Origin: Ardenticatena sp.
GTDB taxonomy: Bacteria > Chloroflexota > Anaerolineae > Ardenticatenales > Ardenticatenaceae
Length of the DNA: 64,000 bases
Direction of reading: 5' to 3'
NCBI GenBank assembly: GCA_015487975.1
Contig: WFOS01000092.1
Span: 1-64,000 of the forward strand
A model generated the notes under the pieces. The model was given only the letters and a program-made list of their open reading frames with translations. It had not been told where the DNA came from and did not search any database. Shown here in pieces: positions 1 through 64,000 of this stretch (the stretch's first letter is position 1; every line of letters starts with the position of its first letter). The translations under genes were made by a program, and so were the position numbers.

Positions 1-136
1 CCAAAGTGCGTTGCGCCTTCGGCTGAGGAGCCACCGCCGAAAGCGGAAACGACGCAGGGGAAGAAGTGGTTTCTTTTTGGTTGACGGCGTTCAGGTGCAG
101 GGGGGACGCATGAGGGGGCATCAGGTGAGGTGGGAG
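1..136. other. Left edge, no gene assigned
   Basis: No convincing coding region is visible here. The first 19 bases repeat, with one substitution, the right arm of the hairpin at 137-169 (CCAAAGTGCG then TGCGCC), so the window probably begins inside a second copy of the same palindrome. The rest is G-rich spacer. A plus-strand reading frame runs from base 11 through the dihydroorotate-dehydrogenase-like gene but encodes low-complexity Arg/His-rich sequence and is an antisense shadow. Confidence 0.4.
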
Positions 137-169
137 AGGCGCGACGCACTTCCAAAGTGCGTCGCGCCT
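137..169. terminator. 15-bp perfect hairpin, intergenic
   Basis: The left arm (137-151) and right arm (155-169) are perfectly complementary over 15 bp, with a 3-nt CCA loop. It lies four bases past the stop of the leftward gene at 173. The T-rich side (TTTGTTA) is on the plus strand, so it would terminate rightward transcription entering from outside the window; for the leftward gene it is a hairpin without a U-tract. The partial copy at 1-19 suggests a repeated intergenic element. Confidence 0.6.
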
Positions 170-172
170 TTG

Positions 173-1189
173 TTAGAGCAACATGCCTGTCGGGTCATCA
201 CGCCAGGAAGCGAGCACTTTCATGTAGTTGGCGCGCTCGAAGGCGGCCGGTTCGGCAACGTTCATCTGGCTCATGCTGCCACGCATTTGTTCGATGGATT
301 CGTATTCGTGTTCTTCCATCCAGGCACGGACGTCATCCAGGACGGTGCGCAGGTGTTCGACACCGTTTTTGAGCAAGGCCGATGCCATCATCGTCACATT
401 GGCGCCCGCCATGATGCCCTTCAGAACTTCTTCATGCGTGTGGACCCCGCTGGTAATCGCCAGATCGACGTCGATGCGCCCATAGAGGATCGCCGTCCAG
501 TGGAGCGGCAGGCGCACTTCGTGTGGGCTGCTGAGGACGAGCCGCGGCACCACGTCCAGCGTTTCGAGATCGAAATCGGGTTGGTAGAAGCGGTTGAAGA
601 GGACGAGCCCGTTGGCGCCTGCTTCGGCAAAGCGTTTCGCCATGTTGGCAAAGGCGCTGAAAGAGGGGCCAACTTTGACCGCAATGGGAATGCGTACATT
701 TTGGCGCACGTGCTGCACCACGTCGAGGTACATTCGTTCCACTTCGGCGCTCGATAGTTCTGGATTGGTGGGGATGTAGTAGAGGTTGAGTTCGATAGCG
801 TCGGCGCCTGCTTCTTGAATGTAGCGGGCGTATTCGATCCACCCACCGGTGGAAACGCCATTCAAGCTCCCGATGATGGGAATATCCACGGCTTCTTTGG
901 CACGGCGAATCAGCTCCAAATACTCATCAGGCCCCACATTGTAGTCGTGAATGTCGGGAAAGTAGCTCAGCGCTTCGGCATAACTTTCGCTGCCGTACAC
1001 CAGGTAATGGTCGAGATGTTGGCTTTCGAGCGTGATTTGCTCCTCGAACAACGAGTACATGACGATGGCAGAAGCCCCTGCTTCGGCCATGCGTTCGATG
1101 CCGTCGAGTGAGCGTGAAAGCGGCGATGCGGATGGCACGATGGGATGTGCCAGTTTCATACCAAGGTAGGTCGTTGTCAGATCGGGCAT
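173..1189 (-). CDS. Dihydroorotate dehydrogenase-like TIM-barrel oxidoreductase
   Basis: 338 aa. It resembles class 1 dihydroorotate dehydrogenases and the C-terminal FMN barrel of dihydropyrimidine dehydrogenase: an N-terminal [17 protein letters not shown] segment, the IELNLYYIP strand in the position where the family binds substrate (usually with Asn), the IAVKVGPSF lysine strand, and a C-terminal [12 protein letters not shown] phosphate-binding region. Start ATG at 1189 is preceded by GAGGAGG. It is the last gene of the ppdK-nifJ operon, 61 bp after nifJ. Proteins of this subfamily commonly sit next to pyruvate:ferredoxin oxidoreductase, so a role in that electron-transfer context is more likely than pyrimidine synthesis; the true substrate is unknown. 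A hairpin with GGGGGGC/GCCCCCC arms (1216-1235) separates it from nifJ and could tune its expression. Confidence 0.8.
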
Positions 1190-1250
1190 GGTTCATCCTC
1201 CTCGATGGGCTTGTAGGGGGGCTTCACCGCCCCCCTTGACAGCTGATTGG

Positions 1251-4200
1251 CTAGGCATGAGTGTGCACAGGTTCTTCCTGCGCCAGTTCTTCCAGATGGT
1301 GCCACCGTTCGATGACCCACGTTTGCGCTTCTTCCAGCAGGTGCTCGAACGTTTCGGGTGCACCTTTTTCGAGGATGCGGTAGCGGTTTTCGTTGAGCAC
1401 GTATGCCTTGAGTGGGCGCTTGGGTGGCTTGGAATCGAGCTGCAATGGGTTCTTGCCTTCGGCTTTGCGGCGCGGGTCGTAGCGGTAGAGCGGCCAGTAG
1501 GCGGTCTCGGCGGCCAGTTTTTGTTGCGCGAACCCCTTGGCCATATCGATGCCGTGAGCGATGCAGTGCGAATAAGCGATGATGATCGACGGCCCGTCGT
1601 AGGATTCGGCTTCGAGGAAGGCTTGGATGGTCTGTTTGTCGTTTGCACCCATGGCGACCTGCGCCACATAGACATTGCCGTAGGAGATGGCCATCAGCCC
1701 CAGGTCCTTCTTGGGGGTTCGTTTGCCACTGGCGGCAAATTTGGCGACAGCGCCCAGCGGGGTCGCCTTCGAGGATTGCCCCCCTGTGTTGGAATAGACT
1801 TCGGTGTCGAGCACCAGGATGTTGACATTTTGCCCGCTGGCGAGCACATGGTCGAGCCCGCCGTAGCCGATGTCGTACGCCCAGCCATCGCCACCGACAA
1901 TCCAGACACTTTTGTGCACCAGTGCATCGGCGACTTCGAGCAGGTTCCAGGCATCTTCGTCGTCGAGGTTCGCCAAGCGGGTCTTCATCTGTGCCACCCG
2001 TTCACGCTGTGCCTGGATGCCCGCCTCGTCCGACTGGTCGGCGTTCAAGATTGCATCGGCAAGATCGTGCCCGATGATGTCGCGCAAGCGCTGCACCAGT
2101 TCGCGGGCGTATTCGGCTTGCTTGTCGAGTGCAAGGCGCATCCCCAGCCCAAATTCAGCGTTGTCCTCGAAGAGCGAGTTGCTCCAGGCGGGGCCACGTC
2201 CCTCTTTGTTGTAGGCCCAGGGCGTGGTGGGGAGGTTCCCGCCGTAGATGCTGGAACACCCTGTTGCGTTCGCCACCAGGATGCGGTCGCCAAAGAGGCG
2301 GGTCAGTAAGCCCAGGTAGGGCGTTTCACCACACCCCGCACAGGCGCCCGAGAACTCGAAGAGCGGTTCGAGCAGTTGCGTGTTCTTGACGTTGGTGAAC
2401 GAGAGCCCGTCGTTGCGTGGTGGTTCAGGCAGTTGCAGGAAGAAGTCCCAATGCTTGCGTCCTTGTTCACGCAGGGGCAACTGTGGTGCCATGTTGATGG
2501 CTTTGCGCCCCACGGCACGCTTGTCCTTGGCGGGGCAGACTTCGACGCAGAGCGAGCACCCTGTGCAATCTTCCACCGCGACTTGCAGCGTGTACTTCAT
2601 GCCGGGCAATTCACGCCAGCGGGCATCGGCGTATTTGAAACCTTCGGGCGCGTTGGCAAGTGCCGCTTCGTCCACCACTTTGGCACGGATGACCTGGTGC
2701 GGACACGCCAGCACACACTTCCCGCATTGGATACAGATGTCTGGCTCCCAAACGGGCACTTCCAGCGCAATGTTGCGCTTTTCCCACCGCGTGGTGCCGC
2801 TGGGGTAGGTGCCGTCGGTGGGCAAGGCACTCACTGGCAGCCAATCGCCCTGGCCGGCAATCATCTTCGCCGTCACATTACGCACGAATTCCGGAGCGTT
2901 GGCAGGCACGGGGGGCATCATTTCAATCGTGCTGGTGATGGTGGATGGGACCGGGACCTCGTGCAGATGTTCCAGCGCGGCATCCACCGCGGCAAAGTTC
3001 TTGCGTACGATGATTTCGCCCCGCTTGCCGTAGGTCTTGCGGATGTATTCTTTGATTTTGGCAATGGCTTCTTCAAGCGGAATGACGTTGCTCAGGGCGA
3101 AGAAGCAGGTTTGCATGATGGTGTTGATCCGCACACCCAGCCCCAGTTCGCGCGCCAGCTTGTAGGCGTCGATGACATAGAGTTTGAGGTGTTTCTCGAT
3201 GATGGTTTCCTGGACCTCGCGCGGCAAGCGGTTCCAGACGTCATCGGGGCCAAAGGGCGCGTTGAGCAACACCGTTGCGCCTTCCTGTGCTGGTTCCAGC
3301 ACGTCGAAGCGCTGCAAGAAGCCAAACTGGTGCACGGCGACGAAGTTGGCGTTCTTGATGAGGTAGGCGCTCTTGATGGGGCGTGGTCCAAAACGTAGGT
3401 GCGAGATGGTGCGTGCGCCCGCTTTTTTCGAGTCGTAGACGAAATAGCCTTGTGCATAGAAGGGCGTGGTTTCGCCGATGATTTTGATGGAGTTTTTGTT
3501 GGCGCTGACCGTCCCGTCGGAGCCCAGCCCCCAGAAAACGGCACGCACCACGTCGTCGCGTTCGATGTCGAGCGAGGCATCCCAGGGCAGGCTCGTGTGG
3601 GTGACATCGTCGATGATGCCGACGGTGAAGTGATTCTTGGGTTTTTCTTGCTTCAATTCGTCGAAGACACTGATGAGCATGGCCGGATCGAATTCTTTGG
3701 ATGCAAGGCCATAGCGCCCCCCAACGATCCGTGGCAGCTGTTCACCCTGCCAGAGATCGGCGGCATACGCTTCGGTGAAAGCTGTTACCACGTCCTGGTA
3801 GAGCGGTTCGCCAGCGCTTCCGGGTTCTTTCGTGCGGTCGAGCACGGCGATGGCGCGCACGGTTGAGGGCAATGCCTGCACGAAATGTTCGGTGCTGAAT
3901 GGGCGGAAGAGCCGCACTTTGAGCACGCCCACTTTTTCGCCCTGTGCCAGCAGATGCTCCACCGTTTCTTCGGCGGTTTGGGTGGCAGACCCCATGAGGA
4001 CGACCACGCACTCGGCGTCGGGGGCGCCAACGTAGTCGAAGAGGTGATAGCGCCGCCCCGTCAGCTCGGCGAAGCGGTCCATCGTTTCCTGGACGATGCG
4101 CGGTGTCGCCAGGTAGTAGGGGTTGGCGGCTTCGCGCGATTGGAAGAAGACGTCGGGGTTTTGCGCCGTGCCCCGAATGAAGGGGCGGTCTGGCGAAAGG

Positions 4201-4826
4201 GCACGGGCACGGTGAGCACGTACCAGGTCGTCGTCGATCATGGCGCGGATGACGGCATCGGGCAGTTTGGCGATTTTGTTGATTTCGTGTGATGTGCGGA
4301 AGCCATCGATGATGTGCAGAAATGGGACGCGTGCGGCGAGCGTGCTCGCTTGGGCGATCAAGGCAAAGTCGTGCGCTTCTTGCACCGAACCAGCAAAGAG
4401 CATTGCCCAACCGGTGGCGCGTGCCGCCATCACGTCGCTGTGGTCGCCAAAGATGGAGAGCGCGTGCGTGGCGACCGAGCGGGCGGCGATGTGGAAGACC
4501 GTGCTGGTCAGCTCCCCGGCGATTTTGTACATGTTGGGAATCATCAGCAACAAGCCCTGGCTGGCGGTGAAGGTCGTGGTCAGGGCGCCAGCCTGCAATG
4601 AGCCGTGTACCGCACCAGCCGCCCCCCCTTCGGATTGCATTTCGACAATGCGGGGCACACTTCCCCAGATGTTGGGTTTGCCTTGGGCACTCCACAGGTC
4701 GGCCAGTTCGCCCATAGGCGATGCTGGTGTGATGGGATAGATGGCAATGACTTCGTTGGTACGGTAGGCCACATAGGCGGCGGCTTCGTTGCCATCTATG
4801 GTGACATAGGTCTGTTCTGCTGACAT
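1251..4826 (-). CDS. nifJ: Pyruvate:ferredoxin (flavodoxin) oxidoreductase
   Basis: 1191 aa, the normal length for the single-chain homodimeric enzyme. It converts pyruvate + CoA to acetyl-CoA + CO2 + reduced ferredoxin in the cytoplasm, using TPP and three [4Fe-4S] clusters. Order: domain I (YVAYRTNEVIAIYPITPASPMGE) carrying the Tyr-Pro-Ile-Thr-Pro motif, domain II, the gamma/delta regions, then a 2x[4Fe-4S] ferredoxin insert with CIQCGKCVLACP near residue 697 and CTGCSLCVEVCP near residue 754. The C-terminal TPP domain has CAGCGE (about 825) and GDGWAYDIGYGG (about 975), plus the late Cys of the third cluster. GGAGG lies 5 nt before ATG. It follows ppdK by 70 bp and precedes the DHOD-like gene, so the operon handles PEP-pyruvate-acetyl-CoA interconversion. 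Confidence 0.97.
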   Translation of the reverse strand: MSAEQTYVTIDGNEAAAYVAYRTNEVIAIYPITPASPMGELADLWSAQGKPNIWGSVPRIVEMQSEGGAAGAVHGSLQAGALTTTFTASQGLLLMIPNMYKIAGELTSTVFHIAARSVATHALSIFGDHSDVMAARATGWAMLFAGSVQEAHDFALIAQASTLAARVPFLHIIDGFRTSHEINKIAKLPDAVIRAMIDDDLVRAHRARALSPDRPFIRGTAQNPDVFFQSREAANPYYLATPRIVQETMDRFAELTGRRYHLFDYVGAPDAECVVVLMGSATQTAEETVEHLLAQGEKVGVLKVRLFRPFSTEHFVQALPSTVRAIAVLDRTKEPGSAGEPLYQDVVTAFTEAYAADLWQGEQLPRIVGGRYGLASKEFDPAMLISVFDELKQEKPKNHFTVGIIDDVTHTSLPWDASLDIERDDVVRAVFWGLGSDGTVSANKNSIKIIGETTPFYAQGYFVYDSKKAGARTISHLRFGPRPIKSAYLIKNANFVAVHQFGFLQRFDVLEPAQEGATVLLNAPFGPDDVWNRLPREVQETIIEKHLKLYVIDAYKLARELGLGVRINTIMQTCFFALSNVIPLEEAIAKIKEYIRKTYGKRGEIIVRKNFAAVDAALEHLHEVPVPSTITSTIEMMPPVPANAPEFVRNVTAKMIAGQGDWLPVSALPTDGTYPSGTTRWEKRNIALEVPVWEPDICIQCGKCVLACPHQVIRAKVVDEAALANAPEGFKYADARWRELPGMKYTLQVAVEDCTGCSLCVEVCPAKDKRAVGRKAINMAPQLPLREQGRKHWDFFLQLPEPPRNDGLSFTNVKNTQLLEPLFEFSGACAGCGETPYLGLLTRLFGDRILVANATGCSSIYGGNLPTTPWAYNKEGRGPAWSNSLFEDNAEFGLGMRLALDKQAEYARELVQRLRDIIGHDLADAILNADQSDEAGIQAQRERVAQMKTRLANLDDEDAWNLLEVADALVHKSVWIVGGDGWAYDIGYGGLDHVLASGQNVNILVLDTEVYSNTGGQSSKATPLGAVAKFAASGKRTPKKDLGLMAISYGNVYVAQVAMGANDKQTIQAFLEAESYDGPSIIIAYSHCIAHGIDMAKGFAQQKLAAETAYWPLYRYDPRRKAEGKNPLQLDSKPPKRPLKAYVLNENRYRILEKGAPETFEHLLEEAQTWVIERWHHLEELAQEEPVHTHA

Positions 4827-4896
4827 GTGAACCTCCTTCCCGTGTCGATGGAATTGTGGTGGGCTGGGCGGGTAGAATGTGCGCCAGCCCGCATTG

Positions 4897-7632
4897 CTAG
4901 CCTTGTGTCAGGGCGGCATGGGCCGCTGCCAGGCGTGCCACCGGCACGCGGTATGGCGAGCAACTGACATAGTTGAGACCCAGCGTGTGGCAGAAGGCGA
5001 TGCTGGCGGGGTCGCCCCCATGTTCACCACAAATGCCAATGTGCAGGTTGGGGCGTGTGGTGCGACCTTTTTCGACGGCCAGCCGCATGAGCTGCCCAAC
5101 GCCGTTGGTGTCGAGCGTTTGGAAGGGGTTGGCGGGCAGGATGCCCTGTTCCAGGTAGTCGAGCAGGAAGGCCCCTTCGGCGTCGTCGCGGCTGAGGCCG
5201 TAGGTCATTTGCGTGAGATCATTGGTGCCGAAGGAAAAAAATTCGGCGACGTCGGCGATTTCGTCGGCGGTGAGCGCAGCCCGTGGAACTTCGATCATCG
5301 TGCCGAATGCATAGGGCACTTGCACGCCAAATTCGTGCATGACGGCGTTGGCTTCGGTTTCGAGGATGTCGCGCATGCGACGTAGTTCGTTGACATGTGC
5401 CACAAGGGGAATCATCACTTCCAGATGGACACGGACGCCTTCCAGGGCACAGGCGCAGGCGGCTTCGAACATGGCGCGCACTTGCATTTTCATGATGTCG
5501 GGCATGACGATGCCGAGGCGCACACCACGCAAGCCAAGCATGGGGTTGCCTTCGCGTAGGCGTTCGATGGCGTGCAGGAGGTCTTCTTTTTGGCGCCGTT
5601 CGGGTGAGTGGGGAGCAGTGATTTGCAAGCGTTCGACCTCACTGAGCAGCGTTTCGTAGCGCGGCAGGAATTCGTGCAGTGGTGGGTCGATCAGGCGAAT
5701 GATGACGGGCAGGCCATCCATGACGCGGAACAGTCCTTCGAAATCGGCACGCTGAATGGGCAGCAATTCGGCGAGCGCGGCGGCGCGTTCCTCGTTGGTT
5801 TCTGCCAAAATCATGCGTTGCACGATGGGCAGGCGGTCTTCGCCGAGGAACATGTGTTCGGTCCGCACGAGTCCTAATCCTTGTGCGCCAAAATCGCGGG
5901 CGCGTTGCGCATCTTTGGGCAGGTCGGCGTTCGCCCAGACTTCGAGCGTGCGGAATTCGTCGGCCCAGACGAGCAGTGTGGACAGGTAGGGGTCGTGCAA
6001 GTCGGGCATGACGGTGGGCAATTGCCCAAGGAAGACGTCACCTGTGCTCCCGTCAATCGAGAGCCAGTCACCTTCACGCACTTCGAGAGAGCCAACGCGG
6101 AACAGCCGCTTTTCGAGGTCGATGTGCATGTCATGGCACCCTACCACCGCGGGAATGCCAAACTGGCGGGCAACGATGGCGGCGTGGCTGGAATTCCCCC
6201 CCAGGGCGGTAAGGATGCCCTTCGAGGCAATCATGCCGTGAACGTCGTCGGGTTTGGTTTCGGGGCGCACCATGATGACGGGTTTGCCGGCTTTCCCCCA
6301 TTCTTCGGCGGTGTCGGCGTCGAAGGCTGCCATGCCGACAGCCGCACCGGGCGAGACGTTCACCCCTTCGACGAGCAGCCGCCCGGCTTTGATGGCTTTC
6401 TGGCGCACGTGCTGCTCGAAGCGTGGGTGGAGAAAGCGTTCCACCTGTTGCGGCGAGACGCGCAACACCGCTTCTTGCGGTTCGATCAACCCTTCTTGCA
6501 CGAAATCTACGGCAAAACGGATGGCGGCGCGGGCGGTGCGTTTCCCGTCGCGTGTTTGCAAAATCCAGAGTCTGCCCTTTTCGATGGTGAACTCGATATC
6601 CTGCACGTCACGGAAGTGGCGTTCCAGCCGCTTGGCGATGTCGTGCAACTGTTCGTAGATGGCGGGCATTTCCTGGGCGAGCATGCTGATGGGCTTCACC
6701 GCGCGAATACCTGCCACCACGTCTTCGCCCTGTGCATTGTCGAGGTAGTCGCCGTAGAGCTCGTTTTCGCCAGTGGCGGGGTTCCGGCTGAAGACCACCC
6801 CAGTGCCAGAGTCTTCGCCCAGGTTGCCAAAGACCATGCTTTGGACGTTGACTGCTGTTCCCAGCGTGTGGGGGATGCCCGTGGCATTCCGGTAATCCAC
6901 AGCGCGTTTGCCATTCCACGACTTGAAAACGGCTTCGATGGCCAGGCGCAGTTGCTCAAAGGGGTCTTGCGGAAAATCCTGCCCTGTTTCGCGGCGGATG
7001 ATGGCTTTGAATTCAGCGATGACCGGTTTCCAATCTTCAGCCTGCACCTGACTGTCGTCACGCACGCCAGCACGGCGACGGGCGGCAGCGATGACAGCCT
7101 CGAAATAGTCATCGGGAATGCCCAGGACCACATTGCCGAACATTTGAAGCAAGCGGCGGTAGATGTCATGGGCAAAACGAGCATCGTTGGTGAGCCGCGC
7201 CATCGCGAGCATGGTGGTGTCGTTGAGCCCGATGTTGAGTACGGTATCCATCATCCCAGGCATGGAAAACTTGGCGCCTGACCGGCACGAAACCAGCAGT
7301 GGGGTGTTGGGGTCGCCAAATCGTCGTCCCATTTTGGCTTCGACGCGGTGGAGCGCGTCGAGAACCTGTTCCCACACCCCTTCGGGAAGGTGTTCGCCAG
7401 CGTCGAGATAGGCGATGCAGGCTTCTGTGGTGATGGTAAACCCAGGGGGAACGGGGATACCGAGGCGTGTCATTTCGGCCAAGTTGGCGCCCTTGCCGCC
7501 CAACAAGCCGCGCACGGCATCCCAATCGCCACCGACGTGACGCTCGGCAAGGTCGAGTTCGTCGAAACTGTAGACCCAACGTTGGGGTGATTCGAATGAA
7601 GAACGTAAACGCGTGGCTGACGCTTGTGCCAT
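4897..7632 (-). CDS. ppdK: Pyruvate, phosphate dikinase
   Basis: 911 aa. Interconverts PEP + AMP + PPi and pyruvate + ATP + Pi. The N-terminal ATP-grasp domain begins with YSFDELDLAERH and GGKGANLAEM. The phosphohistidine swivel domain carries GGNSSHAAIVARQ near residue 475-487 (phosphorylated His; Asn-Ser replaces the usual Met-Thr). The C-terminal PEP-binding barrel has GLVRTEHMF and CGEHGGDP near 864, where the family usually has CGEQGGDP. The frame stays open upstream to 7866, but ATG at 7632 is chosen because GGAGGT lies 6 nt before it and the first family-conserved residues follow soon after. First gene of the ppdK-nifJ-DHOD-like operon, divergent from the nap operon. Confidence 0.95.
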   Translation of the reverse strand: MAQASATRLRSSFESPQRWVYSFDELDLAERHVGGDWDAVRGLLGGKGANLAEMTRLGIPVPPGFTITTEACIAYLDAGEHLPEGVWEQVLDALHRVEAKMGRRFGDPNTPLLVSCRSGAKFSMPGMMDTVLNIGLNDTTMLAMARLTNDARFAHDIYRRLLQMFGNVVLGIPDDYFEAVIAAARRRAGVRDDSQVQAEDWKPVIAEFKAIIRRETGQDFPQDPFEQLRLAIEAVFKSWNGKRAVDYRNATGIPHTLGTAVNVQSMVFGNLGEDSGTGVVFSRNPATGENELYGDYLDNAQGEDVVAGIRAVKPISMLAQEMPAIYEQLHDIAKRLERHFRDVQDIEFTIEKGRLWILQTRDGKRTARAAIRFAVDFVQEGLIEPQEAVLRVSPQQVERFLHPRFEQHVRQKAIKAGRLLVEGVNVSPGAAVGMAAFDADTAEEWGKAGKPVIMVRPETKPDDVHGMIASKGILTALGGNSSHAAIVARQFGIPAVVGCHDMHIDLEKRLFRVGSLEVREGDWLSIDGSTGDVFLGQLPTVMPDLHDPYLSTLLVWADEFRTLEVWANADLPKDAQRARDFGAQGLGLVRTEHMFLGEDRLPIVQRMILAETNEERAAALAELLPIQRADFEGLFRVMDGLPVIIRLIDPPLHEFLPRYETLLSEVERLQITAPHSPERRQKEDLLHAIERLREGNPMLGLRGVRLGIVMPDIMKMQVRAMFEAACACALEGVRVHLEVMIPLVAHVNELRRMRDILETEANAVMHEFGVQVPYAFGTMIEVPRAALTADEIADVAEFFSFGTNDLTQMTYGLSRDDAEGAFLLDYLEQGILPANPFQTLDTNGVGQLMRLAVEKGRTTRPNLHIGICGEHGGDPASIAFCHTLGLNYVSCSPYRVPVARLAAAHAALTQG

Positions 7633-7893
7633 GTGCGCACCTCCATGTGACGCAGTCTCTCTGAGCCCATCGTCGAACACGATAGGCGTAGATGGGGCTG
7701 ATGTGTAGTGGCAATTGTCGTTTTTCGGGGACGACATGTCACATGGAATGTATGACGAGAGGCAAACCAAGTACCTGGTGCTGTGGGGAAGTGATTGCCC
7801 TCTTTGTCGGTTTTGGCGTCTTCGAGGTGCGCTTTCCGTGTATCGAATGTTGACCAAATGCGTCATCTTTCATGTGGAGTGTCATGCGGCGTT

Positions 7894-7911
7894 AGGTGAC
7901 GAAGATCACCT
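7894..7911. promoter_or_regulatory. CRP/FNR-family-like operator
   Basis: Perfect inverted repeat AGGTGA-N6-TCACCT. The core GTGA-N6-TCAC is the half-site geometry bound by CRP-family regulators; FNR proper prefers TTGAT half-sites. It lies about 200 bp upstream of napD and 262 bp upstream of ppdK. Binding by a CRP/FNR/NNR-type protein is an inference from spacing and symmetry. Confidence 0.5.
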
Positions 7912-7920
7912 CGTATGGTG

Positions 7921-7942
7921 CTCTTTGCGCCAGCGCAAAGAG
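7921..7942. repeat. Perfect 10-bp-arm palindrome
   Basis: Arms CTCTTTGCGC and GCGCAAAGAG around a 2-nt CA centre. There is no T-tract on either side, so a DNA operator is more likely than a terminator. It starts 9 bp after the CRP/FNR-like site, suggesting two regulators acting on the nap/ppdK region. Confidence 0.5.
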
Positions 7943-8081
7943 ATCGGAAGGGCATCGGGGTACTTTGTGAATGCCAGAGCAAATAGGATCTGCGAATCGG
8001 CGAACCGCCTGGCCTATCGGCTAGGGAGAAAACAAGACGAATGCCGGATGCCGGCCGAACATCTATGAGGTATGGTGGTAT

Positions 8082-8094
8082 TACGAATATCGTA
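8082..8094. promoter_or_regulatory. Short palindrome upstream of napD
   Basis: TACGA-ATA-TCGTA, 19 bp before the napD start codon and just ahead of its GAGGAGG ribosome binding site. It could be a repressor site or part of the leader. It is short enough to be chance. Confidence 0.25.
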
Positions 8095-8112
8095 TGCGTC
8101 GAGGAGGGTGCC

Positions 8113-8346
8113 ATGCCAATCAAAAGTTACCTGGCGTATCCTGTGCCCGAGCGTGCGGCAGCGTTGCGGCGCACGTTGCAGGCCATGCCACAATGTGAAA
8201 TCATTCCGTCCACCAACCACGATCTCTTCATTTTGATCACCGACACCCCCAACGAAGCAGCTGAAAAAGCATTGGAACAACGCTTGTTGGCGCTCGATGG
8301 ATTGCAATGCCTGGCGCTTGTCGCTGCATATCGAGACGAGGAGTGA
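8113..8346 (+). CDS. napD: NapD-family chaperone for periplasmic nitrate reductase
   Basis: 77 aa, a normal NapD size. NapD binds the twin-arginine signal peptide of NapA in the cytoplasm and holds back export until molybdenum cofactor insertion. The ferredoxin-like fold pattern is visible: [18 protein letters not shown], then a [15 protein letters not shown] strand pair, then an acidic helix and [13 protein letters not shown], ending in acidic residues. The frame extends upstream, but ATG at 8113 follows GAGGAGG at 8101-8107. It lies 11 bp before napA as first gene of the operon, which strongly supports the call. Confidence 0.85.
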
Positions 8347-8357
8347 GGAGCATTCCC

Positions 8358-10697
8358 ATGATCACACGTCGCGAGTTTCTCAAACGAATGGCTGCGACGG
8401 CCGCTGCCACAGCCGCGGCGAGCCTCGCCCCCAATGTGACGTTTGCACGCCCATTCATGCCCGAAGAAGGTGGCAACGAAGCCTTCCAGGATGACATTGT
8501 GTGGGACAAGGCGCCCTGTCGCTTTTGCGGCGTGGGGTGTGGATTGTTGATCGGAGTGCGCAATGGCAAAGCCGTGGCCGTCAAGGGGGACCCCAACTCG
8601 CCGGTCAACAAGGGGTTGGCGTGTGTCAAGGGGTACCATTCCATCTTGGCCCTTTACGGCAAGGATCGTTTGAAGACCGCCTACGTGCGTCGCAATGGAA
8701 AACTGGAACCGGTGCCGATTGCCGAGGCGCTGGATCTGGTCGCCCAAAAGATGAAAGAGACCATCGAGCAGCATGGCAAGGACGCCGTTGCTATCTATGG
8801 TTCAGGGCAATGGGCGATCCCCGATGGTTATGTGGCGGTCAAACTCTTCAAGGGGCTGATTGGCACCAACAACGTCGAGGCGAATGCGCGGCTCTGTATG
8901 GCAAGCGCTGTCACAGGCTTCTTGTCCGCGTTTGGCTTGGACGAGCCGATGGGTAACTATGCCGATATCGATCATGCCGATGTCTTCGTGCTGTGGGGCA
9001 ACAATATGGCGGAAATGCACCCGGTGCTTTTCTCGCGCATGTTGGAACAACGCCGCCTGCGTCCGCATGTGAAGATCATCGACCTAGCAACGCGCACCAC
9101 GCGCACGAGTGTGGCTGCCGACAAGTCGATCCTCTTCAATCCCCAAACCGATCTGGCGATTGCGAATGCAATTTGCTACGAGATCGTGCGCAATGGCTGG
9201 GTGAAAGAAGAATTCGTGCGGGAGCATGTCGTCTTCAAGAAGGGCAAGACGAATATCGGCTATGGGCTGGAAGATAAATTCGCATTTTCCGATGAGCTGA
9301 CGGATCTTACCTACGATGAGTTCGTGGATTATTTGCAAGACTACACCCCAGAGAAAGTATCGAAACTTTCGGGCGTTTCGGTCGAGGATATCCGCTATCT
9401 TGCTGCTCTGTATGGCGACCCCAACAAAAAAGTCACCTCGTTCTGGTGCATGGGGGTCAATCAGCATGTGCGTGGAACGTGGATGAACAATCTCATCTAT
9501 AACATTCACCTGCTGGTAGGCAAGATCAGCGAGCCGGGGAATAGCCCCTTCTCGCTGACAGGGCAGCCAAGCGCCTGTGGAACCGTGCGTGAAGTAGGGA
9601 CACTCACCCAGCGTTTGCCGGGTGGCCCGGTGACGAGCGAAAAGGCGCGCAAGCAGGCGGCGGAGATTTGGGATGTGCCACTCGAAAACATCCCCGACAA
9701 GCCGACCTACCATACGGTCGAAATGTTCCGCGCACTCGACCGGGGCGAGATCCGCTTCATGTGGATTCAGGTCACCAACCCGATGGTCACGTTGCCCAAG
9801 TTGCGTCGCTATCGGGATGGGGCGCTCAAAGATGGCCGCTTCATTGTGGTTTCGGATGTCTATTTTACGCCGACCACGGATGTTGCCGATGTGATCCTCC
9901 CCTCAGCGATGTGGATCGAACGCGAAGGCTTCTTCGGAAACTCCGAGCGGCGCACCCAGCATTGGAACAAGATGATCGAACCGCCCGGCGAGGCGATGAG
10001 CGACACGTGGCAGTTGATCGAGGTCGCGCGCCGGTTGGGGTACGAAAAGTGGTTTCCGTGGAGCGAGGAAGATCATATCGAAGCCATCTGGAACGAGTAT
10101 CGCCGTTTCCACGCTGGACCGAAGCATGAGATGGCACCCTATGAAGAACTCAAACGGCGCCCAGGTGTCATGTGGCCATTCGTGAATGGAAAGGAAACAT
10201 TGTGGCGCTACAACGCCGAGTACGACCCATTGGCTGCTGAATATGCGGATGATTTCTACTTCTACGGCAAGCCGGATGGCAAAGCGTGGCTCATCTTTCG
10301 CCCGTATGAACCACCCGCCGAATCACCCGACGACGAGTACCCATTCTGGCTGAGTACGGGGCGTGTGTTGGAGCATTGGCACACCGGCAGTATGACGCGC
10401 CGCATTCCGGTATTACACCGTGCGATGCCCCATGCCTATGTCGAGCTGCACCCGGATGATGCCAAGGATCTGGGCATTCGGGCTGGCGACTTGGTGCGTG
10501 TCATCAGCCGCCGTGGTGAGGTCGTATTGCCAGCGGCGATCAACTTCCGTGGGCTTCCACAACGGGGACATGTCTTCGTGCCCTTCTTCGACGAATCCAT
10601 GCTCATCAATGAAGTGACACTCGATGCCTTTTGTCCGATCTCGAAAGAACCGGATTACAAGAAGTGCGCTGTGCGTATCGAGAGGGTAGTCTCATGA
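8358..10697 (+). CDS. napA: Periplasmic nitrate reductase catalytic subunit
   Basis: 779 aa. Reduces nitrate to nitrite outside the membrane with a Mo-bis-MGD and one [4Fe-4S] cluster. It starts with a twin-arginine signal ([19 protein letters not shown]). Cluster cysteines are C-X2-C-X3-C at about residues 54-61 and one in LACVKG near 88. The Mo-ligand cysteine is in ARLCMAS near 180. The signature stretch [13 protein letters not shown] with [20 protein letters not shown] is typical of NapA rather than formate dehydrogenase or NasA. The ATG was chosen at 8358 because it begins the Tat signal and follows GTGAGGAG. Its stop overlaps the next start as ATGA. Maturation needs NapD, and MoaA is encoded further along the window. 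Confidence 0.95.
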
Positions 10698-11434
10698 ACG
10701 AACGCAATGCCAACCAACATGGATGGCTGCGCACCGGACACCGCCTGGTTTTCATCGGGTTGGCAGTTCTGCTCATGGCGGCCACGGCTTACGTGCTGGG
10801 CACAAGCTGGCTGTCGGGGCAAGTTTCGGCCAAATTGGATACGAGCCCGACCACCGACGTCGAAGCCGCTCGTCCGGCGCCGCAGCACATCGAAACCGGG
10901 AGCCTTGCTTATCTCGATGTCATGCAGGCGTACACGCCCCAAGCCCCTGTGATGGGGAAAGTGCGTACACTGGATACGTATTATGCGCGCCGTGCCTACG
11001 ATGGTGCACCACCGTGGGTGCCCCATGCGGTGGATGATGCAATGGCGTATGGCGGAAAGGATTGCTTGCAGTGCCACGAGACAGGCGGGTATGTGCCCCC
11101 AATGGAGGCGTATGCGCCTGTGGCACCCCACCCGGACTTGGTCAGCTGTACGCAATGCCATGTGCCGGCTTCGGAGGAAGAAACGCTCTTCCAGGAAAAT
11201 ACATTCATGCCGGCACCACCGCCTGCTTTGGGAAACGAAGCGTATGATGGCGCACCACCACCTGTGCCGCATGAGATTGTCCCGGCGATGCGGGAAAATT
11301 GTGCGGCGTGCCACGTCGGGCCAGCCGCACCACCTGAAATTCGTACCGATCACCTGGAACGCAACTACTGCCTGCAATGCCATGTGCCCTTGCGCACCGA
11401 GGACGAGTGGGCACGAGAGGAGGTGCGCCCATGA
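10694..11434 (+). CDS. Membrane-anchored tetrahaem NapB-like cytochrome (two NapB modules)
   Basis: 246 aa. One N-terminal membrane helix (about residues 18-38), then two homologous modules. Module 1 has [17 protein letters not shown] (about 124) and CTQCHVP (about 152). Module 2 has [17 protein letters not shown] (about 203) and CLQCHVP (about 226). GAPPxxPH followed by CxxCH and then C-x-QCHVP is the NapB pattern, but ordinary NapB has one such module and two haems. I infer an internal duplication giving four c-type haems that pass electrons to NapA. It is translationally coupled by ATGA overlaps to napA and to the next gene. It may replace both NapB and the tetrahaem NapC, which is absent. 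Confidence 0.8.
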
Positions 11435-12087
11435 AACGACCCTTCTGGTACTTGGGAATGCTTGGCTTGGTGCTGTTGGGGTTGGTAGCGTGTGCGCCTG
11501 AGCGCCTGCCTTCGTCGGAATCGTCCGTGGAAGAGATCATTCGTGCTGCTGATGAAGAAGTGAGCGTGGACGTCAGCCGTCTCCCATTGCTCGAAACAGA
11601 GCAGTATCAGTTGCTGCAATTGCCCGACGACCATGAAGCATTGCAAGAAGAAGTGTATGTACTCACGCGCAAAGAGGATTTGACGCAGTTTCCGTGCTCA
11701 CGGTGCCACACAGACTCGTTGGCAACGCTTCGCGCGCAGAGCGAGCAAGAAGGCCAGTTGCAGCATTGGAATATCTCGTTGGTGCATGCGAGTACGCAAA
11801 CGATGACGTGTGAAACCTGCCACGATGTCGAAGAAAATGTCGATGCGCTACGCACGTTGGCGGGGCAGTCGGTCGATTTCGACCAGAGTTACCAGGTGTG
11901 TGCGCAATGCCACGCCTCGCAATTCGAGGATTGGCTTGGTGGTGCGCATGGGAAGCAGGTGGGGGGCTGGGCATCCCCTCGTGTGATGCAGACATGTGCA
12001 GATTGCCATGACCCGCATGAGCCAGAATGGGATGTCCGCTGGCCAGCGGTTCCGCCAAAAGTGTATGAAGGAGCGACGAGGCCATGA
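11431..12087 (+). CDS. Tetrahaem cytochrome c lipoprotein of the nap operon
   Basis: 218 aa. Lipoprotein signal with lipobox LVAC (Cys21), so it should be anchored at the outer face of the membrane. Four haem-binding motifs follow: CSRCH (about 89), CETCH (129), CAQCH (159) and CADCH (190). The last is followed by DPH, giving a possible distal ligand as in multihaem cytochromes of the NrfH/NapC/QrcA type, though the sequence is not NapC. Start and stop overlap both neighbours as ATGA. By position it should carry electrons between the Fe-S/NrfD pair and the NapB-like cytochrome. The exact family is not recognised. Confidence 0.75.
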   Translation: MKRPFWYLGMLGLVLLGLVACAPERLPSSESSVEEIIRAADEEVSVDVSRLPLLETEQYQLLQLPDDHEALQEEVYVLTRKEDLTQFPCSRCHTDSLATLRAQSEQEGQLQHWNISLVHASTQTMTCETCHDVEENVDALRTLAGQSVDFDQSYQVCAQCHASQFEDWLGGAHGKQVGGWASPRVMQTCADCHDPHEPEWDVRWPAVPPKVYEGATRP

Positions 12088-13313
12088 GTGCACACGAACG
12101 AAGCATGCGTGACCTGGCGGAGCAATGCGCCAACATGGAAGGTGCGCATGATGCACGCAGCGCCGAAGAGATCGGCGTGCGTGATTTGGTGCGCCGCATG
12201 TTCTCGAAGTATGACGTGCGTGATGTGGATGTCGAGCGTTTGCCGCGCACAGAAGGGCATACCTATACCTGGGGTGAATTGAAACGCATGTTCAACCTGG
12301 GGGAGGATGCCGAACGCCGCGCGGGAATACAGATGCCGCCCGATGAGCCGCCCACACAGTCGCGCCTGGCGCAGTTGCTCAGTCGTCAAGTCGATCGGCG
12401 TACAGCGGTCAAATTGTTGGCGATGGGGATGGTATTGGGGTTTGGGTTCTTGCAAACGGCCTGTACTCCGTTGCTCCCCTTCGCCAAGGCGGACGAGAAA
12501 AAACGGGAGATAGCCAATCTCAAATTGGAGGAATACTTCAAGCGGAATTATCGCTTGATGACGGAGGAAGAGAAACGCGCCACCATCGAACGTTTGGAAC
12601 GCCTGGCAGAATTGGAAACCGGCAAGCGCCCGACGATTTCGACGCAAGGGCCGCGCAAGAACGTGCTCTATGGCTATGCGTTCAACATCTCCAAATGCCG
12701 TGGCTATCTGGAATGCATCAAGGCATGTGTCCTCGAAAACAATCAAGATCGCAGCACCGACATGCGCTACATTCGCATTCATGAGATTCCAGCGGGTGGA
12801 TTCAGTATGGAACGTGCCAACGACTCCTTCTATCACGAAGTACCGGCTGAGGGGCACTTTTACATCGGCACGCAATGTTTCCATTGCGAGAATCCGCCCT
12901 GCGTGGAAGTCTGCCCGGTCCAGGCAACCTGGAAAGAGGAAGATGGCATTGTGGTCGTGGATTACGATTGGTGTATTGGGTGTCGCTATTGCCAAGCCGC
13001 ATGCCCGTATGACGGGCGGCGCTTCAATTGGAAGACACCCCATGTGCCCGTCGAGGAAATCAACCTCAACCAACATTACCTGGGCAACCGCCTACGCAAG
13101 AAGGGGGTCATGGAAAAATGTACTTTCTGCATCCAGCGGACCCGCCAGGGGCGATTGCCAGCATGTGTCGAAGCCTGCCCAACGGGGGCGCGTGTGTTTG
13201 GCAACTTGCTCGATCCCAATAGCGAGATTCGCTGGATTTTGGAAAACAAAAAAGTCTTCCGCTTGAAGGAAGACCTGGGAACGGAACCGAAGTTCTGGTA
13301 CTACATGGACTGA
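12084..13313 (+). CDS. DsrO/ActB-like 4x[4Fe-4S] electron-transfer protein
   Basis: 409 aa. An N-terminal extension of about 105 residues precedes DRRTAVKLLAMG and a hydrophobic stretch ending LQTAC, which looks like an internal twin-arginine/lipobox export signal as in ActB of alternative complex III. The C-terminal half holds four cluster sites: CRGYLECIKAC (about 205), CFHCENPPCVEVCP (about 266), CIGCRYCQAACPYDGRRF (about 297), and CTFC with CVEACPTGAR (about 346-372). This is the classic B-subunit layout of complex iron-sulfur molybdoenzymes paired with NrfD. It overlaps the previous gene by ATGA and is followed by nrfD, so it probably moves electrons from quinol (NrfD) to the cytochromes. 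Confidence 0.85.
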   Translation: MSAHERSMRDLAEQCANMEGAHDARSAEEIGVRDLVRRMFSKYDVRDVDVERLPRTEGHTYTWGELKRMFNLGEDAERRAGIQMPPDEPPTQSRLAQLLSRQVDRRTAVKLLAMGMVLGFGFLQTACTPLLPFAKADEKKREIANLKLEEYFKRNYRLMTEEEKRATIERLERLAELETGKRPTISTQGPRKNVLYGYAFNISKCRGYLECIKACVLENNQDRSTDMRYIRIHEIPAGGFSMERANDSFYHEVPAEGHFYIGTQCFHCENPPCVEVCPVQATWKEEDGIVVVDYDWCIGCRYCQAACPYDGRRFNWKTPHVPVEEINLNQHYLGNRLRKKGVMEKCTFCIQRTRQGRLPACVEACPTGARVFGNLLDPNSEIRWILENKKVFRLKEDLGTEPKFWYYMD

Positions 13314-13381
13314 GGCTGAGCGGTTGCGCCTCGGTAACGACATGTGCGTAACGGCATTGAAATTTCGAGGGAGTGAAGACC

Positions 13382-14593
<1,212 letters not shown>

Positions 14594-14610
14594 ATGGGAA
14601 ACCGCTCAAC

Positions 14611-14642
14611 AAAACACCCCCGCATGTGCGGGGGCGTTTTCG
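14611..14642. terminator. Bidirectional terminator between nrfD and V4R gene
   Basis: Stem CCCCCGCA/TGCGGGGG extended by AAAAC/GTTTT around one mismatch. There is an A-run on the left and a T-run on the right, so it works for both converging genes. Confidence 0.85.
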
Positions 14643-14653
14643 TGCTGGTCAGG

Positions 14654-15283
14654 TTATTCGGATTGAGGCTTCTTGGCGATGCGGTACGTGCACGTTGCAT
14701 CACCCTGATTGATGCACTGCACTTCCGTAACGAGGTAGTGCTTCCCGGTTGCCCAACGTAGCGCTTCGGCAATCGTCCCTACGGAAGTGAAGCAACTGGG
14801 GCCTGTGGGTGTCTTTTCGCGGAAGGCGCAGGGACACTCTTCCATAATCAAGTACCACGCTTCGTCGTCTTCTTTCACACTTGAAGGCATATTGGTGCGC
14901 TCTGCCGATGCAGCCGCAATACGGTTGATGATCGTTTTGGCTTTGGCTTGTTCGGGCAGCATTTTCAGCGCCAGCCCAGCCAGCCCTAAGATAGCGGGTT
15001 GCTGCTCAATCGTATAGCGGAACAAGACACGCCCAATTTGGGACAGTACAGCGCGAGCACCACGTGGACCATAGAAATCAATCACGGCTTTTTGCAACCG
15101 CGCATAGTCTGAAAAATGGACATCGCGATCCAGGTTGTTTGGTGGTGGGTTTTCGATGTAGTGCTGCAATCCAGAGGCATTGAGCATGGCATGGAAGCCT
15201 TTCTCGCCCATGACCTCTTCGATTGCTTTGAAAAGCACATAAAGCGTCGCGTTCGGCAGGTCTCGGTCTTCACGTGTTGTCAT
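14654..15283 (-). CDS. V4R-domain signalling/ligand-binding protein
   Basis: 209 aa. The C-terminal 4-vinyl-reductase (V4R) pattern is clear: EECPCAF, a GPSCFTSVGTIAEALRWATG stretch, then VTEVQCINQGDATCTYRI with the late cysteines of the family. The N-terminal helical part resembles heme-NO-binding/V4R-associated regions. V4R domains bind small hydrophobic molecules or metal and appear in bacterial signalling proteins. ATG at 15283 is preferred over an in-frame GTG at 15289 because GGAG lies 8 nt before it. It is 18 bp downstream of the GTPase gene, last in the PATAN-GTPase-V4R operon, and probably acts as sensor or output partner. Confidence 0.8.
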   Translation of the reverse strand: MTTREDRDLPNATLYVLFKAIEEVMGEKGFHAMLNASGLQHYIENPPPNNLDRDVHFSDYARLQKAVIDFYGPRGARAVLSQIGRVLFRYTIEQQPAILGLAGLALKMLPEQAKAKTIINRIAAASAERTNMPSSVKEDDEAWYLIMEECPCAFREKTPTGPSCFTSVGTIAEALRWATGKHYLVTEVQCINQGDATCTYRIAKKPQSE

Positions 15284-15301
15284 CGTCACTACTCCGTAAG
15301 C

Positions 15302-15871
15302 TTAGTTGGTTTCTGTGTCGGCTTCGAATTGCTCTTCTTCGTCGTCTTCATATGTTTCGAGAATGGAATAGAGCAATTCCAACAAAACGGTTTTTACACT
15401 TTCCCGGTCGGTTGCCACACAAGGCAACACCTTGATGTGAGGTTCGAGATCAAGCATGATGCGCAGGTCTTCTGGCGGCCAGGCATCTTCCAAATCTTGC
15501 TTGTTGGCAGCCACAACAAAAGGGGTATTGGAGAACGTGCGGAAGATGTCGATGATTTGCCGCGCTTCCTTGAACGTTTCGCTGCGGGTACTATCGACCA
15601 GCACAATGAACCCCAGCATCCCTTCGGAGAGGATCTCCCACATAAAGTCGAAACGCTTCTGACCTGGTGTGCCGAAAAGGTAGAGGACCAGGTCATCATC
15701 GACAGTGATGCGGCCAAAATCCATCGCCACGGTCGTATTGTCTTTGATGGCTTTGGTAAAGTCGGTAATCTTACGCTCCGTGGCGACGACCGCAATTTCG
15801 CTGATGGTCTGGATGAACTCCGTTTTCCCAGCAGCGAAAGGACCTGTGATGACCATTTTGACTGTTTGCAT
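15302..15871 (-). CDS. MglA-like small GTPase
   Basis: 189 aa. P-loop GPFAAGKT at residues 10-17, G3-like segment FGTPGQKRFDFMW in which the usual DxxG is replaced by GTPG as in the bacterial GTPases associated with Roadblock/V4R proteins, and the G4 motif NKQD (AANKQDLEDAW). It ends with an acidic tail. ATG at 15871 begins the conserved first strand. The 17 extra codons upstream lack support. It sits between the PATAN and V4R genes. By family it would act as a cytoplasmic switch in polarity or regulatory signalling. No Roadblock (MglB-type GAP) gene is in the window. Confidence 0.85.
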   Translation of the reverse strand: MQTVKMVITGPFAAGKTEFIQTISEIAVVATERKITDFTKAIKDNTTVAMDFGRITVDDDLVLYLFGTPGQKRFDFMWEILSEGMLGFIVLVDSTRSETFKEARQIIDIFRTFSNTPFVVAANKQDLEDAWPPEDLRIMLDLEPHIKVLPCVATDRESVKTVLLELLYSILETYEDDEEEQFEADTETN

Positions 15872-15926
15872 AAGCCTTGAACCTTTGATAATGCCGTTTG
15901 TTTGACATAAATGATGGCACAACGGT

Positions 15927-16832
15927 CTATAGACCGCGAATGAACTTGATCAGACGATTGACGACGCTCTTCTCCACGTCTGGACGTTTGGGCTTCATGG
16001 CAGGGCGACGACCTGCTGGGCGACTTTGTTGGCGTTTCGTAGCGGTGGTGCGTGCCGCCCGTGAGCGAGAGTGGCTATTGCCCGCGGCTGCTTCCTGGAC
16101 TGTGGCTTTCCCTGCAACCTCTACAAGGCCATTTTTCAGGAGTTTATGCACGATACGGCGTGTTTCGAATTCACTGAGTCCGCTGTATCGGGCGATATCT
16201 GCCACCGAATGGCGCGGGTTGATGAAGGAAATCACACGCCACTCGTCTGGGCTCAGGTTGATGTTGACGAGATTGGCACGGGGGCCTTCGGCAAAGCGTA
16301 ACGTAATATCCAGACTGGGCAGATCCTCTTTCAGTTCCACCATCTCTTCGCGATGGCGGTCACCTTCGAGGATGATATTGTCGAGCGTGATAGGAACAGC
16401 TAGCCGTTCGGGTGGAGGGGTCGCGTTTGGTTGAAATTCGAAAGCGCCTTCTTCCCACGTGAGCGTTTCGTATACCACATCAAGCATGTTTTTGCGCACA
16501 ATGCGCAGAATGTCGTTTCGAGAAACCAGACCGGCATTGATGAGTCGCATACCAAGTTGCTTGTCGTCGGCACTCGCGCCATTGGGGAAAACAGCATCGA
16601 TTTGTGAGGCCTGTACCTTACCACTACGAACCAGCAATGTGTAGAGATCACCACCTGGTTCTTCGTTTGCGTTTTTGGTCAGCGCTGCATGAACCAGTTT
16701 GCCTTCACGGAAGAACAAGATGGCGTTGCCTTGCGAGCTCCGCAGTGAGAGACATCCTGTTTTGCGAGCCAGCTTCACTAGGTTCAGAAATTGCGTCAAG
16801 CGAATATCTTGAAGTTTTCCTTTGAGTGCCAT
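15927..16832 (-). CDS. PATAN (DUF4388) domain regulatory protein
   Basis: 301 aa. Residues 1-95 match the DUF4388/PATAN domain: LKGKLQDIRLTQFLNLVKLARKTGCLSLR followed by an AILFFREGKLVHA strand. A second helical part (GMRLINAGLVSRNDILRIVRKNMLDVVYETLTWEEGAFEF) is the typical companion region, and a winged-helix-like segment follows (HSVADIARYSGLSEFETRRIVHKLLKNGLV). The tail is basic and low-complexity. PATAN proteins are adaptor or effector proteins in two-component and GTPase signalling. ATG at 16832 starts the conserved domain. First gene of the three-gene operon, with its own promoter. Confidence 0.85.
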   Translation of the reverse strand: MALKGKLQDIRLTQFLNLVKLARKTGCLSLRSSQGNAILFFREGKLVHAALTKNANEEPGGDLYTLLVRSGKVQASQIDAVFPNGASADDKQLGMRLINAGLVSRNDILRIVRKNMLDVVYETLTWEEGAFEFQPNATPPPERLAVPITLDNIILEGDRHREEMVELKEDLPSLDITLRFAEGPRANLVNINLSPDEWRVISFINPRHSVADIARYSGLSEFETRRIVHKLLKNGLVEVAGKATVQEAAAGNSHSRSRAARTTATKRQQSRPAGRRPAMKPKRPDVEKSVVNRLIKFIRGL

Positions 16833-17185
16833 ATGTGTTTCCAGAAATCTCGTTGCTTGGGGTGGGCAACAAATCGTGTCGAAAACCGCATATTCGTGCG
16901 GATTATACAGGTGTGCGCCAGCTCCGTCAACAGAATTGAAACAATACATGACAGGAGAGGACACTGCACCCGTACGGATACCATATCATACATATCGGTT
17001 GTTTGGAAATAGGAAAGAAGTCCAATACGGCATGTGGTTTGTGGGGTGTGTGGCAGATACGCTCTTTTGGGAAAGTGCCACGGAGGCATTGCACGGACGA
17101 ACGAAAGGCACGTGTGCAAAAGTTGCAAAGACTGCTATACTTGACCGTGGGAGAGAAACAATCTGAGTATGGAGTGCGAGACCAT
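16833..17185. other. Divergent PATAN operon / metG intergenic region
   Basis: 353 bp without a gene. It holds the leftward promoter at 16902-16930. On the metG side a TATACT hexamer (17136-17141) lies 50 bp before the start codon but has no good -35 partner. No riboswitch or T-box was recognised. Confidence 0.5.
16902..16930 (-). promoter_or_regulatory. Sigma-70-type promoter for PATAN-GTPase-V4R operon
   Basis: Read on the minus strand: TTGACG (16930-16925), a 17-bp spacer, TATAAT (16907-16902). It gives a leader of about 60 nt to the ATG at 16832. This is the closest match to the sigma-70 consensus seen in the window. Confidence 0.8.
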
Positions 17186-18925
17186 ATGAGTGACTCGATT
17201 ATCGTCTTTACCGCGTGGCCGTATGCGAACGGTGATTTGCATTTGGGGCATATTGCGGGATGTTATTTACCGGCGGACATTTTTACACGGTACCATCGCT
17301 TGCGTGGAAACGACGTCGTGATGGTCAGTGGTTCGGATTCACACGGAACTCCCATTATGCTCAAAGCGCAAGAGTTGGGGCGGTCGCCGCGCGAAGTTTT
17401 CGAGTTTTATCATGAGCGTTTTCTGGAAGATTTCGTGCAGTTGGGCATTACGTACGACTTGTTTACCCATACCGACACAGCCAATCATGCACACATTGCA
17501 CAGGATATCTTCAAGCGGCTCTACGAGCGGGGCTATATCGTCAAGGATGTCATGGTGCAGTTGTATTGCGAGACGGATGCCATGCCCCTGCCGGACCGCT
17601 TCGTCGAAGGAACATGCCCACACTGTGGGTTTGAAAATGCGCGTGGCGACCAGTGCGACCAGTGTGGGCATACACTCGATGCCACCGATCTGATCGATCC
17701 GCGTTGTAAATTGTGCGGCAATACCCCTCGTCCGATTGAAAGTGAGCATTTCTTCCTGGACTTGCCCGCGTTCGAAGAGGCGTTGCGCCAGTATGTGGAA
17801 TCTCAAACGCACTGGCGCCCCAATGTGCGCAATTTCGCACTGAATTTCTTGCGCGAGGGATTGCAGCGTCGCCCTGTTTCGCGCGATATTTCGTGGGGCA
17901 TTCCGCTGCCTATTGAAGGATACGAAGACAAGGTGATGTATGTCTGGTTCGAGGCGGTGATTGGCTATTTGTCGGGAACGGTGCAACTGGCACACGTGCA
18001 GGGTGATGAAGAGGCCTGGAAGCGCTATTGGTACAACCCAGATGCTCGCAGTTATTACTTCATCGGTAAGGATAACATCCCCTTTCACGCGATCATCTGG
18101 CCGGCCGAGTTGATGGGCTACGACGCTCAGTTGCGTTTGCCTTACGATATCCCCGCCAATGAGTTTTTGAACCTCGAAGGTCGCCAGTTCAGCACCAGCC
18201 GTCATTGGGCAATCTGGTTGCGCGATATGCTCAGCCGTTACGACCCTGACCCCATTCGCTACTACCTGACGGCGATCGCACCGGAGACACGCGACAGCGA
18301 TTTTCGCTGGGAAGGGTTTGTCGAGCGCAACAATAACGAGCTGGTGGCGGCATGGGGGAACCTGGTCAACCGCGTGGTGAGTTTTGCCGCCAAACGCTGG
18401 AAAGGTCTCATTCCGACCCCCGGAGCGTTGGACGAGCGCGATATGACGTTGCTGGAAACGATTCGCGCTGGTTTCGATGAGGTTGGGGCTGCTTACGAGC
18501 GTGTGCAGTTGCGCGAAGCATTGCGGCTGGCAATGGGCCTTGCGCGTGAAGTCAACAAGTATCTGGATGACAAAGCGCCATGGTTCCAGATCAAGGAAGA
18601 CAAGCAGGCTGCGGCTACCACAATCTATGTGGCTTTGCAAGCGATTGACTGGTTGAAAATCTTGTTGGCGCCTGTGCTTCCATTCAGCAGTGAAAAGGTG
18701 CATGCAGCATTGGGCTATACCGAGCCACTTTTTGGGCAGCCTGTCATCGAAACGGTGCAAGAGGGCGAGCGTACGTACAAGGTGTTGCGCTATACGCCTG
18801 CGTCGGGCGGGGCGTACTGGCACCCCACTGAATTGGAAGCCGGGCGTGCCTTGCAACGCCTGGGTGTTCTCTTCAAGAAACTGGACGAATCCGTTGTGCA
18901 GGAAGAGTTGAGCCGCTTGGGCTAA
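17186..18925 (+). CDS. metG: Methionyl-tRNA synthetase
   Basis: 579 aa. Charges tRNA-Met with methionine in the cytoplasm. Class I features: AWPYANGDLHLGH (HIGH motif) near residue 11-23, a zinc region with two paired-cysteine knuckles (CPHCGF, CDQCGH and CKLCG), and the KMSKS loop in degenerate form FSTSRH. This is followed by the anticodon-binding helical domain ending near residue 550. The C-terminal tRNA-binding domain found in longer MetG forms is missing. The open frame begins at 17003, but ATG at 17186 starts the conserved sequence. The next gene follows after 21 bp. Confidence 0.95.
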   Translation: MSDSIIVFTAWPYANGDLHLGHIAGCYLPADIFTRYHRLRGNDVVMVSGSDSHGTPIMLKAQELGRSPREVFEFYHERFLEDFVQLGITYDLFTHTDTANHAHIAQDIFKRLYERGYIVKDVMVQLYCETDAMPLPDRFVEGTCPHCGFENARGDQCDQCGHTLDATDLIDPRCKLCGNTPRPIESEHFFLDLPAFEEALRQYVESQTHWRPNVRNFALNFLREGLQRRPVSRDISWGIPLPIEGYEDKVMYVWFEAVIGYLSGTVQLAHVQGDEEAWKRYWYNPDARSYYFIGKDNIPFHAIIWPAELMGYDAQLRLPYDIPANEFLNLEGRQFSTSRHWAIWLRDMLSRYDPDPIRYYLTAIAPETRDSDFRWEGFVERNNNELVAAWGNLVNRVVSFAAKRWKGLIPTPGALDERDMTLLETIRAGFDEVGAAYERVQLREALRLAMGLAREVNKYLDDKAPWFQIKEDKQAAATTIYVALQAIDWLKILLAPVLPFSSEKVHAALGYTEPLFGQPVIETVQEGERTYKVLRYTPASGGAYWHPTELEAGRALQRLGVLFKKLDESVVQEELSRLG

Positions 18926-18946
18926 CCAACGAATAGATGATGCCTT

Positions 18947-20263
18947 ATGCCACTCAACCACATTTCGAAGCCATTGCGGCATTGGGGAATAGGGCTGGTT
19001 GTGGTGATGTATGCCACAACCGCCCTTCTTTTTGTCTGGCGAACACCACCCTGGCAAGCGCCAGATGAACCCGCGCATTTCAATTATGTGCGTCATGTGG
19101 CTGAAACTGGGCGTCCCCCGGTTTTGACTGCTGGATGCTATGACCAGGCCTACCTGGAACGCCTCAAAGCCGAGGGATTTCCGCCGGAGAAATCGGTTGA
19201 CGCTCTTTGTTATGAAGCCCATCAACCGCCACTCTACTACTATCTTGCCGCCCCTGCTTACTGGCTGGCAACGACAATAGGCACGAACCCACTTCATGCC
19301 GTGCGCCTCTTTTCGGCGCTTTTGGGTGTTGCCGTGTTGGTGGTGACCTGGCGTCTGGCCAGACTCCTCTTTCCCTCTGAACCGCTTATCCCGCTGGCGA
19401 CGACGGCATTGAGCGCCACGATTCCCATGCATGTGGCCATCCTCTCTTCCGTCAACAATGATGTACTCGCCGAGCTGGTATTGACCGCGAATATCTGGTA
19501 TGCTCTGCGGCTCTGCCAGAACTGGCCCACTCACCGCCGGCAGTGGATTGGGCAGGGCCTTTTGCTGGGGGCTGCACTTCTGACGAAAACAACCGCCTAT
19601 GTCGCCTTGCCATTGGTGGTAGGACTGATTTTGTGGGCCTGCTGGCATCGTGGGGAGCGCCTGTGTGGGAGCGCGCTGGCGCTGGTTGTGGGGAGTGCAC
19701 TGATCGTGGCTGCCCCCTGGTTTGTGCGGAACGCGCTTGTGTATGGGAATGGGGATATCACCGGCCTGGCGCGACATGATGCCATTGTCGTGGGGCAACC
19801 CCGCACGGCTGAGTGGGTCGCCCAACATGGTTGGGCACGTACGGTGAAACGACTTGTTTTCACCACGTTCCACTCGTTTTGGGGGCAATTCGGCTGGATG
19901 GCTGCGCCGCTACCGTCGAATGTGTACGCCGTGTTGTGGGGGCTCACGCTCCTGGCCGTCAGTGGAGTGGTGTTGTATGCCCGCTTTGGACAGCCGCGTC
20001 CTGCACTTCCTGTTGGTATAGTCACGCTCCTGGCGTGGATTGGCCTGACAACGGGTGGGTTTCTCTGGTACAATCTGACATTCGTGCAGCACCAGGGGCG
20101 CTATTTGTTTCCAGCATTGCCTGCACTGGCCCTTTTCACCGTGCTAGGATGGCGCGAATGGATTGCCCCACGCTATCGTTGGCTGGCGCTGGGCGCAGTG
20201 CTCGGATGGCTCTGGTGGCTTGGCGTGTGGAGTGCCTGGGTTCTTGTGCCGGGCTTGGGGTAA
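18947..20263 (+). CDS. GT-C-type polytopic membrane glycosyltransferase-like protein (DUF2142/PMT-like)
   Basis: 438 aa with about ten membrane helices. After the first helix comes WQAPDEPAHFNYVRHVAETG, with an acidic pair in the first external loop as in PMT/ArnT/DUF2142 proteins, then HQPPLYYYLAAPAYW and a following R-LFSALLG segment. It probably transfers a sugar from a polyprenyl-phosphate donor at the outer face of the membrane; acceptor and sugar cannot be read from sequence. It sits between metG and rpmH with no functional link visible. Confidence 0.7.
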   Translation: MPLNHISKPLRHWGIGLVVVMYATTALLFVWRTPPWQAPDEPAHFNYVRHVAETGRPPVLTAGCYDQAYLERLKAEGFPPEKSVDALCYEAHQPPLYYYLAAPAYWLATTIGTNPLHAVRLFSALLGVAVLVVTWRLARLLFPSEPLIPLATTALSATIPMHVAILSSVNNDVLAELVLTANIWYALRLCQNWPTHRRQWIGQGLLLGAALLTKTTAYVALPLVVGLILWACWHRGERLCGSALALVVGSALIVAAPWFVRNALVYGNGDITGLARHDAIVVGQPRTAEWVAQHGWARTVKRLVFTTFHSFWGQFGWMAAPLPSNVYAVLWGLTLLAVSGVVLYARFGQPRPALPVGIVTLLAWIGLTTGGFLWYNLTFVQHQGRYLFPALPALALFTVLGWREWIAPRYRWLALGAVLGWLWWLGVWSAWVLVPGLG

Positions 20264-20284
20264 AGCGAACCAGGGAGGGCGGAC

Positions 20285-20593
20285 ATGACGTTTCTCAAAC
20301 GGCTCTTTGCTCGCCAGCCAGATGAGCAGGCGATGTATATTTACGCTCGATGTGGTCGGTGTGGTACTGTCGTGCAATCACGGATTGATTTGACGCACGA
20401 TTTGTCGCAGGATTTCGATGCGGGTGGCTATTTCGTGCGCAAGGGGCTTGTGGACGCGCGTTGTTTCCAGCGAATGGAGATCGAATTGCGATTCGATCGT
20501 CGCCGTCGGGTCGTCGCGCAGCAGATTCAAGGGGGGAAATTCGTTTCACGCGACGAATGGGAGGCGGCACGAAACGGGGCCGACAACACCTAG
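20285..20593 (+). CDS. Small conserved hypothetical protein with CxxC knuckle
   Basis: 102 aa. Not recognised. GGGAGGGCGG precedes the ATG, 21 bp after the GT-C protein gene. The N-terminal half has YARCGRCGTVV and one more Cys (DARCFQR), suggesting a small zinc-binding or redox site. The rest is basic and predicted to be beta/alpha. The short gap suggests co-transcription with the upstream membrane protein. Confidence 0.6.
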   Translation: MTFLKRLFARQPDEQAMYIYARCGRCGTVVQSRIDLTHDLSQDFDAGGYFVRKGLVDARCFQRMEIELRFDRRRRVVAQQIQGGKFVSRDEWEAARNGADNT

Positions 20594-20608
20594 ACCAAAT
20601 GTGAGTGT

Positions 20609-20636
20609 TTGGCGAAACGCTTGAAACAGATATAAT
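20609..20636 (+). promoter_or_regulatory. Promoter upstream of rpmH
   Basis: TTGGCG (20609-20614), 16-bp spacer, TATAAT (20631-20636). Gives a leader of about 120 nt to rpmH that contains the hairpin at 20667-20696. Confidence 0.7.
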
Positions 20637-20666
20637 GGGCGCCTGAATGAAGACCTGCCATCCTTG

Positions 20667-20696
20667 CAAGAGGGTCGAATTGTCTCGATCCTCTTG
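20667..20696 (+). terminator. Leader hairpin of rpmH (attenuator or upstream terminator)
   Basis: 12-bp stem (one G-U pair) with a 6-nt loop; right arm ends CCTCTTG followed by CTTTGTG. It lies after the rpmH promoter and before the start codon, so it may attenuate rpmH. The T-run is weak. Confidence 0.5.
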
Positions 20697-20761
20697 CTTT
20701 GTGTCGAACGCCTGTCATCAGACCGCTGCGAAGCGGAGAGACTGAATCGAGGAGGATACCC

Positions 20762-20920
20762 ATGCCGAAACGAACATTGGTTCGCAAGCGCCGCCGCCGC
20801 ATGCGTGTTCATGGCTTTCGTGCGCGTATGCGCACGCCGGGAGGCCGCCGTGTGTTGAAGAACCGCCGTCGCAAGGGGCGCCACCAGCTGACGGTGAAAA
20901 TCCCGCGCCGCTGGTTCTAA
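20762..20920 (+). CDS. rpmH: 50S ribosomal protein L34
   Basis: 52 aa. The family core [20 protein letters not shown] followed by KGRHQLTV is intact. The N-terminus ([16 protein letters not shown]) is longer and more arginine-rich than the usual MKRTFQPSNRKR. AGGAGG lies 5-6 nt before ATG. First gene of the conserved rpmH-rnpA-yidD-yidC-jag block. Confidence 0.95.
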
Positions 20921-20935
20921 CGACGAATGCGTGAG

Positions 20936-20962
20936 GCGCGGAGACTGCATGTGTCTCCGCGC
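20936..20962 (+). terminator. rpmH-rnpA intercistronic hairpin
   Basis: 10-bp perfect stem (GCGCGGAGAC / GTCTCCGCGC) with a 7-nt loop, followed by TTCATTG. The loop contains the ATG at 20949 and the left arm contains its GGAG. It could terminate part of the rpmH transcripts or block rnpA translation, lowering RNase P protein relative to L34. Confidence 0.6.
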
Positions 20963-21332
20963 TTCATTGTTTGCCAGAACCGTGCAGCGCAAGTATCGTT
21001 TACGAGCAAGTGCCGATTTCGATCGTGTCCGACAGAGGGGCAAGGCCTACCGCAATCGTTGGATCGTGTTGCTGGTATTGCCCAATGGTTTGCCCCATTC
21101 GCGTTTTGGGTTTGTCGTGAGCAAGCGAATGGGGAAGGCTGTCCAACGCAATCGCTTGAAACGGCGCTTGCGTGAAATCGTGCGCCAATTGTGGCAGCGT
21201 GGGGGTGTGCGAGGTGGGTTCGATGTTGTGCTCATCCCACGGGCGGCAGCCACGATCGCGGATTTTGCAACCTTGACAGATGCTGTGTGTGATCTGTTCG
21301 ACCGAGCCGGCTTGCTTGAGGAAGACGCATGA
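20949..21332 (+). CDS. rnpA: Ribonuclease P protein component
   Basis: 127 aa from this start. Protein cofactor of RNase P for tRNA 5' maturation. Family motifs: [45 protein letters not shown] (the RNR signature) and DVVLIPR. The start is uncertain. GTG 20931 opens the frame, ATG 20949 has GGAG but both are inside a hairpin, and GTG 20982 (VQRKYRL) would give the family-typical N-terminus. It overlaps yidD by 4 bp. Confidence 0.93.
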
Positions 21333-21538
21333 AGTCAATCGCCTTGTGGCTTATTCGCTTTTATCAACGCTATATCTCACCACTCACGGGGCCTTCATGT
21401 CGCTTTCAGCCGACTTGCTCACAGTACACCTATGAGGCGATCGAAAAATACGGCTTTGTGAAAGGCATGTGGCTTGGCATCAAGCGAATTTTACGTTGCC
21501 ATCCGTTTCACCCGGGTGGCTATGATCCTGTCCCGTGA
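21329..21538 (+). CDS. yidD: Membrane protein insertion efficiency factor YidD
   Basis: 69 aa. Matches YidD closely: [26 protein letters not shown], then [21 protein letters not shown], with the three conserved cysteines. It assists YidC/Sec membrane insertion. The ATGA overlap with rnpA shows translational coupling; yidC follows. Confidence 0.95.
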
Positions 21539-21569
21539 GGGGAATTCTTAAGAACAGAGGAGGCTTTCC

Positions 21570-22445
21570 TTGGGTAGTATTTGGGGTGCATTCGTCCAAC
21601 TCATCGTCGATGCACTGGTATTTCTTCACAACATTGTTGGAAGCTATGGGCTGGCTATCGTCCTCTTTACCATCCTTATTCGCCTGTTGACGTTCCCGCT
21701 GACGCTCAAGCAGTTGCGCTCATCTCGGGCGATGCAGGAACTACAGCCCAAAATCAAAGAAATTCAGGAAAAGTACAAGAAAGACCGCGAAAAACAGACG
21801 CAGGAAATGATGCGTCTGTATCAGGAGGCCGGCGTCAGTCCGCTTTCGGGGTGTCTCCCGATGTTGCTGCAATTCCCTATCTGGATTGGGTTGTATCGGG
21901 CTATTTTGCAGCTGGCTGATGAGGGCGTGTTGCAAGGTGGCTGGCTGTTTATCCCCAGCCTGGCTGAACCTCGCGGCCTGGATTGGTTGACGAATACGGC
22001 AAACTGGGGTCCGCAAACGCTGCAATATCTTTTGTTGCCTGTGATTCTTGTGGTGACACAGCTCATCGTCCAACGTATGATGACGCCGCCGAGCAACAAT
22101 GGGGCAAGCCGTGACCCGAATCAGGCGATGATGCAGCAAATGATGTACATAATGCCCCTCATGTTCGGATTCTTTGCATTGCAGGTGCCGAGCGGTTTGT
22201 CTTTGTACTGGGTGACGTCGAACCTCTTCCAGATGGTTCAACAATGGTTGGTCAATGATGAAGAGCGCCTGGCTCGCTTGTTCGGTGGGAGGCCTACGGT
22301 TTCGGTTGCATCATTGCCCGCTGGAGATTCCGAAACCGTCGCATCCTCTGCTGTACACCCGAATGGCGCCGAGGGCGTAAAAACCGAGGAAAAGGGGCGG
22401 AGTAAAGATGGAGCAACAAAACGTCGTAAGAGGAAAAAGCGTTGA
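21570..22445 (+). CDS. yidC: Membrane protein insertase YidC/Oxa1
   Basis: 291 aa, the short form without the large periplasmic domain of Gram-negative YidC, in line with a monoderm host. TTG start at 21570 with GAGGAGG 6 nt before it. First core helix carries the conserved Arg (TILIRLLTFPLTLKQ), then a cytoplasmic coiled-coil loop (PKIKEIQEKYKKDREKQ), GCLPMLLQFPIWIGLY, and final helices MMYIMPLMFGFFALQ and SGLSLYWVTSNLF. The C-terminal tail is basic (KRRKRKKR), suited to ribosome contact. The last 38 bp overlap jag. Confidence 0.95.
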   Translation: MGSIWGAFVQLIVDALVFLHNIVGSYGLAIVLFTILIRLLTFPLTLKQLRSSRAMQELQPKIKEIQEKYKKDREKQTQEMMRLYQEAGVSPLSGCLPMLLQFPIWIGLYRAILQLADEGVLQGGWLFIPSLAEPRGLDWLTNTANWGPQTLQYLLLPVILVVTQLIVQRMMTPPSNNGASRDPNQAMMQQMMYIMPLMFGFFALQVPSGLSLYWVTSNLFQMVQQWLVNDEERLARLFGGRPTVSVASLPAGDSETVASSAVHPNGAEGVKTEEKGRSKDGATKRRKRKKR

Positions 22446-23208
22446 AGCCAGTGGCAAGACGATAGAGCAAGCGATCGAGAACGCACTGCAACGACTGGGC
22501 AAAAGCCGTGATGAGGTTGACATCGAAGTTTTACGCGAGCCGCGCAGTGGTTTTTTGGGCTTTGGGGCACAAGATGCCATTGTGCGCGTGACGGAGTTGT
22601 TGACGGTTGAGCCGGTGAAGGAATCCGAGGCGGTTGTCGATGAACAAGCCGTGGTGGCTGAAGATGAAATACCTGCTGTGTCTGAGGAGGATGGCGAAGG
22701 GTTGGCCGACACCGTTCCGCCGTCTGGTGAATGGACCCCGGATGCGATTCTCAACCTGGCGCATGAATTGTTGGTCGAATTGCTCACGCGCATGCATGTG
22801 ATTGCCGATGTTCAGGCATATTGGAGCGAAGCGGCTGATGAGAACGAAGACCCCACGTTGATGCTTGATGTCGTGGGCGACAATCTGGGGATTATCATCG
22901 GACGACATGGAAGTACGTTGCGCGATATCCAGTATTTGCTGCGCCTGATGGTGGGGCATCATGTGCAGGGACGCGTCAACCTGGTGGTGGATGTGGAAGG
23001 GTACAAGAAACGCCGCGCCGAAAAATTGCGCGACCTGGCATTGCGCAAGGCCGAACAGGTGGCGCGTACCGGGCGGCCGCTCTTCCTCAAACCGATGACG
23101 CCTTACGAGCGGCGTATCGTCCATTTGGCGTTGCGTGACCACCCCAAGGTAACAACACAAAGCCGCGGGCAAGAGCCGAATCGTCGGGTGGGGATTTTCC
23201 CACGCTAG
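22408..23208 (+). CDS. khpB: RNA-binding protein KhpB/Jag
   Basis: 266 aa. N-terminal Jag_N domain (EASGKTIEQAIENALQRLG, then LREPRSGFLGFGAQDA), an acidic linker of about 40 residues, a KH domain with the GRHG loop (LGIIIGRHGSTLRDIQYLLRLMV), and an R3H domain with MTPYERRIVHLALRDHP. It binds RNA with KhpA in Gram-positive bacteria and affects cell elongation. Start overlaps the yidC end. Followed by a clear terminator. Confidence 0.93.
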   Translation: MEQQNVVRGKSVEASGKTIEQAIENALQRLGKSRDEVDIEVLREPRSGFLGFGAQDAIVRVTELLTVEPVKESEAVVDEQAVVAEDEIPAVSEEDGEGLADTVPPSGEWTPDAILNLAHELLVELLTRMHVIADVQAYWSEAADENEDPTLMLDVVGDNLGIIIGRHGSTLRDIQYLLRLMVGHHVQGRVNLVVDVEGYKKRRAEKLRDLALRKAEQVARTGRPLFLKPMTPYERRIVHLALRDHPKVTTQSRGQEPNRRVGIFPR

Positions 23209-23228
23209 GTCGTTTCGTTGACCAAGAG

Positions 23229-23254
23229 ACACCCGCTTGTGCGGGTGTTTTTTT
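23229..23254 (+). terminator. Rho-independent terminator after khpB
   Basis: 8-bp stem ACACCCGC/GCGGGTGT with a TTGT loop and seven T residues. It closes the rpmH-khpB block. Confidence 0.9.
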
Positions 23255-23272
23255 CTTCCAGGAGGAGTATCC

Positions 23273-24412
23273 ATGTCTTCGGACGGAGTACGGCAACTCA
23301 TCAGTGTTGGTTGGGTTTTGGCATCGGATGTGCGTGATCCTCAGGTGCTTTCGGCCTACGAGGCAGCACGGCATCGCTTGCGTACGATGTTGGCCGACCA
23401 GTTTCCTCAGTTCGAATGGCAGATGCCGTTCTCGGAACGGCGCACGTTTCTTCCGCGGGGCGCGTTGTCGCCATTGGATTTGTTGGAGATTGGCGTGCAA
23501 GAAAAACTCTATCGAGGATGGGATTACGCCCTTGTCATCGTACCGAATGATTTGCATCCACGCTATCGCCCCTTTGTGATTGGTGTGCCTTCGTCGGCAC
23601 TGGAAGTCGCTGTGCTCTCGACGGCGCGGTTGGGGGCATCGGCGACACTCGCCGATCGAATTGTCGGGTTGGCCCTTCACCTGTTGGGACATCTCTGGGG
23701 ATTGGAACATGGTGATGGTCCTATGCGCCCACCGGAAGACCCTCAGGCAATTGTTCCACAACCATTTACGAGCGAGCAATGGGAGACGATCATGGGGCGT
23801 TTGCGCGAAACAGCGGATATGCGTCTCGAGGAAGAAAGCGTGCGGTGGCCGCGTTTCGTTTTCTACTGGCGAACGCTGCGCGCCAATCCACGAAGCCTGC
23901 TGGCGGATATTTTGGGGTATGCCCCGTGGCGCATTCCTGTTCGCTTGGGGCGTCTGACGGCAGCGGCAGCGGTTTCCGCACTCTTTTTGATTCTGACAGC
24001 CGAGGCATGGGAAGTCGGCGTCAATTTGGCATCATGGGTATTAGGTGGCGCAACCATCAGTGCTGTTCTTGTGTCGGCATTGTTCATTTTCTGGGGGCAA
24101 AATGTGAACGATGTGGCACGAGAAACAGGATGGCGAGAGCAGATTGTGCGTACACAATTTGTCTTGTTGGCGATTTTGCTCACAGGGATGCTTTTTTTGT
24201 GGTTGGTGCTCTTTCTGTTGCTGATTGGTGTGTTGTGGCTTTTTCCTCGCGAGGTGGTGCGATCATGGATTCACCAGTCGATCGATTGGATGGTGCTCAT
24301 GCGATATGCAGCCTTCATGGCGACGCTGGGCGTGTTGGCAGGGGCACTTGGTGGAAATCTCGAAGAAGAAGACGAATTGAAGGCTGAGTTGTATTACGAT
24401 GAAGAGACATGA
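23273..24412 (+). CDS. Membrane protein with degenerate metzincin domain
   Basis: 379 aa. GGAGGAG precedes the ATG. Residues 1 to about 210 are soluble and contain HLLGHLWGLEHGDG near 136-149. This has the HxxxHxxGxxH spacing of archaemetzincin-like zinc proteases, but the catalytic Glu after the first His is Leu. Then come four or five membrane helices (about 220-360) and an acidic tail. Zinc binding may remain while peptidase activity is likely lost. No close family name is recognised. It stands alone downstream of the khpB terminator. Confidence 0.65.
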   Translation: MSSDGVRQLISVGWVLASDVRDPQVLSAYEAARHRLRTMLADQFPQFEWQMPFSERRTFLPRGALSPLDLLEIGVQEKLYRGWDYALVIVPNDLHPRYRPFVIGVPSSALEVAVLSTARLGASATLADRIVGLALHLLGHLWGLEHGDGPMRPPEDPQAIVPQPFTSEQWETIMGRLRETADMRLEEESVRWPRFVFYWRTLRANPRSLLADILGYAPWRIPVRLGRLTAAAAVSALFLILTAEAWEVGVNLASWVLGGATISAVLVSALFIFWGQNVNDVARETGWREQIVRTQFVLLAILLTGMLFLWLVLFLLLIGVLWLFPREVVRSWIHQSIDWMVLMRYAAFMATLGVLAGALGGNLEEEDELKAELYYDEET

Positions 24413-24593
24413 TTGGATGAACGGTGAGCACTATGAAAACGCAAGGTGTGACACACTTTCCAAAACGCGTCGCCCCTTGCGTTTTCATGTGCTGAACATA
24501 CCGCTATATCATCGGCTGTCGAGCGTGATTGGTGCGTAGCAGCAAGCGACCCAATTGCTGAGTCTTTGGGTGGGGTACGGAACCAACCTTGGT
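24413..24593. repeat. Intergenic region with 14-bp inverted repeat
   Basis: Between converging genes. ATGAAAACGCAAGG (24433-24446) and its exact complement (24475-24488) flank a 28-nt loop. The loop text (ACACTTTCCAAAACGCGTCGCC) resembles the core of the hairpin at 137-169. The arms have A-run/T-run ends, so it may act as a bidirectional terminator. Confidence 0.5.
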
Positions 24594-25232
24594 TTACGGG
24601 CAAACGACGGAAAGCGAGACATCATCGATGAAGAAACTCGTTGGATTGTTGTTGTCGGTTGTTGTCTCGAAGGACAGAACCACGGTACGCCCGGCGTATG
24701 TCGACACCGGTAGAGGCCACGTGCTCTGACGCCACGAGTTGTTTGCATCACCATCGGTGAGTGTTTCGATAGTTTGCAAGAGAACGCCGTTCGTATCGCG
24801 CATCGCGACGGTGAGTGTATCGAACGGGTGGGTTGGTTCTGTTGTACTGACGCGCCACCAATATGAGAGCGTCGCTGCTGTCACGCCGTTGGGAATCGAG
24901 AGTGTCTGCGTCATTGTTTCTTGTACGAGATTGTCGCCTCCAAGCCACGCTTTCCATGTCCCTGAATGCGCGGGGGGTGTTGGACTGTTGTCGAAAATAG
25001 CACTCCCAACGTTGCTGCTCGTCTTCCAATATGGGTTTGGTATCCCAGCTTCGAAACTCCCGTCCTCGACGATCTCGGAACGACATGGTGCCGAAATGAA
25101 AGGAAGGTAGACAGCATTCGTTCCGCCTGTACCCGCATACGCAGGAAAGAGTGGCTTGAAAACGACGTACCCAAAGGCGCTCAGCAAGAGCAGCAAAATG
25201 GCCATGTTTTGTCGGCTGAGATGTTCGAACAT
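24594..25232 (-). CDS. Secreted/anchored protein with carbohydrate-binding-like beta-sandwich
   Basis: 212 aa. N-terminal membrane helix (residues 9-27) then a VYLPFI segment often seen after the anchor in Chloroflexota exported proteins. The rest reads as a jelly-roll domain: EDGSFEAGIPNPYWKTSS, then AHSGTWKAWLGG, LSYWWRVSTTEP, LTVAMRD and a final SFFIDDVSLSV strand, like CBM/MAM-type modules found in immune-inhibitor-A-like proteins. No catalytic motif is present. It follows the DUF5666 protein gene on the same strand, separated by a terminator. The ligand is unknown. Confidence 0.65.
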   Translation of the reverse strand: MFEHLSRQNMAILLLLLSAFGYVVFKPLFPAYAGTGGTNAVYLPFISAPCRSEIVEDGSFEAGIPNPYWKTSSNVGSAIFDNSPTPPAHSGTWKAWLGGDNLVQETMTQTLSIPNGVTAATLSYWWRVSTTEPTHPFDTLTVAMRDTNGVLLQTIETLTDGDANNSWRQSTWPLPVSTYAGRTVVLSFETTTDNNNPTSFFIDDVSLSVVCP

Positions 25233-25270
25233 CGGTTTGCTCCTTCCTCCTTGGGGATGTGCGCACTTGG

Positions 25271-25305
25271 CAAAATGGAGGGGAGGACAACACCATGTCC
25301 TCCCC
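25271..25305 (-). terminator. Terminator after the DUF5666 protein gene
   Basis: 10-bp stem GGGGAGGACA/TGTCCTCCCC (25280-25305). On the minus strand it is followed by TCCATTTTG. Confidence 0.75.
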
Positions 25306-25325
25306 CTACGAGCGTTGACATGCTT

Positions 25326-27491
25326 CTACTTCCCAGCGGAGCCGATCGTGATGAAGGTGTTTTGTCCTTGGTGCTTCCCTTCCGGTTGCACCGGCTGCGG
25401 CAAGGGATTGGCCATGCCCTTATGGTCATCGGCCGGCGTGATTGGCTGTGGCGCAGGCTGAGGGGCTACCGGCTGGATCACAGGATGCGTTGGTTGAATG
25501 TCGCCTTGCCCGCCATTTTGCTTTGGATCGCCAGGCGTGTTGTTGCCCTGATTGGTCGTCGTGTTGTTCTCTTTCACTTCGATCTTGATCGCCACAACGC
25601 TCCCGTCGGCCTGCTGCATTCCTTTCACTTCGACGAGCGTGCCCACACTGAATGCACCGTGGCTTGTATCCAAGATCGTGTTGGCATCGACGATGACCGT
25701 GCGCCCTGCAATCGTCCAAGTGCCAGGGCCGGCTGCTGCTGGCATCTGTTCGATGGCCCCATTGAACTTCACATAATCACCATCGTCTTGTGTGCCGCCA
25801 TTCCGAACGTCGATCTTCGTGGCCACGATGGAGCCATCCTGATTGCGTGTTCCTTTGACTTCGACGTATGCCCCGACCGTCGCAGCCCCATGCTGTTGCT
25901 CGATAGTCGTGCTGCTCAGGACGTGAACGACTTGACCACTGACGACCCATTCGCCAATGAGGGTGCCAACCGGTAATTGTTCGACCGTCCCACGGAGCTC
26001 GACTTGATTGTCGCCATCGTGATCTTCGATGGCTTTGGTTTCCACCTTGGTTGCATTCAGGGAGCCATCGGCTTGCTCGAACCCTTCGACTTGCACATAG
26101 GCGCCGACTTCCAATGGACCATGGTCTTGTTCGAGTGTCGTTGTTGTGGTGATGTGCACGGTGCGACCGCCAATGCGCCACTCGCCATAGAGTGTTCCCG
26201 TGGGCATTTGCTCGACTGTCCCGTAGAACTTCGTGAAAACGTTCGCGCCATTGTCGTCGCCCGGTTGCTCTTGAACGTCGATTTCGACCGCATCGATGGA
26301 GCCATCGTCACGCTGATACCCTTTGACCTCGACGATACTCCCCATCACGATGGGGCCGTGTTCCTGGTCGATGCGTGTCGTTGTGGTGACGTGAACGGTA
26401 TATCCATCGACGCGCCATTCGCCCAGCAGACCATTCGGCGGCAAGTTCTCCACTGTACCTTTCATTTCGACGTATGCTCCGTTGGTGTTGGGCCCTTGCT
26501 CGACGTTGATTTCCGTCGCCAGGACGGAACCGTCTGGCTGTTCGACGCCCTTGACATCGACGAGTGCGCCAACGGCGATGTTCCCGTGGGATTGATCGAT
26601 CGTGGTGGAAATCGAAACAGTCACCGTGATGCCACTAACACGCCAATCACCGATGATACCGTTGGCAGGCAATTGCTCGATGAGCCCGCGAAATTCCGTT
26701 GCGTACCCGTTGTCATGATCATCGTTCCCAGTGCTCTGCGACTCGATCTTCTGTGCGTCGACCGTTCCGTCGGCCTGCAAGCGCCCCTCAACCTTGACAT
26801 ACGTGCCAGGCGCGATAGCACCATGTTCTTGATCGATTTGCGTGGTGGCGCTCACGTGTACAACGTAGCCAGCGATGCTCCAATCGCCAATGTACCCATT
26901 GGGTGGTATTTGTTCGACGAAGCCGTAAAACTTGAAGTCATCACCGGGTTGTCCATCGCCATCGCGCTCATCGACTTCGATGGAGGTCGCCACAATGGAA
27001 CCATCTGCTTGCTCGATCCCCTCGACTTTGACGAACGCACCGACTTGCGCCAGGCCATGTTCCTGATCGATGGTCGTTGTCGTGTCCACGTAGATGGTAC
27101 GACCCCCGACGACCCATGTCCCTAATAGGCCTGTGGTGGGCATGCTTTCGATCATGCCATACCATTCGATGTGCATATCGTTCCCATCATCGCCACCACC
27201 ACCGTTGTATTCGACGGAAATTTCGGTGGCTTCGATGGACCCATCAGCGCGTGGGTAGCCTTCGACGTGAACGAAGGCACCTACTTCGACATTTCCATGT
27301 TCTTGATCGATGGTTGTCATACTCGTGACGTGAACAGTGGTCCCACTTACGATCCAATCCCCTATGAGCCCGTTGGGTGGAAGTTGTTCGATTGTGCCGT
27401 AGAATTCATACGTATTGCCACTGTCAGCAAAGGCGACATGATATGTGGTGAAGAAGAGAAACCCGAGTAATGTGAGCAAAATACGTCTCAT
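25326..27491 (-). CDS. Secreted protein of eight tandem DUF5666-type repeats
   Basis: 721 aa. Signal peptide (about 1-22, cleavage near VAFA-DS). From residue 29 there are eight repeats with a period near 80 residues. Each opens with an (E/K)xxGxxEQxPxxGxxGxW motif, has a V-x-V-x-x-x-TxIDQEHG strand, VGAxVxVEG, and QADGSxxATxI. Opening motifs: EFYGTIEQ, EWYGMIES, KFYGFVEQ, EFRGLIEQ, EMKGTVEN, KFYGTVEQ, ELRGTVEQ, KFNGAIEQ. Linkers are rich in Gly/Asp. The C-terminal 70 residues are Pro/Gln-rich with no sorting signal. DUF5666 modules are OB-fold-like beta domains of unknown function. Repeats differ from each other, so this is an old duplication. The upstream phased repeats suggest response-regulator control. 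Confidence 0.85.
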   Translation of the reverse strand: MRRILLTLLGFLFFTTYHVAFADSGNTYEFYGTIEQLPPNGLIGDWIVSGTTVHVTSMTTIDQEHGNVEVGAFVHVEGYPRADGSIEATEISVEYNGGGGDDGNDMHIEWYGMIESMPTTGLLGTWVVGGRTIYVDTTTTIDQEHGLAQVGAFVKVEGIEQADGSIVATSIEVDERDGDGQPGDDFKFYGFVEQIPPNGYIGDWSIAGYVVHVSATTQIDQEHGAIAPGTYVKVEGRLQADGTVDAQKIESQSTGNDDHDNGYATEFRGLIEQLPANGIIGDWRVSGITVTVSISTTIDQSHGNIAVGALVDVKGVEQPDGSVLATEINVEQGPNTNGAYVEMKGTVENLPPNGLLGEWRVDGYTVHVTTTTRIDQEHGPIVMGSIVEVKGYQRDDGSIDAVEIDVQEQPGDDNGANVFTKFYGTVEQMPTGTLYGEWRIGGRTVHITTTTTLEQDHGPLEVGAYVQVEGFEQADGSLNATKVETKAIEDHDGDNQVELRGTVEQLPVGTLIGEWVVSGQVVHVLSSTTIEQQHGAATVGAYVEVKGTRNQDGSIVATKIDVRNGGTQDDGDYVKFNGAIEQMPAAAGPGTWTIAGRTVIVDANTILDTSHGAFSVGTLVEVKGMQQADGSVVAIKIEVKENNTTTNQGNNTPGDPKQNGGQGDIQPTHPVIQPVAPQPAPQPITPADDHKGMANPLPQPVQPEGKHQGQNTFITIGSAGK

Positions 27492-27799
27492 AACGAACCT
27501 CCTTGGTATGTTTGGATTGCTTTGGCATCTTCATTGTACTGTGGGGTTTTCGTGGAGGATTAAACGGCGGTTAAGGAGATGTTAAGGTGGGGTTAAAGCG
27601 AGACCCGGGTGCGATGCCTATGCCTCTCCCCTGAGTCTGCTTGGCAAGCGTTTGCCCATCGAGAGCAGTGTCGCGTAGCCCCCAAGGAGGAGCAAAAATT
27701 AGCGTCGAGGTTGATCAGTCCTACGCGATCTCCTGCATGTGCCCTATGTTGTTTTGAGATTGGGGGATTCTGCCCAAAGACAGGAACGATGGAGGATAT
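27492..27799. other. Intergenic region between DUF5666 gene and metal ABC permease
   Basis: 308 bp. The half nearest the DUF5666 gene contains its -10 and the phased operator (27533-27598). The remaining 27600-27799 shows no gene, no clear terminator for the metal operon and no riboswitch that I recognise. Confidence 0.5.
27533..27598 (-). promoter_or_regulatory. Four 11-bp-phased TTAA repeats plus -10: OmpR/PhoB-type operator-promoter
   Basis: Plus-strand TTAAAC (27560), TTAAGG (27571), TTAAGG (27582) and TTAAAG (27593) are spaced exactly 11 bp apart. On the minus strand each reads close to CTTAAC. TACAAT on the minus strand (27538-27533) can be the -10, and the nearest repeat sits where the -35 would be. 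Direct repeats at one helical turn are the binding geometry of OmpR/PhoB-family regulators and resemble cyanobacterial Pho boxes. The transcript would start about 40 bp before the DUF5666 start codon. Confidence 0.65.
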
Positions 27800-28645
27800 T
27801 TAGAAGTGGGTATGTTCCAATACATCTTCCCGCTGACGCCGGGTGCCGTAGAGCAACACAACCCCGAAGATAGTGGCTTGCAATATCACAATACTGGCAC
27901 CAGAGGCAACATCCACGTAGTAGGAAAGATACATTCCCCCGGCTCCTGTGAGGGCACCCAACACGGTTGAGAGCACCATAAGATGGTTGAAGTCGTCTGT
28001 GAGTAAGCGTGCTGTGATGGCGGGAATGACCAGAGCTGCCGCAATCAGCGTGACACCCAGAATTTGCAATGAAGCGATGAGGGCGGCTGCGAGCATGAGG
28101 GCAAAAAGCGTATCTACCCAGCCAGTTGGAACACCGTAGACGCGGGCAACGGGTTCATCGAATGTCGTGAAGAGCAGATACTTGTAGAAAAGAAGAAGCA
28201 GAAAGGTAATGGCCAGCGTGACTCCCAGCACAACCAGGACATCACCGGCTGTGACCCCCAGCACATTCCCGAAGAGTGCCGCATCGAATGAGCGTGTGAA
28301 ACGGCGATAGCGACTAATCAGCGCCACCCCAATGGCGAAGCTCGCTGTTGTGACCACACCGATGGCTGCATCGGCGCTGACTTTCGTGCGCCGTGCAAGT
28401 TGGTTGATGAGCAGTGCCGCTAGAAAGCCCCACGCACCTGCTCCCACGTAGAAATTCCACTGCAACACAAACGAGACAACCGCTCCGCCGAAAATGGCAT
28501 GCGCCAACCCGTGCCCGATGTACGACATGCCACGCAGAATGATGTAGACGCCCAGCATGCCGCAGAGCGCGCCGGCCAGCACCGCGGCTACGAATCCATT
28601 ACGAAAAAACTCGAAGGCGAATGGTTGCAGCAAGATGTCGATCAT
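27800..28645 (-). CDS. Zinc/manganese ABC transporter permease
   Basis: 281 aa, about eight membrane helices, ABC-3 family (ZnuB/MntB/TroC). Recognisable segments: FFRNGFVAAVLAGALCGMLGVYIILRGMSYIGHGLAHAIFGG, and LGVTLIAAALVIPAITARLL near the end. It forms the membrane channel for divalent metal import. Its start overlaps the stop of the ATPase gene (ATGA), so it is translationally coupled. Last gene of the hydrolase-SBP-ATPase-permease operon. Confidence 0.9.
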   Translation of the reverse strand: MIDILLQPFAFEFFRNGFVAAVLAGALCGMLGVYIILRGMSYIGHGLAHAIFGGAVVSFVLQWNFYVGAGAWGFLAALLINQLARRTKVSADAAIGVVTTASFAIGVALISRYRRFTRSFDAALFGNVLGVTAGDVLVVLGVTLAITFLLLLFYKYLLFTTFDEPVARVYGVPTGWVDTLFALMLAAALIASLQILGVTLIAAALVIPAITARLLTDDFNHLMVLSTVLGALTGAGGMYLSYYVDVASGASIVILQATIFGVVLLYGTRRQREDVLEHTHF

Positions 28646-29463
28646 GCTGTTCCCCCTTGCGTCTCGTCGGGTGGGTGCCCAGGAACATGATCGGGCAAGA
28701 TGTCGTGCAGCGTGTGTGGATGTGGGCGCTGTTGCACGATCAGCATCCCATCATGATGAATCACCATCATATCGGCGCGATAGGTGCGATTCAGAATCTC
28801 CTCGGTAAAGACTTCGTGAGGCGCCCCCTGCGCAATGATGGTTTCGTTCAGACAGACAATCCAGGGCACATGTGCAGCGGCAGTGTTCAGGTCGTGGGTG
28901 GTGAGCAAAATCGTCATCCCTTGTTGGTTCAGGTCTGCCAGCAGGTGCAGAATGTTTTCGGCGGTTTGCATGTCCACGCCCGTCGTGGGTTCGTCGAGCA
29001 CAAGCATGTCTGGCTTGGCCATGAGCGCTCGTGCCAGAAAGACACGCTGCTGTTGCCCACCCGACAAGTCGCGGATGTGACGTTTGCGTAGCGCCCCGAT
29101 GCCCAACTGCTCGAGAATCTGGCGGGCATATTCACGGTCGTCGCGGCGTGCCCAGGGCCAGAAGGGGGCGCGTCGGACCGCGCCCATAAGCACTACTTGT
29201 TCGACCGTGACGGGGAAAGACCAATCCACGGTTTCGATTTGGGGGACGTAGCCGATGCGTAACGTGGAGCGGGCGCACCAGCGTTCGCCCTGCTGAGGCG
29301 TGAGCAAGCCCAACACCAGTTTGAGCACGGTGGTTTTGCCCGCGCCGCTCGGCCCAACGATGGCGACGAATTGCCCTTCATGGATGTGCAGGGCAATGTC
29401 GCGCACAACGGGTACGCGACCGTAGCCAAATGTCACGTTGCGTAGTTCGAGGAGTGGCTCCAT
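28642..29463 (-). CDS. Zinc/manganese ABC transporter ATP-binding protein
   Basis: 273 aa. Walker A GPSGAGKTT (about 37-45), Q-loop, signature LSGGQQQR, Walker B MLVLDEP and the H-loop TTHD. The C-terminal extension (VIHHDGMLIVQQRPHPHTL) is His-rich, which is common in metal-ABC ATPases and may sense metal. It sits 7 bp after the binding-protein gene and overlaps the permease gene. Confidence 0.92.
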   Translation of the reverse strand: MEPLLELRNVTFGYGRVPVVRDIALHIHEGQFVAIVGPSGAGKTTVLKLVLGLLTPQQGERWCARSTLRIGYVPQIETVDWSFPVTVEQVVLMGAVRRAPFWPWARRDDREYARQILEQLGIGALRKRHIRDLSGGQQQRVFLARALMAKPDMLVLDEPTTGVDMQTAENILHLLADLNQQGMTILLTTHDLNTAAAHVPWIVCLNETIIAQGAPHEVFTEEILNRTYRADMMVIHHDGMLIVQQRPHPHTLHDILPDHVPGHPPDETQGGTA

Positions 29464-29470
29464 GGTCGTT

Positions 29471-30457
29471 TTACCGCGCCTGGTTGACAGCCGAATCTGG
29501 CCCTGGAATGTTGCTTGTGTCGAATTTCAAGATGGGTGTGGGGTTGCCGCCTAGGGCTTCTGCCATGATGCGGATGTTTTCTGCCATCAGTCCAAAGTAG
29601 GAGTGATTGGGGTCGCCTGGCTCGCCGGGCAGATCGTCATCGCGCAGGTCGTCGACGTAGGTAGCGCCGGTTTCGCGGGCAATTTGTTCGAGCACGGGCG
29701 AAGGAAAGACCTCTGAACCGAAGATGGCAGGCACTTGTTCGCGTCGAATTTGCTCGATGATCTCGGCAACTTCACGTGCTGAAGGTTCGGCAAAGTCGGC
29801 AGGTTGAATAGCGCCAATGACGGTCATGCCGTAGAGAGGGGCGAAGTATGCCCAGGAATCGTGATAGGTCAGCAACTTGCGATTTTTGGGTGGAATGGTC
29901 TCGATGGTGGCGCGGATAGCGGCGTCGAGTTCGCGAATACGCTGCTCGAAGGCAAGGAAGTTTTGCTCGTAATACTCAGCGTTGTCGGGGTCGGCCGCAC
30001 TCATTTCGTCTTTGGCGATTTCTGCATAGCGCAGGGCATACCATGGATTGGGCCAGAGGTGCGGATTGGGGTCGCCGGCTTCTTTGGGGAAGGAGAAGTC
30101 GTAGATGTACTCATCGGGTGTGATCGTTCGTTCGCCCAACAGGATGATTTTCGCATCGTCGCGTTTGTTGGCTTCTGCCAGACGCAGGGTCGGAAGTTCC
30201 AGGTTCAATCCGTTCAGAAAAATCAGGTCGGCTTCGGCGAGTTTACGAGCGTCGGATGGCGCCGGCTCGAAGGTGTGCGAGTCCACTCCTTCGGGGATGA
30301 TCCCACTCAGTTCGATACGGTCGCCCCCGATGTTGTAGATGATGTTCGTGATGGGGGAAACGGTGCTGACGACACGCAGTTTCCCCTCTTGGCGGATGGT
30401 GCCGCCGCAGGCGGTAAGTATGAATGCGATGAGAAGCAAGAGTGTGCGTCTATGCAT
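29471..30457 (-). CDS. Metal ABC transporter substrate-binding lipoprotein (ZnuA/TroA-like)
   Basis: 328 aa. Lipobox LTAC near residue 17. Cluster A-I metal-binding protein with three His and one Asp in the expected places: DSHTFEPAPSDARKL, PNPHLWPNPWYAL, TYHDSWAYFAPLYG and a late Asp (DDLPGEPGDPNHSYFG). The third ligand is His as in ZnuA/TroA rather than Glu as in PsaA, which favours zinc, though Mn is possible. The long His-rich loop of ZnuA is absent. ATG at 30457 has GGAGG 8 nt upstream; the in-frame ATG at 30472 overlaps that site. Confidence 0.9.
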   Translation of the reverse strand: MHRRTLLLLIAFILTACGGTIRQEGKLRVVSTVSPITNIIYNIGGDRIELSGIIPEGVDSHTFEPAPSDARKLAEADLIFLNGLNLELPTLRLAEANKRDDAKIILLGERTITPDEYIYDFSFPKEAGDPNPHLWPNPWYALRYAEIAKDEMSAADPDNAEYYEQNFLAFEQRIRELDAAIRATIETIPPKNRKLLTYHDSWAYFAPLYGMTVIGAIQPADFAEPSAREVAEIIEQIRREQVPAIFGSEVFPSPVLEQIARETGATYVDDLRDDDLPGEPGDPNHSYFGLMAENIRIMAEALGGNPTPILKFDTSNIPGPDSAVNQAR

Positions 30458-30474
30458 GGTGTTTTCCTCCATTG

Positions 30475-31839
30475 CTAACGTTGTTCGAAGAGAACGTTGG
30501 TGTATAGCTGGCGTTTGCCGTCAAGAAGCGGCGATGACTGGTTGCGCAAGTAGGTATCGAACATGGCGAGTGTGTAATCGTCGGTGAGCGCGAGCATCTC
30601 CTCGGCGGGAATTGGGCCACGCAAGCCCAGGTCGTCGGCGATGGGCGACAGCAAGGGGAGCATAGTGAAATCGCGGTGGTAGGCCCCCTCGATGGTGAGC
30701 ATGTAGGCTGGCGGCTGGCTGGCAGTGTACAAGAGCGCCAGATTGGGGGCGTTTTTGCCTGCCACCCAGGGTTCGCTCCGCATGAACATGGCCGGGATAT
30801 GCAAACCCTGAGCGAGCAGAGTGCGCGGCAGGGGTTCGACCCAGGCGTCGTAGCCAACGAGGACGCGGCAACGTGCATCGTGCAGGCAGACTTCGACAAC
30901 GGCCCCCCCACCTGTTGAGTGACCAATTAGCCCAATGCGGCCGATGTCGAGCCGATTGGCGAGGAGCGGGGCTTTTTCATCGAGCTCGGGGAGTTGGTCA
31001 AGGAGAAAGCGTACATCATCGGCAAAGACACCCACCAGGATACGTGCTGCCGCGAGGTATTCGTTGCGGGGAGCATCCTCTGGGAGCGCGTCAGGAAAGT
31101 TCAGCGCGACACGCCCATCGGGGAAGCGTGTCGCCATAGCACCGTAGGGATGGTCGGCGGCGATCACAATGTAGCCGTGGCTGGCAAGTGTTTCCATGAG
31201 AGTGGCATGAATGGTGCGAAAGCCCCCCCAGCCATGCACGTAGATGAGCACGGGCGCGGGCGCGGCAGCAGTGGCAAAAGGCGCGTTGGGCACGGCATGG
31301 CTTTTCACCAGGCGCAGGTGGGTATACATCCAACCGGGAAGCCCCGTCCAGCGTCCAAGTTCAGGAGCAAGGATGTCGATGTCGGGGGTCCAGAGGGCAG
31401 GGGGTTGGTTGGTGGCTTCTGCCGGATACCAGATTTGCACCATGAGTTCGCGCGGGTCGTCAGGAATGGTGGGTGTGTAGCGTTCTTCACGTCTCGTATC
31501 CACCATGTGCAGCGTCAGCGTTCCAACGGCATAGGGGCCGTCAGGGGGAGGCATGGTAGGAATGGGAAAAGCCCAGCTGGCAAGCAGGCTGCTGGCGACA
31601 AGAAAGAGCAGCAAGGACGTGGCTATGGCACGTATGGTGCCGCGAAGATAGATGGTGAATGGGATGACAAGGATGGCGAGATACAGTGGCACAAGTTGCC
31701 AGCGCCAGCCTTCACGCCAGAAATGAACGAGGGCCAATGCAAGCGTGCCAATCCAGGCCCGCCAGTGCCAGCGACAACGCAGGGTGAGAAAAAGCATGAC
31801 GAGTAGTGAGATGAGCAGAAAGGTTTCCAATGAGCGCAT
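30475..31839 (-). CDS. Membrane-anchored alpha/beta hydrolase (PAF-acetylhydrolase-like)
   Basis: 454 aa. Four N-terminal hydrophobic helices (about 1-100) then an alpha/beta-hydrolase domain: oxyanion region VLIYVHGWGG, nucleophile elbow GLIGHSTGGG (Ser), DHPYGA, and a late His (EGAYHRDF). The layout and the PYAVGT start of the catalytic part resemble the platelet-activating-factor acetylhydrolase-like family in bacteria. The natural ester is unknown. The frame opens at 32220 inside clpX; the chosen ATG begins the first helix, with 31896 as an alternative and neither having a strong RBS. It ends 17 bp before the metal-binding lipoprotein gene, so it is probably in the same transcript. Confidence 0.75.
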   Translation of the reverse strand: MRSLETFLLISLLVMLFLTLRCRWHWRAWIGTLALALVHFWREGWRWQLVPLYLAILVIPFTIYLRGTIRAIATSLLLFLVASSLLASWAFPIPTMPPPDGPYAVGTLTLHMVDTRREERYTPTIPDDPRELMVQIWYPAEATNQPPALWTPDIDILAPELGRWTGLPGWMYTHLRLVKSHAVPNAPFATAAAPAPVLIYVHGWGGFRTIHATLMETLASHGYIVIAADHPYGAMATRFPDGRVALNFPDALPEDAPRNEYLAAARILVGVFADDVRFLLDQLPELDEKAPLLANRLDIGRIGLIGHSTGGGAVVEVCLHDARCRVLVGYDAWVEPLPRTLLAQGLHIPAMFMRSEPWVAGKNAPNLALLYTASQPPAYMLTIEGAYHRDFTMLPLLSPIADDLGLRGPIPAEEMLALTDDYTLAMFDTYLRNQSSPLLDGKRQLYTNVLFEQR

Positions 31840-31951
31840 GGATTGGGCTTGTGGGTTAGTTGACACGCGGGCAATTGTAGCCTGATGGAGGGGCATGACA
31901 AGCCCCGGCGAAGAGGGAAGACAATACCGACCATGGTGGTATGGGGAAAAC

Positions 31952-31984
31952 AAAAGACGCCCGCTTGGTACGGGCGTCTTTTGG
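31952..31984 (-). terminator. Terminator after clpX
   Basis: 12-bp stem AAAAGACGCCCG / CGGGCGTCTTTT with a 7-nt loop. A/T runs at both ends could serve either direction. Confidence 0.85.
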
Positions 31985-32002
31985 GGGGAATCGTGTTGTG
32001 TG

Positions 32003-33301
32003 TTATGCCGCGCGGTCGAATTCCGGTGAGACGGGTTCTCCCAGGCGGTTGAAGAGCAAGGGGGGGGCGCCATCGGTAATCGTTTCGGCAGTAATTTCGA
32101 TGCGTCCGATATCGCCACGCGAGGGAATTTCGTACATGATGTCGAGCAGAACGTTTTCGATGACGGTGCGTAAGGCGCGTGCCCCCGTGCGGTATTCCAG
32201 CGCTTTGCGGGCAGCGGCACGCAGGGCTTCTTCGTGGAAGACCAGTTCTACATCATCCATGGCGAAGAGTTTTTGATACTGCTTCACCAGCGCGTTCTTG
32301 GGCTCGACCAAGATACGCACCAGCGTGTCTTCATCCAACGGGTCGACACTCGTCACCACGGGCAAGCGCCCGACGAATTCAGGGATGAGTCCATAGTGTA
32401 CCAGGTCGTCGGCAATGACGTATTGCAGTAATTCGGAGCCTTCCAGCTCGCGGTGGCTTTCGGCGTTGGGTACGCGGAACCCCATTTGGGCACGGGTGTT
32501 GACGCGCTTGGCAATAATGTCTTCCAATCCATCGAAGGCCCCACCGACGATGAACAGGATGTTCGTCGTGTCGATCTGGATGAAGTCCTGGTGAGGGTGT
32601 TTGCGGCCACCTTGGGGCGGCACATTGGCAATCGTCCCTTCCAGAATTTTCAACAGAGCTTGTTGCACACCTTCCCCGCTCACATCGCGTGTGATGCTGG
32701 GGTTGTCCCCCGATTTGCGCGCGATTTTGTCGATTTCGTCGATGTAGACGATCCCGCGTTCGGCGCGCGCCAGATCGAAATCGGCGGCCTGGATAAGGTG
32801 CAGCAGAATGTTTTCGACATCTTCACCGACGTAGCCGGCTTCGGTCAGGGCAGTGGCATCGGCAATGCAGAAGGGAACGTCGAGGATACGAGCCAACGTT
32901 TGCGCCAGCAATGTTTTTCCACAGCCAGTGGGGCCGATGAGTAAGATGTTGGATTTTTGCAGTTCGACGCCATCATCATTGTTCATGACGGACGCATAAA
33001 TGCGTTTGTAGTGGTTGTAGACGGCTACCGATAGCACCTTTTTGGCGCGGTCTTGCCCAATGACGTACTGGTCGAGTCGCCGTACGATTTCTTTGGGGGG
33101 CAACAAACGTTGCAATTCGGCCTCGAACGCGGGGCGACGTGCGCGCAGGGGGGGCGCTTCTTCTTCGAGAATTTCGCGGCAAAGTTCAACGCATTCATCA
33201 CAGATGTAAACCGAATTCGGGCCGGCAATCAGGCGGCCGACTTCGGTTTGATCGCGGTTACAGAACGAGCAACTTTGTCCGCTTTTACTTCGTGGTGCCA
33301 T
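32003..33301 (-). CDS. clpX: ClpX ATPase subunit of Clp protease
   Basis: 432 aa. N-terminal zinc domain with CSFCNRD and [11 protein letters not shown]+ Walker [13 protein letters not shown], Walker [13 protein letters not shown], the pore loop YVGE, and sensor/arginine regions [11 protein letters not shown] and TGARALR. It unfolds substrates and feeds them to ClpP. ATG at 33301 has GAGGAGGAG 7 nt upstream; the longer frame to 33337 lies within clpP. It overlaps the clpP end by 17 bp. Confidence 0.96.
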
Positions 33302-33929
33302 CGGTACGCTCCTCCTCGATGTGCAAAACTTCATCAATCAGGCCATACTCGCGGGCTTCTTCTGCGGAGAGGAAGAAGTCGCGGTTGGTGTCTTCTTCGA
33401 TGCGTTGCAATGGTTGGCCAGTGCGTTCTGCCAGAAAGCGGTTGAGTTTTTCACGCAGGCGCAAAATTTCCTGTGCGTGAATGGCTATGTCGCTGGCCTG
33501 CCCACGTGCACCCCCCAGGGGTTGGTGCATGTGGATGGTGGCGTTGGGCAGGGCGTATCGCCGCCCTTTTTCGCCAGCCGACAGGATGACCGTGCCCATA
33601 CTGGCCGCTTGCCCTACGGCAATAGTGGAGACAGGGGCATCGATGAGGTTCATCGTATCGACGATGGCGAGCCCACTGTAAATCTCGCCACCGGGGCTGT
33701 TGATGTAGAGTTGGATTTCGCGTTCGGGGTTTTCGCGGTTCAGGTAGAGCAGTTGGGCGACGACAAGGTTGGCAACCTGGGCGTTGATTGGTGTGCCCAG
33801 GAAGACGATGCGTTCGCGTAGCAAAAGCGAGTAAATATCGTAGGCGCGTTCACCGCGGCCGGTCGATTCGACGACCATCGGGACGAGCGCATTCGAAATT
33901 GTGTCGATGTTCGGTGTTTTGGGCTTCAT
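33285..33929 (-). CDS. clpP: ATP-dependent Clp protease proteolytic subunit
   Basis: 214 aa. Serine protease tetradecamer. Catalytic Ser in [14 protein letters not shown], His in IHMHQPLGG, Asp in the [13 protein letters not shown] helix; N-terminal [20 protein letters not shown] is typical. ATG at 33929 with AAGGA before it. It lies between tig and clpX, the standard order. Confidence 0.96.
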
Positions 33930-34027
33930 CGTTCCTTCGCAGTATGTGTTGGTTGAGCATTCTCTTGGTGATTGTAGGTGTTCTTGCAAGAGAAGACAAA
34001 CACGTTGCAACGTGGCTCCGACAAACG

Positions 34028-34053
34028 AAACGGAGCGCCGCGGCGCTCCGTTT
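34028..34053 (-). terminator. 26-bp perfect palindrome between tig and clpP
   Basis: AAACGGAGCGCCG followed directly by its complement; the T-run on the minus strand follows tig. It could terminate or attenuate the tig transcript before clpP. Confidence 0.65.
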
Positions 34054-34076
34054 GCATGCCGGGGACGACTGCCTGC

Positions 34077-35627
34077 TCAGGTGTCGCTTTCAGCAGATGT
34101 TTCGCTTTCGGCCTCAGCCGTCGCTTCGGTGTGTGTCTCCTCTTCGGCCGCTGGCGGTTCGCGTGTGGCTTCGCCCTCTGCTTCTTCGGTTTCCTGTTCC
34201 GCTTCGGCCGCGTTTTCGGCTTGCTTGCCTTCTTCTTCCTCGGCGCGTCTCCACACTTCTTCGATCTCCTTCGGGAAGAGAGGCTCTTCGGGCTGTCCGG
34301 TCACTTCGGCAACCAGTTTGTTCAATGCTTTACGCTGGTAAAGCCCGCGGGCAATTTCACGTGCTAGGTTTTCGTCCTGCAAGATCAAGGGATCGGCGCC
34401 GCTTTGCAGCAGATTGGTAAGCGCCATAGAGGCTTCTTTCTGATACTCGTCCTGTTCGATTTCGATGTTACGCTCTTTGGCGTATTCGTACAAGACGAGC
34501 TCACGGCGCAGGTCTTTTTCAGCGGCTTCGCGATATTCTTCGCGCAGTTCGTCGAGCGATTTGTTGAGCATTTGCAAGTATTGTTCCAGGTTGAGGCCAT
34601 ACACCTGCAATTGGTGTTCCAGTTCGTGCAGGTGCGTATCGATGACCGCTTCGACCATGGCTGGTGGGTATACGATGGTGCTCACTTCAGCGACCTTGTC
34701 GAGGACCTGTTCGACAAGGCGTGACCGTGCCGCCTGATGGGCTTCTTCGTACAGATTTTCGCGGACCTGATTGCGCAGGTCTTCGATGGTTTCGAAATCG
34801 CCAACGGCTTGCGCTAGTTCATCGTCCAGTTCGGGCAGAACACGGCGCTTCAGGTCGAGCAGGGTGGCTTTGTACATGACGGTACGTCCGGCAATGCGCT
34901 CGTCGGGCCAATCTTCGGGGTAGGTGAGGGTGAATTCTTTGGTTTGGTTGAGCACCATGCCCTTCAATTCACGGATGAGGTCAGGTTTGGGCTGAGCACT
35001 TTTTTCTTCTTCACCTGCCACGGCAATTTCGGATGTTTCGTCTTCGTCCGCGAACATGGGGTTCAATTCCACTTCGTGCCCTTTCAGTTCGATGACGGTT
35101 TCCCCTGTGACGAGGGTGCCTACGAGGTCGATCGTGGCAACGTCACCATATTCAGCGGGGCCAGTGGTGGGCATGAGCATGGCGCGTTGTTCGCGCAGGT
35201 TTTGCAAAACGGCGTTGATTTCGTCTTCGGTGACTTCGATCTCTTCCTGTTCGATCTCGATGTTGCTCAAATCGCCTAGCTCCACTTTCGGGGGCAGTGG
35301 GACAATGACTTCGATGGTAAGCGGAGAAAGACTTTCGACGTTGAGGTCGATGTAGCGATAGCTCCACGGCTCGATGCCTTCCTGCTCGATGGCTTCTCCG
35401 ATGACTTGGGGCACGAGTGTTTCTAATGCTTCTTCGAGGACGGTGGCTTCGCCAACCCGTTGCACAACGATGTGATAGGGTGCTTTGCCTGGGCGGAAAC
35501 CGGGGATCTTCACTTCGCGTGCCAGTTTACGGGCAGCGGCTTTTTTGGCTTTTTCGAAGCGTGCCTCGTCGACGGTGATGGTCAATTCAACCTGAGCGTT
35601 TTCCAGGTCTTTGCGTTCGATATTCAA
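34077..35627 (-). CDS. tig: Trigger factor with acidic C-terminal tail
   Basis: 516 aa; typical trigger factors are about 430-450. Ribosome-binding domain with the signature region IPGFRPGKAPYHIVVQRVG, then a PPIase FKBP domain with a long acidic insertion (EDETSEIAVAGEEEKSAQ), then the chaperone arms ending LFPKEIEEVWRR. About 60 residues of Glu/Ala/Thr-rich tail follow and account for the extra length. It folds nascent chains at the ribosome exit. First gene of tig-clpP-clpX, with its own promoter. Confidence 0.94.
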   Translation of the reverse strand: MNIERKDLENAQVELTITVDEARFEKAKKAAARKLAREVKIPGFRPGKAPYHIVVQRVGEATVLEEALETLVPQVIGEAIEQEGIEPWSYRYIDLNVESLSPLTIEVIVPLPPKVELGDLSNIEIEQEEIEVTEDEINAVLQNLREQRAMLMPTTGPAEYGDVATIDLVGTLVTGETVIELKGHEVELNPMFADEDETSEIAVAGEEEKSAQPKPDLIRELKGMVLNQTKEFTLTYPEDWPDERIAGRTVMYKATLLDLKRRVLPELDDELAQAVGDFETIEDLRNQVRENLYEEAHQAARSRLVEQVLDKVAEVSTIVYPPAMVEAVIDTHLHELEHQLQVYGLNLEQYLQMLNKSLDELREEYREAAEKDLRRELVLYEYAKERNIEIEQDEYQKEASMALTNLLQSGADPLILQDENLAREIARGLYQRKALNKLVAEVTGQPEEPLFPKEIEEVWRRAEEEEGKQAENAAEAEQETEEAEGEATREPPAAEEETHTEATAEAESETSAESDT

Positions 35628-35677
35628 GGTCTCTACTCCTTCTTTCGATGATTTTGGGCTCGAAAATCCAAACGCGG

Positions 35678-35706
35678 ATTATAGCGTATGCCTGATGAGT
35701 GGCAAA
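35678..35706 (-). promoter_or_regulatory. Promoter for tig
   Basis: Minus strand TTTGCC (35706-35701), 17-bp spacer, TATAAT (35683-35678), about 50 bp before the start codon. Confidence 0.6.
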
Positions 35707-35736
35707 CCTTTTTCGATGTTGTATCGGGATTATTCC

Positions 35737-35764
35737 AAAGAAAGACACCGCCAAAGTGGCGGTG
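35737..35764 (-). terminator. Terminator after tatA
   Basis: 7-bp stem CACCGCC/GGCGGTG with AAAGT loop. On the minus strand a T-rich TCTTTCTTTGG follows. Confidence 0.75.
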
Positions 35765-35837
35765 CCTTCTTCGACTTCGTAAAAAAAGTCGGCGAGAAGC
35801 CGTCGATGTTCCAAATGTGTCGAACGAAGACGATCGG

Positions 35838-36008
35838 TTAGGCCTCTTTGTCCTCGATGACGGGGGTCTCCTCTTCGGCGGTTGCTTTACGGAATTCACG
35901 GATGCTACGCCCCAGTGCTCCCCCGAGTTCGGGCAGACGCCCAACGCCAAAGAAAATCACAACGATGACCAAAATGATCAGTAGTTCAGGCACACCCAGA
36001 TTCGGCAT
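35838..36008 (-). CDS. tatA: Twin-arginine translocase subunit TatA/TatE
   Basis: 56 aa, too short to stand out as a frame. Begins MPNLGVPELLIILVIVVIFF, one membrane helix, then the hinge and amphipathic helix FGVGRLPELGGALGRSIREFRKA, then an acidic tail. FGxxRLPELG is the TatA signature. AAGGAGAG lies 6 nt before ATG. It has its own promoter and terminator. It forms the pore for folded Tat substrates, which in this window include NapA and probably the DsrO-like protein. tatC is not present here. Confidence 0.93.
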   Translation of the reverse strand: MPNLGVPELLIILVIVVIFFGVGRLPELGGALGRSIREFRKATAEEETPVIEDKEA

Positions 36009-36049
36009 GGCTCTCTCCTTATGTGGTACGCTTCTCGATTCCGTGGCGC

Positions 36050-36077
36050 ATTATACCATCTAGAAACTGTTGAGCAA
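36050..36077 (-). promoter_or_regulatory. Promoter for tatA
   Basis: Minus strand TTGCTC (36077-36072), 16-bp spacer, TATAAT (36055-36050), 42 bp before the start codon. Confidence 0.6.
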
Positions 36078-36146
36078 AGAGGCGTTTGTCAAATCTAGTG
36101 CAGGTCATTTGTCAGGCGGTAGAGTGATACTTGCCACGCTATGTCC

Positions 36147-37304
36147 TTATGAAAATCCCCGCTGGTGTTGCCACCGAATACGTATCACGAGATAACCGCA
36201 TACAAATAATGGTGCAAGCATGGTCGTAATCAATACGTTCGATTGCCAAAACTGAATTACGATAATGTACAGGACACACCATAGTACGTAAAGACTGATG
36301 AGCCAGCGCTGTTTCTCGACGGGCAAGGTATCGATATAGGCATACAGTTCGATAAGCAGAGGAAGTAGCAATATCTGATCGAATAACCAGGCATAAGGGG
36401 CTAGTAAAAGCCCAAGGGATAGCAAAAGAGGGGTTTGTTCAAACCATCTCCATTGCCGTTGGCTTCGTTTCCAAAGCCAAAGTGCAATACCAAGGCTTAT
36501 GGCTGGTAATACCCATATCAGAAAGGTTCGTTCAGGGCCGCCAATCAGGCGCACGAGTGTTGTGAGTGTAGGTGTTACCCAATATGTTGGAAGATCGCCT
36601 AGTGCCGAGATGAAATAAGCTTGCCAGATGTTCGGAAAAAGTAAGAGAGGGGATAGCGAAAAGAAAATCAAGCTCATGATACTCCCTGTGATGAGATGCC
36701 ATGCGCGTTGTTGCCATACCCAAAGGATGAGAACGAGTGCAAATGGCATTGCCAAATGTGGCTTTGTGGAGAGAAAGAGCAGCGAAGCGCCAGCCAAAAT
36801 AGGTCGACGCCGGTGAAATACTGTGAACAATGTAGCCGATAATAAAACAAATGCACTTAACTGCTGTTGTTTCAAGAGCATGAGTGTTGGTGGAAAGGTC
36901 ATAGCAAGAACAAACGCGATTATCATGCGATGCCATGAATGGCGGACGATATGCCACCATATGGCTGCCATCGTTGTAATGAGTGCTACAAGAATCGTTA
37001 TCCATATCCATTGTGCAATTGAAAAGGGAAGACCTGCAAGTGGGAAAAGCCATAGCGCGACCCAAGGGGGATTCCAAACAAGCAACGGGAAATCTTTGTG
37101 CCAACCGAGGCTCTGTTGAAGAACGAGAAGCGCTTTCGTGTCATATGGATTGCTGCCTTTGGCAAGCAACCAAGCTGCACCCCAAAACGCACTAAAATCA
37201 TTCAAGGGAAGCGGATGATTTGTGATTGCTTGTTTCAAAACAACACCTAATACCCCCAGTGCAAGGCAAAGAAGGCCCCAAGATATTCTCTTTGATTGCA
37301 ACAT
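36147..37304 (-). CDS. Glycosyltransferase family 87 (DUF2029) membrane protein
   Basis: 385 aa with about ten membrane helices. NDFSAFWGAAWLLAKGSNPYD near residue 35 is the characteristic first-loop motif of GT87 polyprenyl-phosphate-mannose-dependent transferases. A second marker is LLKQQQLSAFVLLSATL. It probably adds a sugar at the outer membrane face. Its base composition is visibly more A+T-rich than all neighbours, which suggests horizontal acquisition. It stands alone between tatA and mnmG. Confidence 0.75.
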   Translation of the reverse strand: MLQSKRISWGLLCLALGVLGVVLKQAITNHPLPLNDFSAFWGAAWLLAKGSNPYDTKALLVLQQSLGWHKDFPLLVWNPPWVALWLFPLAGLPFSIAQWIWITILVALITTMAAIWWHIVRHSWHRMIIAFVLAMTFPPTLMLLKQQQLSAFVLLSATLFTVFHRRRPILAGASLLFLSTKPHLAMPFALVLILWVWQQRAWHLITGSIMSLIFFSLSPLLLFPNIWQAYFISALGDLPTYWVTPTLTTLVRLIGGPERTFLIWVLPAISLGIALWLWKRSQRQWRWFEQTPLLLSLGLLLAPYAWLFDQILLLPLLIELYAYIDTLPVEKQRWLISLYVLWCVLYIIVIQFWQSNVLITTMLAPLFVCGYLVIRIRWQHQRGFS

Positions 37305-37515
37305 CCTTCTGCTCCTTGACTCTGTACTTTGTGCAAAGGCACAATAGATTCGAGCGTCTCAGGGTAAGGTTTTTGCTGGTGGGTCATTGTATCATCTGTA
37401 CAAGCAAAGGGCTACCTCCTTACAGCGATGATTCTGACACCAAGGGGCGAAGGAGATTAGGGAAATTCTGGCAAACAAACAAGCAGGCGAAACAATCCGC
37501 AACGAGAAATCTGTT

Positions 37516-37543
37516 TTCAACTTCGTTTCAGCCGTGCTACAAT
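37516..37543 (+). promoter_or_regulatory. Probable promoter for mnmG
   Basis: TTCAAC (37516-37521), 16-bp spacer, TACAAT (37538-37543), about 58 bp before the start codon. Confidence 0.45.
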
Positions 37544-37601
37544 GCTCCGCCCAAATTCCCCATGTGAAGCGGATACGAGCAGGGGGCGAGGAGAAGCAAA
37601 G

Positions 37602-39563
37602 ATGTACTATGATGTGATTGTCATTGGTGGTGGGCACGCGGGATGTGAAGCCGCCTTGGCGGCTGCCCGCATGGGAATGAAAACCTTGTTGCTCACGATG
37701 AATCTCGACCAGATCGCCTACATGGCATGTAATCCCAGTATTGGGGGCCCTGCCAAAGGACACCTAGTGCGCGAGATCGACGCATTGGGGGGCGAGATGG
37801 CGAGAGCGATTGACCGTAGCGCCATTCAAATCCGCATGTTGAACGAATCCAAAGGGCCCGCTGTGCAGGCGCTACGTGCGCAAGCCGACAAGCGCCTCTA
37901 TTCCTGGCTCATGAAGATGGAGATGGAACGGGTGCCCAATCTGCACCTGCGCCAGGACCGTGTGGACGATTTGATTGTGGAAGGTGGGCGCATCGAGGGC
38001 GTGAAGGTTTCGTTGGGGCGTGTGTACGAAGCAGGGGCTGTTGTGGCCACAACAGGCACGTTCTTGCACGGGCGCTTGATTACGGGCGATGTCATCCGCT
38101 CCGGGGGACGTGCCGGCGAGGGGGCTGCGCATAGTCTGAGTGATACGTACCGCCGCCTTGGCTTTCAGCTTGGGCGCTTGAAGACGGGTACGCCCCCACG
38201 CGTGGATGCCCGCACCATTGATTTCAGCAAAACCAAGGTGCAACCTGGCAGTACGCGCCCGCTCTACTTCTCGTTTGCCTATCCCGATGCGGGAATTTTG
38301 CCGCCGGAAAACATCATCACGCGATTGGGACCACCCAACCCCGTTTATCCCATTCCCCCCGAAGCAGAAGCGGCAATGCGCTGGCGCCCACAATTGCCCT
38401 GCTATCTGGTCTACACCAATCCCGATTTTCATGCCATCGTGCGTGCCAATCTCGACCGTGCCCCCATGTTTACTGGTGTCATCGAAGGGGTCGGGCCACG
38501 CTACTGCCCCAGCATCGAGGATAAAATCGTGCGCTTTGCCGAAAAAGAGGCGCATGGCCTTTTTCTCGAACCTGAAGGGTGGCTGACCGGAGAAGTCTAC
38601 ATCCAGGGCTGCAACACGAGCCTTCCAGAAGATGTACAGTGGGCAATGGTGCGCACGATCCCTGCCTTGCGCAATGCCGAGTTGATGCGTATTGGCTATG
38701 CCGTGGAGTATGACTACGTGCACCCCATGCAACTCAAAGCGAGCCTTGAAACCAAGTTGGTGGATGGCTTGTTCCATGCGGGGCAACTCAATGGCACAAC
38801 GGGCTACGAAGAGGCCGCCGCACAAGGCTTGATAGCAGGCATCAATGCCGCGCTCTACGTGCAAGGCAAACCACCGCTCATCCTGGGGCGCGATGAAGCG
38901 TACATCGGTGTGCTCATCGACGACCTCGTGACCAGCGAAATCACCGAACCCTATCGCCAGATGACGGGGCGTGCTGAATTCCGCTTGCTCTTGCGCCAGG
39001 ACAATGCCGACCTGCGCTTGACGCATCACGGCTATCGGGTGGGATTGGTTTCGCGCGAGCGCTACGAAGCGGTGGAAGCCAAACGCAATCGCGTAGCAGA
39101 GGAGCTGGCACGGTTGGAGCGCACGTTCCTCAAACCGCGTGAGGTGAACGAAATGTTGGTGGCCCATGGGTTCGAGCCGATTCACGATGGCGTGCAGGCG
39201 CTGCAATTCTTGCGTCGCCCAGAGGCGACCTACGATTTGATTGCCAAATTGACCCCGCCACCCATACCGTTGACCGAAGATGAAGCCGAGCAGGTGCAGA
39301 TTCAGGCCAAATACGCAGGCTATATCGAGAAACAGCTGGCAGAAGTGGAACGCATGCGCCGCCTCGAAGACCGCCTGATTCCCGATGACATCGACTACTT
39401 TTCGCTGCATGGGCTTCGCAAAGAGGCGCGCGAAAAACTCGACCGTTTCCGCCCACGCACGGTAGGACAGGCGGCACGCATCTATGGCGTCAATCCTGCC
39501 GATGTGAGCGTGTTGCTGGTGCATCTGGAACGCATGGGCAAAGTCTCGGTAGAAGACGATTGA
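37602..39563 (+). CDS. mnmG: tRNA uridine-5-carboxymethylaminomethyl modification enzyme MnmG/GidA
   Basis: 653 aa. FAD-binding [17 protein letters not shown], the family signatures [17 protein letters not shown] and [13 protein letters not shown], and [18 protein letters not shown]. It modifies wobble U34 of tRNAs together with MnmE, which is not in this window. ATG at 37602 begins the FAD fold and follows GAGGAGA; the frame opens 20 codons earlier. A terminator follows. Confidence 0.96.
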
Positions 39564-39588
39564 TCGCTTCTCGAAAGGTTCGTTACCG

Positions 39589-39618
39589 ACCTGACGGGGG
39601 CTCCTCGTCAGGTCTTTC
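39589..39618 (+). terminator. Terminator after mnmG
   Basis: 9-bp stem GACCTGACG/CGTCAGGTC, 9-nt loop, then TTTCGGTTTTG. Confidence 0.75.
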
Positions 39619-39669
39619 GGTTTTGATGGAGGTCGGTGTATGATGGGCGTCAACACGATGGAGGCGAAG

Positions 39670-40134
39670 ATGTCTGTACCAGAAGTGCGCATTCGTGCTG
39701 CGACGCCTGAGGATATGCCCGTGATCCGTGCGATGGTGTGGCGCGAACGCTTGGACCCCACCCAACTGCATTGGCGGCATTTTTGTGTGGCAGAAGACGA
39801 ACGGACGGGGGCGATCGTGGCATGTGGGCAGTTACGCCCATTTTGGCGAGCACAGGAACTGGGCAGCCTGGTGGTCGAGCCAGCATGGCGCGGTCGCGGA
39901 GTGGGGCAGGCGATGGTGCGTTATCTGGCGGCATGCGCAACTAGACCACTTTTTCTCGAATGTGCTGAGTCGTTGGCATCGTTTTATGCGCAATGTGGCT
40001 TCGAACGGGTGGCGCCGTGGCGTGTGACCTTCCCGTTGAACATCAAGTTCATGCTTTCGTGGCTCGTCGTCCATCTTCTGGGCAAGCGTTTGGCCGTGAT
40101 GCGCTATGCAAGAGAGAAATATCCGTTGGAGTGA
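39670..40134 (+). CDS. GNAT-family N-acetyltransferase
   Basis: 154 aa. Acetyl-CoA binding signature LGSLVVEPAWRGRGVGQAMV (the R/Q-x-x-G-x-G/A loop is GRGVGQ), preceded by VACGQLRP and followed by LECAESLASFYAQCGFERV. Residues 115-140 are hydrophobic. ATG at 39670 has GGAGG 5 nt upstream; ATGs at 39640 and 39658 are alternatives. The substrate is unknown. The MFS gene begins 3 bp after its stop. Confidence 0.8.
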   Translation: MSVPEVRIRAATPEDMPVIRAMVWRERLDPTQLHWRHFCVAEDERTGAIVACGQLRPFWRAQELGSLVVEPAWRGRGVGQAMVRYLAACATRPLFLECAESLASFYAQCGFERVAPWRVTFPLNIKFMLSWLVVHLLGKRLAVMRYAREKYPLE

Positions 40135-40137
40135 AGT

Positions 40138-41340
40138 ATGCGTGATATTTTGCGAAACCCACTTTTTGTGGCCATCTCGATTGGGCACATGATGGTAGAC
40201 ATTCTCAATAGCGCTATCCCTGTCATTCTGGCGACGCTTGCCATTCAACTGGGGTTGCGCAACGAACAACTCGGATTGGCCGCGTTGACCTATTCGTTTG
40301 GTGGTTCACTCACGCAGCCGCTCTTTGGCTACGTGGCCGACCGCTGGGGTAGTCGGTGGCTGGCGGCTGGAGGGTTGTGGTGGATGGCGGGCTTCTATCT
40401 CGTGGCAGCGTGGCTTTCGCCTTCGGTGGCCTTCGTGGTGCTGTTGCTTGTGGGGCTTGGATCGGCAGCATATCACCCCCAAGCGACGATGAATGCCCGC
40501 CTGGCGTCGGGGCGGATGGCGGCGAGTGGCACAAGTCTGTTCTTCTTGTTTGGGCAATTGGGGCTGGCGGCTGGTCCATTGCTAGCAGGGATATTGCTCG
40601 AACAGGTGGGGCTTTCGCTCACTCTGTTGGCACTGGGCGTGCCGGGATTGCTCGTAGGGGCGTGGACATGGCGTATCGTCGTGCCTCGCCACACACATAC
40701 CACCACAGCAACCAGGCAGAAAGCCGCTGCTTCGTCAGCATTGCGCCTGGCGTGGCCGGTGATGGCGGCCTTCGTGTTGTTGCTTGTTTTCCGCATGTGG
40801 CCGCAAGCCGCTACACAAACGTTCTTGCCCAAGTTGATGGGGGACGCTGGCATTCCCCCTGACCGCTACGGGTTCACGCTTTCGTTCTTGATGGCGGGTG
40901 CCGCGGTGGGGGGTGTGCTGGGCGGCTATCTGGCCGACCGTTGGTCTGCCAAGTGGACGATGGTGTTCTCGTTGGCATTGAGTGCCTTGCCGTTGTGGGC
41001 ATATCTCCAATTGCCATTGACACATCCGCTTGTCCCCTTACTTGTGGGCGTGGCCGGCGTGTTGTTGGGAGCGTCACACAGCATTTTGGTGCTCATGGCG
41101 CAAAGTATGTTGCCGAACCGCATGGCGCTCGCATCGGGGCTGGTGTTGGGCTTCATGTTCAGCGCAGGTTCGGCGGGTGGCTACCTGACGGGGCGCTTGG
41201 CGGATGTCGTTGGGTTGCACACAGCCATGGAATGGTTGGCGGTAGTTGCATTGGCGGGCGCGCTTTGTGCATTGTTCATCCCACGTCGGCGTGAATTGGA
41301 GCAGGCAGCTGAGCGCCCCCTTGTGGTGGAGAAGCGGTGA
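40138..41340 (+). CDS. MFS transporter, fosmidomycin-resistance (Fsr)-like
   Basis: 400 aa, twelve helices in two halves. SIGHMMVDILNSAIPVIL at the start and GLGSAAYHPQATMNAR in the fourth helix resemble the Fsr subfamily. Motif A copies follow helices 2 and 8 (GYVADRWGSRW, GYLADRWSAKW). It probably exports a small amphipathic compound. Co-transcribed with the GNAT gene, and its stop overlaps the next start, so all three genes are likely one unit. Confidence 0.82.
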   Translation: MRDILRNPLFVAISIGHMMVDILNSAIPVILATLAIQLGLRNEQLGLAALTYSFGGSLTQPLFGYVADRWGSRWLAAGGLWWMAGFYLVAAWLSPSVAFVVLLLVGLGSAAYHPQATMNARLASGRMAASGTSLFFLFGQLGLAAGPLLAGILLEQVGLSLTLLALGVPGLLVGAWTWRIVVPRHTHTTTATRQKAAASSALRLAWPVMAAFVLLLVFRMWPQAATQTFLPKLMGDAGIPPDRYGFTLSFLMAGAAVGGVLGGYLADRWSAKWTMVFSLALSALPLWAYLQLPLTHPLVPLLVGVAGVLLGASHSILVLMAQSMLPNRMALASGLVLGFMFSAGSAGGYLTGRLADVVGLHTAMEWLAVVALAGALCALFIPRRRELEQAAERPLVVEKR

Positions 41341-42818
41341 GAACCATGCCTCTGGTTTTCCACAGAAAAGTACACACCAGCATCGTGGTGAGTGTGTTGC
41401 TGCTGGGCATTGCCTATGCGCTTGCTACTATGCCCCTGGAACTGGCCGTGATGGCGCTGGGGGGGATTGGGTTCACGCTGGTGGTGTTGGTGCGGCCTGT
41501 GTGGGCGCTCTACGCGCTCCCCTTTCTGGTGCCCTTTCCTCTGCGTGAAATCAGTGTGGGGCCCGCCACGATCGGGGGCTTGGAAGCCTTGCTGGCGCTT
41601 TTCATTGCGGCATGGTTGGCACGCGGGGCAGTGCGACATGAGATCATCGTGCAACTACCACCGGCGACGGTGCCGCTTGCATTGTGGATTGGCGCGATGC
41701 TCCTGTCGTTGCTCAACGCCTTTTCGCTGGGTGCAGCGGCCAAAGAACTTGTCAAGTGGCTGGAAATAGCGGCGCTTTATACGATTGCTTGGCGTGAGCT
41801 GCGGCGGCGCGATATCCTCATCATCGTGCTGGCCTTACTCACGGCGGGCGCGCTGGCAGCGATGCAAGGCATTTATCAGTCGGTATTCCGCGTCGGGCCG
41901 CCTGGCTTTTTGTTTCCACTAGCGGGGCGGCTGTGGCTGCGTGCCTATGGCACCTTTGCCCAACCCAACCCCTATGCAGGTTATCTCGGCCTGACGTTGC
42001 CACTGGCGTATGGCATCGTGCTAGCGACCAGTGGTATGGCCCCCCAACGAGACGATGGTTTGCCATTGGTGATGCGCTCGGCGCTCATGCTGTACGCCCT
42101 CGTCACGGGGGGGCTGATGGTGCTGGCGCTCTTTTTCAGCTTGTCGCGCGGTGCTTGGATTGGGGCAGCGGCAGCGGTGCTGGTGGTGAGCATGGTGCTC
42201 AGTCGGCGTGCGTTCGTGGGGACGGTGGCAGCGGGAACGGTTGGGGCACTCTTTTTGGCATTGGGGGGCTGGGCGTATGTGCCGCTTCCCATTCGCGAAC
42301 GGTTGACGGATTTTTTGCCCTACGTGGGGCTTGTGGATGTGCGTGCCATCGAAGTCAACGACCGCACGTTTGCCATTGTGGAACGCCTGGCGCACTGGTA
42401 TGCGGCGGTGGGCATGTTTGCCGATTTTCCATGGTTGGGAGGTGGTGTGGGAAACTATGCCGCACGCTACCCTATGTACAAATTGCCACCGTGGGACGAC
42501 CCATTGGGGCATGCCCACAACATCTACCTCAACGTAGCGGCAGAAACAGGGTTGATCGGGTTGACGACGTACCTCTTGTTTTGGGCAGCAGCGCTTTGGC
42601 TGGCGTGGCGGGCTGTGCGCCACACGTCGGGGGTGTGGCGCGGCGTTGCCATTGGCGTGTTGGGGGCATTCGTGCATTTGAGCGCCCACAACGTTTTCGA
42701 CAATCTGTACGTGCATGGCATGTATGTGCAAGTCGCGATACTGCTTGCTCTTGTCGCAGTGCTGGTGGATAATCGCCAGGACGCAGACCCTTCCTCCATC
42801 AACCCAACAACAGGTTGA
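41337..42818 (+). CDS. O-antigen ligase-like (WaaL family) membrane protein
   Basis: 493 aa, about twelve helices. The large external loop and the segment PWLGGGVGNY with later GHAHNIYLNVAAETGLIGL is the Wzy/WaaL signature (the HAHN and E-xG motif). It links or polymerises lipid-carried glycans at the outer face. GTG start at 41337 overlaps the MFS stop and has GGAG at 5 nt; ATG at 41346 is less well placed. Confidence 0.82.
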   Translation: MRTMPLVFHRKVHTSIVVSVLLLGIAYALATMPLELAVMALGGIGFTLVVLVRPVWALYALPFLVPFPLREISVGPATIGGLEALLALFIAAWLARGAVRHEIIVQLPPATVPLALWIGAMLLSLLNAFSLGAAAKELVKWLEIAALYTIAWRELRRRDILIIVLALLTAGALAAMQGIYQSVFRVGPPGFLFPLAGRLWLRAYGTFAQPNPYAGYLGLTLPLAYGIVLATSGMAPQRDDGLPLVMRSALMLYALVTGGLMVLALFFSLSRGAWIGAAAAVLVVSMVLSRRAFVGTVAAGTVGALFLALGGWAYVPLPIRERLTDFLPYVGLVDVRAIEVNDRTFAIVERLAHWYAAVGMFADFPWLGGGVGNYAARYPMYKLPPWDDPLGHAHNIYLNVAAETGLIGLTTYLLFWAAALWLAWRAVRHTSGVWRGVAIGVLGAFVHLSAHNVFDNLYVHGMYVQVAILLALVAVLVDNRQDADPSSINPTTG

Positions 42819-42825
42819 AGGCATC

Positions 42826-43314
42826 ATGTCAACGACATTTGGGCTCTATCTCAAAACACTTCGTGAACGTGCTGGCATCTCGCAAGAAGCCTTGGCCGAA
42901 GAAGCGGGGATTTCTAGCGCCTATGTTTCCCAAATCGAAAGCGGGCAGCGCAACCCACCTTCGCCCCCCATTTTGCGCGAAATGGCAGGCCCCCTTGGTG
43001 TCGAGTATCCCGTCTTGCTTTATGCCGCGGGCTACCTACGCGACGACGACCTCTATGTGTTGCTCTTGCGGGCGTTCGATGAATTGCTGCAAATTGGCAC
43101 TGGCCGCGAAAAACTCGACACCTTGCTGCGTGATTTGGTCGAACGCTGGGTGGAACTCGATGAAGATGAACGGCGTACCCGCCTGGAAATGACAGATGCC
43201 GAACACATTGGCGAATTGCTCATGGAAGAAATCTTGCGCCATCAGCGCGACCTCATTCTCGAAGCCATTTTCCGCAACATTCCCGAAGGACGCGAGGGTG
43301 AATCGGCACCATGA
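42826..43314 (+). CDS. XRE-family helix-turn-helix regulator
   Basis: 162 aa. HTH_3 domain at residues 3-60: LKTLRERAGISQEALAEEAG, then ISSAYVSQIESGQRNPP. The C-terminal 100 residues are acidic and helical, perhaps for oligomer formation or ligand binding. It begins 7 bp after the WaaL-like gene and its stop overlaps plsC (ATGA), so it may regulate this envelope-related operon. Confidence 0.85.
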   Translation: MSTTFGLYLKTLRERAGISQEALAEEAGISSAYVSQIESGQRNPPSPPILREMAGPLGVEYPVLLYAAGYLRDDDLYVLLLRAFDELLQIGTGREKLDTLLRDLVERWVELDEDERRTRLEMTDAEHIGELLMEEILRHQRDLILEAIFRNIPEGREGESAP

Positions 43315-43979
43315 CACGTCTCAATCTCTACTGGCAAATTCGTGGGGCGTTGCGCCTGCTCTTTCGCTTGGGAAATTGGCACGTGCATGGCATAGAGCAT
43401 GTCCCACTGGGGGGGCCATTGCTCGTGGTCGTCAATCACATTAGTGCCTTCGAAGCGCCCCTGGTTGCTGCGACACTTCACATTGGGCCAATCGTGGTGC
43501 TTGCCAAAGCCGAGTTTGCGCATCCACTCAATCCGCTCGGTTGGCTGATGCGCACGATGGATGTCATTTTCGTGCATCGTGGTGAACCCGATCGCCATGC
43601 GCTCAAAGCCGCGCTTCGCGTTTTGCGCAATGGGGGGATTTTGGGACTGGCGCCCGAAGGCACGCGCAGCAAAACGGGTGGCTTGCAACGTGGGCGCGAA
43701 GGTGCTGCCTATCTTGCGTTGCAAACGGGGGCGCCGATTTTGCCCGTGGGTGTCTGGGGGCAGGAACGTATTCCACAAGATTTGCTCCACCTGCGCCGCC
43801 CTACCTACCACGTGCGTTTTGGCCCCCTGTTCACGCTTGAATACGATCGCTCACGCCCGAAACGTCAGCAATTGGTGGAAGCGACCGACCTGATCATGCG
43901 GCGTATTGCGGTGTTGTTGCCGCCAGCATATCGTGGGGTGTATCGGGAGGAGGTTGGAGATGGGGAGACTAGAGATTGA
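43311..43979 (+). CDS. plsC: 1-acyl-glycerol-3-phosphate acyltransferase (PlsC family)
   Basis: 222 aa. Lysophosphatidate acyltransferase fold: motif I VVNHISAFE, motif II (VFVHRGEPDRHA), motif III APEGTRSKTG, motif IV APILPVGVWG. In motif I the usual HX4D is HX4E, a conservative but unusual change at a catalytic position. It makes phosphatidic acid or a related acyl transfer product. ATGA overlap with the XRE gene. Confidence 0.85.
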   Translation: MTRLNLYWQIRGALRLLFRLGNWHVHGIEHVPLGGPLLVVVNHISAFEAPLVAATLHIGPIVVLAKAEFAHPLNPLGWLMRTMDVIFVHRGEPDRHALKAALRVLRNGGILGLAPEGTRSKTGGLQRGREGAAYLALQTGAPILPVGVWGQERIPQDLLHLRRPTYHVRFGPLFTLEYDRSRPKRQQLVEATDLIMRRIAVLLPPAYRGVYREEVGDGETRD

Positions 43980-44003
43980 TGGGGGTGGCATCCTCACTCT
44001 CCA
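43972..44003. repeat. Intergenic repeat copy A, 5' of yjbQ
   Basis: GAGATTGATGGGGG then TGGCATCC and CTCTCCA. A near-identical stretch lies at 44465-44502, so yjbQ is bracketed by direct copies. Confidence 0.6.
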
Positions 44004-44039
44004 ATCCCCATTTTCCCAAATCTCATTCGGAGGCAAGCC

Positions 44040-44456
44040 ATGGTCTTCACAGGGACGATTCATCTTCGAACACGTGGCGATACGGACATCCACGATATCA
44101 CCGATGCTGTGGCGCAGATTGTTGCCCAAAGTGGCATGAGCGATGGTATTGTCTGCATTTTCTCGCCAAGCTCGACCAGCGGCATTACCACCTTGGAATA
44201 CGAAAGCGGCGCCATTGCTGACCTGAAACGCACGTTCGAAGAACTTGTGCCGCAAGACCGTGAGTATCGCCACAATTTGCGTTGGGGGGATGGCAACGGG
44301 CATAGCCATGTGCGTGCGGCCTTGCTGGGGCCGAGTGTGAGTCTGCCTCTGATAGAAGGCCGCTTGCGGTTGGGCACCTGGCAGCAGATCATTTTCGTAG
44401 ACTTCGACAACCGCCCTCGCCACCGTGAACTCGTCGTGCAGATTGTGGGGAGATGA
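44040..44456 (+). CDS. yjbQ: YjbQ family (UPF0047) protein, secondary thiamine-phosphate synthase-like
   Basis: 138 aa, typical length. Family marks: IHDITDAVAQIVAQSG, CIFSPSSTSGITTLEYE, then GHSHVRAALLGPSVSLPLIEGRLRLGTWQQIIFVDFD with the conserved His and Asp. Family members show weak thiamine-phosphate synthase activity; the physiological role is unclear. GGAGG lies 6 nt before ATG. Flanked by direct repeats. Confidence 0.9.
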   Translation: MVFTGTIHLRTRGDTDIHDITDAVAQIVAQSGMSDGIVCIFSPSSTSGITTLEYESGAIADLKRTFEELVPQDREYRHNLRWGDGNGHSHVRAALLGPSVSLPLIEGRLRLGTWQQIIFVDFDNRPRHRELVVQIVGR

Positions 44457-44542
44457 GGAGGCTGGAGATTGATGGGGTGGCATCCCTCATTCCCACTCTC
44501 CACGCTCCAACCTCTAATCTCCAACCTCCATCCCCTCCTCAT
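44453..44542. repeat. Intergenic repeat copy B with two-step inverted repeat
   Basis: ATGAGGAGG (44453-44461) and GGAGATT (44464-44470) are complementary to AATCTCC (44516-44522) and CCTCCTCAT (44534-44542). The direct repeat shared with 43972-44003 lies inside (44465-44502). The structure overlaps the end of the DUF368 gene and could act as a terminator between converging genes. Confidence 0.55.
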
Positions 44543-45500
44543 GCGCCAAATAGCGCTCGATGAACAGCACCGCCCCAAAACCGAGCAACGCCAGCAGCAT
44601 GGCCACAACCACTTCTCCATTCACACGACCATTCACCATCAGCGGGGGGATGATATTGCGCTGCACTGTGGGGATGATTTCGCCATGTGAGCTTGTGATG
44701 AACTCCACCGTCTCTTTCCAGGGCCAGATTTTGCGCAGGCTTCCCACCATCAGCCCAATGAGTACCGCAACGGTCGCATCGTGGTAGCGTTTGAACAGCC
44801 AGCCCAAAATCTGCGCGAATGAGACAAGCCCTACGGCTGCCCCCAGGCCAACCAATCCAATCGTGACGATATCGCGGTCGTTGACCGCGCTCAGTACATA
44901 CTGGTACTTGCCCAGCAGAACCAGAATGAACGCACCCGAAATGCCTGGCAAAATCATGGCGCAAATGGCCAGCGCCCCGCTCAGAATGAGAAACCACCAC
45001 TCATTGGGTGTTTGCAGGGGAACGATCCCTACCAGCCAATAGGCGAAGACCGCCCCCAGGGCTAGCAAAAGCACCAGTGGCGGTCTCCAACGGCGCACGC
45101 GATTGCTCACCGTCACCACCGATGCCAACACTAGCCCGAAAAAGAAACTCCACACATACACGGGCTTGTTTTCCAACAACCATTCTAGGATTCGCGCAAG
45201 TGAGAGCACTGCCAAGCCAATGCCACTCCCCACAGCAATCAGGAACGGCGCATTCACTGCTTCCAACGCCTCGCGGATACGCCCGCGCAACAAGGCTCGC
45301 CAGAAGGGCGGACGCGCCGCCGCGCGAATGCTGAGCACCAATTCTTCGTAAATGCCCAGGATGAACGCCATCGTGCCGCCCGAGACTCCAGGTACGACAT
45401 CAGCCGATCCCATGAGCATGCCTTTGAGCATCAATAGTGCATACTCGCGCAGTGTGCGCTGGCGAGTTTGCAACGTCCAGGTTGTTTCTGATTGCGCCAT
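44514..45500 (-). CDS. DUF368 family membrane protein (PopT-type polyprenyl-phosphate transporter)
   Basis: 328 aa, about eight helices in an inverted repeat. MLMGSADVVPGVSGGTMAFILGIYEELV is the first signature and MILPGISGAFILVLLGKYQYVL the second; both carry the PG(V/I)SG motif. DUF368 proteins recycle undecaprenyl-phosphate across the membrane for cell-wall and polysaccharide synthesis. ATG at 45500 follows GAGAGGAA. The nearby GT-C, WaaL-like and GT87 genes use the same lipid carrier. Confidence 0.88.
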   Translation of the reverse strand: MAQSETTWTLQTRQRTLREYALLMLKGMLMGSADVVPGVSGGTMAFILGIYEELVLSIRAAARPPFWRALLRGRIREALEAVNAPFLIAVGSGIGLAVLSLARILEWLLENKPVYVWSFFFGLVLASVVTVSNRVRRWRPPLVLLLALGAVFAYWLVGIVPLQTPNEWWFLILSGALAICAMILPGISGAFILVLLGKYQYVLSAVNDRDIVTIGLVGLGAAVGLVSFAQILGWLFKRYHDATVAVLIGLMVGSLRKIWPWKETVEFITSSHGEIIPTVQRNIIPPLMVNGRVNGEVVVAMLLALLGFGAVLFIERYLAHEEGMEVGD

Positions 45501-45598
45501 TTCCTCTCGCACCTCCCATTGATTGCATCGACGCGAGACGATAGCACGAAACCCGTCCAAAGCAAGGGCGTAGGGGTCGCGCGATTGGCGATTTGGAG

Positions 45599-45604
45599 TA
45601 CAAT
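45599..45604 (+). promoter_or_regulatory. -10 element 8 nt before NUDIX start (leaderless candidate)
   Basis: TACAAT ends 7 bases before the ATG at 45612, and no Shine-Dalgarno sits at normal distance. This suggests a leaderless transcript. The -35 is poor. Confidence 0.35.
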
Positions 45605-45611
45605 CCGCCGC

Positions 45612-46190
45612 ATGAAACAACTCGCGTGGCAAGACGTGCTCTACCCATTCTGGAAGTATATCCCCAACACACTACGGCGCTGGTTGATCTGGCTGGCGTC
45701 GGGAAAGTTCATTGTCGGCGTGAGCGCGGTCTGCCTGAACGAAGAGAACCAGGTGCTTCTGCTCGAACATCGTTTCCATGGTCGTCATCCGTGGGGATTG
45801 CCAGGAGGCTGGCTGGCACGTGGTGAATCGCCCTTCACAGCCATTTTGCGTGAAGTGCACGAAGAAACAGGGTTGAATGCCATTGTCGAAGACGTGTTGT
45901 ACGCCGATGGCGATGGTGCCCGCATTGAAATTGTTCTGCTTTGCCGCGTGTGGGGAGAGGCGGTACGTATTCAGCGTAGCGAAATTTTGGCGTACCGTTG
46001 GGTAGACCCTGCCATGCCTGGCGTTGTGCTGCACCCGCCACAGGCCTATGCGCTGGCGACGGTCGCTGCACGGTTGCAGGGCGAACCTGCGCCGACCTAT
46101 CCTGTGAATGCCCGTGAAGCCACTCAGCGTATGCACCAGTTGCGGGCATGGTGGCATGGCCACGTGGAAGCAAACGACGACGTGAGGTAG
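45612..46190 (+). CDS. NUDIX hydrolase
   Basis: 192 aa. NUDIX box GGWLARGESPFTAILREVHEETGL (residues about 64-87) with the REVHEETG catalytic helix. A hydrophobic N-terminal stretch (WLIWLASGKFIVGVSAVCL) precedes it. The substrate is probably a nucleoside-diphosphate derivative; not determinable. Next gene starts 6 bp later. Confidence 0.85.
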   Translation: MKQLAWQDVLYPFWKYIPNTLRRWLIWLASGKFIVGVSAVCLNEENQVLLLEHRFHGRHPWGLPGGWLARGESPFTAILREVHEETGLNAIVEDVLYADGDGARIEIVLLCRVWGEAVRIQRSEILAYRWVDPAMPGVVLHPPQAYALATVAARLQGEPAPTYPVNAREATQRMHQLRAWWHGHVEANDDVR

Positions 46191-46196
46191 GCGTCT

Positions 46197-46886
46197 ATGC
46201 TGCTGATTGGATTTGAAGCACCAGAACTGCTGCTGTACCTACTGACCGCTTTTCTGGTGAGTTTCACATTGCACGAAACCGCGCATGCGTTCGTGGCGTA
46301 CCTGCTGGGCGACCCCACCGCCAAAGAACAAGGGCGGCTCACGTTGAACCCGCTGGCGCACCTTTCGCCGTTGGGGACGCTTTTGCTGTTGACCGTTGGG
46401 CTGGGGTGGGGAAAACCCGTTCCCGTCGATCCTTTCCGCTTCAAACGCCTTTCCCCCAAAGTAGGGATGGGTGTAGTGGCACTGGCAGGCCCAGTGGTCA
46501 ACTTTGCGCTTGCTTTGCTCATTGCTCTTCCCTTGCACCTCAAATTGCTTCCCTACACCCCCATGCGCGTGGGGCCTTTCCTTATCTCGTGGGGGGAATT
46601 TGCCGCCTGGTTCTTCTGGCTCAACATGACGCTGGCGGTCTTCAACCTCATCCCCTTTGGTCCGTTGGACGGAGCGCGTATCCTGGCAGCCTTTCTGCCC
46701 GATTGGTGGTTCTTTTTCAGCGCGCGTATCGAACTCTACTTGCTGGGGGTGTTCTTCGCCCTCATCCTGGTCGACCGTTTGACGGGTATGGGGGTGCTTG
46801 CACGGCTGATTGCACCGATTGGCTGCCAATCATGGTGGTGGCTGATTGGCTATACTCCGCCTTTCCCCTTTTGCGGCGTCCTGTAA
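46197..46886 (+). CDS. Site-2 protease-type (M50) membrane metalloprotease
   Basis: 229 aa, about six helices. Zinc motif HETAH (residues 25-29) in the first helix and the second motif FNLIPFGPLDGARIL with the Asp ligand. This is the compact M50 form without PDZ domains. It probably cleaves membrane proteins within the bilayer. Co-oriented with the NUDIX gene. Confidence 0.87.
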   Translation: MLLIGFEAPELLLYLLTAFLVSFTLHETAHAFVAYLLGDPTAKEQGRLTLNPLAHLSPLGTLLLLTVGLGWGKPVPVDPFRFKRLSPKVGMGVVALAGPVVNFALALLIALPLHLKLLPYTPMRVGPFLISWGEFAAWFFWLNMTLAVFNLIPFGPLDGARILAAFLPDWWFFFSARIELYLLGVFFALILVDRLTGMGVLARLIAPIGCQSWWWLIGYTPPFPFCGVL

Positions 46887-46986
46887 GCAATTGGCTTTGC
46901 TCTTGTCGCTTTGACGATTGGGTGTATCATGGGCGCACCTTCGGTTTCGCTTCCAACGTGAGAGCCAAACACAGTTCGAGGGGGCA

Positions 46987-49071
46987 ATGATGCAAGAACC
47001 TGTTCGTGTCACGCTCTGGAACATTCCCACGTGGGCAGCCATTTTCATGTATGCCTCACAGGCGATGGGTGTTCTGGCGTTGATCTACGGGCTGTATCGC
47101 CGATTTCGTCTCTACTTCCAAGGCAAACCCGACCCGCGGTTGAACAACTGGCCGCGCCGTCTTTGGAACTTCCTTGTTGGGGCGGTCGGGCAAATGCGCC
47201 TTGCCCGCCAGACGAAGCCTGGCCTCATGCACGCACTCATGTTCTGGTCGTTCGTGGTGCTCTTCCTGGGGACTGTCCTGGCGACGATTGACGCTGATAT
47301 TGCCGAGCACTTCTTGCATGACAAACTGCTCGAAGGTTGGCTCTACCGCTTCTACGAAATCACGCTCGACATTTTTGGCTTGCTGTTCTTCGTTGGGCTT
47401 GGCATGGCGATCAAGCGGCGCTACATCGACGGCTCGGTACGCCTGAGCTATGAATGGGGCTGGTCGGTCTTTCTAGTGTCGCTCTTCCTCATCAACTTCA
47501 CGGGCTTCATCATCGAAGGCATTCGCCTGCATGTGATGGACCCCGCCTGGGCTTCGTGGTCGCCTGTGGGCTACGTGTTTGGCGCTCTGTTTGGCGCGTT
47601 CAACCTCAGCGAAACCGCGCTGCGCCACCTGCACCTGGCCACCTGGATGACCCATGCGGCATTGGTGGCGATTTTCTGGGGTATTTTGCCCTACACACCC
47701 ATCGCGCACATTTTCACCAGCCCGCTGAACACGATTTTCACCCGTGCCGACGATCGCCCGCAAGCGTTGCGCCCCATTCCAAACATGGAAGAAGCCGAAT
47801 CCTGGGGGGTGGGCGCGCTCGCCGACTTCACGTGGACGCAACTGCTCCAATTCGACGCCTGTACCGAATGTGGGCGCTGCCAGATGGCGTGCCCTGCCTG
47901 GAATAGTGGTACGGCGCTCAACCCCAAGCATCTGGTGATGGATATTCGCAACCAAATGCTTGCCGAAGGTGGTGTGCCCTACTCTGCCATCGGTGGCTTC
48001 ATGAATGGGTATACCAATCCCACGGTACAGCCTGGCGCGGCCCTGGTGGGTGATGTCATTCGCGATGAAACCTTGTGGGCATGTACCACGTGCCGCGCGT
48101 GCGTCTACGAATGCCCCGTTTTCATCAACCATGTGGATGCCATCGTCGACATGCGCCGCTACCTCGTGATGACCGAAGGGCGTATGCCCGACACAGTGAG
48201 CACTGCTCTGCGCAACCTGGAACGCACCGGCAACCCTTGGGGGTATGCGCCGCGTGACCGCATGAAGTGGGCCGAAGGGTTGGACGTGCCCGAAATCGAA
48301 GAGGAAACCGAAGTTGATTACCTCTTCTGGGTGGGGTGCGCTGCCAGTTACGACAACCGTAACCAGAAGATCGCCCGCGCAACGGTGCAACTGTTGCAGA
48401 AGGCCGGTGTCAGTTTTGCGGTACTTGGTTCGCGCGAAAGTTGCAATGGTGACCCCGCCCGCCGCATGGGGAACGAATACCTCTACCAGATGATGGCCGA
48501 GCAGACGATTGGCACGCTCAAAAAGTTCCGCTTCAAGAAAATCATCACCATTTGCCCGCACTGCTTCAACACAATGGGCAACGAGTACAAAGACTTTGGT
48601 GGTGATTTCGAGGTCATCCACCACAGCCAGTTGCTGGCCGACCTGGTCAAGGAAGGACGGCTCGAACCGCAAAAACCGCTCAACGAAACCATCACGTTTC
48701 ATGATTCCTGTTATCTTGGGCGCTACAATGGCATCTTCGATGCGCCGCGAGACATTCTGACCAGCATTCCGGGCGTTGAATTGCGCGAAATGGAACGTAG
48801 CCGCGAACGAGGGCTCTGCTGTGGGGGGGGCGGCGCTGGTGTCTGGATGGAAACGCATAACAACAAGCGCATCGAGCAAATCCGTCTTGAAGATGCGTTG
48901 GCCGTCAACCCCAATATTGTCGCATCGGCATGCCCCTTCTGCATGATCATGTTCGATTCGGGGAGCAAGGTGATGGGGCTGGAAGAACAGCTTGCCCTGC
49001 GCGATGTGGCTGAACTCCTGGCTGAGTCTGTGGGCGTGAACGATGCCGAAACGCAGGCGGACGACGCATAA
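46987..49071 (+). CDS. Membrane Fe-S oxidoreductase, ETF:(methyl)menaquinone oxidoreductase type
   Basis: 694 aa. The N-terminal third has five or six helices of the nitrate-reductase-gamma (NarI-like, haem b) type with His residues in HALMFWSFVVLF and HLATWMTHAALVAIFW. Then a ferredoxin pair: CTECGRCQMACPAW (about 294) and CTTCRACVYECPVF (about 363). The C-terminal half has two CCG domains: GCAASYDNRNQK with later ESCNGD, and HDSCYLGRYNG with LCCGGGGAGVW, typical of HdrD-like cubane-binding sites. This fusion is the EMO/FadF type, which passes electrons from ETF to menaquinone in acyl-CoA oxidation. ATG 46987 or 46990 follows GAGGGGG. A terminator follows. Confidence 0.85.
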   Translation: MMQEPVRVTLWNIPTWAAIFMYASQAMGVLALIYGLYRRFRLYFQGKPDPRLNNWPRRLWNFLVGAVGQMRLARQTKPGLMHALMFWSFVVLFLGTVLATIDADIAEHFLHDKLLEGWLYRFYEITLDIFGLLFFVGLGMAIKRRYIDGSVRLSYEWGWSVFLVSLFLINFTGFIIEGIRLHVMDPAWASWSPVGYVFGALFGAFNLSETALRHLHLATWMTHAALVAIFWGILPYTPIAHIFTSPLNTIFTRADDRPQALRPIPNMEEAESWGVGALADFTWTQLLQFDACTECGRCQMACPAWNSGTALNPKHLVMDIRNQMLAEGGVPYSAIGGFMNGYTNPTVQPGAALVGDVIRDETLWACTTCRACVYECPVFINHVDAIVDMRRYLVMTEGRMPDTVSTALRNLERTGNPWGYAPRDRMKWAEGLDVPEIEEETEVDYLFWVGCAASYDNRNQKIARATVQLLQKAGVSFAVLGSRESCNGDPARRMGNEYLYQMMAEQTIGTLKKFRFKKIITICPHCFNTMGNEYKDFGGDFEVIHHSQLLADLVKEGRLEPQKPLNETITFHDSCYLGRYNGIFDAPRDILTSIPGVELREMERSRERGLCCGGGGAGVWMETHNNKRIEQIRLEDALAVNPNIVASACPFCMIMFDSGSKVMGLEEQLALRDVAELLAESVGVNDAETQADDA

Positions 49072-49092
49072 ACCTGTGGAGCAAGGGATTCC

Positions 49093-49130
49093 AGGCGTGG
49101 TGGCATGCGCCACCGCGCCTTTTTTCTTTT
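49093..49130 (+). terminator. Terminator after EMO-like gene
   Basis: 12-bp stem (one G-U) with ATGC loop and a run of T, C, TTTT. Confidence 0.85.
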
Positions 49131-49239
49131 CTACAAACCGTGGAAAGCGGCTCGAAAGTTGAACGCAACACAATCATGCGTATTATTCCGACACCATTCG
49201 ATCAGAAAACCTGACATTTGTTGTCCATCGAAGATGACA

Positions 49240-49298
49240 AGCGTTCTGCATTTTGTGCAGAACGCTATTTGACCACAAGCGCTGTATGCGGCTATCAT
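49240..49298 (+). promoter_or_regulatory. Promoter of ricT with adjoining palindrome
   Basis: Perfect 11-bp inverted repeat AGCGTTCTGCA/TGCAGAACGCT (49240-49266) around TTTTG lies 2 bp before TTGACC (49269-49274); an 18-bp spacer leads to TATCAT (49293-49298), 25 bp before the start codon. The palindrome position suggests an operator. Confidence 0.5.
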
Positions 49299-49323
49299 CA
49301 GCCTGGGAAGAGAGGAACGACTC

Positions 49324-50277
49324 ATGACGGTGATGACAACTGAACAACAGACGATGATGACCGATCAGGTTGTCGGTGTGCGTTTTCACGACGTCGGGAA
49401 AGTGTACCACTTTACCAATGCAACAGGTGAACCTGTATCGCCAGGCAACTATGTGGTGGTGGAAACCAGCCGCGGTGTGGAAATCGGGCAGGTGGCCAAA
49501 ATCGTTCCCCCCGAAGAAGCGGCGCACCCTTCCACCTACAAGCCCATTTTGCGGCGCGCCACCAGCCATGACCTGGTGTTGCGCAAGCATTACGAGCACC
49601 TTGCCGCACAAGCACTCAAACGGGCGCGTATGTTGGCGACCGAGCTGGGCATTCGCCTGAAACTAGCGCGTGCCGAATATAGTTTCGACGGATCGCGTTT
49701 GACGTTCCTCTACGGCTCAGAAGGAGACGTCAACATCAAGAGCCTGCGCCGCCGTTTGAAGGAAGAATTCGATGTGGCTATTGAGTTTCGCCAGATTGGG
49801 CCACGCGATGTTGCACGTTTTCTGGGTGGTGCCGGTGCGTGTGGGTTGGCTAAGCGATGTTGTAGCGCCTTTTTGACGGAGTTCCAACCCATCTCCATCA
49901 GAATGGCGAAGGCACAGGATCTGCCACTGGTACCAACCGAGATTGCAGGCATGTGTGGGCGTTTACGGTGTTGCTTGGCATATGAGTACGAGTTTTACAA
50001 AGATGTCTCCAAAGGCTTCCCCAAAGTAGGAAAATGGGTCGTAACCGAGCAGTATTCGGGCAAAGTCGTCGATCGCAACATGCTGAAAGGCACCATTACC
50101 TTACAAACCGAAGACCATGGGCGCGTTGAACTCCCCGTCGAAAATCTGTGGGTTGGGAAGTCGGGGAAGCCGCCTTCGGAAGTTGGATGTGGAGAACCGG
50201 GAAGTTCCTGCGGTGGTGCGTGCGCAGCGTCCCCTCACGACGCCTCGGATGCAGGCAATGCTGACAAGAAAGCCTGA
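49324..50277 (+). CDS. ricT: PSP1-domain protein RicT (YaaT)
   Basis: 317 aa. PSP1 C-terminal domain with the cysteine motifs GACGLAKRCC and GMCGRLRCCLAYE that bind [4Fe-4S] in the Ric (RicA-RicF-RicT) complex. In Bacillus that complex stimulates RNase Y-dependent RNA maturation. The N-terminal part starts VVGVRFHDVGKVYHF. A Cys/Gly-rich tail (GCGEPGSSCGGACA) is extra. GAGAGG lies 8 nt before ATG. RicA and RicF are not in the window. Confidence 0.9.
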   Translation: MTVMTTEQQTMMTDQVVGVRFHDVGKVYHFTNATGEPVSPGNYVVVETSRGVEIGQVAKIVPPEEAAHPSTYKPILRRATSHDLVLRKHYEHLAAQALKRARMLATELGIRLKLARAEYSFDGSRLTFLYGSEGDVNIKSLRRRLKEEFDVAIEFRQIGPRDVARFLGGAGACGLAKRCCSAFLTEFQPISIRMAKAQDLPLVPTEIAGMCGRLRCCLAYEYEFYKDVSKGFPKVGKWVVTEQYSGKVVDRNMLKGTITLQTEDHGRVELPVENLWVGKSGKPPSEVGCGEPGSSCGGACAASPHDASDAGNADKKA

Positions 50278-50347
50278 TGTTGCGGTACGTGGGGATGCGC
50301 CGCACCACAGGGAAGCCACAAAGAGGTGCAGAAAAAAGGAGTCGACA

Positions 50348-51367
50348 ATGACAGCCACAGTGGCGCATGACCCACAAACCAGGCAGATACTGCGAGACTC
50401 ATACGGGCGTCGCATCAACTATCTGCGCGTGTCACTGATCGACCATTGCAATTTGCGATGTGTGTATTGCATGCCTTTGCATGGCTTGCGTTTTCTGCCA
50501 CGCGAAGAGTTGCTGACGCCTGCCGAAATCGAAACGATTGTGCGTGCCGCCGTCGATGTCGGATTCGACAAAGTGCGCCTGACAGGGGGCGAGCCAACGT
50601 TGCGCCCCGACCTTGTCGAAATTGTGGAGCGCCTAGGGCGTATCGAGGGGTTGCACACCATCGCGATGACGACCAATGGCATTCGCCTGCCTGAACTCGC
50701 CGAACCGCTCAAACGCGCTGGGCTGACGCGCGTCAATATCCACATCGACACACTCAACCCTACCTCGCTGGAACGCCTGATGCGCTTCAACACGCTTGAA
50801 AAGGTGTGGGCGGGCATCGAAGCCGCTGAACAGGCGGGGCTTGTGCCCATCAAGTTGAATGCCGTGGTCATTCGTGGGTACAACGATGAAGATGTCGTCG
50901 ACCTGGCGGCACTCACCCTCGAACACGATTGGCATGTGCGTTTCATCGAAGCTATGCCGCTTGGCACACAGGCGAACTTCGCCTTGCAGCATTACGTGCC
51001 CAACAGTGAAGTCAAAACTCGCATCGAAGAACGGTTTGGACCATTACACCCTATGTTCGATGGGCAACTGCTAGGCGAAGCAAAGATGTATCGCATTCCT
51101 GGCGCACGTGGTCTCATTGGCTTCATCAACCCCGTAAGCGAACCCTACTGCGATGATTGTAACCGCCTGCGCCTGACAGCCGACGGCAAGATTCGGCTCT
51201 GCCTGCTCACCGATCACGAACTCGACTTCCGCCGTGCGTTGCATGAAGGCGGCGCCGAGGCCCTGCGCGATTTGTTTGTGCGGGCAGTACAGGCCAAGCC
51301 CGTCGGGCACCAACTTCGTAATGGTGTGTTCCCACAGGCACGTGGCATGAGCCAGATTGGCGGATGA
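50348..51367 (+). CDS. moaA: GTP 3',8-cyclase MoaA
   Basis: 339 aa. First step of molybdopterin synthesis. Radical SAM cluster CNLRCVYC, GGEPTLRPDLVEI, and the C-terminal second cluster site CDDCNRLRLTADGKIRLCL. The final GG typical of MoaA is present (MSQIGG). AAGGAG lies 6 nt before ATG at 50348; the longer frame overlaps ricT. It supplies the cofactor for NapA. Other moa/moe genes are not seen nearby. Confidence 0.95.
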   Translation: MTATVAHDPQTRQILRDSYGRRINYLRVSLIDHCNLRCVYCMPLHGLRFLPREELLTPAEIETIVRAAVDVGFDKVRLTGGEPTLRPDLVEIVERLGRIEGLHTIAMTTNGIRLPELAEPLKRAGLTRVNIHIDTLNPTSLERLMRFNTLEKVWAGIEAAEQAGLVPIKLNAVVIRGYNDEDVVDLAALTLEHDWHVRFIEAMPLGTQANFALQHYVPNSEVKTRIEERFGPLHPMFDGQLLGEAKMYRIPGARGLIGFINPVSEPYCDDCNRLRLTADGKIRLCLLTDHELDFRRALHEGGAEALRDLFVRAVQAKPVGHQLRNGVFPQARGMSQIGG

Positions 51368-51382
51368 CGCCCGCGCTGAAAA

Positions 51383-51411
51383 TTGATTTTCAAGCGGCTT
51401 TCGACTACAAT
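51383..51411 (+). promoter_or_regulatory. Promoter for A-type Fe-S carrier gene
   Basis: TTGATT (51383-51388), 17-bp spacer, TACAAT (51406-51411), then an 80-nt leader. Confidence 0.6.
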
Positions 51412-51492
51412 GCCGCATAGAAGCTTGCAGGATTTTCACCGAAGATGACAGCGTGCTGAGAGAGGCTGTCAAACCGATAAGGGAGGAGACAG

Positions 51493-51924
51493 ATGACCAT
51501 TTCCATCCAAGATACGCAAAACAACCAGGCTGCCGAAACACCGCTGGTCACCATGACCGAAGCAGCCGCCAATGTTGTCAAGCAGTTGCTGGAACAGAAA
51601 AACATCCAGGGCTATGCGTTGCGTGTCTTTGTGACAGGTGGGGGCTGCGCAGGCTTCCAGTATGGCATGGCGTTCGAGAAGGAGCCACGCGAAGACGATA
51701 CCGTTGTGCAAATCAATGAAGATGTGAAAGTCGTCGTTGATCCCACCAGTGCCATGTACCTGTGGGGCGCGCAAATCGACTACGTCGAAAGCCTCATGGG
51801 AGGTGGATTCCGTATCGACAATCCCAACGCCGTTGCGTCGTGTGGATGTGGGCACTCGTTCCGCACTGCTGACGCGAGCTCGGCAACTGGCGCAGCCGGC
51901 GCTGGTGGTTGTGGCTGTGGCTGA
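51493..51924 (+). CDS. erpA: A-type iron-sulfur carrier (ErpA/IscA family)
   Basis: 143 aa. HesB/IscA fold with the three ligand cysteines: GGGCAGFQY and ASCGCGHSF. The C-terminal Gly/Cys tail (AGAGGCGCG) is an extension beyond the usual end. It delivers Fe-S clusters to apo-enzymes. GGGAGGAG precedes the ATG. The symbol is by family; erpA and iscA cannot be told apart here. Confidence 0.88.
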   Translation: MTISIQDTQNNQAAETPLVTMTEAAANVVKQLLEQKNIQGYALRVFVTGGGCAGFQYGMAFEKEPREDDTVVQINEDVKVVVDPTSAMYLWGAQIDYVESLMGGGFRIDNPNAVASCGCGHSFRTADASSATGAAGAGGCGCG

Positions 51925-51948
51925 ACCACAAACCGTTTGACTGGCGGC

Positions 51949-51993
51949 AAGCCGCACCGTTGTCATATTTGACAGGGGTGCGGCTTCGTTTTA
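51949..51993 (+). terminator. Terminator after erpA
   Basis: 10-bp stem AAGCCGCACC/GGTGCGGCTT with an 18-nt loop that itself holds TGTCA/TGACA, then CGTTTTATT. Confidence 0.7.
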
Positions 51994-52104
51994 TTCTTGA
52001 CCCGTCAACTCAACATTGAACCGTGCGCGAGAGTCGTGCCAGAGCCAGTGCCGCTGTCTGTTCAGCGGCTTGTCTTTGCCAGAACGTGGCAAAAGGAGGA
52101 ATCT

Positions 52105-53538
52105 ATGACCAAAGTCACACTCGTCTATGCCGGCATTGCAGGCAAGGGTTTCAACAGCCTCAAACAGGGGATGGATTCAGGCTGGATTAGCCACGGCCTT
52201 GCTAGTTTGTCGGCATCCCTCAAAGCTGCCGGCTTTACGGTGGATTTGATCGACTTGCGGGCACTGCGTGGCTGGGAACACTTCCGCGAAGTCTTCGAGC
52301 AACGTGACCCCGACGTGGTCGGGTTGACGATGATGAGCGTGGACTTCAACCCGGTGATGGAAGCCATTTCCATCATCAAGGAAGTGAAGCCCGAAGCCAT
52401 CACCGTTGTTGGAGGGCCACACCCGACCGCAGAACCAGACGAAGTGTTAGCCAACCCGCTGGTTGACTACATCGTCCAGGCCGAGGGGGAAATCACCTTC
52501 ACGAACCTGGTCCGTTCAATCCACAACGGCACTCGCCCCCAAACCCGCCGTCTCATCGGCATTCACCCCGACCTGGACAAATTGCCCTTCGCCGACCGCG
52601 ACCTGTTCCTGGAAGAATGGCGAAAGTGGGGCTATGACCTCGATTCTCCCGAAGTGCCTTTTGTGGAAGAATTGCCGGCGCCTTTTGTAACCATCATCGC
52701 CGGGCGTGGGTGCCGCTACAAATGCAACTTCTGCAAGCCCATGGAAGACTTCCTGTTCGGCAAGGGAACGCGCCGCCGCTCGGTGGACAACGTCATTGCC
52801 GAATTGAAAATGCTGCGCGATAAGTATAACTTTGCTTCGTTCATGTTCCACGATGACTGTCTGACCGAAGACCGTGAATGGGTGATGGAGTTTTGCGAAA
52901 AGTATCGCGCCGAAGGATTTACCCAACCGTTCTTCTGTCAGTCGCGTGCTGACATTATCTACCACCACGAAGACATGGTGGCACTTATGGCGAGTGTCGG
53001 GTTGAAGGGGTACTTCATCGGTTTCGAAAGCGGCAACAATCGCGTGCTCAACTTCATTCGCAAGGGGACGACACGCGAAAAGAATATTGCCGCTGCGAAG
53101 ATTTGCCGCAAGTATGGCCTGACGATTTGGGCGAACTACATGCTCGGTCTGCCAACCGAAACCGAAGAAGAAGTCCTCGATACCATCAGCATGATCAAGG
53201 AAATCGACCCGGATTACTACAGCCCATCGTTCTACACGCCGCATCCGGGCTCGGACCTCTTCAAGTATGGGGAAATTCACAATTTGCACTTGGTGATGGA
53301 CCACGATTCGTATCGCCGCAATCCCACCGAAGCCAAGATCAAGGGGTTGGATCTCGAATTCCTCATGTGGGCACGCGATGAAAGCCAGAAGCGGCTTTTC
53401 AAGAACCGTGTGCGTCGCGCGGTGCGCAAAGCGTGGAACAAGTATACCGATCCACACAAGTATGTACGTAAGGCACGCAATGTGTACGCCTCGTTGCGCC
53501 ACCGTGCGCCATCACGCCCTGAGCTGACACGTGCCTAA
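52105..53538 (+). CDS. B12-binding-domain radical SAM protein
   Basis: 477 aa. Residues 1-140 are a cobalamin-binding Rossmann domain (LSASLKAAGFTVDLIDLRAL, VVGGPHPTAEPDEVL) without the DxHxxG His-loop, so B12 would bind base-off without a protein ligand. The radical SAM core has GRGCRYKCNFCKP (CX3CX2C) near 205. The rest (IGFESGNNRVLNFIRKGTT, YMLGLPTETEEEVLDTI) fits the BchE/HpnR-like methyltransferase or cyclase group. A basic C-terminal tail follows. The substrate is unknown. AAAAGGAGG precedes the ATG. Single-gene transcript with a strong terminator. Confidence 0.82.
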   Translation: MTKVTLVYAGIAGKGFNSLKQGMDSGWISHGLASLSASLKAAGFTVDLIDLRALRGWEHFREVFEQRDPDVVGLTMMSVDFNPVMEAISIIKEVKPEAITVVGGPHPTAEPDEVLANPLVDYIVQAEGEITFTNLVRSIHNGTRPQTRRLIGIHPDLDKLPFADRDLFLEEWRKWGYDLDSPEVPFVEELPAPFVTIIAGRGCRYKCNFCKPMEDFLFGKGTRRRSVDNVIAELKMLRDKYNFASFMFHDDCLTEDREWVMEFCEKYRAEGFTQPFFCQSRADIIYHHEDMVALMASVGLKGYFIGFESGNNRVLNFIRKGTTREKNIAAAKICRKYGLTIWANYMLGLPTETEEEVLDTISMIKEIDPDYYSPSFYTPHPGSDLFKYGEIHNLHLVMDHDSYRRNPTEAKIKGLDLEFLMWARDESQKRLFKNRVRRAVRKAWNKYTDPHKYVRKARNVYASLRHRAPSRPELTRA

Positions 53539-53565
53539 CAGGCTACGAAACACCACGCAAACGCG

Positions 53566-53597
53566 AAAGCGCCACCGTGAAAGCGGTGGCGCTTTTT
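53566..53597. terminator. Strong terminator after radical SAM gene
   Basis: 12-bp stem AAAGCGCCACCG/CGGTGGCGCTTT with TGAAAG loop and T-run; A-run on the other side lets it also serve the converging MBL gene. Confidence 0.9.
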
Positions 53598-53632
53598 CGT
53601 TTCGGCATATGCCCAGCCATGTCGTTCAACCA

Positions 53633-54571
53633 TCACATTGGAACAGGTGATTCAAGCAACCCATCTTCTGGACGACGCACGATCAGCCCGCGCTCGCTGA
53701 GTGTTGCAAGCAAGTCATTGAAAAAGGCATCGGGCGTGTAGCCTAACTGCTCTCCGTAGGAAAGAAACCAGCGTAGCGCAAGCGTGTGGTGTCGCAATTC
53801 GTCTTCGCTAATGGGCTGGTGGAGCAAGACCTGATAGAGGAAAACGCGCCGTGCCAGATGGCGCATGCGCTTTTCGGGTTGTTCCAGAAATTGACATAAC
53901 CGGCGGTGAATACGTTGCAGGCTGCTGGCAATGGCCTCACGCCCCATGATGGGAAAGCCGTGGCTTGGAATCATCACGTTGGCGTCGAGGCGAGCCAAGC
54001 GTTCGACCGATTCCAGTGCTTGCGGCACACAGCCGATCCCTTCCATTTCAGGTGCCAGCACCCCCAAATCTCCATCATGCGCCGCGTCGGCGGAGAGAAG
54101 GATGCGCTTGGTGGGTTCATACAGCGCAATCATCTCGAAGGCGTGGCCAGGCACGTGAATGACTTGGAAAGTGTACTGCCCCAGCGGTACTCGCTCACCA
54201 TCGGCAAGCCCGTGGATGGGGGGCAATGGTGTTTCCGGCGTCCATACAGGCCCCAGCCAATCACTCTGGCGGTTGGCAATGGCATATCCCAACCAGCGAT
54301 GCCCCAACAATGTGGCGCCACTTTGCGTGTAGAGCATGGGCGCACCACCAATGTGATCCTGATGGGCATGCGTGATGAGGATACGGTCGAGTGTGTGAGG
54401 GGGCGTACCTGCCAATTCGAGCAGCTGAACGGTTTGTCGTTGGTCGCGGGCGTGGCCTGTGTCAATCAAAACCGTTTCAGGGCCTGTGAGCAGGATATGG
54501 TTGGCGTTGAACCAACCACGCAAGATGACATAAAAGTTCTCGGCGATTTGGACGATGCGTTGGCCGCTCAT
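53633..54571 (-). CDS. MBL-fold metallohydrolase with C-terminal winged-helix-like part
   Basis: 312 aa. Metal motif ITHAHQDHIGG (HxHxDH), further ligands in HVPGHAFEM, LSADAAHDG and IPSHGFP. From about residue 220 a helical region resembles the LACTB2-type C-terminal domain. Probably a thioesterase, lactonase or glyoxalase-II-like hydrolase; substrate unknown. It lies 33 bp downstream of mtaB on the same strand. Confidence 0.82.
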   Translation of the reverse strand: MSGQRIVQIAENFYVILRGWFNANHILLTGPETVLIDTGHARDQRQTVQLLELAGTPPHTLDRILITHAHQDHIGGAPMLYTQSGATLLGHRWLGYAIANRQSDWLGPVWTPETPLPPIHGLADGERVPLGQYTFQVIHVPGHAFEMIALYEPTKRILLSADAAHDGDLGVLAPEMEGIGCVPQALESVERLARLDANVMIPSHGFPIMGREAIASSLQRIHRRLCQFLEQPEKRMRHLARRVFLYQVLLHQPISEDELRHHTLALRWFLSYGEQLGYTPDAFFNDLLATLSERGLIVRRPEDGLLESPVPM

Positions 54572-54604
54572 GGGTATCGCGAAAGTTGCTTGGTTGCTTG
54601 GGAT

Positions 54605-55888
54605 TTACCTTTCGGGTGGCGTCTGCGGTTCGCCCCACATGCGTTCACCGTCGAAGCGTATCAACTGTGTTGGTGTGATGGTGTTGGGCGAGACCGTGCC
54701 CACAGGCGCATGGACACGGATGTAGTTGTCGGTGAGCCCGGAGAGCGAACCATCTTGTTCGCGTTGTTCCCACAAGACCGGCAAGGTGCGCCCGAGCATC
54801 GCATCCCGAAAGGCGGCTGCAGACGCATCGGTCACGGCTTTCATGTCTTCATAGCGTTGGCGTTTGACAGGGCCAGGAATTTGATTGGGCATGGTGGCTG
54901 CGCGTGTGCCTGGGCGTGGGCTGAATGGGAAGATGTGCGCGCCGGCGAAGGCCATTTGCTGCACGAAGGCCACGCTTTCGCGGTGCTCTTCCTCTGTTTC
55001 TCCCGGAAACCCAACGATGATGTCGGTTGTGATGGCGATTTCGGGAATAGCGGCGCGTGCCGCTTCGATTTTCGCGGCAAACGTTTCAGCACGATAGGCG
55101 CGGCGCATACGCCGTAACACTGTATTGCTTCCACTTTGGAGGCTCATGTGCAAATGGCGGCATAACCGTTCACCAAACCGCACCCACAGGTCGAGCCATT
55201 CGGTCTTGAAGTTCCACGGTTCAAGCGAGGAAAGGCGGATACGCGGAATGTCGGTTTCGGTCAATAGTCGTTCGAGAAGGTGCCCCAGGTCGGTACCCAG
55301 GTCGTATCCATACGCCCCAGCATGAACACCGGTCAACACGGCTTCTTGGCAGCCTTTTTCGGCTAGGGTCTGCACTTCGGCCACGATTTCATCGGCTGGT
55401 CGGCTCCGTGCATCACCGCGGGCAATCGTTGTCAGGCAGAAAGAGCAGGCCAGGTTGCAGCCATCTTGAATTTTGACGAATGCGCGGGTGTGGTCGAGCA
55501 CGAGTGGGTACAGGTGCAGGCGCCCAATGGGGCGATACTCCATGCCGAGTGCCAATCCATCCATGCCAAAGCGTTCCAGCGTGAGCGCGACCAACTGCTC
55601 TTTTTCAGCGTTAGGCACGACGAGATCGGCATAGCGAAAGTCCTGAGGGCGGACTTCGCTGTGGCAGCCTGTCACCACGATTTTTTGCCCGTCGCGGGCA
55701 GGTTTGGCCGCACGGCGGGATTTTGCACCGGCAGCCGTTGTCACTGTGCATGTATTCACAATGCAAATATCGGCTTCTTCGGCATTGTCGGTGATTTCGT
55801 GCCCGGCGAGAATGAAGCCTTGCGCCAAGCGCTCGGCTTCGGCCTGGTTGAGACGGCAGCCGAGCACTTTGAAATGAATTTTGGCCAT
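54605..55888 (-). CDS. mtaB: tRNA (N6-threonylcarbamoyladenosine-37) methylthiotransferase MtaB
   Basis: 427 aa. N-terminal UPF0004 domain with three cysteines: VLGCRLNQAEAE, VNTCTVT and TGCHSE. Radical SAM cluster DGCNLACSFCLTTIARG. A C-terminal TRAM-like part contains TDNYIRVHAP. The CRLNQAE start and CSFC cluster favour MtaB over MiaB and RimO. It forms ms2t6A37 in tRNAs reading ANN codons. Confidence 0.92.
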   Translation of the reverse strand: MAKIHFKVLGCRLNQAEAERLAQGFILAGHEITDNAEEADICIVNTCTVTTAAGAKSRRAAKPARDGQKIVVTGCHSEVRPQDFRYADLVVPNAEKEQLVALTLERFGMDGLALGMEYRPIGRLHLYPLVLDHTRAFVKIQDGCNLACSFCLTTIARGDARSRPADEIVAEVQTLAEKGCQEAVLTGVHAGAYGYDLGTDLGHLLERLLTETDIPRIRLSSLEPWNFKTEWLDLWVRFGERLCRHLHMSLQSGSNTVLRRMRRAYRAETFAAKIEAARAAIPEIAITTDIIVGFPGETEEEHRESVAFVQQMAFAGAHIFPFSPRPGTRAATMPNQIPGPVKRQRYEDMKAVTDASAAAFRDAMLGRTLPVLWEQREQDGSLSGLTDNYIRVHAPVGTVSPNTITPTQLIRFDGERMWGEPQTPPER

Positions 55889-55951
55889 ACGTCACACCTG
55901 TCTGCTGGATTCGCTCTGGCAACAGCAGATTGTAGCAGGGAATAGGGAGAG

Positions 55952-55985
55952 AACAAAGCCGCAGGCGATAGGCCACCTGCGGCTT
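55952..55985 (-). terminator. Terminator after DUF7282 protein gene
   Basis: 10-bp stem AAGCCGCAGG/CCTGCGGCTT with 10-nt loop; on the minus strand followed by TGTTCTCT. Confidence 0.7.
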
Positions 55986-56013
55986 GATGGAAGAAGATCA
56001 GTATCGTCGTGGG

Positions 56014-56868
56014 CTAGCGAACCATCGCACGGCGCCAGGCAAAGGCACCAGTGAGCAGAAGGGCACCGATTACAATCAGAAGAAGCGGAAGCGTGTTGCT
56101 CGTATTGGTTGCGCCAGTTTCAGGCAAAGTGGTTGGTGCAGGATTGATCGTAAACGAGGCGACGATGATCTTGTCACCAACTTTGACTGGTGCATCGGGA
56201 CCGTCGGGGAATTCCCAGACGCCCATTTCACCGGCATCCGTGTGGAGCATCACCCGCAGAACTTGCCCATCGGTGGCTGGTGTGCTGAGGGAGACCGTCA
56301 CATTGGTGTTTTCACCATCTTGCACCTGTGCGAACCCCATGATAGGACCGGGCTTGCCATCGGCATCTTGGTGAACAGCGACCCACCCCTGTCCATTGGA
56401 GATGACCTTGTCGATCACAACGCTATTGCCGTCACTCATCTGATCGGAAACTTCGATACCAACGAGTTCGACCATGAAGGGGGCCATCACGATGGCGTCG
56501 TCGATTTTGACAGGGGCATCCGGTCCATCGGGAAATTCCCACGTGCCCATTTCACCCGCATCGGTATGGAGCATGGCCCAGAGTTTCTGGCCGTCGGTGG
56601 CGGGTGTGGTGAGTGTCACAGCGACGCTGGTGTTTTCGCCATCCTGTACCTGGGCGAAGCCCATGATGGGGCCTGGCTTTCCGTCAGCATCCTGGTGGAT
56701 GACAATCCAGCCCTGACCATCGGAGACGACGCGATCGACGATGACGGTTGTCCCATCCGTCACCTGGTCGGAAACTTCGACGGTCGGTGTGGTTTGCGCC
56801 ATGGCCGGTGCGAGTACCAGCAGGCTGAACACGACAACAAGTGTGAAAAGTGTGGCGAGACGTTTCAT
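56014..56868 (-). CDS. Surface protein: two DUF7282 repeats and LPxTG sorting signal
   Basis: 284 aa. Signal peptide (about 1-25, APAMA-QT). Two highly similar modules of about 108 residues follow; both contain VSDQ, GQGWxxxHQDADGKPGPI, then AQVQDGENT and DGPDAPVK. The C-terminus is LPETG (about 248) followed by a hydrophobic helix and RRAMVR, the full arrangement of a sortase substrate. DUF7282 is a beta-sandwich module of unknown ligand. The two modules are nearly identical in long stretches, pointing to recent duplication. No sortase gene is in the window. Confidence 0.85.
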   Translation of the reverse strand: MKRLATLFTLVVVFSLLVLAPAMAQTTPTVEVSDQVTDGTTVIVDRVVSDGQGWIVIHQDADGKPGPIMGFAQVQDGENTSVAVTLTTPATDGQKLWAMLHTDAGEMGTWEFPDGPDAPVKIDDAIVMAPFMVELVGIEVSDQMSDGNSVVIDKVISNGQGWVAVHQDADGKPGPIMGFAQVQDGENTNVTVSLSTPATDGQVLRVMLHTDAGEMGVWEFPDGPDAPVKVGDKIIVASFTINPAPTTLPETGATNTSNTLPLLLIVIGALLLTGAFAWRRAMVR

Positions 56869-57012
56869 ACGTTTCTCCTCCTGTCTCTGTGATTTGTTTG
56901 CGCGTCAACTCATATACGTGTCGAAGCGCACGATTGGATGAACAGGAGGTGAAAAATGGTCGGCATTGTGGCGACTTCGAGGTGAAGGAAGCAGACCGCA
57001 CAGCGCAAGTGG

Positions 57013-57046
57013 AAAACAAAAACGCACCGGTTTTGCCGGTGCGTTT
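57013..57046 (-). terminator. Terminator after tRNA-Glu
   Basis: 11-bp stem AAACGCACCGG/CCGGTGCGTTT, TTTTG loop; on the minus strand the tail reads TTTTTGTTTTCC. Confidence 0.85.
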
Positions 57047-57051
57047 CCGTG

Positions 57052-57124
57052 TGCCCCCAAGGGGATTCGAACCCCTGTCTCCACCTTGAAAGGGTGGTGT
57101 CCTAGTCCTCTAGACGATGGGGGC
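57052..57124 (-). tRNA. tRNA-Glu (anticodon TTC)
   Basis: 73-nt cloverleaf on the minus strand. Acceptor arm GCCCCCA/TGGGGGC with discriminator A. Anticodon arm CCACC-CTTTCAA-GGTGG, anticodon TTC. T-arm AGGGG-TTCGAAT-CCCCT. CCA is not encoded. A terminator follows at once. Confidence 0.97.
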
Positions 57125-57273
57125 TCGCCAGAAGACGCGGCACATTCTATGGGGTTTTGAGAATTTGTCAAATCGCCAACTGCATTTGTCGGAAATGGGG
57201 GATGCTTTGACGCCGCTGGCAGGGAGCCCCTGGATGCCTGTTGGATGTTCAAGATTTGTTTGCCATGCGGCAG

Positions 57274-57723
57274 TTATTTGGAAGAACGCTTTTTGCGAGT
57301 GGTACGGCGAGATGGGTGCCGTGACGATTGGCGGCGCTGTGTCGAAGCCGGGGCGAGCAGTGCCATGAAGGCGCTTTGATAGCCCAACCCGGCGGCAAAC
57401 ACGAGCGCAATTTGCACCAGGGTGGGCTGACTGGCATCCAAGCCGGCGCTTTGATAGACAACCGGAAACGCGAGCAGCGCCAGAATACTCCCCACGATGA
57501 TGGTTTGGCGCGAAAGTTGCCATTTTTCACCCAGGCGTAGGCTGTCCAGATACGATTGCGCCATAATGCCGGCTAGCAGGGCAAAGTAGAGCGCGAGTTG
57601 CCAGACGAGCGGAAGTGGTTCGGTCAGGTCGGCGGGCATGGGGATGTTGGCGCCGATGTTCGGGGGCAAGGCAAATTCACGTTCGAGTGTGAAGTAATCG
57701 AGAATGAGACGTACGATGTCCAT
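57274..57723 (-). CDS. Small membrane protein with basic tail, unknown
   Basis: 149 aa. Not recognised. Three or four helices (about 40-130) and a Arg/Ser/Lys-rich cytoplasmic tail (RRQSSRHPSRRTTRKKRSSK). GGAGG lies 8 nt before ATG at 57723. It follows the MBL gene by 26 bp on the same strand, so it is probably co-transcribed with the MBL and MA-peptidase genes. Confidence 0.65.
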   Translation of the reverse strand: MDIVRLILDYFTLEREFALPPNIGANIPMPADLTEPLPLVWQLALYFALLAGIMAQSYLDSLRLGEKWQLSRQTIIVGSILALLAFPVVYQSAGLDASQPTLVQIALVFAAGLGYQSAFMALLAPASTQRRQSSRHPSRRTTRKKRSSK

Positions 57724-57749
57724 GTTGGTTTCCTCCAGCTGCACAGGGT

Positions 57750-58442
57750 TTATGGTTCCAAGGCAGGCAATTCAGCACGTAACAGATGGTCGGCGTCATC
57801 GAGGATGGGGGGGCCATGCCCGAAAACCGCGCGGTCGAATTTCAGCCTGGCGAGTTTGCGCAGGGTTTGCCGCTGTGCTTCGGCATCTGCAAGCACGAAG
57901 GGGGGGCGGTAGCGGCGCTGTCGAGATGTGCGTAGAACGTCGCCGCCTATCAGTAGACAACGCTTTTCGTCGAAGAAGCAGACGTGCCCATCGGTGTGTC
58001 CCGGCGTATGGAGCACGTGCAATCCATCGCCCAGCATTTCGCCGTCGGTGAGTGTGCGGTCAGGTTCGACGAAAGGGGGATGAATGAGGCGACTGCTGAG
58101 TGCAATACTCAGACGGGTTGTGAGCCCGCCGACGACATGGCGACGAATGGGGGCGCGGCCAGCAACGGCTTCGGCGTCGCCGGTGTGTACCCAGATGGGG
58201 GTGCCCAGCGCTTCGCGCAGGTGTGCCGCGCTTCCCATATGGTCGAAGTCGCCATGGGTGAGCAGTAGTGCTCGTAGGTCGCCGCGTGCAATGCCAAGGG
58301 TCTGCAAGGCTGCAAGAAGGGCTTGCCCGTCCCAGGGTGTGCCCGCATCGATGAGCCAGAGCCCATCGGTTGTTTGCAGAAGGTATACATTGACCATGGG
58401 GCGGCGTATCCACCAAAGCCCCTCCATGAGTTCGCGCATCAT
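57750..58442 (-). CDS. MBL-fold metallohydrolase
   Basis: 230 aa. Metal motif LTHGDFDHMG (first His of HxHxDH replaced: H-G-D-F-D-H, a variant also found in the family), then HTPGHTDGHVCF and LIGGDVL, ending with VFGHGPPIL. Starts within the end of the MA-peptidase gene (ATGA overlap), showing translational coupling. The longer frame to 58529 has no support. Substrate unknown. Confidence 0.82.
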   Translation of the reverse strand: MMRELMEGLWWIRRPMVNVYLLQTTDGLWLIDAGTPWDGQALLAALQTLGIARGDLRALLLTHGDFDHMGSAAHLREALGTPIWVHTGDAEAVAGRAPIRRHVVGGLTTRLSIALSSRLIHPPFVEPDRTLTDGEMLGDGLHVLHTPGHTDGHVCFFDEKRCLLIGGDVLRTSRQRRYRPPFVLADAEAQRQTLRKLARLKFDRAVFGHGPPILDDADHLLRAELPALEP

Positions 58443-59770
58443 TCCCCCCCTGTGTGGGCTGGTTTGCGGCTGCGCCACCAGAGGAAGGCTGCGAGGGCAA
58501 ACAGCAAGAGCGCAAGCAGACCCAGGCAACAGACAGCCCAGATGAAGATGAGTGCCCCCGGCGACAGCAATCCGGTGGGTGGTTCGGATTGTTCCGATGG
58601 TTCCGATGGCTCGGCAGGTGGTTCTGATTGGAGGGGAGGGGGCGTTGTTTCGGCGGGCTCTGTTGCGGCGGGAGCGCTGGGTGGTTCGACGCCCAGGTCT
58701 TCGCGTAGCCAGCGCTCGTACAAGGTTGCCTGGTCGTAGCCACAGGCACGTTGCAGCGCCTCATCCATCGTGACGTCGTTGTTCAACTCGGCGATGAGAC
58801 GACGCAAGCCATCCTTGCCGCAATCGCGGATGAGGAAATCCACCATGCCCCAGCTTTGAATGTAGGCCAGGTTGACTTCACGGCTATCGGCGCCGAAATT
58901 GCCTTGCAGGCGGCTCAGCGGCAGGAGCTCACCATTTTGGGCGGCTTCTCGCAACCGTGTCCGCTCTTTTTCGCCAAAGTCGCCTGGTTCGTTGTACATG
59001 GCCAGCCCTTCGTTGAACCAGGCGGGTGGGGTTGCGAGGGCATCTTGCAATGCCTGATGGAAAATCAGGTGCGAGATTTCGTGCGGAATGACACGCTGCA
59101 TCCAATCGTATTCGCCTTCACCAATGATTTGCACGGTAATTCCCATGTCGGGGAAGGCTTGCCCGCCAATCCAGGATTGTTGGGGGGGGAAGGCTGAACG
59201 AAAATCATTCCCGTTGGCGTAGGCGACGATGCGGATAGGGCGATCGAGGGTGGCGCCGAGTTCTTGTTCGATGGTTTCGATGGCGTTGCGTGCGGTTTCG
59301 TACATGGCACGCCCCCAGGCGTCATCGCCATCGTACCACATGATGGTTACTTTCTCATCGCCGAGGCGCTTCCAGTCGAAGCGAATGTCGAGGTACTCGA
59401 CCCACTCGCGCTGTGTGGTGTAGGTGTTGCCGTCGGCATCGCGGAAACGCCAGTAGTATTCGAGTTTCAGATTAGGAGGCAAGACCTGGTTTTTGGTGAA
59501 CCACTCGTACTCGGCTTCGAGCGTGTTGCTGGGTTCGATGTCAACGGGCACACTATTCCAAAATGCGCTTGCCTCGGGGCGGAAGTAGAGCCGCGCTTCG
59601 GTCAGTGTGGTGGGGGCATCCACACGCACGCGGAAGATGAGGGCGCGTGGAAAGTCGTTTTGTGTTTCAAGCGTCGCTTGCAGTTCGGTTTGGGCACTGG
59701 CTGGCAAACCAGCAAACAATACCAGTGCAAGGGCGGCCAGCAGTTCGAACAATCTGTTTGGGAGACGCAT
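58439..59770 (-). CDS. Exported MA-type (gluzincin) peptidase with C-terminal membrane anchor
   Basis: 443 aa. Signal peptide (about 1-26, ASAQ). A beta domain of about 120 residues is followed by the catalytic part with HEISH (about 228) and a downstream NEGLAMY (about 250) that supplies the third zinc ligand. This is the peptidase MA-like pattern. A Pro/Glu/Ser-rich stalk (about 365-395) leads to a single C-terminal helix and a basic end, so the enzyme is displayed outside the membrane. First gene of a group with the MBL hydrolase and the small membrane protein. Confidence 0.8.
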   Translation of the reverse strand: MRLPNRLFELLAALALVLFAGLPASAQTELQATLETQNDFPRALIFRVRVDAPTTLTEARLYFRPEASAFWNSVPVDIEPSNTLEAEYEWFTKNQVLPPNLKLEYYWRFRDADGNTYTTQREWVEYLDIRFDWKRLGDEKVTIMWYDGDDAWGRAMYETARNAIETIEQELGATLDRPIRIVAYANGNDFRSAFPPQQSWIGGQAFPDMGITVQIIGEGEYDWMQRVIPHEISHLIFHQALQDALATPPAWFNEGLAMYNEPGDFGEKERTRLREAAQNGELLPLSRLQGNFGADSREVNLAYIQSWGMVDFLIRDCGKDGLRRLIAELNNDVTMDEALQRACGYDQATLYERWLREDLGVEPPSAPAATEPAETTPPPLQSEPPAEPSEPSEQSEPPTGLLSPGALIFIWAVCCLGLLALLLFALAAFLWWRSRKPAHTGGE

Positions 59771-59797
59771 AGGGCTTCTCTCGGGAATCTGGTTGTC

Positions 59798-60622
59798 TCA
59801 GTACGTGCTTGTGTCGGTGGGGGTGATGTTCTCGCCACGGGCTTCCTGCACAATACGCACGCCTGCACTAGCGCCAATACGTGTCGCCCCCGCTTCGATC
59901 ATGCGCACGGCATCGGCGAACGTGCGTACGCCACCCGAGGCTTTGACGCCAAGCGATGTGCCCACTATACGCCGCATCAACGCAACGTCATGCACAGTAG
60001 CGCCGCCTTTCGAAAATCCGGTCGAGGTCTTGACGAAGTCTGCGCCAACCAGCTTGGCGATGGTACAGGCGCGGACTTTTTCTTCGTCGGTGAGCAGGGC
60101 TGTTTCGATGATGACTTTGACAAGGGCATTGTGGGCATGTCCTACATTGACCACGGCAGCGATGTCGCTCGCAACGGTTTCGAGGTCGTCGCTTTTGAGT
60201 GCCCCAATGTTCAGTACCATGTCCAACTCAGTGGCGCCGTGCTGGCAAGCGAGCCGGGCTTCGTGGGCTTTGACTTCGGCATCGCTCACACCCAGTGGAA
60301 ACCCGATGACCGTGCAGACGTCGGTGGGGCTTTCTGCCAGACGTTCGGCGCACAATGCCACCCAAAACGGATTGACGCAGACAGACGCAAACCCATATTG
60401 GCGTGCTTCTTCACAAAGCGCCTCGATATCTGCGCGGGTAGCGTCGGGTTTGAGCAGGGTGTGGTCGATGTAAGCGGCAATTGTCTCACGCAGTGTCGCC
60501 ATGTTGGGCGATATGTGCTGGTATCGTGGAGTGCCGGGGAGCGCCAGACCGGTTCGTTCGGCGTTTTCAAGCAGGCGTTGGGTCGTTTGTTCGATGAGTA
60601 TGTGCAGGGTTTGTTCGTCCAT
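59798..60622 (-). CDS. deoC: Deoxyribose-phosphate aldolase
   Basis: 274 aa. Splits 2-deoxyribose-5-phosphate to acetaldehyde and glyceraldehyde-3-phosphate. Marks: [30 protein letters not shown], the proton-relay lysine [10 protein letters not shown] and the Schiff-base lysine in [23 protein letters not shown]. About 45 extra N-terminal residues come before the conserved core. Starts divergently from gdhA. Confidence 0.93.
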
Positions 60623-60728
60623 GGTTCTATCCTCGTGAGGTCATATTGTCTGGCTGGATTGTGTGTGTGATGATACCATGCTGGCAGAGGGGCTGCAAGC
60701 ATGTTTGGCGATAGGTGCTGCATGCCAC

Positions 60729-60757
60729 TTGCTTCAAAAGAAACTCAGGAGTATGCT
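60729..60757 (+). promoter_or_regulatory. Promoter for glutamate dehydrogenase gene
   Basis: TTGCTT (60729-60734), 17-bp spacer, TATGCT (60752-60757), about 58 bp before the GTG start. Confidence 0.5.
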
Positions 60758-60815
60758 AGCCGCCTGGAGCGCATCGATGCGCTGTATTCCATATTGACCT
60801 CAAGGAGGAGGTTTT

Positions 60816-62066
60816 GTGAGTTCGAAACGGAATCCATGGCATGTTGCACAAGAGCAGTTCGACAAGGCGTTGCATCATCTTGATGTACCTGCCAGCATCG
60901 CAGAGTTTCTGCGGTACCCCAAACGTGAATTGACCGTCAATTTTCCTGTGCGTATGGACGATGGGTCTGTGCGCATCATCACCGGCTATCGTGTCCACCA
61001 TAACACGGTACGTGGGCCCACGAAGGGGGGCATCCGCTATCATCAGGACGTGACGTTGGATGAGGTGCGTGCCCTAGCGATGTGGATGACCTGGAAGTGT
61101 GCCGTTGTCAACATTCCGTATGGTGGCGCCAAAGGTGGCATTGTGGTCGATCCCTACCAGCTTTCCCAGCGTGAATTGGAGAACCTGACGCGCCGCTACA
61201 CCACCGAAATCACCATGTTGATTGGCCCCGATTCCGACATTCCGGCGCCCGATGTAGGGACGAATGCGCAGGTCATGGCCTGGCTCATGGATACCTACTC
61301 GATCTTGCATGGCCACTCGGTGCCGGCAGTGGTGACGGGGAAACCACTCACCATTGGCGGCTCGCTGGGGCGCAATCAGGCAACAGGGGTCGGTGTGATG
61401 TACGTGACGCGTGAAGCCATGCGCCGCGTTGGCATCCCCATCGAGGGGGCGCGTGTGGTGGTGCAGGGCTTCGGGAATGTGGGCTCGAACGCCGCACTTG
61501 CTATGCATGAGCAGGGCGCGAAAGTGATTGCCGTGAGTGATGTGCATGGCGGCATTTACAACCCCAAGGGGTTGGATATTCCCGCTCTTATTCGGCATGT
61601 CCTCGAAACGCGCAACGTCACCACCTGGCCTGACGGGGATGTGATTACCAACGACGAATTACTGACGCTGGAATGCGAAGTTCTCATTCCAGCCGCGCTT
61701 GAAAACCAGATTACGTCGGAAAATGCGCACGAGATCAAGGCCAAGATTGTTTCCGAAGGGGCGAATGGTCCCACAACGCCACGTGCTGACGAGATTTTAC
61801 GTGAGCGGGGCGTTTTGGTGGTTCCCGACATCCTCTGCAACGCGGGCGGTGTGACCGTTTCGTACTTCGAGTGGGTACAAGGGCTGCAATCCTTCTTCTG
61901 GGATGAAGAAGAAGTGTTGAAGCGGCTGGAACGCATCATGGTACGGGCGTTCGATGATGTCTGGGCGATGGCGGAGGCCAAAGGGGTGGACTTGCGTGTG
62001 GCGGCAACGGTGCTGGCCATCAACCGTGTGGCCGAAGCCACGGCCATGCGGGGGATCTACCCGTAA
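60816..62066 (+). CDS. gdhA: Glutamate dehydrogenase (Glu/Leu/Phe/Val family)
   Basis: 416 aa, length of the hexameric enzyme. Interconverts glutamate and 2-oxoglutarate + ammonia. Marks: [39 protein letters not shown] (catalytic Lys and glycine loop), PAPDVGTN, and the Rossmann loop [13 protein letters not shown]. The Asp after the last strand (AVSDVHG) favours NAD over NADP. GTG start with AAGGAGGAGG at 5 nt, an unusually strong site. Confidence 0.93.
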
Positions 62067-62092
62067 GCCATGCGAGCAAGCGCAATCGACCC

Positions 62093-62121
62093 AACGGGGG
62101 GCGCACCTGCCCCCCGTTTTT
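62093..62121 (+). terminator. Terminator after gdhA
   Basis: 10-bp stem AACGGGGGGC/GCCCCCCGTT, GCACCT loop, T-run. Confidence 0.85.
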
Positions 62122-62139
62122 CTCACATAGGAGGGGCGT

Positions 62140-62637
62140 ATGTTGAAGATGAAACTGTATCACGACATTTTCGACCGCCAGCTCCCCCCGTTGGAAGAGG
62201 TGGAGCATTGGGCGCATGAAACGCCGTCGGCGGAACAGTGGCATGTGCTGGGGATGGCGCAATTTCAGAAGTTGATTTTTCACCAGGCAGAAATCTCGTT
62301 CGGCGAGGCCATTGCATTGGAAGCAAACGCCGAGCGCCATTTTCACCGTGGTGTGACACGTGTCATTATGGGGAAGTTTCGTTTGGCACTGGATGACTTC
62401 GACACCGTATTGCAGTTCGACCCCGAACATTTTGGCGCGCACTACAACCGGGGGCGTCTTCTGGCGCGTTTGCGGCGTTATGATGAGGCGTTGGAAGCAC
62501 TCGAAACAGCCCAACGCCTCAATCGTGCCCAGGCAGACCGGTTGAAGGTGGGGCAGGCGATGCGCACGCTTCGCCGTCTACAAAAAGGTGGCAACAGTGA
62601 TTCGTTCCTCGACCGTCTGCGTGGGTGGTTTGGGTGA
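62140..62637 (+). CDS. TPR-repeat protein
   Basis: 165 aa. Three tetratricopeptide units: EQWHVLGMAQFQKLIFHQAEISFGEAIALE, ERHFHRGVTRVIMGKFRLALDDFDTVLQFD, and AHYNRGRLLARLRRYDEALEALETAQRL. No signal peptide. AGGAGG before ATG. Likely a cytoplasmic protein-protein adaptor; partner unknown. Confidence 0.8.
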   Translation: MLKMKLYHDIFDRQLPPLEEVEHWAHETPSAEQWHVLGMAQFQKLIFHQAEISFGEAIALEANAERHFHRGVTRVIMGKFRLALDDFDTVLQFDPEHFGAHYNRGRLLARLRRYDEALEALETAQRLNRAQADRLKVGQAMRTLRRLQKGGNSDSFLDRLRGWFG

Positions 62638-62662
62638 AGGTGAAGGAGGAGGGTCCTTGCCT

Positions 62663-64000
62663 TTACCTTCGCCGTAGCAGCCAGGCAATAAGCCGCTCAC
62701 GTGCTTCGCGCCAGACGGCCAGCGCCTCTTCTTCGTCTTGGCTGGTGTATTCGTATGGTGCAAAGCGCGCTTTGTTCAGGTAGTCTCCCAGTCGTGTCAA
62801 CGGTTCGCGCGTCGTGGGAATACGCTCGCCAAGCGTGCGTACATATTCGCGCGGTGTTTGCCATGCCTGGGGGGGCAGCCGCAACAAACGCCCCAGCAAG
62901 ACCAACTGGTCGTATGCCTGTTCCACCACAGGCAACGTTCGCCAGCGTTGTGTGAGCACCCGGTAGCCTGCCAGTAGCACCAATGCCAGCCCGCCTGCCG
63001 TGGCAACCGGTACAGCGAGCGTGCGCCAATCTGGCGTGCGGCGCAACGTCGCAAAGGGGTCGCGACCACCTTGTTCATCGGCAATCTGGCCTTCGATATC
63101 GCGCAGGCGGTCGAGCTGGTTTCGAAGGTCGTCGGGTGATTGCGATTCACCGTTTTGCCCTAGCGTTGTCTCGGGTTCGTTCATCTCTGGCGGACGCGGC
63201 GGTCGGTTGAGGGCTGGCTCGGCGGCAGTGGGTTCGAACTCAATCCAACCGAAACCGGGGAAATAGACTTCTACCCACGTGTGTGCGTTGGTCCCACGCA
63301 CTTCGTACACATTCGCGTCGGGGTTGATGAGCCGCCCCTGGGAATACCCTTGCGCAATACGTGCCGGAATGCCCAGCGTGCGCAACATGACCGCCATGGC
63401 CGAGGCGTAGTAATCGCAATAGCCGGCGCGAATGTCGAACAGGAAGTAATAAACGCCATCCTCACCCGGCGGTGGTGCTGGAATGGTCTCATCGTAGGGA
63501 ATCGTGCGCAGGTAGCGCTCAATGGCCTTGGCTTTGTCGTAGGGCGTGTCGAGTCCCTCGGTCAATTCACGAGCTAGTTGCGCCACTTCGGGGGGCACGG
63601 TGGGTGGAAGACGGGTGTAATGCTCCGCAATCTCAGGTGGGTAGTCTGTACCCGCTTGCCGCAAACTCTGTTCGTCAGGGTCGGGAATGGCAGCCACGGC
63701 CGTGTAGGTGTCGCCTGTTACGAGCGGCGATTTGGCAAAGAGCTGTGTCAGCCCCGTTGGTGGAACGTCTTCGATGGTTTCTGCTCCTACGGCAGTTGGG
63801 CCAGCCACCACGGCACGTGCCGGGAGCGAAACCTGCACCGGCTGTTGCGGCAGGAAGAGGAGGCGTCCCGCTGGGCGGATCAGTTCCACCGCGATATCGG
63901 TAGCGATACGCCCTTGCGCGTCAGCCGTCAGCGGGATGCGTGGGGTTTCACCTGCCAGATCAATCGTGCGAGGCATCGAGGCGTCCCACCCCAGCCCTGT
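62663..64000 (-). CDS. Transglutaminase-like (TgpA-type) membrane protein, 5' part missing
   Basis: At least 445 aa; the frame is open through the right edge, so the ATG at 63976 is probably internal (upstream codons read TGLGWDAS). The transglutaminase core has the catalytic Cys in [27 protein letters not shown], the His in [23 protein letters not shown], and Asp/Glu after it. A single helix near residue 320 (of the visible part) precedes a DUF4129-like C-terminal domain ([16 protein letters not shown]). Proteins of this kind have several N-terminal helices that lie outside the window. They are often next to MoxR ATPase and DUF58 genes. Confidence 0.85.

Follow-up and report, generated by a model that had tools for sequence, protein, structure and literature searches.

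The closest described counterparts of the array reported here are the PhoB-PhoP-SphR Pho boxes of E. coli, B. subtilis and cyanobacteria, which are built from 11 bp tandem direct repeats of two to four units or more (PMC4415409, PMC1906773). PhoB-type regulators bind such 11 nt repeats head to tail, with one effector domain per unit (PMC4415409), and the cyanobacterial SphR box reads CTTAACCT with a 3 bp linker (N3) and a TTAAC-like core (PMC1906773). The array in the window (the whole 64 000-nucleotide stretch of Ardenticatena sp. DNA that was analysed) resembles these operators in its repeat period, in the position of its last unit in the −35 region and in having an OmpR-family response regulator (RR) as its candidate ligand. 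It is unlike a Pho box in its target, an exported DUF5666 protein, and in marking an operon of Ferric_reduct, ApbE, PepSY and Haem_bd genes with an RR and a histidine kinase (HK). Furthermore, the RRs that go with it belong to a clade other than that of the pst-linked RRs, and the pst promoter of the same genome has no comparable array.

The S. aureus SaeRS site, GTTAAN6GTTAA, shares the TTAA core and the 11 bp period (PMC5083920), but has two units rather than four and belongs to a different phylum with different targets. The window array does not match the SaeR site, as T or C instead of G precedes each TTAA on the strand of the gene. A further likeness is to the flavinylation-associated redox clusters (MsrQ-like and PepSY-like; Meheust et al., 2021, PMC8238504), in which ApbE, a Ferric_reduct-type membrane protein and PepSY occur together. 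Unlike those clusters, the set described here also has Haem_bd and DUF5666 and comes with its own OmpR-family RR/HK pair, and no [ST]GA[ST] flavinylation motif was found in the proteins of the ApbE/Ferric_reduct operon. The main text of that study makes no mention of Chloroflexi (PMC8238504).

In our view, the array is most probably a four-unit, 11 bp head-to-tail operator of the OmpR/PhoB family, its likeliest regulator being the RR of G000:C112:3947-4702 (G000 is this genome); we would assign this reading a probability of roughly three in four. To our knowledge, almost no transcription factor sites have been characterized in the phylum Chloroflexota.

The array and its promoter

On the forward strand the array spans positions 27560–27596 (TTAAACGGCGGTTAAGGAGATGTTAAGGTGGGGTTAA), with TTAA starting at 27560, 27571, 27582 and 27593, a period of exactly 11 bp, and with each TTAA followed by A or G and then by C or G. 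The original prediction described four TTAA(A/G)(C/G) copies 11 bp apart, ending where the −35 element of a TACAAT promoter would be expected; both statements are correct on re-reading of the sequence, and the last unit covers the −35 region. As the downstream gene lies on the minus strand, the array is best read as its reverse complement, (Y)TTAAY followed by 5–6 nt, and in the direction of the DUF5666 gene it is TTTAACCCCAC-CTTAACATCTC-CTTAACCGCCG-TTTAATCCTCC (Table 1). No σ70 promoter with a −35 element was detected on the minus strand of this region. The locus thus has the features of a direct-repeat operator (four tandem units, an 11 bp period, the last unit at −35 and no −35 element), and its anatomy, as judged from the sequence, is that of an activator-dependent promoter.

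Table 1. Features of the window array and its surroundings, and positions of the CTAAY arrays
Feature	Position	Strand	Details	Basis
Operator unit 1 (candidate)	27586..27596	−	TTAACCCCACC, T before: TTTAAC	sequence
Operator unit 2 (candidate)	27575..27585	−	TTAACATCTCC, C before: CTTAAC	sequence
Operator unit 3 (candidate)	27564..27574	−	TTAACCGCCGT, C before: CTTAAC	sequence
Operator unit 4 (candidate)	27553..27563	−	TTAATCCTCCA; over −35 region	
−10 element TACAAT	27533..27538	−	25 nt from start of unit 4	
Ribosome-binding site AGGAGG	27498..27503	−		sequence
Target gene; product of 721 aa, predicted to be secreted, eight DUF5666 domains (PF18914)	25326..27491	−	start codon ATG at 27491; E = 6e-106	
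znuA-znuC-znuB-type zinc ABC transporter operon, upstream neighbour	27800..30472	−	ends 308 bp before DUF5666 start	
CTAAY arrays, this genome (G000)	C103:544-581(-), C95:68066-68103(-), C7:31119-31156(-), C46:77132-77169(+), C71:15476(+)			
CTAAY arrays, relatives, part 1	L091, L093, L095, L097, L099-L104, L106, L107, L110, L173, L177			
CTAAY arrays, relatives, part 2	L180-L184, L186, L191-L193, L197, L198			

The znu operon was not counted in the regulon because it has no array upstream. The papers found on DUF5666 hold passing mentions only and nothing on function. Downstream of the DUF5666 gene and on the same strand, the window encodes a small exported protein (24594-25232, minus strand) with a weak, below-cut-off match to the MAM domain (E = 7e-4).

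Arrays of the same type and their candidate regulator

With one mismatch allowed, TTAACN6TTAAC matched few places in the genome, compared with 93 and 79 for two reversed-pattern controls, and two of the places matched are also multi-copy arrays. A search for YTAAY ×4 indicated three window-type arrays, defined in this genome by at most one mismatch to the pattern and a distance of 25 nt between the last unit and the −10 element: that of the window and those at C114 and C112. The original prediction had proposed a look for the same phased motif elsewhere in the genome, and C112 and C114 are further arrays of this type. The C114 array precedes PepSY, Haem_bd and PepSY genes. The C112 array precedes genes for a small Pro-rich protein, ApbE, a protein with an adenylate-cyclase domain, a 249-aa membrane protein, an OmpR-family RR and a HAMP/HisKA HK; the homologue of the membrane protein in a relative of the same genus (G001) scores above the cut-off for Ferric_reduct (PF01794). 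The −10 elements of the window, C114 and C112 arrays are TACAAT, TATACT and TACACT, with the last unit exactly 25 nt away in all three cases, and unit 4 of the window array has a TTAATCC core identical to that of unit 4 at C112. The same array is therefore found at an RR/HK operon and at PepSY/Haem_bd genes, as would be expected of a shared regulon. In NCBIfam the C112 RR has no equivalog above the cut-off, the best matches being YycF, MtrA, RpaB, CreB and PhoB. As putative targets, ApbE, Ferric_reduct, PepSY and Haem_bd with its CxxCH motif suggest a role in electron transfer outside the cytosol or in the redox chemistry of metals.

The arrangement is retained in relatives. The counterparts of the C114 and C112 stretches form one continuous cluster in G001, each with its own array. 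In G002, G005 and G006 a four-unit array occupies the corresponding place in the DUF5666 promoter, 25–27 nt from the −10 element, and this distance holds in all 16 of the redox/DUF5666 arrays aligned. The DUF5666 proteins of same-family genomes are only about 35–37% identical to the window protein, a divergence at which intergenic sequence would not be expected to stay similar by neutral descent. The G004 array stands in front of Haem_bd-DUF5666; since G000 and G001 have Haem_bd in the PepSY operon and G004 has it with DUF5666, genes move between operons that share the array. DUF5666 homologues adjoin Haem_bd, ApbE, Ferric_reduct and RR genes, and Caldilineales SKW222 (L167) has Haem_bd, then the array and after it DUF5666, ApbE, Ferric_reduct, RR and HK. 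An array of the same layout precedes a DUF5666 gene (PF18914) in G219, where unit 3 is ATGAC both in this array and in that of the Ferric_reduct-RR operon. In G002 and G005, AAG in unit 3 is common to the PepSY and DUF5666 arrays but absent from the pst arrays of these genomes. Both of these unit-3 changes are lineage-specific. Overall, the redox/DUF5666-type array is conserved in G001, G002, G004, G005, G017, G055, L167 and L168.

Across the class, 93 of the 298 genomes searched have a match, with about 150 places among the matches listed compared with 16 for the control. Forty places were inspected, picked from the matches listed and not at random; about ten precede pst operons and about ten precede RR-HK, PepSY, ApbE, Ferric_reduct, Haem_bd or DUF5666 genes. 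Similar arrays lie approximately 430–450 nt upstream of genes for an FAD/NAD-dependent oxidoreductase-like protein at L274, L276 and L309 (G020, G188 and G010), which are possible further redox members of the regulon.

A scan of genome contigs with the Ferric_reduct protein gave 22 loci, the closest being from Ardenticatenaceae. The array is present in eight of the ten operons with a co-directional RR (cut-off at least 17/20), the L167 array, at 16/20, being a ninth at a lower cut-off, and in none of the 12 with a different, divergent RR (Fisher p = 1.4e-4 for loci that are not fully independent phylogenetically). In shuffled versions of these regions an array arises in 0–2% per region. One RR operon, that of G036, has no array. 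In the trees the co-directional RRs form one clade (support 90/91, then 97/98 with more rows), the pst-linked RRs a separate clade (96/94) and nearly all of the divergent RRs a third. The RRs of L273 and L302, which came to notice only through the array immediately upstream of each, group with the co-directional RRs.

We note that at L153-L158, L165, L170, L237 and L238 a Ferric_reduct/ApbE/PepSY operon occurs with a divergent RR-HK pair of another RR clade and with no TTAAC array; the regulator of this operon appears to have been swapped between lineages. The RR adjoining the C95 Hsp20 gene was also considered as the regulator of the window array and was rejected, as no window-type array is found there.

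A two-component regulator, possibly of the phosphate type, had been predicted for the window array. The OmpR/PhoB-family assignment has good support: the array is kept at DUF5666 genes and at the RR/HK operon, its spacing to the −10 element is constant and it tracks one RR clade. The choice of the C112 RR as the individual regulator has fair support. The phosphate part of the prediction is disfavoured, as the pst operon of this genome has no comparable array, arrays of the same type stand at redox genes and the matrix scores given below favour the redox type.

In the mechanism that we propose, an extracytoplasmic signal would be sensed by the HK, with phosphorylation of the RR as the outcome. 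Two RR dimers, a number that the four units would fit, would bind one face of the DNA with one protomer per 11 bp unit. The last unit would place the RR where a −35 element is missing, and from there the RR would recruit σ70 RNA polymerase to the DUF5666 promoter with its TACAAT element; by analogy with PhoB, this is expected to involve contact with σ region 4. The RR would likewise regulate the PepSY/Haem_bd operon and its own operon, presumably as an activator. The DUF5666 protein would be exported and would act within an extracytosolic redox module based on flavin and heme, perhaps one for metal reduction. We lean towards the broader view that a two-component system of the class Anaerolineae, PhoB-related but with its own RR clade, runs an extracytosolic redox module including DUF5666 through four-unit TTAAC operators. 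The literature searched holds no description of this candidate regulon or two-component system. If this view is correct, DUF5666 repeat proteins gain a first testable role, and the link of this widespread domain to ApbE, Ferric_reduct and heme redox genes is its first concrete functional hypothesis. What was an isolated motif would then mark out a candidate regulon whose regulator can be named. Closely related RR clades that serve phosphate and redox genes through nearly the same box within one genome group would also offer a usable case for the study of RR specificity.

The phosphate question

The alternative that survives best, which we nevertheless consider improbable, is that the array is a genuine Pho box through which the pst-linked PhoB-like RR (G000:C115) activates the DUF5666 gene when phosphate is scarce. 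The units do resemble the SphR boxes (CTTAACCT-N3; PMC1906773), about ten of the 40 inspected places precede pst operons, and the pst operons of many members of the class have phased TTAAC arrays. The co-directional and pst-linked RR clades also have similar recognition helices (RTLDVHIxWLREK and RTVDVHVxWLREK). Given the similarity of the boxes and helices, the PhoB-like pst RR could possibly bind the window array too. However, the pst region of this genome (L141; pstSCAB at C115 with its own PhoB-like RR), where the original prediction would have had the phased motif recur, has no four-unit array scoring at least 16/20, and only a degenerate candidate could be picked out by eye. Scored against a matrix from the redox-operon arrays the window array reaches 30.6, and against one from the pst arrays 6.9; both matrices were built without this genome and rest on ten and six sites, respectively. 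No phosphate genes flank the DUF5666 gene, the neighbour being the znu-type operon, and DUF5666 co-occurs with Ferric_reduct and RR genes rather than with pst. The base after TTAAY in unit 4, a difference noticed post hoc, is C in 16 of 16 redox/DUF5666 arrays and in none of seven pst arrays.

We note that phased GTTMAC/TTAAC arrays occur at class pst operons (L119:2560-2598, L127:1265-1302, L144:8174, L145:7991, L143:7000 and L122:6575). They take the form GTTMAC-N5 ×4, often with the same 26 nt spacing, and are probably the Pho boxes of Chloroflexota, close to the redox arrays yet distinguishable from them.

It is less probable still that the operator is common to the redox-linked and phosphate RRs, with cross-regulation through near-identical recognition helices. 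The similarity of boxes and helices is consistent with this, as is the Haem_bd-DUF5666 array of G004, which scores well with both matrices (27.5 with the pst matrix and 19.0 with the redox matrix); the other DUF5666 arrays separate less cleanly than that of the window. The clearest arrays, in contrast, separate well between the two matrices.

Chance and the heat-shock arrays

A chance or non-regulatory repeat, for which the short unit length is the sole argument, is highly improbable: the window has a single TTAA ×4 with N7 spacers and 100 dinucleotide-preserving shuffles of it have none, TTAA ×3 at 11 bp has no other occurrence in the 3.5 Mb, 116-contig genome, YTAAY ×4 arrays of all types number 82 in 41 genomes compared with seven for the reversed pattern, and to these are added the class-wide excess over the control and the retention of the array across genera despite diverged proteins. 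That such a layout rarely arises by chance, as the original prediction held, is borne out, and we regard the array as a real, conserved putative operator.

Equally improbable is that the window array belongs, under another regulator, to a heat-shock-associated CTAAY system, with which it shares the YTAAY core and the 11 bp phase; the CTAAY arrays have their last unit about 15 nt from the −10 element, compared with 25–27 nt for the window type, and precede chaperone genes. The OmpR/PhoB-type redox operator remains our preferred reading of the window array. The CTAAY arrays are a second phased array of the class in their own right, with approximately four CTAAY units at 11 bp and the last unit usually 15 nt from the −10 element. 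No description of them was found in the literature on Chloroflexi heat-shock motifs, and they may represent a so far undescribed element of heat-shock control in Chloroflexota. They lie upstream of genes for GroES, Hsp20, DnaK, GrpE, Clp ATPase and HtpG, identities that were checked with Pfam for nine proteins and assigned by eye from the N-termini for the rest.
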